DNA of 50,897 bases, taken from contig CALHZT010000295.1 of assembly GCA_938040995.1 (NCBI GenBank), forward strand, positions 1-50,897. The letters run 5' to 3'. The notes under the pieces are model-generated. The model worked only from the letters and a program-made list of their open reading frames with translations. It searched no databases and had not been told where the DNA came from. The stretch comes from an uncultured Pirellulaceae bacterium (GTDB taxonomy: Bacteria > Planctomycetota > Planctomycetia > Pirellulales > Pirellulaceae). The position numbers and the translations under genes are program-made. Of the stretch, positions 1 to 50,897 are shown in pieces (position 1 is the first letter of the stretch; every line of letters begins with the position of its first letter).

Positions 1-50
1 CCAATAGGCCCGAAAGCAATACGGTACCACAATCGAAGGCAAGATAGCAA

Positions 51-131
51 AACCGGACGCTAACGCGTGGCGGCTGATAAGTAAACGACGATTTTCAACG
101 CCTATCAGCCGCCACGCGTTAGCGTCCGGTT
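51..131. repeat. Perfect 29-bp inverted repeat
   Basis: Arms 51-79 and 103-131 are perfect reverse complements around a 23-base loop. Each arm contains GCTAACGCGTGGCGGCTGAT. It lies just past the stop of the minus-strand YXWGXW gene, so its transcript could fold into a stable 3' hairpin. There is no T-run, so a classical intrinsic terminator is not shown. Similar CGCGT-containing fold-backs are common between planctomycete genes (general knowledge). Confidence 0.85.
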
Positions 132-155
132 CAGCATAAAGTGAATGCCATTGTC

Positions 156-2330
156 TTATCGCCGCGACCGCTTGTTCGACTTCTTTGCTCGCTTTGCTTT
201 CGGTGCTCTGGCGGATTTTGTGCGCGTCGGCTGTTTACGAGTCGGTCGTGATGCGGCGCTGGGAGCTTTTCGCGACTGGGCCGACGTCGTTCTCGAAGAA
301 GGACGAGTTGCCGGTGAAGGCGCTTGGGGACGTCTGACGGATCGCTGTGATACGCGGGTTGATTTCGGTGTGGACTTTAGCGCAGACTTTTGAACCGTCG
401 GCTTGCGAGGGGACGGTTGAGGCGTCCTTGCAGCTGGAACCTTTCGATTTGCTCGCCTGTTTTCCTGCTGTTGGCGTCGTTGGGAGACAACAAGGTCATT
501 CATCATGCGCTGCTGTCTTTTTCTCGCCTCGTTAATGCGATCCGCGGCAGATCGGCTGGCCGCTTTCTCGTTCTGCCTGGCGACTTTGTCTCTCTGTTCG
601 GCTTGCCGCCGCAGGTTGTCGTTGAAAGACTTTAACTGCTTTGCTTCCGTTCGCGCCTGCCGCTGTTCAGCGGCACGTCGCTCACGAGCCTGTCGCTCGC
701 GGGTCTGTTCCGCCAATCGGCGGTTGGTGCGTTCGTTGGCTTGCTGTCGGGCAACTTCTTTTGAGCGAGCCTTCTCGAAATTTCGACGATTGGAATCATT
801 TTGCGATCGAATCACCCGTGGCAAATCGGGACTCGAAGGTCGTCGTGGTGCGCCTGACTTGGGTGTGCGAGCCGAAGCGATGGGAACCGATGGTACGCGT
901 TGCGACAGGCCCTTCGCTGGACCTTTTTTTACTGGATCGACTCTTTCTGGACGACCCTTTGCCGGCCCTCGATTGCCTTTGCGGTTTGCGACAGCAATTT
1001 GCTTTTCCAGCTTTTGCCGCTGACGGGCAAGTCGCTGGATGCTTTCGATTTGCGCACGAGCTGCCTTGGACGACTGGATCGCCCGTGAGTTCGATCTTAC
1101 CGAATAGGGCGCCCGAGCCGGTCTTGATTTCACCAACAATGATTGCGGCGGTCGTACATTTCGGGACGCACCCAGGTGCCGACCAAAGTTCAAATTGACT
1201 TGCAGCGACAGGGTACGTGGTGGACGCAGGCTGACGTTTGATGTGTAGTAGCGATTCCAGTTGTCCAGATGTCGGCGGAAATCCAGCCCACGACGCGAGT
1301 AGAACACGTTGTAATAGCTAATCAGTGGATCATGGCGATGCGAGGCGCGACGATAATCGTAAAGCGGATAGAACCCTCGGTCACGATAAGCCACGTCGTA
1401 GTAGTCTCCAAACCAGTAGCACGACTGGTTGCTTGCGACGAACATGTGGATCAGCAAATTCGACGTCTGCACAGGGCAGGTTGGCTGGTACGTCACGACC
1501 GGTTCTGGGCAGAAAATCGGTGCGTACAATTCGCCACGAGCCGGCAGGACATAGTCCCAGTATCCTGTCACAAACACGCAGCCTGAGGGTGTCGAAACAT
1601 AATGGTCGGGGACCCAAACGTAGTCGTCCCGGTATTCGTTCCAGTATCCCGGTCGCCATTGATATTCCAGATTTACAGGCGGGTGTATTCCGGTATCAAA
1701 CGTGTTGACAGCCCAGGGGTCGCTGACGGCAATTTCGTTTTGCGGTTGTTGCGTCCATACACCAGGGACCCAAAACTGATTGTCGGATGGTTGCGGGGAT
1801 GTCGGGCCATTTTCCAATGACAGTGGTGGGCGCTGAACGTAGTTAAACTCCTCCGTACCAGCGACTGACCAAAACCCGGTGACTCGTCGCCACCCGTCTG
1901 ATTCTTCAACCCAATAGCCGGGCATCCATTTTCGGCCTTGCGGTTCGACTCGCCAGACGCCACTGATCCAGATAAAGTCGTTCCGTTCTTCGTCCCAGAA
2001 CCAGTAGCCCGGGATCCAGGAGTACGGTCGCTCACTCGCGTCCTTCGCGGTCAACTCTGGTGGCAATTCACGAATCTCTTCAGGTGGCTGCCGAGGAACA
2101 ACGAATGTCGGTTGTGCCTCGTGGCCGGTCGCGGTTGCGAACGCTTCGTGGATCGGTCCGCGAGCCAGAACTTCGATGTTGTCCTGGTTGTTCGGCGTAT
2201 CGAAGGTCAAGTCGCCGGTTGGCGGTGGCAACTCAAAAAGCGGATCCTGTGCTGTCGCAATCGAGACTCCAGCCACCAGGATCATGGTGACTTGGAGGAT
2301 GAAAGCCGCCGTTGAGTGAAACAATTTCAT
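156..2330 (-). CDS. Secreted YXWGXW-repeat protein with basic tail
   Basis: Secreted protein of unknown function. From the ATG at 2330 it begins MKLFHSTAAF and has a hydrophobic signal peptide ending near ATAQDP. An in-frame start at 2393 would add 21 residues before the signal peptide, so 2330 is preferred. The N-terminal half carries aromatic repeats of the type W-x-PGYW (for example YSWIPGYWFW, RKWMPGYWVE, YQWRPGYWNE, DYVWVPDHYV), matching the YXWGXW repeat known from planctomycete and other bacterial secreted proteins. The last 250-300 residues are extremely rich in Arg, Lys, Ala, Gln and Ser and end in NKRSRR, which suggests binding to a polyanion or the cell surface (inference). It appears to be transcribed alone, with the 51-131 inverted repeat downstream. 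The reverse-strand frames here are shadows. Confidence 0.85.
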   Translation of the reverse strand: MKLFHSTAAFILQVTMILVAGVSIATAQDPLFELPPPTGDLTFDTPNNQDNIEVLARGPIHEAFATATGHEAQPTFVVPRQPPEEIRELPPELTAKDASERPYSWIPGYWFWDEERNDFIWISGVWRVEPQGRKWMPGYWVEESDGWRRVTGFWSVAGTEEFNYVQRPPLSLENGPTSPQPSDNQFWVPGVWTQQPQNEIAVSDPWAVNTFDTGIHPPVNLEYQWRPGYWNEYRDDYVWVPDHYVSTPSGCVFVTGYWDYVLPARGELYAPIFCPEPVVTYQPTCPVQTSNLLIHMFVASNQSCYWFGDYYDVAYRDRGFYPLYDYRRASHRHDPLISYYNVFYSRRGLDFRRHLDNWNRYYTSNVSLRPPRTLSLQVNLNFGRHLGASRNVRPPQSLLVKSRPARAPYSVRSNSRAIQSSKAARAQIESIQRLARQRQKLEKQIAVANRKGNRGPAKGRPERVDPVKKGPAKGLSQRVPSVPIASARTPKSGAPRRPSSPDLPRVIRSQNDSNRRNFEKARSKEVARQQANERTNRRLAEQTRERQARERRAAEQRQARTEAKQLKSFNDNLRRQAEQRDKVARQNEKAASRSAADRINEARKRQQRMMNDLVVSQRRQQQENRRANRKVPAARTPQPSPRKPTVQKSALKSTPKSTRVSQRSVRRPQAPSPATRPSSRTTSAQSRKAPSAASRPTRKQPTRTKSARAPKAKRAKKSNKRSRR

Positions 2331-3113
2331 TGGATTCGATCCGCATGAGCCAGGATTACGGTTTTTGAATTTTCGCAACTTGACCAAGGGCAACTACGAT
2401 GCCTAAACCGGACGATTGCCTGCAATGCTTTCTACGAGAGCCTGTTGTTCACGTTTTTCGCGGCCAAAACCACTGCGAGAACGTGTTTTGCAAAAAGCCG
2501 CCGAAGTCCGTGTTGTCAGACCGATGACATGGAGTCTCGACACTGGATTGGCGTACAAGCGGAGGGTGTCGTCGCTTGCTGGCTGGTCCAATCCACCCTG
2601 GCGACACCAGTTTTTTGAACTGCGGGCGATAGTTGACAGGTTTGATTTCACCTCATGCTTGCCCGTTATTCCATCGGCTGTTTCAGGCCGAGGAAAATCT
2701 GCCTCGCCCTGCTATGGAACGAAAGCGGTGGAAACGATTTCATTCTGGAAGAACCCACAGGAAAGATCTCCGTTGGTCGAAAACCAGTCGCTTTTTTCCC
2801 CGAGGTCTTTTCGTAGTGTTCGATATAACCATGATCCAGCCATCTGGATCTCGATCCCACCGCCCGCAGTCGATTCGGCGGCAGGTATTTCAGGGTCGAG
2901 TTCGGCGAGGAATTCTTGATTCTCCAGGCGTGAGCGCCGTGGGCTTTTGCATTTCTTGACGAAAGCAATGCGGGCGCTATCCTGCTTGATGGAGTGTCGC
3001 TTATCTGCAGCAGCGGGTTTGCTGAAAACCGCAATTTGCCAGCAGTGGAACTCCAAATTCCGGCATTTCTGAACCGTAGTCATTTCCGACACATGGAAAT
3101 AGAAATAACGACT
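2331..3113. other. Intergenic region, no recognisable gene
   Basis: About 780 bases between two divergent genes. Short open frames exist on both strands (for example 2712-3092 on the minus strand, 126 codons) but none has a convincing ribosome binding site, a recognisable motif or a compositional signature of coding. The 2712-3092 frame is the least implausible, and a degraded gene cannot be excluded. No strong hairpin was found. Confidence 0.5.
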
Positions 3114-3142
3114 TTTTCAACATGACGAAATGGTCGTATACT
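3114..3142 (+). promoter_or_regulatory. Possible sigma70-like promoter of exporter cluster
   Basis: TATACT at 3137-3142 fits a -10 box and lies 17 bases after TTTTCA (3114-3119), a weak -35 match. It is about 100 bases upstream of the ABC transporter start. This is by-eye pattern matching; planctomycete promoters are poorly defined. Confidence 0.3.
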
Positions 3143-3240
3143 CAATATCGGTGAGCAGCATTGAGTGTTGATAGTGCTGCTGGCTGGACCCACAGCCTGC
3201 GAAGATTGCCGCACGGAAAATCGAAGTAGCGAAAACAGAC

Positions 3241-5424
3241 ATGAGCAAGTTTCATCACCACAGCGATTCTGCCGCGGCGGGCACCGCGACCCGGACTCTC
3301 GAGTTCTTTGCGTCCTCGTCGCGGGTGACGTTTGATCGGCCTTTGGCGATGCGGACGGTTACCGAGATGGTCCGGGCGATTCCTGGAGATGACCACCGCG
3401 TGTGGGGGCAGCGGCTTGTCGAGGCCGGTGAAAGTGTGAACTTGCGGATTCGCACGACGGAACTCACCGTCAAAGAGGCGGTTCGACTCGTCCGGGAAGG
3501 CGTTCCGGTCGCAGCCTGTTTCATAGGCAATGATCTGCATGGCGACTCGTCCGTTCAATGGATCGCTCTGAAAACGTATCGCCGTGGTAGGACGGAAGTC
3601 GTTGATTTGGCCAACGATTCTTCGAAGTGGTTATCCCGAAGGCAGCTACGCAAACTGTTGCGCGTGAGAACGAATCGCGACGGTCTTCGCTGGATAACGG
3701 GCCAGCCGGCATTGCCGTGCACCATTGTTGACCAGTCAGGAACTTCCAGTCGACCGGTCAAGCCGCTGGAGCGGTTGATTGGAATGATGCGTGCGGACTC
3801 GAATGACCTGTGGGCCGTTCTAACCTTCTCTCTTATCGTGGGCGTCCTCGCATTGGCGACTCCGATTGCAGTCGAAGCGCTGGTGAATACCGTCGCTTTT
3901 GGGCGCTACCTTCAACCAATTGTTGTGCTATCAATAATATTGATGACGTTTCTTGGGTTCGGTGCCGCGATTCGGGCGTTGAACACGTTTATCGTTGAGA
4001 TCGTGCAGCGCCGGTTGTTTGTTCGAGTCGTTGAAGATCTCGCTTATCGGCTTCCGCGAGTCGAGCAGGAGGCATTGGATAATTACCACGGTCCAGAGCT
4101 CGCGAACCGCTTCTTTGACATTGTGACCGTCCAGAAGGTCGCCGCAAAATTGCTACTTGATGGTATCACGATTGTTCTGCAGACCGCGCTCGGCATGGTC
4201 GTGTTGGCTTTCTACCATCCATTCCTGCTTGGATTCGATGTCGCGTTGCTGATCTGTATCGTGTTCATCGTTTTTGTATTGGGGCGAAATGCCGTCAAGT
4301 CCGCGATCAACGAATCTGCAAGCAAGTACCGCGTAGCTGCGTGGCTTCAGGAGCTGTTGCGAAATCCGACTGCATTCAAGTTGCATGGTGGAGCCCAGTT
4401 TGGTCTGGAACGAGCCGACAAGCTGGCTGTTGATTATCTTGAAGCGCGTCGGGCTCACTTTCGCATTGTGATGCGACAGATTGTGTTCTCGCTGGCACTT
4501 CAGGCAGTCGCGGCGACGGTGCTCTTGGGGCTTGGTGGTTGGCTGGTGATTCAGGGCGAGTTGACGCTTGGCCAACTGGTTGCGGCGGAGTTGATCGTGA
4601 TGAACATCGTCGGTTCATTCGCCAAGATTGGTAAGTATGTCGAAAGCTTTTATGACTTGCTGGCTGGCGTCGACAAGCTCGGCAAGCTCTTTGATCTGCC
4701 AATCGAGCCACATGACAAGCTCTTTCACCTGCAGGACGCAACCGCAGCAACACTCGCTGTGCATTCGGTATCACAGAAGATCGGCGAAACTACATTGCAC
4801 GGGAAACTCTCGTTTGAGGTGGCTCCGGAACAGCGACTGGCAGTGGTTGGGCCAGCGGGAAGCGGCAAGACCGCATTGCTGGACCTGATCACGGGAGCCC
4901 GGCACCCATCGGCTGGTAACGTGACGTTGGACGGAATCGACTTGCGCGAGCTGCGGCCGGATTCGTTGCGCGAGCATGTTTCACTGGCCCGTGACGTCGA
5001 AATTTTTCAGGGAACGATCGAAGAAAATGTGCATTTGAATCGTCCGCAGATTAATGCGTCCGATGTGCGCGATGCACTGAAGAAAGTTGGATTGCTCGAA
5101 GAGATTATGAGGCTGCCCAAGGGGCTGGGCACGGCCATTCAAACGGGTGGTGCGCCGTTGTCTGGTAGTCAGGCAGTGCGGCTGATGTTGGCCCGGGCAA
5201 TCGTTGGCCGGCCACGGTTACTATTGCTTGACGGAATCCTCGATTCTCTTGCCGACGCGGAACTGGAAAGGGCGCTGGCGAACCTCGCAAGTGGAAAGCA
5301 GCCGTGGACACTCGTCATTGCGACAGGCCGGAAATCTATCGCTGAGGTGTGCGACCATTTGCTCGACTTGGCGACCGGCAAGGTGGAGCCCACCACGTTG
5401 ACCAAAATGCAAACAAGAGCTTAG
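3241..5424 (+). CDS. ABC exporter permease-ATPase with degenerate NBD
   Basis: Inner-membrane half-transporter of the type I secretion kind (727 residues). Residues about 1-180 form an N-terminal domain; its order (GVPVAACFIGND, then WIALKTYRRGRTEVVDLAND) recalls the C39 peptidase-like domain of T1SS ATPases but has no evident catalytic Cys-His, so that is inference. Residues about 185-470 are the membrane domain with hydrophobic segments near 190-215, 226-250, 305-350 and 415-440. The nucleotide-binding domain has Walker A GPAGSGKT (537-544), a signature-like LSGSQ (640-644) and Walker B RLLLLDG (659-665). The expected catalytic Glu after the Walker B Asp is Gly665, the H-loop His is absent (IATGRKS, 693-699) and the Q-loop position is Arg584 (SLARDVE). 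The protein may therefore bind ATP but hydrolyse it poorly as a homodimer. The next gene, an HlyD-type adaptor, starts 22 bases after the stop. Confidence 0.88.
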   Translation: MSKFHHHSDSAAAGTATRTLEFFASSSRVTFDRPLAMRTVTEMVRAIPGDDHRVWGQRLVEAGESVNLRIRTTELTVKEAVRLVREGVPVAACFIGNDLHGDSSVQWIALKTYRRGRTEVVDLANDSSKWLSRRQLRKLLRVRTNRDGLRWITGQPALPCTIVDQSGTSSRPVKPLERLIGMMRADSNDLWAVLTFSLIVGVLALATPIAVEALVNTVAFGRYLQPIVVLSIILMTFLGFGAAIRALNTFIVEIVQRRLFVRVVEDLAYRLPRVEQEALDNYHGPELANRFFDIVTVQKVAAKLLLDGITIVLQTALGMVVLAFYHPFLLGFDVALLICIVFIVFVLGRNAVKSAINESASKYRVAAWLQELLRNPTAFKLHGGAQFGLERADKLAVDYLEARRAHFRIVMRQIVFSLALQAVAATVLLGLGGWLVIQGELTLGQLVAAELIVMNIVGSFAKIGKYVESFYDLLAGVDKLGKLFDLPIEPHDKLFHLQDATAATLAVHSVSQKIGETTLHGKLSFEVAPEQRLAVVGPAGSGKTALLDLITGARHPSAGNVTLDGIDLRELRPDSLREHVSLARDVEIFQGTIEENVHLNRPQINASDVRDALKKVGLLEEIMRLPKGLGTAIQTGGAPLSGSQAVRLMLARAIVGRPRLLLLDGILDSLADAELERALANLASGKQPWTLVIATGRKSIAEVCDHLLDLATGKVEPTTLTKMQTRA

Positions 5425-5446
5425 CAAAGAAGAACGAGAGAAAATT

Positions 5447-6814
5447 ATGTCAACGGTCTTTGGCCCACGACGATCGTCGAATCCTTTTACACCGAAAGAA
5501 GAGCTTTCGGCATTGCGGCTGGTTCAGTCATCGCTGATTGCCCGGCGACTGGCGAGCGGTTTGTTGTTGCTTTTGGCGGCATCAATCGTCGCGATGTTGG
5601 TTTTGCCGTGGCAGCAGTCTGCCAAGGGGACCGGCCGGGTGACCGCCTATGTTCCTCAGGAACGAAAGCAGACGGTGATGTCGCCAGTGAAGGGGATCGT
5701 GGAACGAGTGGCGGAAGGGCTTGTCGAAGGATCGCAAGTGAAGCAGGGTGATTTGATCCTTGAGCTTGGACCGGCGGCTGCCGATATGGCTTCGCAGCTG
5801 GAAGGCCAGCTTGAGGATCTGAACGAAAAGTTACGAACGGCGAAAGTAAAAGCGGAAGCCTACTCGCAAAACATGCTCGACTATGGGGAGGCTCGTGATT
5901 TTGCAGTCAGCGCTGCGGACGAACTCATCAAGGCAGGGCAGGCTAAAGTGCGTGCGAAGGAGGATCTGATTTCGGCGTACGAAGCCAAGGAGTGGCAGGC
6001 GCGCAAGAATTACGAACGGCAACGGCGACTTGCGAGGCAGGGGATCAAGTCGAGCAAAGAAGTCGAAAAGATGAAGAAGGATTGGGACGTTGCCAAGGCC
6101 GAACTTGATTCCTCCCGCCGTGAAGTCGTTACGGCTCAAAAGGAGTTGGAATCCAAAAGACAGCAACGGCAGGAGAAACTGAAAACGGCTCAGACAAAAG
6201 TTGATTATGCACGTGCTCTCCGGGAAGACGCATTAGGGCTTCAGGCTACCGTTCAAAAAGAAATTCGGACATTGAACATCAAGCAGTCCGAAATGAAGCG
6301 GATGGTCATTACTGCTCCGCGTGACGGCACGATTTTTCGTATGCCCGTTTTTGAGCGAGGCATGACGATCAAGGAAGGTTCGGAGTTGTTCACCATCATT
6401 CCAGACACCGAAGACCTTTCTGTCGAATTGTGGCTGGCTGGGAATGACGTGCCGCTGGTGCGACCAGGAGACCACGTTCGATTGCAGTTCGAGGGTTGGC
6501 CTGCAGTGCAGTTTGCCGGTTGGCCATCGGTAGCAGTCGGGACCTTTGGCGGTATGGTGGCGGCGATTGACGAAACGGACAACGGCAAAGGGAAGTTTCG
6601 TATACAGGTGCGCCCGGAGGAGGATGGTGTTGAATGGCCATCCCATCGTTTCCTCCGGCAGGGTGTTCGCGCTAACGGATGGGTAATGCTTCAGCAGGTT
6701 CCGTTGGGCTACGAAATGTGGCGGCAACTGAACGGCTTTCCGCCAGTGGTTGCCGAGGAAGAACCCGCCAAGGAAAAAGACGACAAAAAGAAGAAGCCCA
6801 AATTGCCCAAGTAG
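5447..6814 (+). CDS. HlyD-family periplasmic adaptor (membrane fusion protein)
   Basis: Membrane fusion protein linking the inner-membrane ABC transporter to the outer-membrane channel (455 residues). A single membrane anchor lies at residues 36-54 after a cytoplasmic tail. It is followed by a lipoyl-like half-motif (TVMSPVKGIVERVAEGLVEG), a long charged coiled coil at about 110-285 (repeated K/E/A/Q heptads such as DWDVAKAELDSSRREVVTAQ), and the second lipoyl half with TAPRDGTIFRM, then a beta-barrel region. The C-terminus is a Lys/Glu-rich tail (EKDDKKKKPKLPK). The start ATG is preceded by a purine-rich AAGAACGAGAG. Its position directly after the ABC gene and upstream of a TolC-like gene supports a tripartite exporter. 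Confidence 0.92.
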   Translation: MSTVFGPRRSSNPFTPKEELSALRLVQSSLIARRLASGLLLLLAASIVAMLVLPWQQSAKGTGRVTAYVPQERKQTVMSPVKGIVERVAEGLVEGSQVKQGDLILELGPAAADMASQLEGQLEDLNEKLRTAKVKAEAYSQNMLDYGEARDFAVSAADELIKAGQAKVRAKEDLISAYEAKEWQARKNYERQRRLARQGIKSSKEVEKMKKDWDVAKAELDSSRREVVTAQKELESKRQQRQEKLKTAQTKVDYARALREDALGLQATVQKEIRTLNIKQSEMKRMVITAPRDGTIFRMPVFERGMTIKEGSELFTIIPDTEDLSVELWLAGNDVPLVRPGDHVRLQFEGWPAVQFAGWPSVAVGTFGGMVAAIDETDNGKGKFRIQVRPEEDGVEWPSHRFLRQGVRANGWVMLQQVPLGYEMWRQLNGFPPVVAEEEPAKEKDDKKKKPKLPK

Positions 6815-6867
6815 CTTGTCAGCTCATGAGAACTTTTGAGATCAGAAATAGTAATGCGGAGGTCGCT

Positions 6868-7104
6868 ATGACGGACAGTTCCATGCTTTGCGCCACATGT
6901 TCGCCCACCGTTGAATCCAAGTCAGCGACCGCCAAAAAACGTTTCAAGAAAACGCTGGCGATGTATGCCACCATGGTGACGGTCAGCACATTTGCGATTT
7001 TCTTTCTCGAGCATGTAACGCTTTACAATGCGGTTCGCACTGCCCTCGTTGCTGCCGTCGCCAAAACGTTTGCGGCCAATTGGGTCACGGGTCTGTTTCA
7101 GTAG
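6868..7104 (+). CDS. Small membrane protein in exporter cluster
   Basis: A 78-residue protein starting at the ATG at 6868, chosen because GCGGAGG lies five bases upstream; the longer in-frame extension to 6679 overlaps the adaptor gene and has no such site. The N-terminus has a CATC motif (SSMLCATCSPT), then a basic patch (KKRFKKT) and a hydrophobic stretch TLAMYATMVTVSTFAIFFLE, which predicts a membrane segment, with a second weaker one (AVRTALVAAVAKTFAANWV). I do not recognise the family. Sitting between adaptor and outer-membrane genes, it may be an accessory subunit of the exporter (inference). Confidence 0.7.
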   Translation: MTDSSMLCATCSPTVESKSATAKKRFKKTLAMYATMVTVSTFAIFFLEHVTLYNAVRTALVAAVAKTFAANWVTGLFQ

Positions 7105-7236
7105 TTGGCGACTTTGCGGATTACGTAGGCAGTCCGTTCGGATTGCTTAAACCCACACGGTTGTGAGGGTTCTGACGATGATAGACCTATCGTTTCACTT
7201 CTGCCCCGCCAGGCCCGCGCTTCGTCTTCAGGTTTC

Positions 7237-9114
7237 ATGGATCGGTTTAGAACCTTCATTTCGATTGCGATCCCGGCGTTGATCGCACTAGCGATGCTAT
7301 CGCTTGTTGGATGTGCGACTCGTCGGCCATCCGTAGCGAAAAGCAATCTTTCTGCTCCGCCGGGCGCACGTGCCTTGCAGCCACAGTCTTCTCCGGTTCG
7401 GCTTGTTTCGTACGCAGAAACCGACGAGGGGCTTTCCGATCCGCCCGCCGGCGATTTGATGCAGTTGTCGGGTGACGCTCGAAAGCCAGAAGCTGACGAG
7501 CCAGCTTTGCTGGATGATCTCGAAGACGACGAATCCGGGGATGACTTATCGCCCGGTGACAGCATGGATGCTGAAGGCGAATCTCGCGGCGCCAATAAAG
7601 AAGGCGACCGAGAGGAAGGCACAGACGAATCAGAAGACGACTCCGATGGAGAGGATGAAGACTCTGACCTGGAGGACGAGGAAGACGATTCCGATTCAAA
7701 AGATGACGGGGATGGAGAGGACGATCCGCTGGGAATCAGGCCCCGGACGGAAAGAGAAAAATGTTTCAATGCGAATGCTTTGCGACTGGACCAGGTTCTT
7801 GGATCGGTAGCTGCCAGTTATCCGTTACTTGATGTTGCGATAAATGAGCTTGCTGCCGCGGAGGGCAAGGCACTGGCGACTTGGGGCAACTTTGACACGG
7901 TACTTTCTGCATACACTTTTAACAAACCGCTGGGCTTTTACGAGACTTATCAACACGGCTTCAAAGCCAGTCGGCCACTATGGAATGGTGGCGAAGTCTA
8001 TGGTGGCTATCGCATTGGTCGAGGTGTGTTCGAGCCGTGGTATCAGGAGCGGCAGACCAACGAGGGTGGCGAGTTCAAGACGGGCGTCAAGCTTCCCTTG
8101 ATGAAGGGTTTCGCGACCGATGGGCGGCGGACCGCTGTTCAAGTCGCCAATCTGGAACGCTTGCGGCTGGAACCAGATATTCGGGCGCGAGTGATTGAAA
8201 TGCAGCGTGCGGCCAGTCAGCTTTACTGGAAGTGGGTTGCGGCTGGACAAGTGGTCCGCACCCAGGAATACCTGCTCAAGCTGGCTCGCGTTCGTAATGA
8301 GAGTCTGATCGAGCAAGTCAAAGAAGGCGATTTGCCCAAGATTACCGAGATCGATAACGGCCGGTTTATCGCGAAGCGTCAGGCGAAACTGATCGAGTCG
8401 CGTCGAAAAGTACAACAGGCGGCGATCAAGCTTTCGTTGTTTCTGCGAGATCAGTCGGGACAACCTTTGGTCGCCGGCAACGAACTGTTGCCTTGCGATT
8501 TTCCTCAGCCATCGCCAACAGATCCCTATTCCGTCGAGTCTGATATTGCACAGGCGATCGCGCAACGGCCGGAACTTCGTGAGTACGATTTTCAGGCCCA
8601 ACAGGTTCAGGCGGAACTGTGCTACGCACGAAATCAGACGCTTCCAAAATTGGACGCGTATGCCGAAACTGGTCAGGACGTTGGTGAGCCGACAAGTAGT
8701 ACGCGGGACAAGTCGGAGCTTGAGATCGAACTTGGGCTGCTTGCCGAAGTGCCTCTGCAAAGGCGCAGTGCATTGGGGAAAATCCGGGCGGCAGAAGCCA
8801 AGCTGGCTCAGATATCCGCCAAGCGGCGATTTGCCGAAGACAAGATTCGTAGCCAGGTGCTTGATGCCGTTTCGGCTCTCGACAATGCCTACGAGCGAAT
8901 TGAACAGGCTCGTGAAAACCTGCGGCTGACTGAACAGTCGCTGCGACTGGGACGGCTGAGTTTTGATGAAGGCGACATCGACATCATCAAGCTCAACATC
9001 TATGAGACTTCTCTTGCCGAAGCCGAACTGTTGCTGATCGAAGCAGAGCTTACGTACTTCAATGCGATGGCCGATTATCGTGCCGCCCTCGCGATCGAAT
9101 TCCAGTCTGAATAA
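7237..9114 (+). CDS. TolC-like outer-membrane efflux lipoprotein with acidic insert
   Basis: Outer-membrane factor of the tripartite exporter (625 residues). The signal sequence ends in a lipobox LVGC (Cys26), so the mature protein should be lipidated. Residues about 87-163 are an almost continuous Asp/Glu/Ser/Gly tract (for example ESEDDSDGEDEDSDLEDEED). The rest has the long alpha-helical pattern of the TolC/OEP family, with two internal halves (VANLERLRLEPDIRARVIEM near residue 310 and LGLLAEVPLQRRSALGKIRAAEAKL near 500) and conserved late motifs (ARENLRLTEQSLRLGRLSFDEG and the final YFNAMADYRAAL). The acidic insert is unusual and might bind Ca2+ or keep the periplasmic entrance charged (inference). 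Confidence 0.9.
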   Translation: MDRFRTFISIAIPALIALAMLSLVGCATRRPSVAKSNLSAPPGARALQPQSSPVRLVSYAETDEGLSDPPAGDLMQLSGDARKPEADEPALLDDLEDDESGDDLSPGDSMDAEGESRGANKEGDREEGTDESEDDSDGEDEDSDLEDEEDDSDSKDDGDGEDDPLGIRPRTEREKCFNANALRLDQVLGSVAASYPLLDVAINELAAAEGKALATWGNFDTVLSAYTFNKPLGFYETYQHGFKASRPLWNGGEVYGGYRIGRGVFEPWYQERQTNEGGEFKTGVKLPLMKGFATDGRRTAVQVANLERLRLEPDIRARVIEMQRAASQLYWKWVAAGQVVRTQEYLLKLARVRNESLIEQVKEGDLPKITEIDNGRFIAKRQAKLIESRRKVQQAAIKLSLFLRDQSGQPLVAGNELLPCDFPQPSPTDPYSVESDIAQAIAQRPELREYDFQAQQVQAELCYARNQTLPKLDAYAETGQDVGEPTSSTRDKSELEIELGLLAEVPLQRRSALGKIRAAEAKLAQISAKRRFAEDKIRSQVLDAVSALDNAYERIEQARENLRLTEQSLRLGRLSFDEGDIDIIKLNIYETSLAEAELLLIEAELTYFNAMADYRAALAIEFQSE

Positions 9115-9337
9115 CTGACCGTTGTTCAGTTGCTCGCACGGGCACAGTCGTCCATTACCTGGCCCATTTCAATGCATCCGTGGCGGTGTTTGTTCTCGAA
9201 AGCGCGTAGAATCCGTCGTTGGCGATGAACGATGCAGTTGTGATCACAGGAAACACGAAATTTGAAGTTCCTTGTTCCGTGATCGAGATTCGAAGAGGAA
9301 AGTGGAAGTGAACTGCGATTGCGGTTCGAACGGCGGG

Positions 9338-9377
9338 CCCTCCCCGTCGCTCCCGTCGCTGAGGCTCCGACCCTCCC
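9338..9377 (+). repeat. CCCTCCCCGTCGC short repeat, copy 1
   Basis: CCCTCCCCGTCGC, a duplicated TCCCGTCGC, then TGAGGCTCCGACCCTCCC. The same unit without the internal duplication recurs at 33153-33183, and a variant in reverse orientation at 22034-22062. It belongs to a dispersed intergenic repeat of this genome. Confidence 0.8.
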
Positions 9378-9461
9378 ACTCGACAAGCGGTATGACTGAC
9401 TCGTTCCTCGCCAGCCACCGCGTTGCCGGAGGAGGGTTGCCTGGAGCGAACGGCCCGAGAT

Positions 9462-9505
9462 CAGGCAAGCGGCTGCAATGAATCTGGCGTGAGCACAAAT
9501 GCCAC
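9462..9505 (+). repeat. 44-bp dispersed repeat, copy 1
   Basis: The 44 bases starting CAGGCAAGCGGCTGCAAT recur at 27611-27654 with two differences (ATGAAT/ATAAAT and GCACAAA/GCATAAA). Both copies can be read in one frame as QAAA-x-NLA followed by TGA, so they may be the shared 3' end of a lost gene or mobile element. Confidence 0.75.
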
Positions 9506-9548
9506 TCAACATTGGATTGATAACCCCCCAGGCTCGAATCTGGCTGAT

Positions 9549-10667
9549 TTACCCGATTCGTGACTGTTCCGTCAGTTGGCGAACAATTTCTTTCGGATCG
9601 TTCGTCTCTTTCAGAATGTCGCATTGCCGTTGGGCCCAGCTGGGAGAATCAGCGATACGTTGCGTATCTTTCAGGTAGTGAAGGCAGCCAAGTTCTTCGG
9701 CAGTTGGAGTCAGTTTGTCGATCAACAATTTGACCGTCTCGCTCACCGTGTGGACCTCGAACGTGTACGAGTTGACGAGTTGGGCCTGCGTGCTGAACCT
9801 GCAGGCTCGCCACTTGTTCTGTCTGACCATCATCGGATGGCAATCGTGCTGATAGGTTCCACGATCGATCTCATCGGATAGTGCTTTCACCAGCGACTGG
9901 ATCAACGCCGTGACGGCCAGCACGTCGTCAAGATTACCGGGCATGTCGCAAACCCGAACTTCAACGGTACCGAATGCATGGTGTGGCCGAATGTCCCACC
10001 AGATTTCACGAATAGTATTGATAAAGCCAGTCTCGACCATGTGTCGCACCAGCCACGCGTATTCGCTCCAGTTACGCATCAGCGTTGGAAGGCCGGCGGT
10101 CGGCAGGCCTTCCATGATTTTCGAGCGATAGGAATGAAGGCCCGTGTCATGGCATTCCCAGTATGGACTGCTGCAGGTGAGTGCGAGCAGGGTAGGAAGG
10201 TGCTGCATCATGCGGTCGCAAATCATCACGGCCTTGTCGCCTGAATCGACGCCAACATGCACGTGCAGCCCGAAGGTAACCAGTCGCCGGGCCATTTGTT
10301 GCAGCAAATTGACAAGGTCTTCGTATCGGGCGTCGGGCGACACCTGCTGCTCGCGCCAGTGCGAAATGGGATGGGTCGCGCCCCACCAAAGTCGCGTGTC
10401 CAGCCGGTCGGTGACCGCCTGGAGCTTTCTCAGTTTTCCCGTCAGGTCGGTTTTGGCATCGTCAACGGTTTTGCAAACACCGGTCGTAATTTCGACAACG
10501 CTTTGCATCAACTCCTGTTTGTAGGCACTTGCAGTATCGGGTGGCAGCGCCTTCATGATCTCCTTGATGACACTCTTCAATTCCATTGTCTCGCTGTCGA
10601 CGAGGCCGAGTTCCAGTTCGACGCCGACAGTAGGAGTTGCGTTCGGTGTGAAACGAAGTAAATCCAT
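9549..10667 (-). CDS. YbdK-type carboxylate-amine ligase
   Basis: Member of the glutamate-cysteine ligase family 2 (GCS2, YbdK type; 372 residues from the ATG at 10667, which directly follows an in-frame GTG at 10670). These ATP-dependent enzymes join an amine to a glutamate gamma-carboxyl; the physiological product in planctomycetes is not known. Diagnostic features are the N-terminal VGVELELGLVD (metal/substrate Glu residues), the LHVHVGVDSGDKAV segment, the WWDIRPHHAFGTVEVRVCDMP motif, and the late QNKWRACRF. Length is normal for the family. It converges with the TolC gene and lies about 80 bases downstream of the M20 amidohydrolase on the same strand, so the two may be cotranscribed. Confidence 0.9.
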   Translation of the reverse strand: MDLLRFTPNATPTVGVELELGLVDSETMELKSVIKEIMKALPPDTASAYKQELMQSVVEITTGVCKTVDDAKTDLTGKLRKLQAVTDRLDTRLWWGATHPISHWREQQVSPDARYEDLVNLLQQMARRLVTFGLHVHVGVDSGDKAVMICDRMMQHLPTLLALTCSSPYWECHDTGLHSYRSKIMEGLPTAGLPTLMRNWSEYAWLVRHMVETGFINTIREIWWDIRPHHAFGTVEVRVCDMPGNLDDVLAVTALIQSLVKALSDEIDRGTYQHDCHPMMVRQNKWRACRFSTQAQLVNSYTFEVHTVSETVKLLIDKLTPTAEELGCLHYLKDTQRIADSPSWAQRQCDILKETNDPKEIVRQLTEQSRIG

Positions 10668-10748
10668 CACGAGATTCCCGGAGTTTGCAGAAAAGAAATT
10701 GCAGAAAGGTCAGGGCGAGCGAAGTTCCTTGTTCGTCGCGATTTTTGG

Positions 10749-11978
10749 TCACGCTTTTTGGTCAGACGATTGCGACTGCTTCTCCATCCACGAAATCGCT
10801 GACCGGGCCATGACCTTCATGCCATAGCGAAGGGCTTCTTCGTCAAAGTCGAACGTTGGTGTATGCAATCCGGTTCCACCGACTTCATCAGAAACACAAC
10901 CAAGCCGAAACATGGCCGCCGGTACGTGTTTCCCATAGAAAGCGAAATCTTCGCTGCCCATGCTGGGGCGCGGTATGTCTTCGATACCATCAGGACCGAT
11001 GGCGTTCTCGGCCGAATCACGAATCAGTTCCACGAGGCTCGAATCGTTTTGCACAGCGCTGGCGGCCAGCCCAAATTCGACGGTAATCTCGGTCCGCGAT
11101 GCCGTGGCGACTCCTTCCGCAAGTCGCCGGATATGTTTTATCGTGCGATCGCGAATCTTGGCATCGAGCGTTCGGAGAGTGCCGTGCAGCTCCATGGATT
11201 CCGGGATGACGTTTGCCGTATGGCCGCCCTGCACTTTTCCAATCGTCACCACGACAGCATCCTGGCTGTCGGTTTGACGCGGAATATGCATATAAAGCGT
11301 CTGAATGAACTGCGCTGCGGCGGCGATCGGATCGCGGGCTTCGTGGGGTCTGGCCGCGTGTCCGCCGCGGCCTTCGATGACAACCTTGATGAGATCGCAG
11401 TTCGCGGTCAAAACACCTGGGCGAACGCCGATACGGCCGACGCGGCGATTGGGGTCCAGATGAGTCGCGATGATTGCATCGACGCCTTCGAGGGCGCCGA
11501 ATTCGATCATCTGGTTTGCGCCTTCGCAAGTTTCCTCGGCGGGCTGAAAGACGCCTCGCAATCGCGGCTGAAACGACAATGCACCCGACCGGTGCAATTC
11601 AGAGATTGCCGTGATGGCTCCATTCACCAGAGAAGTGTGACCGTCATGCCCGCAGGCGTGCATGATGCCATCGCACTTGCTCCGATACGGGACTGTTTTT
11701 TCGTCATGGATCCGCAGTGCGTCGATGTCGGCTCGAATCGCGAACAGGCCGCTCGAGCTCTCGCCGCCGGGCGGATCAAGGTCCGCGATGACGCCGCGTC
11801 CTTCCGGCCCCAATCGTACCTGGAACCCCTTATCGCCAAGGTCCTGATACAGAAGCATGCTCGTTTCGAACTCACTCCCGGAGACCTCGGGGTGCTGATG
11901 AATGTGACGGCGCATTTCGACGGTGCGATCAAAGTTTGCATCGATGATGCGATCAAGTTCGTCCTGCCAGCTTGTCAA
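10749..11978 (-). CDS. M20D-family amidohydrolase
   Basis: Metal-dependent amidohydrolase of the M20D family (IAA-amino acid hydrolase / N-acyl-amino acid deacylase / hippurate hydrolase group), 409 residues. The hallmarks are MRRHIHQHPE near residue 22, RADIDAL (82-88), the metal-binding HACGHDGH (107-114), the PAEE general-base/metal motif (146-149), the lid-domain start GGHAARPHEARDPI, and the C-terminal metal ligand region GTGLHTPTFDFDE. The start is a TTG codon with a GGAG nine bases upstream; the first internal Met (residue 22) would cut into the HQHPE motif, so TTG is favoured. The exact acyl-amino acid substrate cannot be told. Confidence 0.9.
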   Translation of the reverse strand: MTSWQDELDRIIDANFDRTVEMRRHIHQHPEVSGSEFETSMLLYQDLGDKGFQVRLGPEGRGVIADLDPPGGESSSGLFAIRADIDALRIHDEKTVPYRSKCDGIMHACGHDGHTSLVNGAITAISELHRSGALSFQPRLRGVFQPAEETCEGANQMIEFGALEGVDAIIATHLDPNRRVGRIGVRPGVLTANCDLIKVVIEGRGGHAARPHEARDPIAAAAQFIQTLYMHIPRQTDSQDAVVVTIGKVQGGHTANVIPESMELHGTLRTLDAKIRDRTIKHIRRLAEGVATASRTEITVEFGLAASAVQNDSSLVELIRDSAENAIGPDGIEDIPRPSMGSEDFAFYGKHVPAAMFRLGCVSDEVGGTGLHTPTFDFDEEALRYGMKVMARSAISWMEKQSQSSDQKA

Positions 11979-12033
11979 TTCAAAAACTCCATCATGGTTC
12001 AGGTGGTTCAGGAACAGGCTTGTTCAGAATAAC

Positions 12034-12170
12034 GTAACCGTTCACGGATATTTACGTTTCCCCGGATTCGAGAGGGTCAGGCACAAATTTTCGGCGTTTG
12101 CCCGCAAAGCGAAATAAGTCAGTTTGCCGCCGAAAAATTGAGCCAGACCCTTGCCCGCGTGAACCGTCAC
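12034..12170 (+). repeat. 137-bp fold-back element, copy 1
   Basis: Begins GTAACCGTTCACG and ends CGTGAACCGTCAC, imperfect terminal inverted repeats. An inner pair (AATTTTCGGCG and CGCCGAAAAATT) gives a second stem. A second copy of exactly the same length lies in reverse orientation at 22128-22264, about 90% identical by eye, and the right end alone recurs at 27679-27708. It lies just upstream of the M20 gene's TTG start. Confidence 0.88.
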
Positions 12171-12589
12171 AGAATAACAATGGCGAGGCGGAAACGCCAT
12201 AAGAGCGTGCGCTGCCGCCCTGAAAGGGCCCAACAAGTTAGCCAGGGGCAAACGCACGAGCCCAAGCGAGTCGCGAGTCGCCCCAGATTCCTGGAATCGC
12301 GAATTTTGGGCGATCGAGCCGTGCGGTTGAAACTGTTGCGATGATCCAAGATCGCAAGCGATGAGGTTGGCCGCCTCAATTTTGGTCTCGGCTGCGATGT
12401 CGAAGTGATGGGCATTTTTGGCTTGACCAGAACTTCTCATCGAGTCTGGGTTCCTGGGTTGTCGCTCAAACTCGCAAGCTCGTTTTTGCTGTGCCCCGGG
12501 CTAATTTGTTTTGCCATTTCGTGGCGAAGGCTTGTCTCAGATAGTGAGTTGGGACGATCTTCGCTTCGTTTGTTGACGGCCATAGCCAA
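12171..12589. other. Intergenic, repeat-like, no gene
   Basis: No supported gene. The stretch contains short palindromic pieces (ATGGCGAGGCGGAAACGCCAT at 12180-12200, GCCCTGAAAGGGC near 12220) typical of planctomycete intergenic repeats. It separates the 137-bp and 173-bp elements. Confidence 0.5.
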
Positions 12590-12762
12590 GTAGGCTGGCA
12601 CAAGCGGCGACAAAATTTCCAACACTCTTTCGCTCAATGCCGCGCTGTGCTGGCACATTGTCGGCCAGGGCTCTGGTAACGTTTCAACGATTCCGATGCC
12701 GGCACTGCGCGGCGTTGACTTCTTCAAGTGGCAGCGATCCTCAGCCGCTGGTGCCAGCCTAC
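12590..12762. repeat. 173-bp GTAG-ended element, diverged copy E
   Basis: Starts GTAGGCTGGCACAAGCGGCG and ends CCGCTGGTGCCAGCCTAC. It has the same overall length (173 bases) and the same inner stem (GCCGCGCTGTGCTGGCA against TGCCGGCACTGCGCGGC, with a few mismatches) as the four copies at 35.8-39.7 kb, but is clearly more diverged. It sits just downstream of the beta-helix/cytochrome gene. Confidence 0.85.
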
Positions 12763-12783
12763 GTTCTTCAGAGTGCCCACGAA

Positions 12784-15126
12784 CTACCGTTCGCTCGGCA
12801 TGGCGCGAATCCACTCGCGGATGAGCTCGTTCGACTCGGCGTGAATCATGCTTCGAGCCAGATTGGGCATGCGGGCTCCAGCTTCGTCAGTCTCGAGACG
12901 ATGCATCAAAATCGACTGGTCCGGTTTTCCTGGCACAATGTCGTAACTGCGTCCCCCGGTTCCTTTTCCTGCTGCGACCGGGCTTTTCCACACGCCGAAC
13001 TTTTCTGGTTCGCTTTGGCATTCACGCAAATCAAGTCCTGAAGTTCGCGCCGAACCACCCGGGTTGTGGCAATGCGCACAGTTGACTTCCAGCCATGCCC
13101 GTGCCCGCGAATCGAGTGAGCCCGATTGCCTGTCGTCAAAACACGCCAGCCGTGGGCGATCAGATTCCGCAACATCCGTAGCGAGTTTGCCCGCCTTGAT
13201 CCACTCTGTGAGCTGATTGGCCGTCGCTTGATCTTCCTGATCAACACCGCATCCGTTCAGGTTTCGAGCCGTCGGTCCGATCGGTTCGTACTTGCCGTTT
13301 TGGCTGTGGCAGCTGAGACACTGGATCGCGTTCGGAACACGGTAGTCATTGGAGTACGACTGGCCAGATTCATCCTGCCATTCGACATGCACCATGCCTC
13401 CGCCCAAACTCAATTTCGCATCCGACTGGTCATCGTTCCAGATGTACGAGTAACCGAACCAGCCGTTAGGCTCGTGATGCTCAATTCGCGTTTCGATGTA
13501 CCGTTCTCCAGCCGTCGAATCGGTCGCGTCGTCCGGATAGGCGAATGTCTTGGCGATCACCGTGCCGACAGGGAACTGCAATACGTCGGTATCGGACCAA
13601 CCCATCGACTGGCCTTCGGGCAGCCGGATAAATCGGTGCTTCACTGCATAGTCGGAAAATAACGGCGTATTCAAACGGTAGACCAGCACATCCGACGCCG
13701 GTTTCCAGGTTCCATCCTGGTCCTCAAACAGACTCCACTCCGAAAGTCGCCGGGGAGCGCGCCGGTAGATATCGACGGCTTCGTTACCAGAGCTCGCTCC
13801 TTTTTTGGGCGGAGCGTGCGCAACAAGTTTAACAGGCTGGATTGTCTCGAACGGAGTGTCCTTGAGCTTTTCAATTTTGGTATCGACCTGGTATCGAAGC
13901 GTCAGAAGTTTGGCTGGCGTCAAGTCAGGTACGTTTGCGTTGGCAAAAGTCGCTTCGCCATTGTTCGCGACATGAAGCCCGAGTTTTGCTGGCAGCTTTC
14001 CGTCAACAAACTTCTTTTTGTCGACAAAGCCATCAAAAAAGATGTCCGGAAAGTGCTTTCCAACAAAGGGCATCAGTCGTTTGCCGATATCGCCGTTCGG
14101 ATGATAGCCGCCCTTGCTCATGCGATTATCGTGAATCGAAATCGACTCTGGATACGGATCATAGCCGTTCTTTCCCAGCTTGCGTTCGGTGATCAGGAAA
14201 CTTGCGATCACGATATTGCACGTTTCATGATCGTGAATATCGTTGTCGAAGACTTCGACATGATCCGTTGCCATGACCATCAGGCCGGTGCCGGTTGGCA
14301 CCATCGAAACGATGGTTCCCTTCGGCGCGAATGAGGCGTGATTATTGTTTCTGATTTCGTTTTGCCAAACTCGAACGTCGCCACCGTTGACCACGTTGAG
14401 GCCCGGCAAATCGAAAACGAGGAGCCCACCCACGTTGTCGATTGCACGATTGTGGTGGACATCGGCGTGGATCGTATTTTCAATTTCGATGCCTGCGACA
14501 TTTCTGGTGGCGAGGCAGTTCTTCACGACGACTTTTTTCGACTGGCCAACGTAAATCCCGGCATCGGACGCTCCAATCGAAACGCATTCATCAATCAGGA
14601 CGTTGTGGCATTCGACCGGATAAATTCCATAGGCACCATTCTTTGGCGAGGGTGGGCCAGTCCACTCGGCTCGAACCCGGCGAAACGTCACGCCGTCAGC
14701 GCCAAGAACCCGGATCGCATTGCCCGCCGTATCTTCGATCGCAAGATCTTCAATAACGAATGCATCTCCAGTCGCGAAGATTCCCTCCCCGCCGACTTGT
14801 TGGTCTTTGAATGAGAGAATGGTCTTGTCGCGACCAGCGCCTCGAATCGTGACGTTGTCACACACCACGTTGACTTCGGAATCGAAAGCAAACTTGCCGG
14901 GGCCAATCTCAATCACGTCTCCGGGAATTGCATCGATGAGCGCGGCCTGCAACTGGAACGCAACGTTCTCGCCTGAACCGATTTTTACAGTTCTGGCGGT
15001 AAGCGCTTCGTCGGCGAGCACGCCATAGACTGGAGCGAGTCCGACAATGAACAACAGAAACAGGCCAATGCCCGAATGGTTGACCTGCGACTCGCGGATG
15101 GCTTTGATAAGTCGCAATGCTGACAT
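12784..15126 (-). CDS. Beta-helix protein fused to diheme cytochrome c
   Basis: Exported two-part protein (780 residues). The signal/anchor is at about 17-38 (HSGIGLFLLFIVGLAPVYGVLA). Residues about 45-400 are a right-handed parallel beta-helix, with recurring rungs such as NVTIRGAGRDKTILSF, GVTFRRVRAEW and NVLIDECVSIGASDAGIYVG, like periplasmic carbohydrate-binding or lyase-like repeats. From about residue 465 a second module begins (LSEWSLFEDQDGTWKPASDV) with two haem-binding CXXCH motifs, CLSCH (603-607) and CAHCH (683-687), matching the SO_2930-type diheme cytochrome family. In some proteobacteria these two families are known as neighbouring separate genes; here they are one chain. Likely a periplasmic electron-transfer protein; the substrate is unknown. 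Confidence 0.85.
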   Translation of the reverse strand: MSALRLIKAIRESQVNHSGIGLFLLFIVGLAPVYGVLADEALTARTVKIGSGENVAFQLQAALIDAIPGDVIEIGPGKFAFDSEVNVVCDNVTIRGAGRDKTILSFKDQQVGGEGIFATGDAFVIEDLAIEDTAGNAIRVLGADGVTFRRVRAEWTGPPSPKNGAYGIYPVECHNVLIDECVSIGASDAGIYVGQSKKVVVKNCLATRNVAGIEIENTIHADVHHNRAIDNVGGLLVFDLPGLNVVNGGDVRVWQNEIRNNNHASFAPKGTIVSMVPTGTGLMVMATDHVEVFDNDIHDHETCNIVIASFLITERKLGKNGYDPYPESISIHDNRMSKGGYHPNGDIGKRLMPFVGKHFPDIFFDGFVDKKKFVDGKLPAKLGLHVANNGEATFANANVPDLTPAKLLTLRYQVDTKIEKLKDTPFETIQPVKLVAHAPPKKGASSGNEAVDIYRRAPRRLSEWSLFEDQDGTWKPASDVLVYRLNTPLFSDYAVKHRFIRLPEGQSMGWSDTDVLQFPVGTVIAKTFAYPDDATDSTAGERYIETRIEHHEPNGWFGYSYIWNDDQSDAKLSLGGGMVHVEWQDESGQSYSNDYRVPNAIQCLSCHSQNGKYEPIGPTARNLNGCGVDQEDQATANQLTEWIKAGKLATDVAESDRPRLACFDDRQSGSLDSRARAWLEVNCAHCHNPGGSARTSGLDLRECQSEPEKFGVWKSPVAAGKGTGGRSYDIVPGKPDQSILMHRLETDEAGARMPNLARSMIHAESNELIREWIRAMPSER

Positions 15127-15277
15127 ATTCGGTTCGATTCTGGTTCGTGCTTTGACTGATTCCCTATCGTAAAACCGTCACCATCCCCTCGCAACAACAG
15201 AACGCGAGAGAATGCCCGCCTTTCCTGCCGGTCGCGCGAGTTCAGCCGCAAGTTCAGCCGTGAAACTATCTGCGAAA

Positions 15278-16930
15278 TCAACCACGAAGTGCCGCCGCAA
15301 AAAGGGCTGGTAATCGCAACACCGACGGCTGATGGAAGAATCCAAGCAAACGTCGTGCGACAACCGGCGACTGCGCATGCGACGGAAACCAGATCGGTTT
15401 TGGGAAATTGACGAGTGGGCCCTGAAGCACCGTTTTCTCGACATCGTCGAGCAGGTACGTGTTGTGAACATTGCCGATCCCGCTTTTCACATCCGCGAGC
15501 GTACTTCCAGGATACGCTCCCCACGGCGGACTAATCAGTCCGTACGCCAGGCCCGACCACTGGTTGATGCAGACCGATCCATATTTCAGTCGCGATAACG
15601 CGCGTTCCACGGCGTCACTCTCCGATCGGCGAAAGTCGCCTGGGAACGTAATCGAAGCGCACAGCGTTCCGAAAACCTGATCATTCACGAACTCTATCGC
15701 CGTATCGACAAAGCTGACTGGCGACTTTGCCGGTAACTGCGTTTCCGCACAGACGCAAACAAACGACTCTTCGTGGAACAACTCCGGACGGTCTGCAATC
15801 TTTTGATCCGCGAGCAACGTCCACGGTAACTTCACGCGGTCTGTCGCCGACTGGCCTGCAAAACGCGCGAAACGTTCAACTGCGCCGGGATAATAAGCTG
15901 GTCGGTCGGGTGTCTGATCAAGATACTTCTGGAGCAGGTTCAGGAACTCTTCGCGTTGGGGCCAGTTCTCCCACGTCACAATCAGCTTGGTCGCCAGGCA
16001 ATTAAAGGAAGCGTTGTTCGTGATCGATGCGGCGATATGCTCGGCTTGCGAAGCCAGTTCCCGGCGTGAGTATTTGCCCGGTACGATAATCCACGGAGTC
16101 ACATTTCCCAGTTCGCTGGTGACTGGTTTGGCGAACAGCGGATCGTTCTCGCGTTTCCGCCGTGCGGCATCTTCCGGATCACTACCCCACACGATTGCGT
16201 CATGGGTTTTTGTCGAACCAGTAATATGGACTTCGTCCACCGCGTCGTGCCCAATGATCTCGCTGCCAACCTTGGCACCGCCGGTCACGATCTGCAGCAG
16301 GCCAGCGGACACGAAAGGCTCGAAAGCCCGACTGAATATGGGAGCGAGATAGTCGTTGACCGGATTGAATTTCAGAATCACCCGTTTTCGGTCGAACAGC
16401 ATTTTATTCAGGCTGTCGGTGGCGGGAATCGAAGAAACGTTGCCGGCACCAAGCACGGCGGCGATGCCATCTGCGGAATCGTTGCGGACTTCGTCAAGTC
16501 TGCCTCGCGAACGCTCACCGAAAATGTTGGCCGAAGAAACTCCCGGCTGCATCCGAACGCTCGCTGATAACCCCATGAATGTGAGACCGTCCCAGAATCC
16601 GCTCGTCGGGAACACGGGAATGGAAACCTGGCCATTCGCAAGCTGCTCTGGCGAACCAGGCAGCCGCGGATCTTGCCCGTTCTCCAGCCGCCGGAGCGTT
16701 TGAAGTGACAGTTGCAACTGCCGCATCACGACGGCGGGGCCAGTCAACATGTCTTCAGCAACGAACGGAGTGCCCTCGATTCCCTTGGCGGCGATGGCCG
16801 CGTGAACCCAGTCACCGGCGGCCGCATTCAGCGAGTCGAGTGAGGCGATGCAAAGCTCAATGCGCTTCGCGAGCGTCAGTGATTCACTGCCGGATTGGAG
16901 ATTCTCAAACGACTGGTCTACCGTCGTCAT
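15278..16930 (-). CDS. Aldehyde dehydrogenase family protein
   Basis: NAD(P)-dependent aldehyde dehydrogenase superfamily member, 550 residues from the ATG at 16930, chosen because AGGAAG lies just upstream; the in-frame extension to 17014 adds 28 residues without a ribosome site. Family motifs are the cofactor loop HITGSTKTHDAIVWG, the Glu motif ELGNVTPWIIVPG (for ELGG-P), the catalytic-Cys region NNASFNCLATKLIV, and the C-terminal PPWGAYPG with SGIGNVHN. The Glu motif and Cys context diverge from classic ALDHs, so the substrate is open. A stem-loop (17034-17063) separates it from the upstream dockerin gene, so independent transcription is likely. Confidence 0.85.
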   Translation of the reverse strand: MTTVDQSFENLQSGSESLTLAKRIELCIASLDSLNAAAGDWVHAAIAAKGIEGTPFVAEDMLTGPAVVMRQLQLSLQTLRRLENGQDPRLPGSPEQLANGQVSIPVFPTSGFWDGLTFMGLSASVRMQPGVSSANIFGERSRGRLDEVRNDSADGIAAVLGAGNVSSIPATDSLNKMLFDRKRVILKFNPVNDYLAPIFSRAFEPFVSAGLLQIVTGGAKVGSEIIGHDAVDEVHITGSTKTHDAIVWGSDPEDAARRKRENDPLFAKPVTSELGNVTPWIIVPGKYSRRELASQAEHIAASITNNASFNCLATKLIVTWENWPQREEFLNLLQKYLDQTPDRPAYYPGAVERFARFAGQSATDRVKLPWTLLADQKIADRPELFHEESFVCVCAETQLPAKSPVSFVDTAIEFVNDQVFGTLCASITFPGDFRRSESDAVERALSRLKYGSVCINQWSGLAYGLISPPWGAYPGSTLADVKSGIGNVHNTYLLDDVEKTVLQGPLVNFPKPIWFPSHAQSPVVARRLLGFFHQPSVLRLPALFAAALRG

Positions 16931-17033
16931 CGGACTTCCTGCGCTGCTGGATTTTTCGATGACGGATGAATGGACATGCACGAAACTTTCTTGACTTTGG
17001 TAGCGTTTCCGCAAGCATCATGCCACGAATCAG

Positions 17034-17063
17034 GAACAGCCGGCAGGACACTACCGGCTGTTC
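17034..17063 (-). terminator. Hairpin after dockerin/PEP-CTERM gene
   Basis: GAACAGCCGG (17034-17043) pairs perfectly with CCGGCTGTTC (17054-17063) around a 10-base loop. It lies 46 bases after the stop of the minus-strand dockerin gene. There is no T-run, so it may act as a 3'-stabilising hairpin or a weak terminator. Confidence 0.5.
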
Positions 17064-17109
17064 GATGATCGAAGCTGACGTTTCGTTGCGCCGGATCAGT
17101 TGCACCGGA

Positions 17110-18252
17110 CTAACGGCGTCGTCGAATGGCGAGTCCAGCCAAGCCGACCAGAAGCAGCACGGCGGCATTCGGTTCGGGGACAACGCTCGTGTTGTCAGCC
17201 GAGGTGAACTTGGTACCGTTCCAGAGGTTGAAGTCACTACCGTCCACGGCTCCGTCCGCGTTCACGTCGCCAGCACACCACGCTGCTTCGTTGGTGAACT
17301 TGTTGCCGTTCCAGATATTGAAATCGGACGCATCCACAACAGAATCAAGGTTCATGTCACCAATCAGGTGCGGATTCCCAGACGCGTTGTTTACGGCTCC
17401 AGCGGCTGCGAGCCATGCAGTCAGATCGGCGTTGTCTACGCTACCGTCGCCAGTCATGTCATAAGTCGCCGTGTTATTGCCGGCTGCGATATCCGCCACG
17501 AGGCCGTCCACGTCGGTGCAGTCAAAGGCTGAGTCACCATTAAAATCACCGGTTGGAGCGTTTACGATTGCCGTTGCTGTAATGTCATCCCACGATGCGT
17601 AAACGGGAAGGTCCGGGGTGGTCTGTGCATTGACAAGAATGCCGCTGAATCCGGGATCCGGGTAGGTGCTATCCACTGCGGAAACCTGCGCGAGCAGATT
17701 GCCTCCAACAGAATCATAGGCACGCGCATCGAAGTTATCGCCTTCGACATCAAACTCGACATAGAAGCTGTCTCCAAAACCGACCAGAAACGGAAAATCG
17801 ACTTCGGCAAGGTTCGATCCAACACCAATAGAATCGTTGCGGTAGATAATGAGTTGGCTATTCAAGTAGCTGATTTCGGCTGAGTAAAACGTGCCCGTTG
17901 TCGCGTTCCCTCTCGCGAGCAGAAATGATGAGTCGTTCTGCGCCGTGCTATTGTTCGGATTGATAATGCCCGTCATGCGAACATCGGTGAATGGCTCGGC
18001 GACCAGGCCAACGCCAGAAACCGCTCCGCCGGCAAGCGCGGTAGTGGGATCCGTCATTACCAGGTTGTCGTTAATGATGTTTGCCGAGTAGGTTGCCGAA
18101 GTGTCCTGCTGTCCGACTCCGTCAATGTGATAGAGAATCCAGCTATTTTGGAATCCGCCGTCGAAATTCTCCGACCAGTCCGCATGCGTCACTGAAACAC
18201 CCAACAAGCTGGCGACAACCAAAAGACATCCGAGGTATTTTCGCTGAATCAT
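17110..18252 (-). CDS. Dockerin-repeat PEP-CTERM protein
   Basis: Exported surface protein, 380 residues from the ATG at 18252 (AGGGAGA just upstream; an in-frame start at 18276 adds eight residues). A signal peptide MIQRKYLGCLLVVASLLGVS is followed by a beta-rich domain resembling a concanavalin-like or carbohydrate-binding fold (ENFDGGFQNSWILYHIDGVG). Four dockerin-type Ca-binding loops follow (GDFNGDSAFDCTDVD, DMTGDGSVDNADL, GDMNLDSVVDASDF, GDVNADGAVDGSDF). The C-terminus is a PEP-CTERM sorting signal (VPEPNAAVLLLVGLAGLAIRRRR in form: VPEP, hydrophobic helix, Arg cluster), so it should be processed by an exosortase. Family function is unknown. Confidence 0.9.
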   Translation of the reverse strand: MIQRKYLGCLLVVASLLGVSVTHADWSENFDGGFQNSWILYHIDGVGQQDTSATYSANIINDNLVMTDPTTALAGGAVSGVGLVAEPFTDVRMTGIINPNNSTAQNDSSFLLARGNATTGTFYSAEISYLNSQLIIYRNDSIGVGSNLAEVDFPFLVGFGDSFYVEFDVEGDNFDARAYDSVGGNLLAQVSAVDSTYPDPGFSGILVNAQTTPDLPVYASWDDITATAIVNAPTGDFNGDSAFDCTDVDGLVADIAAGNNTATYDMTGDGSVDNADLTAWLAAAGAVNNASGNPHLIGDMNLDSVVDASDFNIWNGNKFTNEAAWCAGDVNADGAVDGSDFNLWNGTKFTSADNTSVVPEPNAAVLLLVGLAGLAIRRRR

Positions 18253-18594
18253 CGTTTCTCCCTGCAAGAATAGCAAACTGGCGATCCGACCGACTTTCGC
18301 CTTAGTCTATCAATGTTCGTCGCAATCTCCATGGCGTGGAGGTTCCGCAGAGGCGGAATCCGCCGATGTCCTGAAATCAGTATGAAACGTCGGTTTCAAG
18401 AAAATGCAAGGCGCGGCGAAATGACCCAATGACATGGCACACGCGTTGGATGGTGACTCGCAAGACTGGAATCAGTGACCACCAGCATAGCCGGCGGTTT
18501 GAGGAAGGCCCCTTTGAAGGGGCAGTAAATGCGCGTCGTGTGAAATGGAAGTCCGACGCGTAACTCTTGAAGTTGCACACTTTGACAATTGAAG

Positions 18595-18696
18595 TCCCTC
18601 CTCCCGGAAAAAACGGATTGGATCGCCATATTGTCGGGTGGAGTTGCGATGACGATTGAAGGCGAGTCAATCATCGTTTTTCCGCCGTGGGGAGGG
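18595..18696. repeat. Fold-back sequence
   Basis: TCCCTCCTCCCGGAAAAAACG (18595-18615) pairs imperfectly with CGTTTTTCCGCCGTGGGGAGGGA (18675 to about 18697); the arms enclose a further imperfect stem (CGATGACGATTGA against TCAATCATCG). A single copy was seen in this window, so a family is not shown. Confidence 0.5.
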
Positions 18697-18744
18697 ATTT
18701 AGGGAGGGGCCAACCGTTCGAAGTTAAAAAATGCGCAACTTCTA

Positions 18745-18809
18745 GACGCGTAAGCGAGGGATGTATTGGAAAGAGGTTTATCCCTTATAGGCTTCCTCGC
18801 TTACGCGTC
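18745..18809. repeat. GACGCGTAAGCGAGG inverted repeat
   Basis: GACGCGTAAGCGAGG (18745-18759) and CCTCGCTTACGCGTC (18795-18809) are a perfect 15-bp inverted repeat with a 35-base loop. CTCGCTTACGCGTC-type repeats are frequent in intergenic planctomycete DNA (general knowledge). It lies about 170 bases before the kinase start. Confidence 0.8.
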
Positions 18810-18978
18810 GGGCTACCATTCAAGCGACCAAAATCGTACCCGCGAGGTTAAAGCGAGTGCTATTGCGCCAGTGCGTGCTGCTCAAAAAAACGGCAGAGCC
18901 TTTTTACTTCGCACCAGCCAGTTTATTTTGGCATTCTTTGTGCAGATGAGCTTAACGACTTGAATTCGAAGGCACGCC

Positions 18979-21711
18979 ATGAAAAACAAGGATCAATTGC
19001 TCCTAATTAACCGAATCTGTGATGAGTTTGAGGCGAAACTGCAAAGCGGCGTTGTCGCTGACATCGAACAGGCTCTGGATTCGGCAAAAGCCAACGAGGA
19101 CAGCCAGAATCTTGTCGAAGATTTGCTTCCCGAGTTAATCGCCTTGCAGATCGTCTATAGCGCCAACCGTGATTCCACGGCCAAATCACTCAAGGCAATT
19201 TACCCAGCGCACGCTGCGTCCATCGAACAGGCAAAGAGCGAGCCGTCCCTGAATGCAACGGTCAACGATCTGGACAGGGACACCGTAATCGAGAATGAAA
19301 CCCAGGTCCCGCCTTCATCATTCGCCCGCATGGGAGAGCGATACGAAAACCTCGAGTACCTGGCCAGTGGAGGACTGGGAGATGTTTACACCGGTTACGA
19401 CAAGACCGTGAAACGACAAGTTGCAATCAAGCTTCTGAAATCACAACTGGTTGCCAATGAAGAGGCAAGGCTCAGGTTTCTCAATGAGGCGGCGATTACC
19501 GGGGGCCTGGAGCATCCAGGTATCGTGCCAATTTACGACTCGGGAATCAGCGATGATGGTCGCCCCTATTATGTAATGAGGCTCTTCCGCGGTCGTACGA
19601 TGAAGGAAGATATCAAGGAGCTTCATTCGGATCGTAGCGCACCCGACTTTTCAGACAAACAGAGACAGCTTGTCCGCCGGCTTGCTGACATCAGCAAGGC
19701 GATTTCGTATGCCCATGACAATGATGTGATTCATCGCGACCTCAAGCCGGCAAATATCCTGCTGGGAGACTATGGAGAATCGATCGTTATTGACTGGGGC
19801 CTGGCCAGACGAGGATCAGGTTCGCCCGTGTCCGCGAGTGGCGTTGAACAACGTGAAACGGCAGGAAGCATTCCGGCGGAAACCGATTCAGATGCGTTGA
19901 CCCAGGCCGGAACAATTCTTGGCACCCCGGGATACATGAGCCCCGAGCAGGCTTCCGGCGACCCATCGTCGGTGGGGCGGCCAGCCGACATTTATTCTCT
20001 CGGAGCCGTGCTAAGTACAATCATCGTCGGGCATTCTCCAGCACACGACAGCGCACAGACCTCACAAACAGACCCTGCCAGTGACAGATTTTCGCAGGAC
20101 CGGAGATCTGCGGAATTGCGTTCCATCTGCACTCGCTCGATGAATCAGAATCCACGGCAGCGATATACTGACTTGAACTCGTTTGCAGCCGATCTGGAAT
20201 GTTGGCTGAGTGATCTTCCAGTAGTCGCCAAACCTGACACGATCGTCGATACCGCTGCGAGGTTTTTTCGCAAGAACCGGGCGTGGTCACTGATTGCCGC
20301 CGCCACCTTGCTCACCATTACCCTTTCTTCGCTGGCAGTCGCTTCAGCGTTCAGAACAAAGTCGACCCGGCTGGCAAGGTTGCAAGAGCAGGCATCGGCG
20401 GACGCCGAGACACAGAAAGATCTTGCCGATACAAATCTCAAGTTGGCAGAGAGGGAGCGAATCACCGGCCTCCGGCTACGAAGACGCCTGAGCGTTCTTG
20501 ACAGCTACATCCGCTTGTCTGTTCAGGAGAGCGGAAATTTCTCAAAAGAGTCGCTAAAGGATCTGATCCTGGATCGTATTTCGAGTTTTGAACAGAGTAA
20601 GGATCTTTCGCCAGCCACCATGATGGAACATGTTGATTCGGCAGTTTATGCATTGAGTTTGATCACCGAACACGAGGCAGCTCTGAGTATGTATCAGAAG
20701 CATTCGGGACTTCGTAAGTCGCTTGTTGAGAGCCAAACGACTGACAGCCAGCTGGCAAAACAGGTGTATTCGGCCGTTGAAGAGTCCAAACTACTGTCAG
20801 CCGCTCGACAGGCAGAACCGGCTCGCCTTGTGCTTGAGCGTGTCAAGTCTGATGCCATTAACAAGCTTGGCGTAGACCACGACGCGACGCAGAATTTGCT
20901 AAGACAATTCCTGGGATGTTTGAGAGACAGATCCAGCGAACGTGCGGCAGAAGACTGCGCCTACTTTGGGGGCATCAGAGACGGTCTTGCAGACGTTTCG
21001 CTGGAGACGACCGAGCTGCTTTACCCGTGGTTGCGCGATCTGGAAGAAAATGGAGTACCAGATACGTTCGCAATTGAAGAACTGCAATTTGGTATGCTCT
21101 ACGCGTGGGACCATTGTTCGTCAGGCAAAGTCGAGCAAGATTCGTCAATATTCCAAAAGCTCTTCGAAAAAGCATCGAGCAAGTTTGGGGCAACGGAAGT
21201 TCACACGCTCGAATGTTTGCAAATCCATGCAGAAGCAATGGCGAAATATGGAACTGCCGACCAGGCACTACCGCTTCACCGGTTGCTTGCACAGCTTTTC
21301 GACGAGGAGTTTGGCCCCTCAAGTCCGCACAAGTTACTCAACCAAATGCAGCAAGTGAGGCTACTGCTGAATAAGGGGTCGGTTTCAGATGCATTGAAAC
21401 TTGTTCGTGTCGTGCGGAAAAGCGCATTGGAGGCAGGACTTCATGAGATTACGCTCATGCACCTCAATGTCATTTATGCAAAGACTCTCGTGGCGGCGGA
21501 AGAACGTGTCAAAGCAGAAGAGATTCTCGATCACCTGCTAAAAGAACAGCTTTCCGTTCTTGGGCCTGAGAAAACGAAATCTCTACGAAAGCTTCTTGAA
21601 TTGAAGAAAAAGAACGGCCGACTTGGCGAGGTCATAGAAAGTATCGAGGCCGAACTCGACGAAACCGACTTTTGGTGGACGCCATACTTTCCCCTCACCG
21701 TACCGAAATGA
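18979..21711 (+). CDS. Ser/Thr protein kinase with TPR-like C-terminal half
   Basis: Membrane-anchored Hanks-type kinase (910 residues). An N-terminal module of about 85 residues (INRICDEFEAKLQ to LKAIYPAH) resembles that of the kinase at 39662-42637. The kinase domain spans about 121-410: Gly loop ASGGLGDVY (129-137), Lys151 in VAIKLL, HRDLKPAN (252-259), the Mg-binding DWG (272-274, in place of DFG), and GTPGYMSPEQ. A single membrane helix lies at about 436-457 (AWSLIAAATLLTITLSSLAV), then an extracytoplasmic, largely helical region of about 450 residues that looks TPR-like. AAGG precedes the start. No sigma factor gene lies next to it, unlike the other kinase here. Confidence 0.93.
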   Translation: MKNKDQLLLINRICDEFEAKLQSGVVADIEQALDSAKANEDSQNLVEDLLPELIALQIVYSANRDSTAKSLKAIYPAHAASIEQAKSEPSLNATVNDLDRDTVIENETQVPPSSFARMGERYENLEYLASGGLGDVYTGYDKTVKRQVAIKLLKSQLVANEEARLRFLNEAAITGGLEHPGIVPIYDSGISDDGRPYYVMRLFRGRTMKEDIKELHSDRSAPDFSDKQRQLVRRLADISKAISYAHDNDVIHRDLKPANILLGDYGESIVIDWGLARRGSGSPVSASGVEQRETAGSIPAETDSDALTQAGTILGTPGYMSPEQASGDPSSVGRPADIYSLGAVLSTIIVGHSPAHDSAQTSQTDPASDRFSQDRRSAELRSICTRSMNQNPRQRYTDLNSFAADLECWLSDLPVVAKPDTIVDTAARFFRKNRAWSLIAAATLLTITLSSLAVASAFRTKSTRLARLQEQASADAETQKDLADTNLKLAERERITGLRLRRRLSVLDSYIRLSVQESGNFSKESLKDLILDRISSFEQSKDLSPATMMEHVDSAVYALSLITEHEAALSMYQKHSGLRKSLVESQTTDSQLAKQVYSAVEESKLLSAARQAEPARLVLERVKSDAINKLGVDHDATQNLLRQFLGCLRDRSSERAAEDCAYFGGIRDGLADVSLETTELLYPWLRDLEENGVPDTFAIEELQFGMLYAWDHCSSGKVEQDSSIFQKLFEKASSKFGATEVHTLECLQIHAEAMAKYGTADQALPLHRLLAQLFDEEFGPSSPHKLLNQMQQVRLLLNKGSVSDALKLVRVVRKSALEAGLHEITLMHLNVIYAKTLVAAEERVKAEEILDHLLKEQLSVLGPEKTKSLRKLLELKKKNGRLGEVIESIEAELDETDFWWTPYFPLTVPK

Positions 21712-22127
21712 ACAGGCACAAGCCGGCGGATAGTCCCGATGAATGGAACCAATACGGGGCAGGTCCAATTTGTGGCCGGTTAATTCTCTTTCGGCCTTCC
21801 ACGTGGCCGCATTTTTGACTGTTGGCAATGGCCACTATTGTGACTGCCACCGATTCTTCAGCGGTGCGGTTTGGGATATCGACCACTCATCAAACACTGG
21901 AACGTGTCGAAGCTCGGCTTGGTGAAAACAGGAGCGAATGTCAGCAGCCAGCCGCTTGCCTGACCTCGACCGCTCGCCCCTAAGCAACCCTCCTCCGACG
22001 CAGTGGTGTCAGGGCATACCACGTGTCGCGTGAGGAGGGTCGGAGCCTACGCGACGGGGAGGAGCGGGCATACGCGTCGATGTATCTGCAACAGTTCGTG
22101 TCCGTTCTGCAGCAACGTAAAATCCGC
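21712..22127. other. Intergenic region with repeats, no gene
   Basis: Between the convergent kinase and lamin-tail genes. It contains an inverted pair (ACCCTCCTCCGACGC near 21987 and GCGTGAGGAGGGT near 22028) and the 22034-22062 repeat. No supported gene. Confidence 0.55.
22034..22062 (-). repeat. CCTCCCCGTCGC short repeat, copy 2 (inverted)
   Basis: The reverse complement reads CCTCCCCGTCGCGTAGGCTCCGACCCTCC in form (blocks CCTCCCCGTCGC, then GGCTCCGACCCTCC). It is a variant, in opposite orientation, of the copies at 9338 and 33153. Confidence 0.7.
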
Positions 22128-22264
22128 GTAACCGTTCACGCGGGCAAGGGTCTGGCTCAATTTTTCGGCGGCAAACTGACTTATTTCGCTTTGCGAACAA
22201 ACGCCGAAAATTTGTGCCTGCCCCTCTCGAACCTGAGGAAACGTCAGTATCCGTGAACGGTTAC
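22128..22264 (-). repeat. 137-bp fold-back element, copy 2
   Basis: Exactly the same length as the copy at 12034-12170 and in reverse orientation. The terminal repeats GTAACCGTTCACG and CGTGAACGGTTAC are a perfect 13-bp pair in this copy, so it is the less decayed. It starts 13 bases past the stop of the lamin-tail gene. Confidence 0.88.
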
Positions 22265-22277
22265 AAAACACATAAGC

Positions 22278-25200
22278 TTATGAAGACTCGTTTTGATCGA
22301 ACCGCATCACCTCGAATTCTCGCATCCTTCGCAACCAGTATGCGTCAGATTCGTTCTCATTTTTTCGTTCTTCATCGGCATCGAAACGATCAGGTGCGAC
22401 GCTGAGCGTTGTTCGCGCAACGGCGCTAACCTTGGGATACGCCGGGAAGTCGAAGTACAGCACCGCTTCAGGCGAGTCATCGGTGACCTGGATCTCGATG
22501 GTATCTACAGGCAGCATAGCCGATCGTGGTGTACCAAAGTCGTCCGTCGTGAGGATCGACGGAAGTGCTGATGACGGGGCAAGTCTTCCAACGTTTGTTC
22601 CAGCTTTTGTTCCAACAACAATCGCTTTGGGCGCGGCGCGAGGAACGCTCAGCGACGTGACTTGTGCCTGGAACGTCAGCCGATCTCGCCACACAGTAAA
22701 GTCTGCCGCATCGACGATTCCATTTCCATTGCCGTCCGCATTAAGCGCCGTCGTGCTGTTAAAGCTGGAGGCCCAGGTGGCATGATCGAGCGTGGTGACG
22801 AAGCCATCGCGGTTGTAATCACCCGGCGTGATCGGCGGCGCGGCCGCCGCCCCGGGCGTGGGCTCGACGGCGATCCAACTGCTCGCATCATTTCCGTAGC
22901 TTCCAGATGAAACACGATGAAGTGAATCGCCTTGTCCATCCGCCGTACTCGGCCAGGGGGCCTGATCATCAAAGATGACTTCGTCTTCGGTAATATGAGC
23001 CACGCCGGCCGCGCTCCCGAGCGACGGTTGATGGGCTCGCTGAAGTTCGACCCGATCTGTATTGTTGTTGAGGCTCGAGCCCGAGGGGCCCACAAGCGAA
23101 ACGGATGGTCCAATCCCGTAATGAACACGAAAAGCCTGTGCCTTGTTTGTGTCGATACCTGGGTCAAACCTGACGACCACGAGAGATTCTTGCGGGGCCA
23201 GGGAGGTCCCATCGGCGAAATCAAAATCACTGCCGCCACGTAATCGCCAATCATCAAGGCTGACCGATCCCACATTGGGATTGTGAATCTCAATGAATTC
23301 CAATTCGTCATCAGTAATCGTCGGATCAATCTGCAAAGCAGTGGCATTCGGCTCCGACGGGTGATAACTGACTTCGCTGATAATCAGAGGGCTAATGCGG
23401 GGCGCGGAGTTCGCAGCCCCCGGTGTGGTCGTTGCCTGTGGATAAACTCTACCGCTTCCATCGGGAACCCGGCCGAAGGATTCTCCAGCCAAAGCGGCAC
23501 CGAACTCAACCGAATCGAGAAATCGCGGCTCGCCCGTAGAAACTTGCTGTGTAAGCAAAACCTCATTTTGCCCATCGGGATCGAGGTTTAATCCAGAACT
23601 CGGGAACAAAATATACTCCCCGGGGCCCAGCAGTGTGTTGGCGGGAATTTGCAAGTCGAAAAGGGCGTTGGGATCGCTACTCAGGTACCACCCGCCCAAA
23701 TTCACAGTGCTACTCGTCACGTTCAACAACTCGACGTTCGGAAGCTCCTGGGGGCTGGCGTGAGAAAGCACCTCATTAATGACCACGGATTTTCCCGAAC
23801 TCGACAACCCCGGAGTACCACCGTACTCGTAACTCGCGTCCCACCGATGGAAGGCGCCGGCCTCGTTCAGCGGCGTATTGAACGGCGAACTTAAAACGAG
23901 CGTGGCTCCAATGCCATCCGCGGTCAACGGCCACGGATCATTGTCGTTATAAGCGACGTTTAGCAGTTCATTTCGGTCGGCATCCGTGATGGAGACCTGC
24001 CCACCCGAATTTGGCAAGCGTCCGCTCCACTGCCCGAGTACGAGCGCGTCGGTTCCGTATCGAATCTGGAATGCAGCCTCGTCTTCGACAATGACCGCTC
24101 GCTCACCCGGCCCCAAAAAGACGGAATCGAAAGAAAACGAAACGTCTCCGGCCAGTGAGAATCCCGCAAGATCGAGCGTGCCCATGGGATCCGGGTTGAT
24201 GATTTCGATAAACTCAAAGTCATCGTCGTCCAACCCCGAAATAGCTTGCAATTCTGAACTGGACGGATCGTGAGGGTGGTAGTTGATTTCAGAAATTCGC
24301 AGCTGGGTAGGGTCGCCAAGTTGACCAACGATGAAGAACTTGCTCGACAATGGTGACCAATTCCCATTCACGAGGGTTCTCGCTTTGACAGTTGTATTTG
24401 TCGTTATGGGGAACCCACCGCTCGGGTACAGCACGCCATGGATACCCCCGCCGGGAGCACGCGGGTCGGAACCGTCCACTGTGTAGTAGACGTTGTTTTG
24501 GTTGGCCTCAACAATGGTACTGAGAGACAGACGTGGTTGAATGAGAAGGTCGGAACTGGCGTCATTAAGATTCAATCCATGAATCGCAAGAACATTCGAA
24601 CCGGGCGTCAACAGTTGCTTGTGCGCAGAAAGATCAATGAACTCGTAGTTGTTCGCCACGGTCGAGTCCGAAAGCTGTGACGTAGCATTGGATTGCCAGT
24701 TGAGGTCCGCCGGTGCTCGACGATTTGCAGACGGAATTGCTTGCCCGTTGAGGTAGACAGCAAATCCGTCATCCGCCTTGATTTGGAGCTCCAGGGAATC
24801 GGCATCAGCTGCGTCAAAACTGGCGTCCAAATCAAACTCGAATCGCGTGTAAACCGACGACTCGGTTGCGTCCCACGCGGGCTGAATGTCTGTCCCAATC
24901 AACGGATCGTACTCGGCTTGGCCATTTTCGTATCCAACGCCGTTGCTGCCCGTCGTCCACCCGGACGCATCGAAACTCGTTTCGTACCAGAAAGGTCCCG
25001 CTCCAGTCTCCAGAGAATCGTCGACCGGGACGAACGCCCGCGCCTCAGACACCAACGAAACCACTTCAAGCTCAGCCGCAGATCCCAGCGTTACGGTACC
25101 GCCATTCGGGACGAAAGCACTACTCGGCAAGATGGGCGGTGGCGCGGGGTCTATTAGCTGACTGTCGATCCAGTCAACGCGATCGCTAATCCACTGCTTC

Positions 25201-27209
25201 ATAAAGTCAATTTGCTCGATCCACGTCGCCGTATTCGGCGGACGGAATGGCAAATTGGAATTCAGTACATTCCACCTTTGGAAATTCCTCTGCGGGGCAT
25301 CTCCCAATTCATCGACGAACCCGTCAAGAATGCCAGAGATATTATCCAGGTCGTACACGGTCTCGCGCGCCTCGAACCAACGATCCCTGAATTTGAGAGC
25401 AAACTCGGGATCCTCCATTAGCCGCCCGATCCACTGTGCGCCAACGAACGCCGAGTTTCTTTCGTATTGCCAGCCGGATGCCGAAGTATTGCCACGAGAG
25501 CTACCCACACCCAGTGTGAGATTGAAATCCCAAAGCGGTCCCTGCGTGATTTTCCCGCCGCGATCTTTGTACAGGTAGTTACTGCGGAAGTAAGCGTCTT
25601 GATCGCGGCCAAGTTCATTGAGCACCATCAAGTTGATGAACGAATCGACATCGATGTATTTGGCATAACCGTTGACTGGATCCGCAAAATCTGGCCCGTT
25701 TAAAATGTTGACGAATTCCTGAACGTGGCTCGTCAACCACGATTTTTGAGCTGCGGTGTAGTTTTCCTGATCAACAAGTTGCAAACGATGGTTGTCACCT
25801 GTTTCATAAATCAGCGAACCCGGATCCAGGCCGGTATCAAAACGCAACAAATACCCGCCGGTGATTTCCGGAACGGCGTTATCCGCCGGCGTGAGTTCTT
25901 CGATATCAAGCCGGTCTTCACCGATCTTGATGGTCTCGCGAATGCTGTATACGCCCACATAATCTGCGGCTGACAACGGCGCGTTGCTCCCGCCGGAATT
26001 TAGATACAGCTCGACAAATTGCGTCCGTGGAGCATTTAACCCAAGTTGCCGTCCAATTTCAAAATTGAATGGATTACGCAGCAATGACTTGTCCACATAC
26101 GGCCCGAACAGGACCCAGTCGGAATCCGCCGAGAGCCCTGCCAGTTCAAAATCAAGATCGTCGCCTGCTTCGTCCCGCAATTCAAGACGATACTGTTGTT
26201 TCGGAAAGGTGCTGGACGAAGACCCTCGCACATGGATCGCCGATGGCGTAGAGACCGTCGGCGAAGACAGAAGAGACGTCTCACCGGTCTGCGCATCTGG
26301 TTCGAAAAGCTGAAAACTGAAATCAGAAAACGAATCGCCGACGCTGCCGCCACCGAAATTGTCGAGAACCACGATAGGTAATTCTGAGGTTACATTTTGG
26401 ACGTTGGATGCCAGCTCAATGTACCGCGCCGAACTGACAGGCCCGTCGGGCTGCCCCGTCTGCAAAACTCGGGCGGTGATTTTAACCGAATCGGCAATTG
26501 TGAATGGCCCTGTGTACACCGTCGAACTTGAATTTGGCGTGCTGCCGTCCGTGGTATAAACGATCGTCCCACCTGCCACTCCTGAACCGATCGCTAACGA
26601 AAACGAAGACGAAAATGTTCCCGAGTCACGCGAAAAGACGACGTTACGAGAATCGAGACTGGGTATCGAAGTGCCGTTCGCAGCGTTGGGAGTCGGGATG
26701 AGGAAGTAGCCCACTGCGCCGGCCGCATCGAGGCCGTAGGACACATCAGCAGTTTGCGCCGGGTAATCGCTTCCGTCAGTGCCGAATTCGCTCACTAAAG
26801 TTTCGTTAGAGTCGAACAGCCCCAAGTACTCTCCGCTCGCTCTAAGCTTGAAATTGGTGTGCAGGTTGCCCGCCGCATCGGGTAGATCATCGCCTGACGC
26901 AAACACGACCAGGCTTTCACCCGGCGCCAGATTCACCTGCGCGTCATCGGGGAACGTCCACTTTGTGTGGTCGCCGGCGTCATCGGTGAGAAACCAGCCG
27001 TCCAGATCTACGGGTTCATCACCATTGTTGCGGATTTCGATCCAATCCGAGAATACGCCATTTCCATCCGCGAGTGTCGCGTCATTGGATGCCATGAACT
27101 CGGAGATCACAGGCGCCGCAGCTAACAGGTGCCGATTCTCCAGCGTTTCCAACCCCAACCGGCGAGACTTTTTCCTGACGTTCGCTGGCCGCAAAATCGA
27201 AGTTCTCAT
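22278..27209 (-). CDS. Giant lamin-tail / CotH / dockerin surface protein
   Basis: Exported multidomain protein (1643 residues). The N-terminus carries a LEPR-XLL-like motif (LGLETLENRHLLAA, about 18-31), a planctomycete export-associated signature. Lamin-tail (LTD) domains occur near residues 35-155 (ISEFMASNDATLADGNGVFSD, DWIEIRNNG), 1000-1110 (RISEINYHPHDPSSSELQ), 1145-1260 (VINEVLSHASPQELPNVELL) and 1280-1420 (ISEVSYHPSEPNATALQ). Chitobiase/FN3-like Ser-Thr-rich segments with YTTDGSTPNSSS (near 215) and YTVDGSDPRAPGG surround a CotH kinase-like domain (about 330-700: VGVYSIRETIKIGEDRLDIEE, ITGGYLLRFD, NELGRDQDAYFRSNYLYKD). A dockerin pair (GDYNRDGFVTTLDH, NGNGIVDAADF) lies near 1500-1540. 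CotH domains phosphorylate secreted proteins in spores; the role here is unknown. Confidence 0.92.
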   Translation of the reverse strand: MRTSILRPANVRKKSRRLGLETLENRHLLAAAPVISEFMASNDATLADGNGVFSDWIEIRNNGDEPVDLDGWFLTDDAGDHTKWTFPDDAQVNLAPGESLVVFASGDDLPDAAGNLHTNFKLRASGEYLGLFDSNETLVSEFGTDGSDYPAQTADVSYGLDAAGAVGYFLIPTPNAANGTSIPSLDSRNVVFSRDSGTFSSSFSLAIGSGVAGGTIVYTTDGSTPNSSSTVYTGPFTIADSVKITARVLQTGQPDGPVSSARYIELASNVQNVTSELPIVVLDNFGGGSVGDSFSDFSFQLFEPDAQTGETSLLSSPTVSTPSAIHVRGSSSSTFPKQQYRLELRDEAGDDLDFELAGLSADSDWVLFGPYVDKSLLRNPFNFEIGRQLGLNAPRTQFVELYLNSGGSNAPLSAADYVGVYSIRETIKIGEDRLDIEELTPADNAVPEITGGYLLRFDTGLDPGSLIYETGDNHRLQLVDQENYTAAQKSWLTSHVQEFVNILNGPDFADPVNGYAKYIDVDSFINLMVLNELGRDQDAYFRSNYLYKDRGGKITQGPLWDFNLTLGVGSSRGNTSASGWQYERNSAFVGAQWIGRLMEDPEFALKFRDRWFEARETVYDLDNISGILDGFVDELGDAPQRNFQRWNVLNSNLPFRPPNTATWIEQIDFMKQWISDRVDWIDSQLIDPAPPPILPSSAFVPNGGTVTLGSAAELEVVSLVSEARAFVPVDDSLETGAGPFWYETSFDASGWTTGSNGVGYENGQAEYDPLIGTDIQPAWDATESSVYTRFEFDLDASFDAADADSLELQIKADDGFAVYLNGQAIPSANRRAPADLNWQSNATSQLSDSTVANNYEFIDLSAHKQLLTPGSNVLAIHGLNLNDASSDLLIQPRLSLSTIVEANQNNVYYTVDGSDPRAPGGGIHGVLYPSGGFPITTNTTVKARTLVNGNWSPLSSKFFIVGQLGDPTQLRISEINYHPHDPSSSELQAISGLDDDDFEFIEIINPDPMGTLDLAGFSLAGDVSFSFDSVFLGPGERAVIVEDEAAFQIRYGTDALVLGQWSGRLPNSGGQVSITDADRNELLNVAYNDNDPWPLTADGIGATLVLSSPFNTPLNEAGAFHRWDASYEYGGTPGLSSSGKSVVINEVLSHASPQELPNVELLNVTSSTVNLGGWYLSSDPNALFDLQIPANTLLGPGEYILFPSSGLNLDPDGQNEVLLTQQVSTGEPRFLDSVEFGAALAGESFGRVPDGSGRVYPQATTTPGAANSAPRISPLIISEVSYHPSEPNATALQIDPTITDDELEFIEIHNPNVGSVSLDDWRLRGGSDFDFADGTSLAPQESLVVVRFDPGIDTNKAQAFRVHYGIGPSVSLVGPSGSSLNNNTDRVELQRAHQPSLGSAAGVAHITEDEVIFDDQAPWPSTADGQGDSLHRVSSGSYGNDASSWIAVEPTPGAAAAPPITPGDYNRDGFVTTLDHATWASSFNSTTALNADGNGNGIVDAADFTVWRDRLTFQAQVTSLSVPRAAPKAIVVGTKAGTNVGRLAPSSALPSILTTDDFGTPRSAMLPVDTIEIQVTDDSPEAVLYFDFPAYPKVSAVARTTLSVAPDRFDADEERKNENESDAYWLRRMREFEVMRFDQNESS

Positions 27210-27452
27210 GGGGATGTTCGTTTGCTTTTGAAGACGAGTTGGAAGACCCGACCCGATTATAATTTGATGTCAGGGCCTACGCCGTTACTTTGACGGAATT
27301 CGACGCGGGGGGCAACGATTTAGGCAAATCGGGGTAAGCAAGCCAACATTACTGACAACAGTTTCACCCCCCTACTTGGTGTCGCTAAATTGCGGTGGCA
27401 ATCGGGAGAAGTTGCACGCTTCGACCGTCAGTTTGCGAAAGCGTCATAAAAA

Positions 27453-27641
27453 ATGCGGACGAACAAGCGTCTCGTCTGGTTGCGCCGCGATCTGAAAACG
27501 AAAAAGAAGCGACTCAAAGCGCTCAAAGCCAAAGCCGCCCGGGATGGAATTCTTCTCACGGAACCTTAAGAGTCGGCACTCGAAGCGGCGAAACAGGAAA
27601 AGGAAGCCCACAGGCAAGCGGCTGCAATAAATCTGGCGTGA
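27453..27641 (+). pseudogene. Short basic ORF with internal stop, possible remnant
   Basis: ATG at 27453 opens MRTNKRLVWLRRDLKTKKKR..., a 38-residue very basic peptide to TAA at 27567-27569. The same frame then continues ESALEAAKQEKEAHRQAAAINLA to a TGA at 27639-27641. The continuity of Lys/Ala/Glu-rich, helix-like composition across the stop suggests one reading frame that has been broken. I do not recognise the family; its tail is the 44-bp repeat also found at 9462. Confidence 0.35.
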
Positions 27642-27654
27642 GCATAAATGCCAC
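27611..27654 (+). repeat. 44-bp dispersed repeat, copy 2
   Basis: Differs from the 9462-9505 copy at two bases. It overlaps the end of the broken reading frame at 27453-27641. Confidence 0.75.
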
Positions 27655-27678
27655 GCCATATCGAATTTACAACACCCC

Positions 27679-27708
27679 AGCCAAACCCTTGCCCTCGTGA
27701 ACGGTTAC
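27679..27708 (+). repeat. Truncated end of the 137-bp element
   Basis: The last 30 bases (AGCCAAACCCTTGCCCTCGT, then GAACGGTTAC) correspond to the right end of the element at 12034-12170, with four mismatches. The rest of the element is missing, so this is a solo end or remnant. Confidence 0.7.
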
Positions 27709-27711
27709 TCC

Positions 27712-27752
27712 AAAAGAAACCGCCGGGCGGTCCTGGGGGAGCCACCCGGCGG
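27712..27752 (-). terminator. Intrinsic terminator of the 850-residue membrane protein gene
   Basis: CCGCCGGGCGG (27720-27730) pairs with CCACCCGGCGG (27742-27752), one G-U-type pair, around an 11-base loop. On the minus strand the stem is followed by GTTTCTTTTGG, a T-rich tail, as expected for rho-independent termination downstream of the stop at 27795. Confidence 0.7.
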
Positions 27753-27794
27753 CCGATGTCGCCAAACCGGCGACTCGCTTATTTGAGGCATGCC

Positions 27795-30347
27795 TTATCG
27801 CCAATGGAGGACGCGAAAGACGCCGTCGCCTTCGCGAATTTTGACTGGCAAACTCATGATCCGATCACGATAAACGCTCAGTCCGACTGCAATCAGGAAG
27901 CACGCTCCGCCGCCGATCATCATCACTGTCGAAACGCTATTCAGCATGGAAGGCATTCGCAGTAAAGTCACCAGACTCACAAGGTAAGTCGTTAGCAACG
28001 CCGCGCCGGTGATCGTTGTGCTGCGGATCTTGCAACTCATGCCAGCCGCCAATAGTCCGAACCCGGCGAGCAGCACGCTGATCTCGTGGAAGAGCATCCA
28101 GTTCCACGCCCCGCTGGTATCGCCAGATACATCGAACGACCGGTAAGCGACCAATCCCAAAAGCAGCGGCGTCGCGGTCATCAGGCAGCCAACCCATAGT
28201 GCATCAGTTGCTGACTGATCTGCTTTTTCGCCTTCGCGATACCACCCGATGTGGCCAATCACGAGCAGCGAAATCCCGATCAAAATCGTCCCGAGTTCAA
28301 CCTTGTGAACGAATGACGTGTTCAGCAGCGAGTTCACGACGAACACCATCGAGACGCAGTTCGAGAGGCCGGCGGCTCGGAATGCCGATCGCCAGCCTTT
28401 ACTCGTCGTCATCAATGACGTGACAAGAATCGCGGACAGTTGGATGATGATGACCCAGAGCAATCCGGCCGTCACGCTACCGTCAACGATCCGGCTGAGC
28501 GCCAACAGCATGCCCGCGACGGTACTGAGTAACACAAGAATGTTGCCTGGCACTTCCCATGCCTCGACGGCTTCGGTCACAGCACCGGACAGGCGATTCC
28601 AGAATCCACAGGTTGCCAAAACGACTCCGCCAAGCGTTCCGGACATTACGATCGCATAGTCCCAGCCCAGGCCGACGTAGCCCATCAGGCAAATTGCGGC
28701 TCCGATAGCCGTCGTCGATCCGCCGATGCGGTTGAGCAAGGCGACTGGGCCTCGTGCCGAACCGAGCAAGGCGAACGATGACACCGCCAGGATCCACGCA
28801 GGAGTCAACCAGGTCGAATACGCTGCGGCTTGACCGTCTACGCAAAGCCCAAGCACACTCAGAAGTGTCATGCAAACTCCAGTCGTAGCGGCGGCCGGAA
28901 CCACGTTTCCGAGCTGAAGCGAGTTGTCAGTTTGCGACTCGCTTCCGGAAGATTCGTGGTAGCGGAACAACGTCCAGACTGCACATGCGACTGGAATCGC
29001 GAGACCGAATACAGCCAGGATATCCAGCGACTTGATGCCAATGACGATTGGCAAAGAGATCGCCGCCAGAACCGCGACGGAAACACCGGCCAAGCGGAAG
29101 AAATCCGCCCTGTCTGCCATTCGCCATCGGATCAATCGCTGTCCTGTCGTAAAGGACGCGATCACGGTACAAGCGAGTTGGAGTGTGATGATCCAGTCGA
29201 AATTATCGAGGACGAACCGGCTGCCGAATCCAGCCATAGCAGCGAATGCCTGCCCGAATGCAGCGACCAGCAGTCCGATCGTGGCAACCTGAATGTAGAT
29301 CCCGCGATACTTGCCCGTCATCCATGAAGGATCGGAAGGACGTTTGGGGCCGTCTGATTCAAAGATGTTGTTTGCAATGACCCAGCCGCAACATGCGATC
29401 GCGAGGTAGGGCAAGCGAAGTGGAATCGCGAAAAGGTCCATCGTGGTCACGATGCTCCACGCGATCAGCCCGAATGCGGACGCGAGGTACGTTCGGCGCG
29501 AACGGTCGAAGGAATGTTCCAACAGGCAACCGCCAGCCGAACAGGCAAGCAGGATCAGCGCCCATACTTTTTGGGAATGATCGGTTGCAATGGCGGGAAG
29601 TTCCAACCAGTGGATCCAGTCATGAAAGATGGATGCGAGTTGACCGCCAAGAATGATTCCCAGTCCAGCCGTAAGTACGGCGACTCCGGAATAGCGAAAT
29701 GCCTTGCCGAAGTTGTTTCGTGAAAAATCGCCTTCGGTGACACTGAACAGTCGTTCCGCATACACGCAAAGCCATCCTGTGATTACCAGGAAAGTCGCCG
29801 GGGGCATCAGTTGCCAGAAGCGACCTACGGTACGGTCCGCGAGGAACAGCATGCCCGTGAGCACGATGCCGCCGACGAATGCATAGACGAAGGTCGGCCT
29901 CCGCAATGCTCTCGCGACAATTGCATAGATCGCGCAACAGATAGCGGCGGGTATCCAGAGATGCCCGCCGTCTTTGATTGTGATCAGCCCCTGTGCATCA
30001 TAGAACCACAGGTTGAGCGGCATCGCGAGGGAGGCAAGAAGCGTCATTCCGGTACCCGCCAGTTGGTATCGCGTGTAGCGAACCATGGCGACGCCGGCGG
30101 CGAGTAAGGAAAGCGTAACGGTCCCAAGCGTCGCCGCAACGACGACTGGATTCTCAAAAACTCCGATCGACCAAAGCCATCCGATGAACCCGAGGACAAG
30201 CACGCCCCCGCCGCACATCATCATGCGTTGTAAGGCTTCGGGACTGAGAAGCTGTTCGATCAGCCGCCGGGTCTTTCCAGAGTCGCCACCTCGTGGGTTT
30301 GCGGCTCCGGCGAGTTCGGCGGTGATGATTTCCTCGGGACTGTGCAT
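27795..30347 (-). CDS. Large polytopic membrane protein, unknown function
   Basis: An 850-residue integral membrane protein with about 20 or more hydrophobic segments spread through its length (for example VLVLGFIGWLWSIGVF near 52-67, VVVAATLGTVTLSLLAAGVAM near 71-91, and VSLVTLLRM... late). A short hydrophilic N-terminus (MHSPEEIITAELAGAANPRGG) precedes the first segment. I cannot assign a family; the alternation of predicted helices and lack of charged catalytic motifs suggest a structural or transport role. The start ATG has GGGGGA seven bases upstream. It is transcribed alone and ends at a terminator. Confidence 0.75.
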   Translation of the reverse strand: MHSPEEIITAELAGAANPRGGDSGKTRRLIEQLLSPEALQRMMMCGGGVLVLGFIGWLWSIGVFENPVVVAATLGTVTLSLLAAGVAMVRYTRYQLAGTGMTLLASLAMPLNLWFYDAQGLITIKDGGHLWIPAAICCAIYAIVARALRRPTFVYAFVGGIVLTGMLFLADRTVGRFWQLMPPATFLVITGWLCVYAERLFSVTEGDFSRNNFGKAFRYSGVAVLTAGLGIILGGQLASIFHDWIHWLELPAIATDHSQKVWALILLACSAGGCLLEHSFDRSRRTYLASAFGLIAWSIVTTMDLFAIPLRLPYLAIACCGWVIANNIFESDGPKRPSDPSWMTGKYRGIYIQVATIGLLVAAFGQAFAAMAGFGSRFVLDNFDWIITLQLACTVIASFTTGQRLIRWRMADRADFFRLAGVSVAVLAAISLPIVIGIKSLDILAVFGLAIPVACAVWTLFRYHESSGSESQTDNSLQLGNVVPAAATTGVCMTLLSVLGLCVDGQAAAYSTWLTPAWILAVSSFALLGSARGPVALLNRIGGSTTAIGAAICLMGYVGLGWDYAIVMSGTLGGVVLATCGFWNRLSGAVTEAVEAWEVPGNILVLLSTVAGMLLALSRIVDGSVTAGLLWVIIIQLSAILVTSLMTTSKGWRSAFRAAGLSNCVSMVFVVNSLLNTSFVHKVELGTILIGISLLVIGHIGWYREGEKADQSATDALWVGCLMTATPLLLGLVAYRSFDVSGDTSGAWNWMLFHEISVLLAGFGLLAAGMSCKIRSTTITGAALLTTYLVSLVTLLRMPSMLNSVSTVMMIGGGACFLIAVGLSVYRDRIMSLPVKIREGDGVFRVLHWR

Positions 30348-31030
30348 GGCTTGTTCCCCCAGTGAACAATTGGAGCGATGAATGGAATGCTCGCCTTAAA
30401 GCACGCTGCGTGCCGAATCGCCGGCCAGATGAGGTGAACACTGCCGCTGGTTCCAGGCATTTGGCGGTGAGATGCTGATATATCAGGCTCCAGCCATCAA
30501 ACAGGCAGTCGCAAAACCATGGTATTTTTTGCGCCGTGAAAGCCGTTGCCTCGCCAGTGCGTGGTCGCTCCATGTACTGTTGTGGTCGCTGAGCGTTCAA
30601 TCGCTGGCCGCTTGAGTTTGGGCGGGCGTCCACGACGCTGCCTCCGGCATCATTGACAGTATTGATAGCATTCGACCGGCGGGTTTCCCTTTCGGAAAAA
30701 AATTCACCGCAGCTGGTCGCCCCTCTTCCTGGGGAAATCACTTGCAAGGAAGCTGGGCTTTCTGTGACAAGAATTTGCCCATTTGTATCGCCATTAAGCT
30801 GCGTCCACGTACGTTACGTGGATTTGATGGTTCGTAAATCGAGAGCGTCAACCTGAGCAGAAATGTGAGGCTGGGTGGTTTGCGATATTTACTCCGAATG
30901 AGTCGTCTTTAAGTCTGGCTTGACGGCAAGAAGTCACTTTGGTCATATCCGGTTTGTGAGTGCGGATCGCGTGCTCTCAGGCAGTATCAACTTTTTGCAA
31001 TCGAGCAGTCACTGACGAAACCAAATAGCG
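30348..31030. other. Intergenic region; possible unannotated transcript
   Basis: About 680 bases upstream of the strong plus-strand terminator at 31031-31080. No reading frame with a convincing start site was found. Since the terminator needs a transcript, an RNA starting somewhere in 30750-31000 is possible, either a small RNA or the leader of the PEP-CTERM gene at 31146. Confidence 0.4.
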
Positions 31031-31080
31031 AGACATTACTTCAGGCCCGCGCGACGGGTCTGAAGTAATGTCTTTTTTTT
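31031..31080 (+). terminator. Strong intrinsic terminator with no gene upstream
   Basis: A 19-bp stem (31031-31049 against 31055-31073, one G-U pair) with a 5-base loop, followed by TTTTTTTT (31073-31080). This is the best rho-independent terminator in the window. No gene ends just upstream on the plus strand, and the next gene starts at 31146, so it could end a small RNA or act as an attenuator in that gene's leader. Confidence 0.85.
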
Positions 31081-31145
31081 ATGCCTGCTTCAGTCCGTCA
31101 ACCTGGAATCGAATCGTAGGCGTGTTATAAGTCCGGAGAAGCAAA

Positions 31146-31901
31146 GTGTTGAAGAGACTAATTGTTGCTGTTGTTGCATTGCTCGGTGTCGCCATTCAGG
31201 CGGACGCTGCGATTTTTTCCTACGGTGATTTCCTTGGCACAAGCTACATGTACCTGGATGTTGTCGAGGATACTCGCCAACAGCCGGATGCGTTGTTTGG
31301 CACGCCATCGATTCTCGGCAACACGCTGGATTTCGACCCGGTTAGCTTTGCCGCGAACGTGTCGAGTGTGACAGGCAGCTCCAGTTCAATGATCGTTGAC
31401 GGTCAATTGAACTTTACGGTCATGAGTAATTCCGACACCACGCCCATTTCGGTGGTTCGTTTCACCGAAGCTGGTGACTACTCGCTGGCTGGTTTGGGTA
31501 GCGCTCAAGCCACGGCTTCCGTCGCTGCACCAGTTCGCTGGACCATCACGCACGTGGATGGTGCTGCACTTTCGACGCCCGTTTCCGGGGCCGACAGCTT
31601 GACGTTTACTCCATCGGGCAGTTTCGCGCTACCAGGCGACTTGGCAACGGGAGCCTTGTGGGATGGCGAGTTGGATGTCAATGTTGCGGCATTCGCAGCG
31701 GCCAATGGAATCACAGGCAACGTTACCAAGGTTGAATTCGCACTTGATAACACATTGGCAGTGGCAGCTGCGGATGGTGGCTCGGCAGGGATTTTCAAGA
31801 AAGACTTTAGCGGCGTGATTATCAACGTACCCGAGCCGGGTGCAGTTTCACTGTTGGTTTTCGGACTGGCTGGTTGCCTCTTCGCCCGACGACGTCGATA
31901 G
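31146..31901 (+). CDS. PEP-CTERM exported protein
   Basis: A 251-residue exported protein. It opens with a GTG codon (GGAGA six bases before it) and a signal peptide (LKRLIVAVVALLGVAIQADA). The middle is a beta-rich region with no recognised family, similar in composition to other PEP-CTERM proteins (ASVAAPVRWTITHVDG, SGVIINVPEPGA). The C-terminus is VPEPGAVSLLVFGLAGCLF then RRRR, a PEP-CTERM sorting signal processed by exosortase. A perfect hairpin terminator follows at 31936-31969. Confidence 0.85.
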   Translation: MLKRLIVAVVALLGVAIQADAAIFSYGDFLGTSYMYLDVVEDTRQQPDALFGTPSILGNTLDFDPVSFAANVSSVTGSSSSMIVDGQLNFTVMSNSDTTPISVVRFTEAGDYSLAGLGSAQATASVAAPVRWTITHVDGAALSTPVSGADSLTFTPSGSFALPGDLATGALWDGELDVNVAAFAAANGITGNVTKVEFALDNTLAVAAADGGSAGIFKKDFSGVIINVPEPGAVSLLVFGLAGCLFARRRR

Positions 31902-31935
31902 AACCGTCGCAACGACAGTTGCACTGAACTACAGA

Positions 31936-31969
31936 AAAGCACGATGGATCAGAAGATCCATCGTGCTTT
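31936..31969. terminator. Bidirectional hairpin terminator between convergent genes
   Basis: AAAGCACGATGGATC (31936-31950) and GATCCATCGTGCTTT (31955-31969) form a perfect 15-bp stem with a 4-base AGAA loop. Plus-strand readout ends CTTTGTTTATG; minus-strand readout ends CTTTTCTG. It sits between the stops of the PEP-CTERM gene and the minus-strand isomerase-like gene and can serve both. Confidence 0.85.
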
Positions 31970-32005
31970 GTTTATGTAGTCGGGCTGTATTCTTCGCAAA
32001 CGAAG

Positions 32006-32947
32006 CTAAGCCGGAACCTTGGCGACTTTTTCGAGCAACTTCTTGGTGGCTTTGATGCCCTCGTATTCGCCAAGTCCGCCGCCTTCGTACTCGATACCGA
32101 CCCACCCGTGATAGTTGTGCTTGTTGACGACGATATCCATCATCTTGGCAAAATCGGTATTCTTCTCGTTACCTTCGTCATCAAAATCGTGGCTCTTGGC
32201 ACTGACGGCTTTTGCGAACGGCATCAGCTCGTCGATCCCTTTGTAGCGATCGTACATTTCTTCCTTGCTGACGCGAAAATTGCCAAAGTCAGGCAGTGTG
32301 CCACAGTTTTCCATGCCGACCTTCTTCATGACTCCGGCGAGCCATTCGCCATTCGACGAAAGTCCGCCATGATTTTCGACGATCACGTTCAAGCCGTGCT
32401 CTTTCGCGAATTCGCTCAAACGGGCCAGACCATCGGCGGCTCGTCCCTGCTGTTCTTCGAATGATCCGCTGGACTGCGCATTCACGCGAATGGAATGGCA
32501 CCCGAGCGTCTTGGCAGCGGTGACCCAGCGATGATGATTCTCAACGGCTTTGGTCCGCTTGGCTTCGTCTGCGTCACCAAGTGCGCCTTCGCCATCCACC
32601 ATAATGAGCAGCTGCTTGACGTCGTGATCGGCGGCTCGTTCGTTCAACTGCTTGAGGTAGTCGGCATCTTCTGCCTTGTCCTTGAAGAACGAGTTTACGT
32701 ATTCGATCGCATCAATGCCGAACTCTTCTTTGGTCGTTTTCGCAAAATCAAGATTGTCCAGTTTCTCGCCCTTGAGAGCACGATGCAGGGACCATTCGGC
32801 CAACGAAATCTTGAACGGCATATCGTCGCTTCCTTTGTCGCCTTCGCTTGCCAGCAGATTGGTGGGTAAATTCATTGCGATACCGGCGGATGCCGCCGTG
32901 GCGGCGGACCCTTTGATAAATCTGCGGCGGGTGAGGCGATTTGTCAT
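32006..32947 (-). CDS. Tat-exported TIM-barrel isomerase-like protein
   Basis: A 313-residue member of the sugar phosphate isomerase/epimerase (xylose isomerase-like TIM barrel) superfamily. A twin-arginine signal ([20 protein letters not shown]) predicts Tat export, usual for folded, metal-containing planctomycete proteins of this type. Conserved pieces are [44 protein letters not shown] and [17 protein letters not shown], typical of the metal-binding strands. GGAGA precedes the start. The natural substrate is unknown. A second related protein occurs at 43477-44373. Confidence 0.88.
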
Positions 32948-33405
32948 AGTGACTTATTCTCCGTTAACTTCTTCAATTTTTTCGATTTGAATTGCCGGCG
33001 ACTGTTGGTGTACAGACCTTCGCCTGCAATCGCTCACCGACGTCAATTTTGACGATTTGCCTTGAATTATAGCGGTGCGATGGTGGGGCGGGCAAACAGG
33101 TATTACACAGTGTCACGGCGAGGAAGGCTCTACCGTTCGGCAGGAACAACTGCCCTCCCCGTCGCTGAGGCTCCGACCCTCCCGGAATTTACTCGTGCAA
33201 CTCGCAAAAGGGAGGGGTAACAAGAGTAAGGGGGAGCGTATCAAGAGCGAGGCGGCATCGCGGCCGGGCCACTGAAGTGCTGAACTGAACCTTTTTCGAA
33301 CAGCACGCTCTTTCTTTTCTGCGACCCGGCGACTTTTTTGATGAAAGTCACCATCAAATGGCGGTCCGGTGTGGGCGTGGGCGCGGTAAACTTGAAGGAG
33401 GCGAC
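32948..33405. other. Intergenic region with one repeat, no gene
   Basis: About 460 bases between the divergent isomerase-like gene and hflX. Only the short repeat at 33153-33183 stands out; promoters for both genes must lie here but are not obvious. Confidence 0.55.
33153..33183 (+). repeat. CCCTCCCCGTCGC short repeat, copy 3
   Basis: CCCTCCCCGTCGC then TGAGGCTCCGACCCTCCC, 31 bases. Identical to the 9338-9377 copy apart from that copy's internal 9-base duplication. Confidence 0.8.
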
Positions 33406-34953
33406 ATGCCCGTCAATCTTAAACCTGCGAGGAATCAGGACTCCACCTACCACGTGACAGAACGAGACCGCAAACAAAGCGTCGAATGCGAAACAGCCGT
33501 ATTGGCTGGAGTCGTATTTCCGGACAAAACATACAACGGCCATCCGCTGGATGAATTGCAGGGGCTTGCCGAAACGGCGGGAGCCGACATTGTCGGCCGC
33601 ATGATTCAGCGGCGGGACAAGCCGGTGAGCAAGACTTACCTTGGTGCCGGTAAAGTCGAAGAGCTGGCGTTTCTCGTCAACGATCTCGATGCCGACGTTG
33701 TCATTTTTGATAACGATCTTTCGCCGGGGCAGGTCCGCAATCTGGAACAGGCCACGTGTGTCAAAGTCCTCGACCGGACGGAGCTGATTCTCGACATCTT
33801 TGCGTCTCATGCGCAGACGCTCGAATCGCGGCTGGCCGTGGAGCTGGCCCAACTCGAATATTCCCTGCCGCGTCTGAAGCGAATGTGGACTCACCTTTCG
33901 CGATTGAAGATGGGGATCGGGATGCGAGGTCCGGGTGAGAAACAGTTGGAGGTTGACCGACGGTTGGTCGAAAAGCGGATTCACGACCTGCGATCCGAAC
34001 TCACGAAAATTGAGAAACGCAAAGAACGCCAGGTTGCCGGGCGACGCGGATTCATGACCGTCTCGCTCGTCGGTTATACAAACGCGGGCAAGAGTACGCT
34101 CATGAACGCGCTGACGGACGCGGGTGTCAAAGCCCAGGATCAACTGTTCGCAACGCTTGATACGCGAACTCGCCGTTGGCAACTTCCCAATTGGGGGCCG
34201 GTGTTGTTGAGCGATACCGTTGGTTTTATTCGCGACTTGCCTCACGGACTCGTCGCAAGTTTCAAGGCGACGCTCGAAGAGGCTCGCCAAGCCGACCTTT
34301 TGCTGCATGTAGCCGATGCCTCCAGTCCCGATTTTTATGATCAGGTCAGTGCGGTGTATCAGGTGCTTGGCGAGTTGGAAATTGACGAGAAGAACGCATT
34401 GCTCGTCGCAAACAAAGTCGACGCGGCGGAAAATCGGGCAATTGTTGATGCGGTCCTCCGGCGTTATCCAAACGCGGTGCCCGTGAGCGCCGTGACGGGT
34501 GAAGGCCTCGATCAGCTGGCGATTGCCGTGAGCGATGCTCTCAGCATGACGTTCCGCGATGTCGATATCGAAACGGATGTGAGTAACGGAAAACTGATGG
34601 CTTATCTGGCAGCGAAGGGCGAGGTGATGTCGCGGCGGTACGAGGGCGAACGAGTCATCATGCATTGCCGCATTCCGCAGAAGTATCTGGGGCGGATTAC
34701 CGATCCGACGGCGATTATCAGTCTTCGCGAGTCGCCGATCGAGATGAAGGCGATTGGTGAGTTTGCGAATGCCGAAGATTCCGAGGATGCGGACGAGGCT
34801 GAAGGTATCCAGTCGCCGGAGACGGAAGCAACGGCTGATTCAGCTGCTGTTTCCGAAGCGGATGTCAGCAGTAACGAAGCGGCCAACGAGATTGCTTCGG
34901 TCGAACCGCCGACTGAGCACGCCGGCGACCCGTTGGAGAATGAAGGAAGCTAA
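33406..34953 (+). CDS. hflX: GTPase HflX
   Basis: Ribosome-associated GTPase of the Obg-HflX group that acts on stalled or 50S ribosomes (515 residues from the ATG at 33406, preceded by AAGGAGG five bases upstream; an in-frame start at 33358 adds 16 residues). The N-terminal HflX domain has the YLGAGKVEEL motif and the Gly-rich linker RGPGEKQLEVDRRLV. The G domain has GYTNAGKST (P-loop), DTVGFIRDLP (G3), NKVD (G4) and SAVTGEG (G5). The C-terminus carries an extra acidic tail of about 70 residues (NAEDSEDADEAEGIQ..., PPTEHAGDPLENEGS) not present in E. coli HflX. The SDR gene follows closely. Confidence 0.96.
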   Translation: MPVNLKPARNQDSTYHVTERDRKQSVECETAVLAGVVFPDKTYNGHPLDELQGLAETAGADIVGRMIQRRDKPVSKTYLGAGKVEELAFLVNDLDADVVIFDNDLSPGQVRNLEQATCVKVLDRTELILDIFASHAQTLESRLAVELAQLEYSLPRLKRMWTHLSRLKMGIGMRGPGEKQLEVDRRLVEKRIHDLRSELTKIEKRKERQVAGRRGFMTVSLVGYTNAGKSTLMNALTDAGVKAQDQLFATLDTRTRRWQLPNWGPVLLSDTVGFIRDLPHGLVASFKATLEEARQADLLLHVADASSPDFYDQVSAVYQVLGELEIDEKNALLVANKVDAAENRAIVDAVLRRYPNAVPVSAVTGEGLDQLAIAVSDALSMTFRDVDIETDVSNGKLMAYLAAKGEVMSRRYEGERVIMHCRIPQKYLGRITDPTAIISLRESPIEMKAIGEFANAEDSEDADEAEGIQSPETEATADSAAVSEADVSSNEAANEIASVEPPTEHAGDPLENEGS

Positions 34954-34962
34954 CATTCAGGG

Positions 34963-35757
34963 ATGGCCAGACGGGAAATTCGAAACGCTCGTGTTCTGAT
35001 CACTGGTGCTTCCAGTGGAATTGGCGAGGCGCTTGCGCGAGCGATGGTAGCGGGTGGAGCGAAGGTGCTTCTGACGGCTCGGCGGCAAGAGCGGCTGGAT
35101 GAATTGGCAAGCGAGCTCGCATCAGGGGCCGGCGAGGCGCGGGTGTTGGCTGGAGACGTGACCGATGGCGAGCATCGGCGCAAACTTCTCGACGTGATGC
35201 AGGCGGAATGGGACGGAATCGACATTCTGGTCAACAATGCAGGCGTCGGTGCGATCGGCCATTTCGTAAAAGCAGATGACCGGCGGCTGCGCACCGTCAT
35301 GGAAGTCAACTTTTTCGCCGTCGCCGAGTTTGTTCGCGAAGCGTTCCCGATGTTGAAAGAAAGCCGGCAGCAGGGGAAATCACCGGCGATCGTAAATGTA
35401 GGATCGGTGCTTGGACACACGGCGGTACCTGGGAAGTCTGAATACTGCGCGAGCAAGTTTGCACTGCACGGATTTAGTGACTCGGTTCGCAACGAACTCA
35501 AACGCGAAGGCATCGATGTCATCCTGATCAGCCCCAGCACGACGAAGAGCGAATTTACGGACTCGCTGCTGGAAGATCAGGGCGGCACTGCGAAGAACCC
35601 GTACGGGATGACTCCGGACGCGGTTGCGGCTCATATGATTCGCGGGATTCGGACTGGCCGCCGCGAGATCATTCTTTCCGTCAGCGGAACGCTGCTTGTC
35701 TGGCTGGATCGAATCTGCCCACCACTTGCGAGCTTAATCTTGCGCAGGTTCGGGTAG
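34963..35757 (+). CDS. Short-chain dehydrogenase/reductase
   Basis: Classical SDR oxidoreductase, 264 residues. The NAD(P)-binding motif is TGASSGIG (14-21 or nearby), followed by VLAGDVTD, the structural NNAG, the catalytic Ser in VNVGSVLGH and the YCASK catalytic motif. SDRs reduce or oxidise alcohols, sugars or ketones; the substrate cannot be inferred. It begins 10 bases after the hflX stop and is probably cotranscribed with it. A 173-bp GTAG-ended element (35768-35940) lies just downstream of its stop. Confidence 0.93.
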   Translation: MARREIRNARVLITGASSGIGEALARAMVAGGAKVLLTARRQERLDELASELASGAGEARVLAGDVTDGEHRRKLLDVMQAEWDGIDILVNNAGVGAIGHFVKADDRRLRTVMEVNFFAVAEFVREAFPMLKESRQQGKSPAIVNVGSVLGHTAVPGKSEYCASKFALHGFSDSVRNELKREGIDVILISPSTTKSEFTDSLLEDQGGTAKNPYGMTPDAVAAHMIRGIRTGRREIILSVSGTLLVWLDRICPPLASLILRRFG

Positions 35758-35767
35758 TTCGTAGTTT

Positions 35768-35940
35768 GTAGGCCGGAACAAGCGGCGATGTGAGTCAGAT
35801 TGTTCTTGCGATAAACGCCGCGCAGTTCCGGCAATCGAAGCTTCTTGTATTTCACGATCTGCTCCGACCGGAATTGCCGGCACTGCGCGGCGGTGGCCGG
35901 AAGCGAGTTGCACACTTCATCGCCGCTTGTACCAGCCTAC
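35768..35940. repeat. 173-bp GTAG-ended element, copy A
   Basis: Begins GTAGGCCGGAACAAGCGGCG and ends CGCCGCTTGTACCAGCCTAC. The outer terminal repeats pair over 22 positions with two mismatches; an inner pair of about 20 bases (ACGCCGCGCAG... and ...CTGCGCGGCG) forms a second stem. Located 10 bases after the SDR stop. Confidence 0.92.
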
Positions 35941-36103
35941 CATGCCGCGATCTGGTTGTCCCTGCTGCAAACGCCGCGCGAGGTGAATTGGATTTTTTCT
36001 CGTTTTGGCGACCAATTTTCCTGAACACGGGATCTCAGTAACCTGGGCTCAAAGGCAAGGGCCGCAATTCCGTGGTTTATCGCAAGCAGAACAGGTGGAG
36101 AAT

Positions 36104-36832
36104 ATGAATCTTCTAGAGAAACGAAACAGGAACACGAGCTGTAACCAACGACTGGAGATGAGTGTCGAGTCGCTCGAGTCGCGGGAAATGATGGCAGGGG
36201 ATGTAACGGTTCGCGTCAATGGTGATGCTGTGACGGTCATTGGTTCGAACGAAGCTGATCAAATTCAGATTTCATCGGCCTTCGGTGAAGTTTCAGTGCA
36301 GGCCACAGGTGATCTTGGCACGACGGTAAACGGCCAGGAGTCGTTTAGTACGGGACTCGCTTCACTCGAACGACTGACAATTCGCATGCGTGGCGGCGAC
36401 GACCGAATTTCGTTTCGCAATACGGTTGTTGACGGAGTGACGCGAATCTCGCTAGGTGGTTCCGATACGGGAGGCGAAATTGCGTTGAACAACGGCGTCG
36501 AACTCGAGACGCTAATTATTCGTGGTAGCTCCAAGTCTGACATTGTGACGATTGGCCAGCCGGAGATTGGTGAAATGAGATTCAACATGGGAGGCGGTAA
36601 CGACTTTGTGGGCATTAGCGCCGTCGCCCAATTGGGTGATTCGCACTCGATCCGAATGGGCTCCGGTGAAGATCATGTCCGTGTCAACAGTCTGCTCGGA
36701 TCAACAAGCCGGCTCCGGTTGTTCGGCAATGGAGGCAATGACCTGTTAAGCGCGGAAGGCGAAACGTTCGAATCAGAAAGCCTTGATTATCGCGGTTTTG
36801 AAGAGTTCAGGACAATCCATACAGGATTTTAG
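36104..36832 (+). CDS. Secreted protein with RTX-like Gly/Asp motifs
   Basis: A 242-residue protein with start at ATG 36104 (GGTGGAG upstream; the longer frame to 36005 lacks a ribosome site). The N-terminus has VESLESREMMAGD, a variant of the LEPR-XLL-type motif of planctomycete exported proteins, resembling the N-terminus of the lamin-tail protein. The rest is beta-rich with recurring Gly-Gly-Asp/Asn loops (RMRGGDDRI, MGGGNDFV, MGSGEDHV, GNGGNDLL), resembling haemolysin-type Ca-binding repeats. Function unknown, likely a secreted Ca-binding protein. It lies between two 173-bp elements. Confidence 0.82.
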   Translation: MNLLEKRNRNTSCNQRLEMSVESLESREMMAGDVTVRVNGDAVTVIGSNEADQIQISSAFGEVSVQATGDLGTTVNGQESFSTGLASLERLTIRMRGGDDRISFRNTVVDGVTRISLGGSDTGGEIALNNGVELETLIIRGSSKSDIVTIGQPEIGEMRFNMGGGNDFVGISAVAQLGDSHSIRMGSGEDHVRVNSLLGSTSRLRLFGNGGNDLLSAEGETFESESLDYRGFEEFRTIHTGF

Positions 36833-36847
36833 TTTTAGATCGTAGTC

Positions 36848-37020
36848 GTAGGCTGGTACAAGCGGCGATTCGGATCAGATTATTCTTGTGACAAACGCCG
36901 CGCAGTGCCGGCAATGGAAGCTTCTTGATCTCCATGATTTCTTTCGACCGGAATTGCCGGCACTGCGCGGCGTTGACCGGAAGCGAATGGTGAATTTCGT
37001 CGCCGCTTGTACCAGCCTAC
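36848..37020. repeat. 173-bp GTAG-ended element, copy B
   Basis: Best-preserved copy. Outer ends GTAGGCTGGTACAAGCGGCG and CGCCGCTTGTACCAGCCTAC match over 22 positions. The inner arms 36894-36914 and 36954-36974 are a perfect 21-bp pair (AACGCCGCGCAGTGCCGGCAA). It ends 35 bases before the RAYT start codon. Confidence 0.95.
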
Positions 37021-37055
37021 GAAAGGGTTACACTCGGCGACAGGGAGGTGTCGCC

Positions 37056-37577
37056 ATGTCGGATTATCGTCGCTACTTTGTTGCTGGTGGAACTTACTTC
37101 TTTACGGTCGTGACTCATCATCGTAAACCGATTTTCACAACTGCCCCTGGTCGGCAGTATCTCGGTGAGGCGATTCGGCAGATCAAGAAGGATCGACCGT
37201 TCAATCTAGTCGCGACAGTATTATTGCCGGATCATTGGCATTTGGTGATGGGATTGCCACGCGGTGACAAAGACTATTCCATGCGGATGAAACGCATTAA
37301 GGAAGAATTCACGAAACGCTGGAAAGCCAACAAGCCATCTGTCACTGATGTTTGGCAACCTCGATTTTGGGAACATACCGTCCGCGATCTGGCAGATCTG
37401 GAAAACTGTGTGGATTACATTCACTGGAATCCACGCAAGCACGACCTGACAAGTCGCGTCCGCGACTGGGAATACTCATCGTTCCACCGGTTTGTACGCG
37501 AAGGCCACTATCCGCTCGATTGGGGCGGCGTCGCGCCGAAGGTGATTGACCTGCAATGCGATTGGGGCGAACCGTAG
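37056..37577 (+). CDS. REP-associated tyrosine transposase (RAYT)
   Basis: A 173-residue HUH-family nuclease of the IS200-like Y1 transposase/RAYT type. The start is ATG at 37056 with AGGGAGG upstream; longer frames run through element B. Key residues are the HUH motif H60-W-H62 (LLPDHWHLVMGLP), the probable catalytic Tyr121 in CVDYIHWNPRKHDL, and the following WEYSSF. RAYTs cut at REP sequences carrying a GTAG tetranucleotide; the flanking 173-bp elements begin with GTAG, so they are likely its substrates. It is a single full-length copy with no IS ends, typical of domesticated RAYTs. Confidence 0.9.
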   Translation: MSDYRRYFVAGGTYFFTVVTHHRKPIFTTAPGRQYLGEAIRQIKKDRPFNLVATVLLPDHWHLVMGLPRGDKDYSMRMKRIKEEFTKRWKANKPSVTDVWQPRFWEHTVRDLADLENCVDYIHWNPRKHDLTSRVRDWEYSSFHRFVREGHYPLDWGGVAPKVIDLQCDWGEP

Positions 37578-37581
37578 GGCC

Positions 37582-37740
37582 GTAGGCCGGAACAAGCGGC
37601 GATTTTGGATTGGTTGTTCTTGCGATAGACGCCGCGCAGTGCCGGCAATGGAAGCTTCTTAAATTTCTTTCGACCGGAATTGCCGGCAATGCGCGGCGTT
37701 GACCGGGAAAACGTTGTGAATTTTATCGCCCCTGGCCGCT
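37582..37740. repeat. 173-bp GTAG-ended element, copy C (right end degraded)
   Basis: Starts GTAGGCCGGAACAAGCGGCG four bases after the RAYT stop. The inner stem is preserved (GACGCCGCGCAGTGCCGGCAA and TTGCCGGCAATGCGCGGCGTT), but the right terminus is decayed (ATCGCCCCTGGCCGC instead of ATCGCCGCTTGTACC) and the copy is shorter. Confidence 0.88.
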
Positions 37741-37748
37741 CGCTTGCT

Positions 37749-38486
37749 TCACTCAGTAAAGTGAATTTCGCAATCTGGCAGCTTGCGACGTAAGTCTGAG
37801 ACTCCCTGTTCGGTCATATCTGTCCATCGCAGGTACAGCTGCTCCAATTCACGGAGTGTCGCAAGTGAATCGATCGACTTGTCAGTGATCGGGTTACCAG
37901 TGAGGTAGAGAATTTTGATGCCCGCACCATTCATTTCCGCGAGCCTCGAATCCGAAATGTCGCAATATCGCAATGAAGCCGTTTTTAACGGAATTCTGCC
38001 AACAGTCCTTAGTGTTTTTGCCGTCAGTGCATTGCCATCAAGCGCAACAAACTCGAGATGTCGCATCCGACTGAGTACGAATTCGATATCGTCAGGTTCG
38101 CACTCTGCGGGAAACCGTAGTTTTGTGTATTCGACATATTTCTCTGAACCAAGCGTCATGGAAACGAGTGACCTCGCGAGCGCACTGCCGTCTGGTTTGC
38201 GATACTTCGTGAGGCTGCCATCCTGTTCGTCGATGTCGAACGCATATCCGAGCAGTCCCCGATCTGACCCCGCCCCGCTGTTGATTCTGTCGACAGCATG
38301 ATTTACCAAATCGATAAATCGCGTAAGACCAGCAAATTGCTGTCGATACGGTTCGACTTTTGATGCCCACACTGCGAGGACGACAGCAGCGACGGACATG
38401 GCAATTAGCAAGAGCCGGAGACTGTATCGCGGCTTTGCGATGACGTTCGCGGCAGAACGTGAAGCTTCGCTCGAAGTCTTTTTCAT
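37749..38486 (-). CDS. LRR-like membrane protein
   Basis: A 245-residue protein whose ATG at 38486 overlaps the previous gene's TGA (ATGA), so the two genes are translationally coupled; the frame extends to 38534 but that part lies inside the upstream gene. The N-terminus is a membrane segment of the planctomycete RFSLR type (RYSLRLLLIAMSVAAVVLAVW). The C-terminal half has leucine-rich repeat-like units (LEFVALDGNALTAKTLRTVG, IKILYLTGNPITDKSIDSLA, LEQLYLRWTDMTEQGVSDLR). Function unknown; likely protein-protein contact outside the cytoplasm. Confidence 0.8.
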   Translation of the reverse strand: MKKTSSEASRSAANVIAKPRYSLRLLLIAMSVAAVVLAVWASKVEPYRQQFAGLTRFIDLVNHAVDRINSGAGSDRGLLGYAFDIDEQDGSLTKYRKPDGSALARSLVSMTLGSEKYVEYTKLRFPAECEPDDIEFVLSRMRHLEFVALDGNALTAKTLRTVGRIPLKTASLRYCDISDSRLAEMNGAGIKILYLTGNPITDKSIDSLATLRELEQLYLRWTDMTEQGVSDLRRKLPDCEIHFTE

Positions 38487-39355
38487 CGGAGTGTACTGCT
38501 GAAGTAAATTCGTTTTCCGTCCGATGAAAAGCACGGATTGTAGAATATCTCTTTTTCATCCTGCCGGGGAATTTTCTCAACCGTGCCATCCTCGATGTTG
38601 GCGAGATACAATTGCGCTGCGGGACCATCTGCGAGCTTGTTGGGATCTTCGATTCCCATGGCAAAGGCAATGATTTTTCCACCGGGGTGCCATGCGACTC
38701 CGGTTGCGAGATTGCCGGTGTGCAAGATGCGTTCGTTTCCCAGTTCCTCCTGCACAACAAGTTGGCTGGCACCGGCCAATTTTCGGGTGAAGCATACAGA
38801 GCTCATCGTGGGAGAAACCGCATAGCCATGTTGCAGGCGAGTCGGAACGTCGAAGAATGGCCGTTTCTTGCCCGTGCGAAGGTTAAGGAAGTGAACGTTC
38901 TTGAACCATTCCAGCAACGCGATCTGGTCTCCGTTGCCAAGCCATGCCGGGTTGCCTGTATTCGAGTCGGAGACGGTCTCTTTCCCTTTGCCATCAATAC
39001 CGACGGTAACGACGCCTGTCACATAATCCTGAAATGCAAGCAGTTCTCCGTTCGGTGACCAATCTGGCATGCCGCCTTTTGCAACCGCACGATACCCCGT
39101 TCCGTCGATATTGCAGATATAGATTTGCTGAGTACTCGGCGACAGGCCGTTCAGTGGCCACGAATCGAATGCAACCATCTTCCCGTCCGGAGAAACATCG
39201 ACAGAACCAAAATTCAGTTTTGGGTCGGCATAGACAAGCTGACGGTCCGAGCCGTCAAGTTTCGAAGAATAGATCGCGCAGGTGTTCGCCGCCTGGCAGG
39301 CGCCCGCGAACAGTGCCGCAAAAGTAACAGCCCACTTAAGTCGCAACTCAGGCAT
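38483..39355 (-). CDS. Exported TolB-like beta-propeller protein
   Basis: A 290-residue protein with a signal peptide (MPELRLKWAVTFAALFAGAC, then QAANTCAIYSS; a Cys near residue 20 could be a lipid site). The body contains WD40/TolB-like propeller blades (SVDVSPDGKMVAFDSW, PDWSPNGELLAFQDY, GVAWHPGGKIIAFAMG, NPCFSSDGKRIYFSS), each with the S-P/x-D-G-K pattern. Probably a periplasmic binding or scaffold protein. It is cotranscribed with the LRR-like gene through a 4-base overlap. The GGAG lies six bases before the start. Confidence 0.85.
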   Translation of the reverse strand: MPELRLKWAVTFAALFAGACQAANTCAIYSSKLDGSDRQLVYADPKLNFGSVDVSPDGKMVAFDSWPLNGLSPSTQQIYICNIDGTGYRAVAKGGMPDWSPNGELLAFQDYVTGVVTVGIDGKGKETVSDSNTGNPAWLGNGDQIALLEWFKNVHFLNLRTGKKRPFFDVPTRLQHGYAVSPTMSSVCFTRKLAGASQLVVQEELGNERILHTGNLATGVAWHPGGKIIAFAMGIEDPNKLADGPAAQLYLANIEDGTVEKIPRQDEKEIFYNPCFSSDGKRIYFSSTLR

Positions 39356-39487
39356 CGAATTCTCCTGCGAAAATCGAGAAGTGAATATCCGCGATCGTCA
39401 AGATAGACAAAACCAAGTCAATCAACCAGAGGCAACCAGTTGTCTATGGATTGCGCGAACTCAGCCGGGAACGTACAACCGCACGCC

Positions 39488-39660
39488 GTAGGCCGGAACA
39501 AGCGGCGATGTGGGTCAGACTGTTCTTGCGATAAACGCCGCGCAGTGCCGGCAAAAGAAGCTTCTTGTATTTCACGATCTGCTTCGACCGGAATTGCCGG
39601 CACTGCGCGGCGTTGACCGGAAGCGAATGGTGAATTTCATCGCCGCTTGTACCAGCCTAC
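39488..39660. repeat. 173-bp GTAG-ended element, copy D
   Basis: Intact copy, starting GTAGGCCGGAACAAGCGGCG and ending CGCCGCTTGTACCAGCCTAC. It touches the stop of the minus-strand kinase (39662). Confidence 0.93.
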
Positions 39661-39661
39661 C

Positions 39662-42637
39662 CTACTCTTCGTCCCACTTGACGACTCGTTCGCCCATTTG
39701 GCGAAGCCATGGAGAAATCCCTGGCTTGTCGTACTCGGGAAGTCTCTCTCTTCCGAGGCCGGTCAGTTCATTGGCCTTTTCAATTTCTCCCTGTTCGTGG
39801 AAAAGCTTTCCGCGAAGGGCCGGTGCGTAGGCCGACAGGAAGGCTGACACAGATATTTCCTCGTTCTCGAGTAGCTCCAGCGCAGCATCAATCATCTCTA
39901 CCGACTGGTCAAGCTTGCCAATGTTCAGGAGTGCGTCAGCCACGAAAACTCGCACCGTGCAATCACGATCTGGAGTCATTTCCGCATAGTGCTCGATAAA
40001 ATAATTGCCAAGCTCGATCGTCTTTTTGTGGTCCCTGTCGACGAAGTAATTTTCAATCGCCGCAAAGTAGCGAGTATTCGTCTTGGTATGGTCCGTTCCA
40101 AACGTCACTTCAGACCGGTTTGCTGATTTTTCAGCCGTGATTGCGGCTTCCCGATTCTTGTTCATGGATTTCAGGCAGAGAACGAGGAGGAAGTCAGTCG
40201 CAATCACGTTTCTGCCATTTTCACCGAAGGTGGCTTCCATTCGGGGAATCAAGTCCTGAAGTATCGCCGCCGCTTCGACAATACGTTTTTCATGCATCAG
40301 CAGATTCGCCAAATTCTGCTCAAGCGACATGGTTTGCGCATGCGACTCGCCGAACACTGCCTGGAAACGAGGCAGGTTTTCCTGGAGTATTTCGATGCCC
40401 TTTGCCCGGTCGTCCTCCATGCGTGCCAGTTCGACTGATGCCAATAACGTTTTGTTGTGATCTGCCCCCAGGGTCTCAAGTGCCAGTCGATAACGATTCT
40501 GCAACAGTTCCCGGGCAGATCTTTCCGGGATCGGCAGGTCCTTGAGAAGTTCGTCGTTTCCGGACGTCGCGAAGGCAAGGCCTTGCATGCGATCCAGCGT
40601 TTCGGGATGGCTTTCGCCAAGTTGATGTCTTGCTATCTGAAGCGCTTCAACCTGTGCCGGGACCGAATTGGTGCCCATCTGTCGTTGAGTAGCAGCCAAG
40701 GCGCCGAGTGTCCGCATCTCTTCAAGCGGCAATCGTGGGTCCCGCTTTCGCAACGCGTCGAGCACTTCGTTGAAAAGTAACAGCGACTCGTCAAACCGGC
40801 TCTGCGTCATCAGCAGCTCAGCACAGTTCCGTTTGATGATAAGGGTCTCGAAGTCTTCCGGCCCAACGGCCGCCTCGGTATCTCTCAGCACTGCTTTCGC
40901 AAGCTCATAGGCCTCCTCGTATCGGCTGTCATCGCGGTAGGCCGACGTTAGCGATCCTGTGATAAAGCGGTAATCCGGATCGTCGATTGAGTACGCATTG
41001 GCCCATCGTTGCTTGATGGCTTCGAGTTCGACGATGGCTTCTTTCAATCGTGAACTGTGCTGTTTGGCGACAGCAATGTGCGATTCGACACGAAGTAGTT
41101 GCGCGTCATCCGCATCAAGTCGACTGGCAAGCAACTGTTTCGTTTGCTGGAGGACCTCAAGAGCCTGATCATTGACTCCCAGCCCGGCGTAGCTTTGTCC
41201 TACAGCGAACAGCATGTTCGCCTGACGAAGTGGCTGGTTGGCGAGAGAGTCCTGTGCGTACTCGACAGCAGCGTCCAGTCGGCTGGCAACGGTGACGGAT
41301 CGCCCGTCGATGGAAGGGTCGGGACTGCGAAGGATGTCGACGAGGAAATCCGCAAGCTCAGCGGATTGGGAAGCAAGTCGCCGTTCGGTTTGTAGCGCCT
41401 TCCAGCGGACCAAGCCGACAGAGCATGCTCCCAGGAGCAATAGCGTCGCTACAGCAATTCCAAATCGCTGCGCCCATTTTGTGGCTACGGCGTCTTGAAG
41501 ATCTTCCGCGATCTCCGTCGCCGATGAATATCGTGCCTGACGATCCGTCGCAAGCATCCGCTGGCAGATGGCAGCGATACGAGGTTTGACATTGGTGTTT
41601 TGCGACCGGACCGGATCAACTTGTCGGCTGAAATCTGGTGCCCGGTCAGTTGGTGATAACGCGAATGGCAACTGGCCGGTCAGCTGTTCGTAGAATACGA
41701 CGCCAAGGCTGAATAGATCGCTTCGCGCATCGACCGCGACACCATCCGTCGCCTGTTCGGGAGACATGTAATTTGGCGTCCCCGCGAATGCTGCTGCGGT
41801 CGGATCGGCATCTCCTTTCAAAGCCAGCCCAAAATCCACCAGGCATAATTCACCGTCATCGCCGACGAGAATGTTACTTGGCTTGATGTCGCGGTGTACG
41901 ATACCCCGCTGGTGTGCTGCAGCCAGACCACTGGTGAGTCCGGCAAATTTTCGAGCCACTTCGCCAGGGTCGGCATCAGCTTTGTCGCGTGATCGCAAGT
42001 CACTATTTGGATAGTATTTCATGACGAAGTACGGCGATCCATCATCCGTTCGACCTACATCGTAGATCGGCGCAATATGAGGATGGTCGAGTTCGGCGAC
42101 GGTGCGCGCCTCATTGAGAAAGAACGCCGTAGCCCGCTCGTTGCCTCGTAGTTCGGACCGGGCGAATTTGATGGCGACTTGACGGTTGAGCTCCGTATCT
42201 TTCGCAAGGACGACCATTCCAAATCCGCCTTTGCCCAACTTGCGAATGCACTCGTAGCGGCCGAGTTGCGTTGGCAGCGGTTCTTCTGTTGCGGTGGTAG
42301 CCCTGGGAATGCCGGCAATAATTGACGGTGTGTAAATGGACTGCTGCAATTCGTCGACGGTTTCCGCATCGACTGCCGAGCCAAAAACCCGATCAATGGC
42401 ATTTCCCGCGTTCGGCAATGTCTTGCGATACGTATTTTCCGTAAGGGAGATGGAGAATTGCTCGCGATACGCGACATCCAAAGCCAGCAGTTGCGTTAGC
42501 AGTTCGTCGCGATCTTCAATTTCATCATCAAGCTGGTCTACGAGATTGGGTGGGTTGCTTTCGTTGGCAGATTGCCATTCCTGTTCAAAGCGATCACAGA
42601 TCAAATCAATCTTCTGCCGTTCAGCCAGATTGCCCAT
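39662..42637 (-). CDS. Ser/Thr protein kinase with TPR region
   Basis: Membrane-anchored Hanks-type kinase, 991 residues. The N-terminal module (QKIDLICDRFEQEW to TYRKTLPNAGN) is similar to that of the 18979-21711 kinase. Kinase domain about 128-385: GKGGFGMV (135-142), Lys157 in VAIKFA, HRDIKPSN (248-255), DFG (268-270), AGTPNYMSPEQ (to 295). One transmembrane segment lies at about 391-411 (FGIAVATLLLLGACSVGLV). About 570 residues of helical TPR-like repeats follow (for example LFAVGQSYAGLGVNDQALEVL). It starts 23 bases after the ECF sigma gene's stop, so the pair is an operon and the kinase probably regulates or is regulated with the sigma factor. Confidence 0.94.
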   Translation of the reverse strand: MGNLAERQKIDLICDRFEQEWQSANESNPPNLVDQLDDEIEDRDELLTQLLALDVAYREQFSISLTENTYRKTLPNAGNAIDRVFGSAVDAETVDELQQSIYTPSIIAGIPRATTATEEPLPTQLGRYECIRKLGKGGFGMVVLAKDTELNRQVAIKFARSELRGNERATAFFLNEARTVAELDHPHIAPIYDVGRTDDGSPYFVMKYYPNSDLRSRDKADADPGEVARKFAGLTSGLAAAHQRGIVHRDIKPSNILVGDDGELCLVDFGLALKGDADPTAAAFAGTPNYMSPEQATDGVAVDARSDLFSLGVVFYEQLTGQLPFALSPTDRAPDFSRQVDPVRSQNTNVKPRIAAICQRMLATDRQARYSSATEIAEDLQDAVATKWAQRFGIAVATLLLLGACSVGLVRWKALQTERRLASQSAELADFLVDILRSPDPSIDGRSVTVASRLDAAVEYAQDSLANQPLRQANMLFAVGQSYAGLGVNDQALEVLQQTKQLLASRLDADDAQLLRVESHIAVAKQHSSRLKEAIVELEAIKQRWANAYSIDDPDYRFITGSLTSAYRDDSRYEEAYELAKAVLRDTEAAVGPEDFETLIIKRNCAELLMTQSRFDESLLLFNEVLDALRKRDPRLPLEEMRTLGALAATQRQMGTNSVPAQVEALQIARHQLGESHPETLDRMQGLAFATSGNDELLKDLPIPERSARELLQNRYRLALETLGADHNKTLLASVELARMEDDRAKGIEILQENLPRFQAVFGESHAQTMSLEQNLANLLMHEKRIVEAAAILQDLIPRMEATFGENGRNVIATDFLLVLCLKSMNKNREAAITAEKSANRSEVTFGTDHTKTNTRYFAAIENYFVDRDHKKTIELGNYFIEHYAEMTPDRDCTVRVFVADALLNIGKLDQSVEMIDAALELLENEEISVSAFLSAYAPALRGKLFHEQGEIEKANELTGLGRERLPEYDKPGISPWLRQMGERVVKWDEE

Positions 42638-42660
42638 GGTGCTTTACCTGTCGGTCCCAA

Positions 42661-43299
42661 TTAGCTATTCATCATTTGGTGACGAAGCCGTTCTTTCAGA
42701 TACGAGAGTTTACGCCCGATCGTTGCCGTTGAAAGATTCATTATCTTTGCAATGGCATTAAGGTCATGGCCTTGCATTCGTTTGATAACGATTTGGCGTT
42801 CCACCTCGTTGCAGCCCGCCATGACTTCATCGACCGTTCTTACGAGTTGTTCGACAGTTTGCGGTGCCGGTTCCGGTTGGCCCTGGACATCAAAGTGAAT
42901 CCGGGAGCCAGTATTCTTGACGCCATGAATGGGGAACAGTTTGACTTTACCACCCCGTTTTTGCGCATTGTCATGTTTGACTTTGCCAATGGTGCGGCGC
43001 TCCGTCATGACGATTAGCAATCGCCAAACCCCGCCGCGGTCAGTCAGGTTGGGGAACTTGCCATTTTCGATGCCCTGAAAAAGTGCCAAGAACACACTCT
43101 GCAGGACGTCCTCCTCATCAAACGCTTCTTTACCTGTGCCCCGCGACTTGAGAATTCGTCGTGCTTTGGTGATCAGTTGTGAGTAGTAGCGTTGCCAGAG
43201 CTGATTGTAGGCTCGCGCGTCACCGTGCTTCATTGACTCGATCCATTCGGAGACCGATTCGCACGAGTCCTGGGGGAGGTTAGCGTTCGAAGAGTTCAT
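42661..43299 (-). CDS. ECF-type RNA polymerase sigma factor
   Basis: A 212-residue sigma-70-family factor of the ECF type. The N-terminal sigma2 region (WIESMKHGDARAYNQLWQRY, EEDVLQSVFLALFQ) binds the -10 element and core polymerase; the C-terminal sigma4 region (VERQIVIKRMQGHDLNAIAK, NLSTATIGRKLSYLKERLRH) binds the -35. The gene directly precedes a Ser/Thr kinase. ECF sigma/kinase pairs are a known planctomycete arrangement in which signalling through phosphorylation replaces an anti-sigma factor (family knowledge, not shown here). No anti-sigma gene is present. Confidence 0.93.
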   Translation of the reverse strand: MNSSNANLPQDSCESVSEWIESMKHGDARAYNQLWQRYYSQLITKARRILKSRGTGKEAFDEEDVLQSVFLALFQGIENGKFPNLTDRGGVWRLLIVMTERRTIGKVKHDNAQKRGGKVKLFPIHGVKNTGSRIHFDVQGQPEPAPQTVEQLVRTVDEVMAGCNEVERQIVIKRMQGHDLNAIAKIMNLSTATIGRKLSYLKERLRHQMMNS

Positions 43300-43476
43300 C
43301 GCACGCGCGGCAAGTTAAAGGAATAATCAATGAAAATGAGCAGTAAAAGAGTATGCTCGAAGTTTCATCCATATACCAGTCAGTTGGCCAGCAAACCACG
43401 CATCGGGTGTTCAATGATCGTGAACCCGATGTTACATCGCGATGCGATGCCAACCATTCATGCGGTCGTTTCGGAT

Positions 43477-44373
43477 TTAAACGTCACAAATTTCGACGCC
43501 CTGCCGAAGAGACGCAATTTTGTTGTCGCGTCGAGGGATGAATTCTTGACCGATGAATCCCTTGTAACCGGTTTCAACGATGGCTCGTGCGATTGCGGGA
43601 TAGTTTAGTTCTTGAGTGTCATCGATCTCCGCGCGACCGGGGACTCCGCCCGTATGGTAGTGACTGATATAAGCGTGGTGCTCTTTGATCGTCGCGATAA
43701 CATCACCTTCCATGATTTGCATGTGGTAAATGTCATAGAGCAGTTTGAAGTTGTCGGAACCCACGGCCTTGCATAAATCGACTCCCCAAGCCGTGTGATC
43801 GCACATGTAATCTTTGTGGTTCACCTTGCTGTTGAGCAGTTCCATACTGATAGTGATTCCGTGCTTTTCAGCGGCAGGCATGATGCGCTTGAGTCCGACG
43901 GCGCAATTTTTCAGGCCCGTTTCGTCATCCATGCCTTTCCGGTTGCCCGAGAAACAAATGATGTTCTTCACACCAAGGTCTTTCGCCTGCTTGATGTATT
44001 CTTCGTAAGCCGGCACGAGGGCATCGTGATACTCGATGCGGTTGAACGCTTTGGGAATGCCGCCGACCTTGGTGCCGTCTGCGGTCTTTGGCTTGGGTCC
44101 TGCCATAATCGCACAGGTCATGCCGTGCTTTTGAACGGTCTCTACCTGCTCGGGCTGTAGCAGTTCAACCGACTGCAGGCCGAATTCTTTTCCGGCGACG
44201 CAAAGGTCGTCGAGCGGGATCTTCTTGTAGCACCATTTGCAAACCGAATGATTCACGTTGCCACCGGTGGCCTCTTCTTCAGCGTATAATCGCGTTTCCA
44301 GTTGACTGGCGATGGTTGCGATCGTTGCGGCTTGCGCCGAGCGGGTGAAGAATTTGCGTCGTGTCCAGGGCAT
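43477..44373 (-). CDS. Tat-exported hydroxypyruvate isomerase-like protein
   Basis: A 298-residue member of the xylose isomerase-like TIM-barrel superfamily, closest in style to hydroxypyruvate isomerases. A Tat signal (WTRRKFFTRSAQAATIATIA) predicts export. Conserved pieces include VKNIICFSGNRKG, ITISMELLNSKVNHKDYMCD (metal Glu), LLYDIYHMQIMEGDVIATI (metal Asp/His), HYHTGGVPGRAEIDDTQELN and GFIGQEFIPRRD (metal Glu). GAGGAG lies six bases before the start. The physiological substrate is unknown; it may act on sugars in the periplasm, like the paralogue at 32006. Confidence 0.9.
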   Translation of the reverse strand: MPWTRRKFFTRSAQAATIATIASQLETRLYAEEEATGGNVNHSVCKWCYKKIPLDDLCVAGKEFGLQSVELLQPEQVETVQKHGMTCAIMAGPKPKTADGTKVGGIPKAFNRIEYHDALVPAYEEYIKQAKDLGVKNIICFSGNRKGMDDETGLKNCAVGLKRIMPAAEKHGITISMELLNSKVNHKDYMCDHTAWGVDLCKAVGSDNFKLLYDIYHMQIMEGDVIATIKEHHAYISHYHTGGVPGRAEIDDTQELNYPAIARAIVETGYKGFIGQEFIPRRDNKIASLRQGVEICDV

Positions 44374-44671
44374 GGTTGCTCCTCGGTTAAATTGTGGCTC
44401 GCGTTGGATGTCACCAGTGTTTCAGAATGGGAGGGCAGATTCAAGAAGGTGAAGTGAGAATTGGGGGCGAAGTACCAAGCTCCAAGTTCATACGTTTCAC
44501 GCGTGCGCGTCAATTTTGCACTTCACACTTTTCATTTGTCATTTAACCACAGAAGTCTTTTCGCTCTATCATTCCGCAACTCTCAAACGAAACGCTTCAC
44601 CAGAATCAAACCATCCATTCAACAACCAATAAGTCAATATCGGCACGATACAATTCTCCAGCACTAAACTC
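44374..44671. other. Intergenic region between divergent genes, no gene
   Basis: About 300 A/T-richer bases containing the promoters of the isomerase-like gene and the rluA-type gene. No repeat or hairpin stood out. Confidence 0.5.
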
Positions 44672-45406
44672 ATGCAGCCACTCGATATCCTCTACCACGA
44701 TGGTCCTTGCCTGGTCGTCAACAAGCCCGCGGGCGTGTTGACTCAGGCTCCGCCGGGTATCGATAGTGTTGAAGTGCGGGTGCGCAATTACTTTCGGGAG
44801 CAGGAATCGAAAGAGCCTGATACAAAAATCTACACTGGCGTGCCTCATCGGCTGGATCGACCCGTGTCGGGCGCGATGGTGTTCGCGAGGCATGTGCGGG
44901 CATCCCGGCGACTGTCTGCCCAATTTGAAAAACGAACTGTCAAAAAAACGTACTGGGCACTCGTTCCAACCACGCCAAATCGCGACTTGGCTAAATCGAG
45001 CGAACTGACGCAACTGCCAGAGCGCGGAACGTGGCGCGATCATTTGCGGAAAATTCCAGGGCGGTCGTTCGTCAAAGTCGTCGAGCCCGAATATCCGGGC
45101 GCCAAACACGCCATTCTTCACTTCGAGTTGAAGCGGAATTTTGGCGCGGTCGCGCTTCTTGAAATTGAGCTGGAAACGGGACGCACCCATCAGATTCGCG
45201 TGCAAGCCGCCAGTCGCGGGTTTCCAATTCTCGGCGATGATCAGTACGGTTCGACCGTCAAATTTGGGCCCGATTTTGGCGACGATCCGCGGGACCGGGC
45301 CATCGCACTGCACGCCCGGCAATTACAGTTCCGGCACCCAATGGTCGATCAGACGGTAGATATGGTGGCTCCACTTTCCGCTGATTGGACGGACTTTGCT
45401 GATTGA
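44672..45406 (+). CDS. RluA-family pseudouridine synthase
   Basis: RNA pseudouridine synthase of the RluA/RsuA superfamily (244 residues), converting uridine to pseudouridine in rRNA or tRNA. It has no S4 domain. Motif I is YHDGPCLVVNKPAGVLT, motif II is HRLDRPVSGAMVFARH with the catalytic Asp in HRLD, and later motifs are EKRTVKKTYWALV, LLEIELETGRTHQIRVQ and FPILGDDQYGS. The exact target site cannot be inferred from sequence. It precedes the menaquinone genes on the same strand by about 140 bases. Confidence 0.95.
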   Translation: MQPLDILYHDGPCLVVNKPAGVLTQAPPGIDSVEVRVRNYFREQESKEPDTKIYTGVPHRLDRPVSGAMVFARHVRASRRLSAQFEKRTVKKTYWALVPTTPNRDLAKSSELTQLPERGTWRDHLRKIPGRSFVKVVEPEYPGAKHAILHFELKRNFGAVALLEIELETGRTHQIRVQAASRGFPILGDDQYGSTVKFGPDFGDDPRDRAIALHARQLQFRHPMVDQTVDMVAPLSADWTDFAD

Positions 45407-45546
45407 GAGCAGTTTTTGGCGTGTTGCAGCCACCAAATGACGAGATGGGTTAAGGCGAAATGTGCTTTGCGGTTATGATCTCCCGGTAGCGGAGCGCCGG
45501 CGAAGTTGACGGTGACCGGTACCACCACCGGTTACAATTTGTCGCA

Positions 45547-47058
45547 GTGCTTTCTTGCATAGCCAGCGCGGTCATTGAAGAAGTCGTCGGGAACGGTATG
45601 TCGAACAGCATCGTCGGTATTTCAGGAATAAGCAGCCCGGAAGGAAACGCAGTCGTTGGCGACATGCAGTCGCGTGTTCGTAGCTGCACGACTTTTCCGG
45701 CCGTGCTGACCGCGGAAGTTTCGACCGCGAATGTTGTCTCGTGGGCTCGACACCAGACGTCGCCGTTCAAAATTCTCTGGACGAATCGGGATCGCACGGA
45801 CAGCATCGCAGCGTCCGGCATCGCAGCGGAGGTCGTCGGCGATGTTGATGAGTCGATTCAGTCGGTGATTTCCCGTTGTCGGGCTCTTGTGAAAGGGCAC
45901 GCCGGACTTCGCGCCTTTGGCGGTTTCCGCTTCCAGACGAATACTCAAAAAAACGACCAAACCAAAGTCGCCGGGAACGGTGGCAACAGGCACCGGAGTA
46001 AAGGGCACGGAAGCAACGGCCAACGAAGCAACGCGAATGGTGCTGCGAGCCATGAAGATGTGTGGGATGGATTCGCGAATGCCCAGTTCTGGTTGCCGCG
46101 TTTGACATTCGACGGCAAGACAATCTCTTGCGTCGTCCTTGACGAAGCGGACAAGCCTGCCGCGCTCGCGGCGGTTGCAAGTCTGGTGTATGGCCCGTTC
46201 AAAGACCCGGATCCTGAGATTCCCGCGTGGACGACTCGCACGAATACACCAGACAAGGACGGTTGGACTCGGAATATTGGTAAAGCGATTGAGATGTTCC
46301 GTCGTGAGCTGCTTGAGAAGATCGTGCTCGCGCGAAAGGCAACATTCAAGTTTGACAGTCGCGTGAATGCAATTGATCTGGCGTCGCGGATGGCGAACGC
46401 TGCGTTCGGGTGCTACCAGTACTGCTTTCATCTGGATGAACAAACCGCGTTTGTGGGAGCAAGCCCCGAACGACTGTTTCGTCGCGAAGCCAACACACTC
46501 TTTACCGAAGCCGTCGCGGGAACGCGACCGAGATCTGAAGATGCGACTGAAGATCGGCGTTTGGCGGACGAGTTGCTCTCCAGCGAGAAGGACCAGCTCG
46601 AACACCAGATCGTTCGCAAGAGTATTCGCCAGCAACTTCACCGTTGCCTGGAACCTGATTCGCTCAGCGTTTCCAACAAGCCAAAGTTAATGCCGCTTTC
46701 AAAGACTCAACATCTTTGCTCAGTGGTAAAGGCGACTTTGCACGATTCGGTAAGCGATGGTCAGCTGATCGAACGACTTCATCCGACTCCGGCCGTCGGC
46801 GGTTATCCCACGGGGAACGCGTTGTCGGAGATATCGCGACTGGAGCCATTCGATCGCGGTTGGTACGCGGCGCCCGTTGGCTGGATCAGTCGCGATGCTG
46901 CGGAATTTGCGGTCGCCATTCGCTCCGGCCTGCTACGTGGCGACGAGCTTTCGTTATATTCAGGTGCCGGCATCGTTCCTGGCTCGGACGCCGATGAAGA
47001 GTGGAACGAAGTCGAGCACAAGCTTGTCAACTTTATGAATATCATCGGCAATCGATAG
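45547..47058 (+). CDS. menF: Isochorismate synthase MenF
   Basis: Converts chorismate to isochorismate, the entry step of menaquinone synthesis. The 503 residues start at a GTG; an ATG at 45598 (residue 18) is an equally likely start because neither has a strong ribosome site. Chorismate-binding domain motifs: EKIVLARKATF (general-base Lys), GASPERLFRR, TEAVAGTRPRS, HQIVRKSI, HPTPAVGGYP and the C-terminal YSGAGIVPGSDADEEWNEVEHK. Residues about 131-172 are an inserted Gly/Asn/Ser/Arg-rich linker (GNGGNRHRSKGHGSNGQRSN) of low complexity, not seen in E. coli MenF. First gene of a menF-menD-menH-menA cluster. Confidence 0.93.
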   Translation: MLSCIASAVIEEVVGNGMSNSIVGISGISSPEGNAVVGDMQSRVRSCTTFPAVLTAEVSTANVVSWARHQTSPFKILWTNRDRTDSIAASGIAAEVVGDVDESIQSVISRCRALVKGHAGLRAFGGFRFQTNTQKNDQTKVAGNGGNRHRSKGHGSNGQRSNANGAASHEDVWDGFANAQFWLPRLTFDGKTISCVVLDEADKPAALAAVASLVYGPFKDPDPEIPAWTTRTNTPDKDGWTRNIGKAIEMFRRELLEKIVLARKATFKFDSRVNAIDLASRMANAAFGCYQYCFHLDEQTAFVGASPERLFRREANTLFTEAVAGTRPRSEDATEDRRLADELLSSEKDQLEHQIVRKSIRQQLHRCLEPDSLSVSNKPKLMPLSKTQHLCSVVKATLHDSVSDGQLIERLHPTPAVGGYPTGNALSEISRLEPFDRGWYAAPVGWISRDAAEFAVAIRSGLLRGDELSLYSGAGIVPGSDADEEWNEVEHKLVNFMNIIGNR

Positions 47059-47062
47059 TAGC

Positions 47063-47107
47063 ACGGCTGTCCCCAGCCGTTGTTGAACGCAAACGGCTGT
47101 CAGCCGT
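47063..47107. repeat. Tandem small hairpins between menF and menD
   Basis: ACGGCTG (47063-47069) pairs with CAGCCGT (47074-47080), and again ACGGCTG (47093-47099) pairs with CAGCCGT (47101-47107). The CACGGCTGTCCCCAGCCGT unit is a recurrent planctomycete intergenic repeat (general knowledge). It sits inside an operon, upstream of the menD start. Confidence 0.7.
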
Positions 47108-47113
47108 ATTTGG

Positions 47114-48850
47114 ATGGCCGTCGGCATGACCGCTTCGAATTCTCAAACGGCGATTGCCAATCGAAAATGGGCCGGCGCCGCAATCTTCGCCTGCCTGCGA
47201 AGCGGGATTACCAACTTCTTCGTGGCCCCAGGATCTCGCTGCACGCCGATGACGATCGCCCTTGCGAATGCGTCTGCGAAATGGCCCGCGGTCAAGATCC
47301 ACCAACACTACGACGAACGCGGACTTGCGTTTGCTGCACTCGGATGCGGTCGCGCCACCGGGCGGCCCGGCGTTTTCATTTGCACTTCCGGTACGGCAGT
47401 CGCAAATGCGTTTCCCGCAGTCATCGAATCCGCCGCAGAAGACATTCCATTCGTGCTGATGACAGCGGATCGACCTCCGGAGTTGCGAGGTAGCGGCAGC
47501 AACCAGACGATTGATCAAGTCGATTTGTTTGGCGGCTATCCGCGAGCGTTCGCTGATCTTCACTGCTCAACGGATGGGAACAATCCGTCTGCAGTCGACA
47601 AAACCATTATTGGGTTGCTGGAAAAGGCCACGCATGGCCCAGTGCATATCAACTGTATGTTTGCCGAGCCGTTTCTTGACGAGGCGTACGAGGATGGCGA
47701 GTTGCTCGGGCTTCCGTGCGCGTTCGGAACCACGGATCTCTATTCGCCGCCGGTAGAATCAGCCGATGATGAGGACTCGCCCATCGAAATTGCGGGCGGT
47801 AAGACACTGGTCATCGCCAGCGGCTGTCGTCGCGAAGTCGCTTTGGCGGCCAAGGATCTGGCGAAGCGGTTGGAAGCTCCATTTCTGGCGGATGTTACGA
47901 GCGGATTGCGGGAGTTGGCGTATGACCTTGCTCTCAAACGCCTGATGGAGCACGAAGCATTTTGGCCGGATACGCTGATTCACGTCGGACGCCGAATCGT
48001 CTCAAAACGACTGCTCCGGTTTATCGAAGTGGCACAACCGGCAACTTACCTGCACGTCAACGAAACGAATCAGCCGATTGATCCGCTTCACATGGTGACG
48101 GATACGGTCGTTGGCAAAGTCGCGACAGTATGCGAACAAATACGCGTGCGTTCGGATTCGCCGCCTGAATATTTACAAAAGTGGACGGCGATTTCCGGGC
48201 AAAGCCAGCAAGTGCTTAAGCAGCAATTTAGCGACAGCACGAGCGGGGATATTAGCGAGCCCGCGATTGCCTGGCACGTCGCAAATTCGATACCGACGGG
48301 AAGCGGACTGTTTCTTGGCAACAGCATGCCCGTTCGGGATATGGACAGTTTCGGGTTTTGGGAGAGTGACCGCATCGTGCACGTTGCGGCGAATCGTGGA
48401 GCCAGCGGGATCGACGGCACCATCGCATCGGCTATCGGTTTTGCCCATGGGCTCGGCACGCGGACGACAGCGATCATCGGCGACCTGGCGGCGCTTCATG
48501 ACTTGAATTCGTTGCAACTGTTGGCGACGTCAACGCAGCCCGTGGTGCTGATTGTTATCAACAATGACGGCGGTGGGATTTTTCACTTCTTGCCAATCGC
48601 GTCGCAGTCCAACCATTTTGAAAAGTTTTATGGTACGCCGCACGCGCGGACGTTTGGGCATGCCGCGGCCATGTTTGGGCTCGACCATACGGCTCCGAAA
48701 ACGTTGCCCCAATTTGAGCAGGTATATTCGCAAGCGATCGAACGCGACGCGTCGACCGTCATCGAAGTCACCACCGATCGCACGGCGAACCTGGAATGTC
48801 ACCAGCGGATTCTCCGGCAAGTCGCCGAGTCGCTGGTCAAGGTAATATGA
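47114..48850 (+). CDS. menD: SEPHCHC synthase MenD
   Basis: Thiamine-diphosphate enzyme adding 2-oxoglutarate to isochorismate to give SEPHCHC, the second step of menaquinone synthesis (578 residues; ATG at 47126 is an alternative start). N-terminal PYR domain: FVAPGSRCTPMTIALANAS and the catalytic Glu in HYDERGLAFAALG, followed by GTAVANAFPAVIES. The C-terminal ThDP-binding domain has IGDLAALHDLNSLQLL and the Mg-binding INNDGGGIFHFLP. Length is that of the family. Its stop codon overlaps the menH start (ATGA), so translation is coupled. Confidence 0.95.
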   Translation: MAVGMTASNSQTAIANRKWAGAAIFACLRSGITNFFVAPGSRCTPMTIALANASAKWPAVKIHQHYDERGLAFAALGCGRATGRPGVFICTSGTAVANAFPAVIESAAEDIPFVLMTADRPPELRGSGSNQTIDQVDLFGGYPRAFADLHCSTDGNNPSAVDKTIIGLLEKATHGPVHINCMFAEPFLDEAYEDGELLGLPCAFGTTDLYSPPVESADDEDSPIEIAGGKTLVIASGCRREVALAAKDLAKRLEAPFLADVTSGLRELAYDLALKRLMEHEAFWPDTLIHVGRRIVSKRLLRFIEVAQPATYLHVNETNQPIDPLHMVTDTVVGKVATVCEQIRVRSDSPPEYLQKWTAISGQSQQVLKQQFSDSTSGDISEPAIAWHVANSIPTGSGLFLGNSMPVRDMDSFGFWESDRIVHVAANRGASGIDGTIASAIGFAHGLGTRTTAIIGDLAALHDLNSLQLLATSTQPVVLIVINNDGGGIFHFLPIASQSNHFEKFYGTPHARTFGHAAAMFGLDHTAPKTLPQFEQVYSQAIERDASTVIEVTTDRTANLECHQRILRQVAESLVKVI

Positions 48851-49626
48851 TGGCCAGTCCTGCCAACCGAATCGTATTCTTGCATGGATTTCTCGGCTCG
48901 GCCCGCGACTGGGAGCCCATCATCGATGGATGCAAGTCGCCGATAGAAAAGCTGGCGATTGACCTGCAGCCAGCTGATGACTGGCAATCAGGAATCCATT
49001 CGATTATCGAATTGATTGCAGATGGCAATAAAGGTTCGGCTGCCAACACGATCCTCGTTGGTTATTCCATGGGTGCGCGAATCGCGTTGGGCGTCTCGTT
49101 GGAATGTCGGCTCGCCGGCCTTGTGTTTGTTTCCGGTTCGCCGGGCATCGAGGACAGCATCGAGCTTTCGCGAAGAGGCATCGCGGATCGCCAGATGTCG
49201 GAACGTCTGGAAGGGATGGCCAATCCGGGAATCGCGAAGAAGATGTTGCCGCGTTTTCTCGATCTCTGGTACAGGCAGCCGGTCTTCGATTCGCTGAACG
49301 AAACGCAGATTGCCGATCTGGTTGCCTGGCGTAGTGACATGGACTGTCAGCGGCAATCCGATTTGATGCGGACATTTACGATTGGCAACCAGCCGGATTT
49401 TTGGCCGCGACTTTGCGAACTCCATGCGAATGCCAAAAATTCGACGCCCGTCCTGATCGTGGCGGGTGAGCGAGATGCGAAATACGTTGATATCTCGCAA
49501 CGTTTTGTCCGGGCAAACACGTCAGCACACTTGGCGATTGTCGCCAATGCCGGCCACAATGTGCCGCGTGAACAGCCAGAAAAGTTCTGCGAGATTCTTG
49601 ACGACTTTGCCTGCTCCCGAGTCTGA
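48847..49626 (+). CDS. menH: SHCHC synthase MenH (alpha/beta hydrolase)
   Basis: Alpha/beta-hydrolase that eliminates pyruvate from SEPHCHC to give SHCHC in menaquinone synthesis (259 residues from the ATG at 48847). The start is chosen because ATGA overlaps the menD TGA at 48848; the longer frame from 48796 lies inside menD. Motifs: the oxyanion HGFLGSARDW, the nucleophile elbow GYSMGARIALG (Ser), the Asp in GERDAKY and the His in NAGHNVPREQPE. It is followed by a tandem-repeat spacer and then menA. Confidence 0.93.
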   Translation: MMASPANRIVFLHGFLGSARDWEPIIDGCKSPIEKLAIDLQPADDWQSGIHSIIELIADGNKGSAANTILVGYSMGARIALGVSLECRLAGLVFVSGSPGIEDSIELSRRGIADRQMSERLEGMANPGIAKKMLPRFLDLWYRQPVFDSLNETQIADLVAWRSDMDCQRQSDLMRTFTIGNQPDFWPRLCELHANAKNSTPVLIVAGERDAKYVDISQRFVRANTSAHLAIVANAGHNVPREQPEKFCEILDDFACSRV

Positions 49627-49752
49627 AAATCTCAAATCTCAAACCTCAAACCTCAAACCTGAAACCTCAAACCTGAAATCTCAAACCTGAAATCTGAAAG
49701 CTGAAATCTGAAATCTGAAATTTTTAATCTCAGATCTGAGATCAAAAAACCA
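49627..49752 (+). repeat. 7-bp tandem repeats and palindrome between menH and menA
   Basis: About 90 bases of imperfect 7-base repeats, mostly AAATCTC, AAACCTC, AAACCTG or AAATCTG units, from the menH stop to 49720. The run ends in a perfect 16-base palindrome ATCTCAGATCTGAGAT (49727-49742). The array is probably slippage-prone and it lies within an operon. It is not a CRISPR array: units are seven bases and have no spacers. Confidence 0.85.
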
Positions 49753-50622
49753 ATGCTTAAAAACTGGCTACTCGCGGCTCGACCGAAAACTCTGCTGGCT
49801 GGAATCGCGCCCGTTGCTGTCGGCGCGTCCCTTGCTGCGATGGACGACGGTTTTCACGCATTGGCCGTTATTGCGGCGTTTGCCGGAGCCATGTGTATCC
49901 AGATCGGGACGAACTTCGCCAACGATTATTTTGACTTTAAACAAGGCGCTGACACGAACGATCGCAAAGGTCCGACTCGTGCCGTCCAGGCGGGTTTGAT
50001 CTCGCCTCGCGCCATGCTCGTCGCCACGTTCGTCATGTTTGCGTCGCTGGCGTTGATATGCGTCTATCTCGTCGCGCGAGCCGGCTGGCCCATCATCGTC
50101 ATCGGAATCCTGAGTGCCCTATTCGGCGTGATGTACACCGCCGGGCGATATTCGCTCGCGTATCTTGGCATCGCTGACGTGTTCGTGCTGGTTTTCTTCG
50201 GACCTGTCGCCGTGGCCGGCACCTATTACGTGCAGACGCTCACCATGAAGCCCTCGATTATTGTCGCGGGCTTTGCGACTGGCCTACTCTCGATGGCTCT
50301 GTTGGTCGTAAATAACCTGCGCGATATTGACGAGGACGCAGTCGCAAAAAAACGAACTTTGGCCGTACGGTTTGGTGCGACTTTTGTAAGGTGGGAATAC
50401 ACAATCTGCGTAGTCGCCGCCGCAGCGATTCCAGTCGTGCTATGGATGTGCTTTGGAATGCAAATATCAGTTTTGCTTGCTGCGGTGGTGATCGTTCCGG
50501 GATCCATCCTAATTCGCAAAGTCTGGCAAACTAACGGCGTCGCACTCAATCCGGTGCTCGGCATGACGGCTGGATTACTTCTGCTGTACGCGGCATTGTT
50601 CTGCGTTGGCAGCATGATGTAG
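49753..50622 (+). CDS. menA: 1,4-dihydroxy-2-naphthoate polyprenyltransferase MenA
   Basis: UbiA-superfamily integral-membrane prenyltransferase (289 residues) that attaches the polyprenyl tail to DHNA, forming demethylmenaquinone. Motif 1 is NDYFDFKQGADTNDR (Asp-rich, binds Mg-diphosphate); motif 2 is NLRDIDEDAVAKKRTLAVRFG. It has multiple hydrophobic segments (for example ALAVIAAFAGAMCIQIG, VLVVFFGPVAVAGTYYV, MALLVVNNLRD). Fourth gene of the men cluster; remaining men genes (menC, menE, menB) are not in the window. A fold-back lies 12 bases downstream. Confidence 0.94.
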   Translation: MLKNWLLAARPKTLLAGIAPVAVGASLAAMDDGFHALAVIAAFAGAMCIQIGTNFANDYFDFKQGADTNDRKGPTRAVQAGLISPRAMLVATFVMFASLALICVYLVARAGWPIIVIGILSALFGVMYTAGRYSLAYLGIADVFVLVFFGPVAVAGTYYVQTLTMKPSIIVAGFATGLLSMALLVVNNLRDIDEDAVAKKRTLAVRFGATFVRWEYTICVVAAAAIPVVLWMCFGMQISVLLAAVVIVPGSILIRKVWQTNGVALNPVLGMTAGLLLLYAALFCVGSMM

Positions 50623-50634
50623 GCCGGATAGTTC

Positions 50635-50713
50635 GTAGTGGATCTTGTTAAAGATCCTTGCAGCATCAGCGTTTTTCGCGGACGACTGAGGGATCTTTGA
50701 CAAGATCCACTAC
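50635..50713. terminator. 23-bp inverted repeat after menA
   Basis: GTAGTGGATCTTGTTAAAGA (start 50635) pairs with TCTTTGACAAGATCCACTAC (end 50713): 22 of 23 positions across a 33-base loop. GTAGTGGATCTTGTCAAAGATCC-type repeats recur in Pirellulaceae (general knowledge). It may end the men operon transcript, but there is no T-run. Another reading is a GTAG-ended RAYT-like repeat. Confidence 0.6.
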
Positions 50714-50756
50714 CTGTGAGTTTCAACATTGCTCAATTGATACCAACACGCTGCCC

Positions 50757-50897
50757 CTAACACATGCGCTCGAGTTCTCTCAGATACTCCAGGGCATCTT
50801 CGACTTCATCGACCAAAACGCCTTGCTGACGCCCGCCGATATCGCAGTCGTTCAACAGCATCAAATCTTCAAAATTCTCATTCGCTGCCAGACGCTT
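50757..50897 (-). CDS. 3' end of an unrecognised gene (partial)
   Basis: The last 46 codons of a minus-strand gene cut by the window end; stop TAG at 50757-50759. The readable end is KRLAANENFEDLMLLNDCDI, then GGRQQGVLVDEVEDALEYLRELERMC. It is helical and acidic. No family could be assigned from this fragment. Confidence 0.5.
   Translation of the reverse strand, partial: KRLAANENFEDLMLLNDCDIGGRQQGVLVDEVEDALEYLRELERMC

Follow-up and report, generated by a model that had tools for sequence, protein, structure and literature searches.

A widespread bacterial family of HlyB-like ABC exporters in which nearly all members lack the residues for ATP hydrolysis

ATP hydrolysis is the defining feature of ABC exporters, and to our knowledge the known degenerate ABC exporters retain one working site. 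In the degenerate-site heterodimers TM287/288, TmrAB, and TAP, this consensus site is kept via the partner subunit (PMC7756269). The SbmA/BacA (SLiPT) peptide transporters are reported to be proton-driven and to come from full-length ABC transporters that lost their NBDs and coupling helices (PMC13316013). With this precedent, an ABC-fold TMD can function without ATP. In Planctomycetes, secondary SecA_DEAD/HlyD/M50 loci have been described (PMC4452313). The literature that we searched on ABC exporters degenerate at both sites and on planctomycete type I secretion, with incomplete coverage, contained no description of the family reported here.

We analyzed a window of 50,897 nucleotides from an uncultured Pirellulaceae bacterium (GCA_938040995.1, contig CALHZT010000295.1), in which an open reading frame with an ATG start encodes an exporter that matches the Pfam models ABC_membrane (1.3e-10) and ABC_tran (5.9e-21) (Table 1). 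Its AlphaFold2 model (pLDDT 86.3, pTM 0.86; 39-sequence alignment) begins with an alpha/beta domain, continues with six TM helices that include both coupling helices, and ends in a complete NBD fold. The top Foldseek match in the PDB is HlyB in the HlyB/HlyD complex (8dck), over 723 columns, and the next best is PCAT1, also full-length. No conserved Cys is present in the N-domain of the family consensus, and this domain therefore resembles the C39-like domain of HlyB, not a peptidase. The exporter is like the type I secretion exporters (TIGR03375, TIGR01842, and TIGR01846; PDB 8dck and 7sgr) in having a C39-like N-domain, six TM helices, a C-terminal NBD, and HlyD and TolC genes downstream, with HlyB as its best full-length fold match. 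In contrast to these exporters, it lacks the Q-loop Gln, catalytic Glu, H-loop His, and A-loop aromatic residue, and its NCBIfam scores are far under the listed cut-offs (195.8 vs 693.1 bits for LssB, TIGR03375). The architecture is thus HlyB-like, but the catalytic feature that defines these systems is missing.

Table 1. Positions of the exporter operon and of the exporter's domains and NBD motifs in the window.
Feature	Position	Strand	Basis
Degenerate HlyB-type ABC exporter, 727 aa (operon gene 1)	3241..5424	+	Pfam, homologues, model and fold matches
N-terminal C39-like domain, residues 1-165	3241..3735	+	Full-length Foldseek match to HlyB and PCAT1; family consensus
Six-helix transmembrane domain with both coupling helices, residues 170-490	3748..4710	+	AF2 model, conservation; best-conserved part
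Pseudo-NBD, residues 500-715	4738..5385	+	Pfam, AF2 model, residue conservation
A-loop, Ile514 in place of the aromatic residue	4780..4782	+	Motif reading, alignment
Walker A GPAGSGKT, residues 537-544, intact in this allele	4849..4872	+	Motif reading
Q-loop SLARD, Arg584 in place of Gln, loop shorter by one residue	4990..4992	+	Motif reading, alignment
Signature LSGSQ, residues 640-644	5158..5172	+	Motif reading
Walker B LLLLD (660-664), then Gly665 in place of the catalytic Glu	5218..5235	+	Motif reading, alignment
H-loop I-A-T-G-R, Gly696 at the His column	5326..5328	+	Alignment with His-bearing relatives
HlyD-type periplasmic adaptor, 455 aa (operon gene 2)	5447..6814	+	HlyD_3 2e-13; conserved beside gene 1
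TolC-type outer-membrane factor, 625 aa (operon gene 3)	7237..9114	+	OEP 3.7e-27; conserved

A sequence-only reading of this locus had assigned the exporter a complete adaptor and a TolC-like partner, and the HlyD_3 and OEP matches agree with this. The arrangement is conserved among homologues: in 41 Pirellulaceae neighborhoods, the next gene encodes HlyD in 40 and a TolC gene is present in 36. No other gene family is common to more than nine of these neighborhoods, so linkage points to neither a substrate gene nor a partner ATPase. In the window, an ORF of 78 aa that contains a hydrophobic stretch and is preceded by GGAGG (6868-7104, forward strand; no Pfam match) lies between the HlyD and TolC genes; the operons of most relatives have no space for it.

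Among the motif losses that had been read from this allele, those of the catalytic Glu and the Q-loop Gln stand, with G665 following D664 and R584 in the Gln column of the alignment. The H-loop His is also missing, but alignment with His-bearing relatives places the substitution at G696, one residue later than the T695 named in that reading, which had also overlooked the loss of the A-loop aromatic residue (I514). Walker A and the signature had been called intact. In this allele, Walker A is indeed intact and the LSGSQ is fairly complete, but the signature is degraded across the family. The three ordinary half-transporters of the same genome (hereafter the L003, L004, and L005 types) keep their Q, DE, and H motifs. 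A sequencing error or pseudogene can be dismissed, given that the frame is open, many genomes share the losses, and dN/dS is low. A single odd allele can be dismissed as well, given that about 120 homologues, some of them from single-contig genomes, show the losses too and that the normal half-transporters of this genome retain their motifs.

Homologues at E<1e-40 were found in 60 of the 100 Pirellulaceae genomes sampled, nearly always as a single copy, and profile searches detected family members in 159 of 298 Planctomycetia genomes, plus 12 genomes from other classes. We aligned 144 members, eight of them from other phyla, and none is fully canonical. The Glu is kept in 22 members, the His in 17, the Walker-A Lys in 116, and the Walker-B Asp in 131. 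When homologues are compared at the three positions, as the sequence-only reading had proposed, the canonical residues are absent in the great majority: 119 members have neither Glu nor His (in 24 of these the Walker-A Lys is gone too), and 14 have both. The rare Q-loop Gln residues belong to members with losses in other motifs. Among degenerate planctomycete members with the Lys, the A-loop aromatic residue is kept in 34% and the signature Gly643 in 17%, compared with 100% for both in the clade that retains Glu and His; the Walker-B D664 is conserved in 98% of degenerate members with the Lys.

Most members with both Glu and His belong to this one clade (L045, L179, L180, L182-L185, L188, L189, L197, and L201-L203), in which Walker A, DE, the H-loop His, an LSLGQ-type signature, and the aromatic A-loop are intact and the Q-loop Gln is replaced. 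The Q-loop position is Lys in all but one of its members (VKG[IV]EIFEGT). Judging from these motifs, the clade is apparently an ATPase-competent ABC family without the Q-loop glutamine. In a TMD-only tree, whose root is unreliable, the Glu changes at least nine times, the His six, and the Lys 17. Ordinary half-transporters root this tree poorly owing to a very long outgroup branch, so we give only the counts of changes and argue their direction from the ancestry of the ABC superfamily.

Purifying selection acts on every domain of the exporter. Most close pairs have dN/dS values of about 0.02-0.08 for the TMD and 0.03-0.15 for the NBD, and a few divergent pairs have higher values. The TMDs of Pirellulaceae members have a mean pairwise identity of 0.555 and their NBDs one of 0.362, which is the inverse of the pattern in the canonical L003-type exporter, also from Pirellulaceae (0.597 and 0.680, respectively); the Glu- and His-bearing clade is intermediate (0.607 and 0.550). 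In degenerate planctomycete members, A651, R652, P658, N596, and D668 are found at 96-100%, whereas the residues that contact ATP vary. From this difference, we infer that the NBD has been retained for its fold and contacts and not for catalysis. The persistence of Walker A and the Walker-B Asp in most members suggests that binding of nucleotide or Mg may still matter in most of the family or in a part of it. The exporter is one of a widespread family that bacteria actively maintain; nearly all members lack the ATP-burning residues, and the membrane channel and both partner proteins remain intact.

The spread of the family outside Planctomycetota is known from plasmid records only, among which tblastn identified sphingomonad and Bacteroidota relatives. 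In all the annotated records that we inspected, the exporter gene is followed by an HlyD-type (or biotin/lipoyl-binding) adaptor gene and then a TolC-family gene, and profile searches revealed the same exporter-HlyD-TolC arrangement in two unannotated Persicobacter records. None of these plasmid relatives has the Walker-B Asp, and half of them lack the Walker-A Lys. Against ABC_tran, three of five plasmid relatives have no match (L209, L210, and L212), one falls below the cut-off (L207), and one scores 61.6 bits (L208). The most decayed NBDs, all within exporter-HlyD-TolC operons, are those of L207 and L210-L212 from sphingomonad plasmids and L206, L208, L209, and L213 from Bacteroidota. Several plasmid records with decayed NBDs carry the annotation "ABC transporter ATP-binding protein."

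The non-catalytic Walker B and altered H-loop are shared with TM287/288, TmrAB, and TAP, and degenerate NBDs typically occur in such heterodimers (PMC7756269). Like the subunits of TM287/288 or TAP, the exporter might pair with a canonical half-transporter, encoded elsewhere, whose ATPase site works for both, and the window genome does encode three canonical half-transporters. We consider this quite unlikely on the basis of the orthologues of these three proteins in the same 100 Pirellulaceae genomes. The L005 type is present in nine genomes. The L003 type is present in 68 and is weakly associated with the exporter gene (46/60 carriers vs 22/40 non-carriers; Fisher p=0.03, uncorrected for kinship), but it is absent from 14 of the 60 carriers. 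The L004 type, whose orthologue in the window genome has complete motifs, is present in 96, non-carriers included. Furthermore, an ABC_membrane search of 29 selected carriers showed that G079 (a single contig, 99% complete), G043, and G072 encode only two such proteins, the degenerate exporter and the L004 type. The genome search for a partner half-transporter, which had been suggested from the sequence, thus ended in these three carriers with the near-universal L004 type, and no dedicated partner was found in them within reach of the Pfam model. From the orthologue distribution and these two-protein carriers, a dedicated unlinked partner is unlikely, and a moonlighting heterodimer with the universal L004-type housekeeping half-transporter is possible. 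No conserved partner gene adjoins the exporter gene, and the operon retains its own HlyD and TolC. Compared with the described heterodimers, the losses in this family extend to the Q-loop, the A-loop, the signature, and sometimes Walker A. Most members have lost Gly643, without which a partner's site would be incomplete; this allele has LSGSQ, but only 17% of degenerate members keep Gly643. The sequence-only reading had offered a heterodimer or an exporter driven differently. The lack of any dedicated partner in the three carriers and the degraded signature disfavor the former and leave the latter, with no positive evidence for a particular driving force.

It is also unlikely, in our judgment, that the exporter is still slowly driven by ATP, with another residue (e.g., the conserved D668 or E587) polarizing the water. 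This allele retains Walker A, the Walker-B Asp, and LSGSQ, D668 is present in 98% of degenerate planctomycete members with the Lys, and a sister clade retains Glu and His. However, D668 and E587 are present in that clade too and are therefore not replacements, the His, Gln, and A-loop aromatic residue are lost as well, and related members with the same operon are entirely without Walker A. For this allele by itself, ATP binding, and slow hydrolysis via another base, are possible given its Walker A, Walker-B Asp, and good signature. We regard as very improbable a third arrangement, in which the exporter no longer transports but anchors the HlyD-TolC conduit in the inner membrane, in a structural or sensory role, and the substrate comes from another machine, such as the secondary SecA_DEAD module. 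That module has HlyD-type proteins without an ABC protein, and SecA_DEAD was suggested by the authors to give the ATPase activity (PMC4452313). The SecA_DEAD/HlyD/M50 loci share with the exporter operon the HlyD/TolC-type conduit parts and the absence of a working ABC ATPase at the locus, but they contain no ABC protein whatever (PMC4452313) and are neither linked to nor co-distributed with the operon. The TMD is the best-conserved part of the exporter, which argues against a mere anchor. Nearly all of the sampled Pirellulaceae genomes encode a second SecA_DEAD protein (about 650-790 aa), whether or not they carry the exporter gene, and secondary SecA was rejected as an exporter-specific motor for this lack of co-distribution.

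The reading that we favor, and consider reasonably probable, is a pseudo-ATPase type I exporter, that is, an HlyB-like homodimer in a tripartite conduit that is no longer run by ATP hydrolysis. With both Glu and His gone in 119 of the 144 members, and the Walker-A Lys as well in 24 of those, such pumps are probably powered or gated otherwise. The pseudo-ATPase reading is further favored because the same operon in sphingomonads has NBDs below the ABC_tran cut-off, structural positions of the NBD are fixed while those of the ATP site have decayed, the conservation of the two domains is inverted, and no dedicated partner gene was found in the genomes examined. What the data show directly is the operon, the HlyB-like fold, the loss of hydrolytic residues throughout the family, purifying selection, and a TMD conserved more strongly than the NBD; the homodimer, export, and the end of ATP hydrolysis are deduced from these. 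The homodimer would form the inner-membrane pore and dock via its own HlyD to its own TolC, giving a single conduit to the outside. The NBD would persist as the folded dimer that the coupling helices still require. In members with Walker A, including this allele, the NBD may bind ATP as a switch or nucleotide sensor, and in members without Walker A it would be purely structural. Substrate export may be driven by an ion gradient or by substrate folding outside the cell, or it may be facilitated.

The likeness to SbmA (PMC13316013) would be an ABC-exporter TMD freed from ATP hydrolysis, as far as the sequence of the exporter indicates. SbmA lacks the NBD and coupling helices, whereas the AF2 model of the exporter has both, and SbmA is an importer with a glutamate ladder (PMC13316013), whereas the exporter sits in an export operon and no glutamate ladder was identified in it. 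E212, E253, and E450 are conserved in the exporter family. We found no membrane acidic residue gained in step with the loss of Glu665: E212 differs between groups but gives no signal in five phylogenetically independent pairs, a comparison of little power. These data thus give no positive support to proton coupling by a newly gained acidic residue.

Within one conserved operon family, the members form a graded series from Glu and His kept, to both lost, to Walker A lost, to an NBD that is barely recognizable. These are natural intermediates for how an ABC transporter can work without its ATPase and for non-hydrolytic roles of NBDs, and they may parallel the route by which SbmA is proposed to have arisen from full-length ABC transporters. 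Tentatively, a multi-phylum lineage of tripartite ABC-fold exporters may have abandoned ATP hydrolysis, kept a folded pseudo-NBD, and come to use an ion gradient or another non-ATP drive, in an independent and graded conversion from primary to secondary transporter "caught in the act." The losses also suggest that the annotation "ABC transporter ATP-binding protein" has been given to many proteins that are not ATPases.

The divergent neighbor of the operon (156-2393, reverse strand) encodes a protein of 745 aa whose WXXGXW repeats are weak and whose C-terminal half is very basic and rich in Arg, Gln, and Ala; it has no conserved link to the exporter and is possibly a cell-surface protein. Farther along the window (22278-27209, reverse strand), a 1643-aa, extracellular-looking protein combines a below-threshold dockerin match with CotH kinase, four lamin-tail domains, and Fn3-associated domains.
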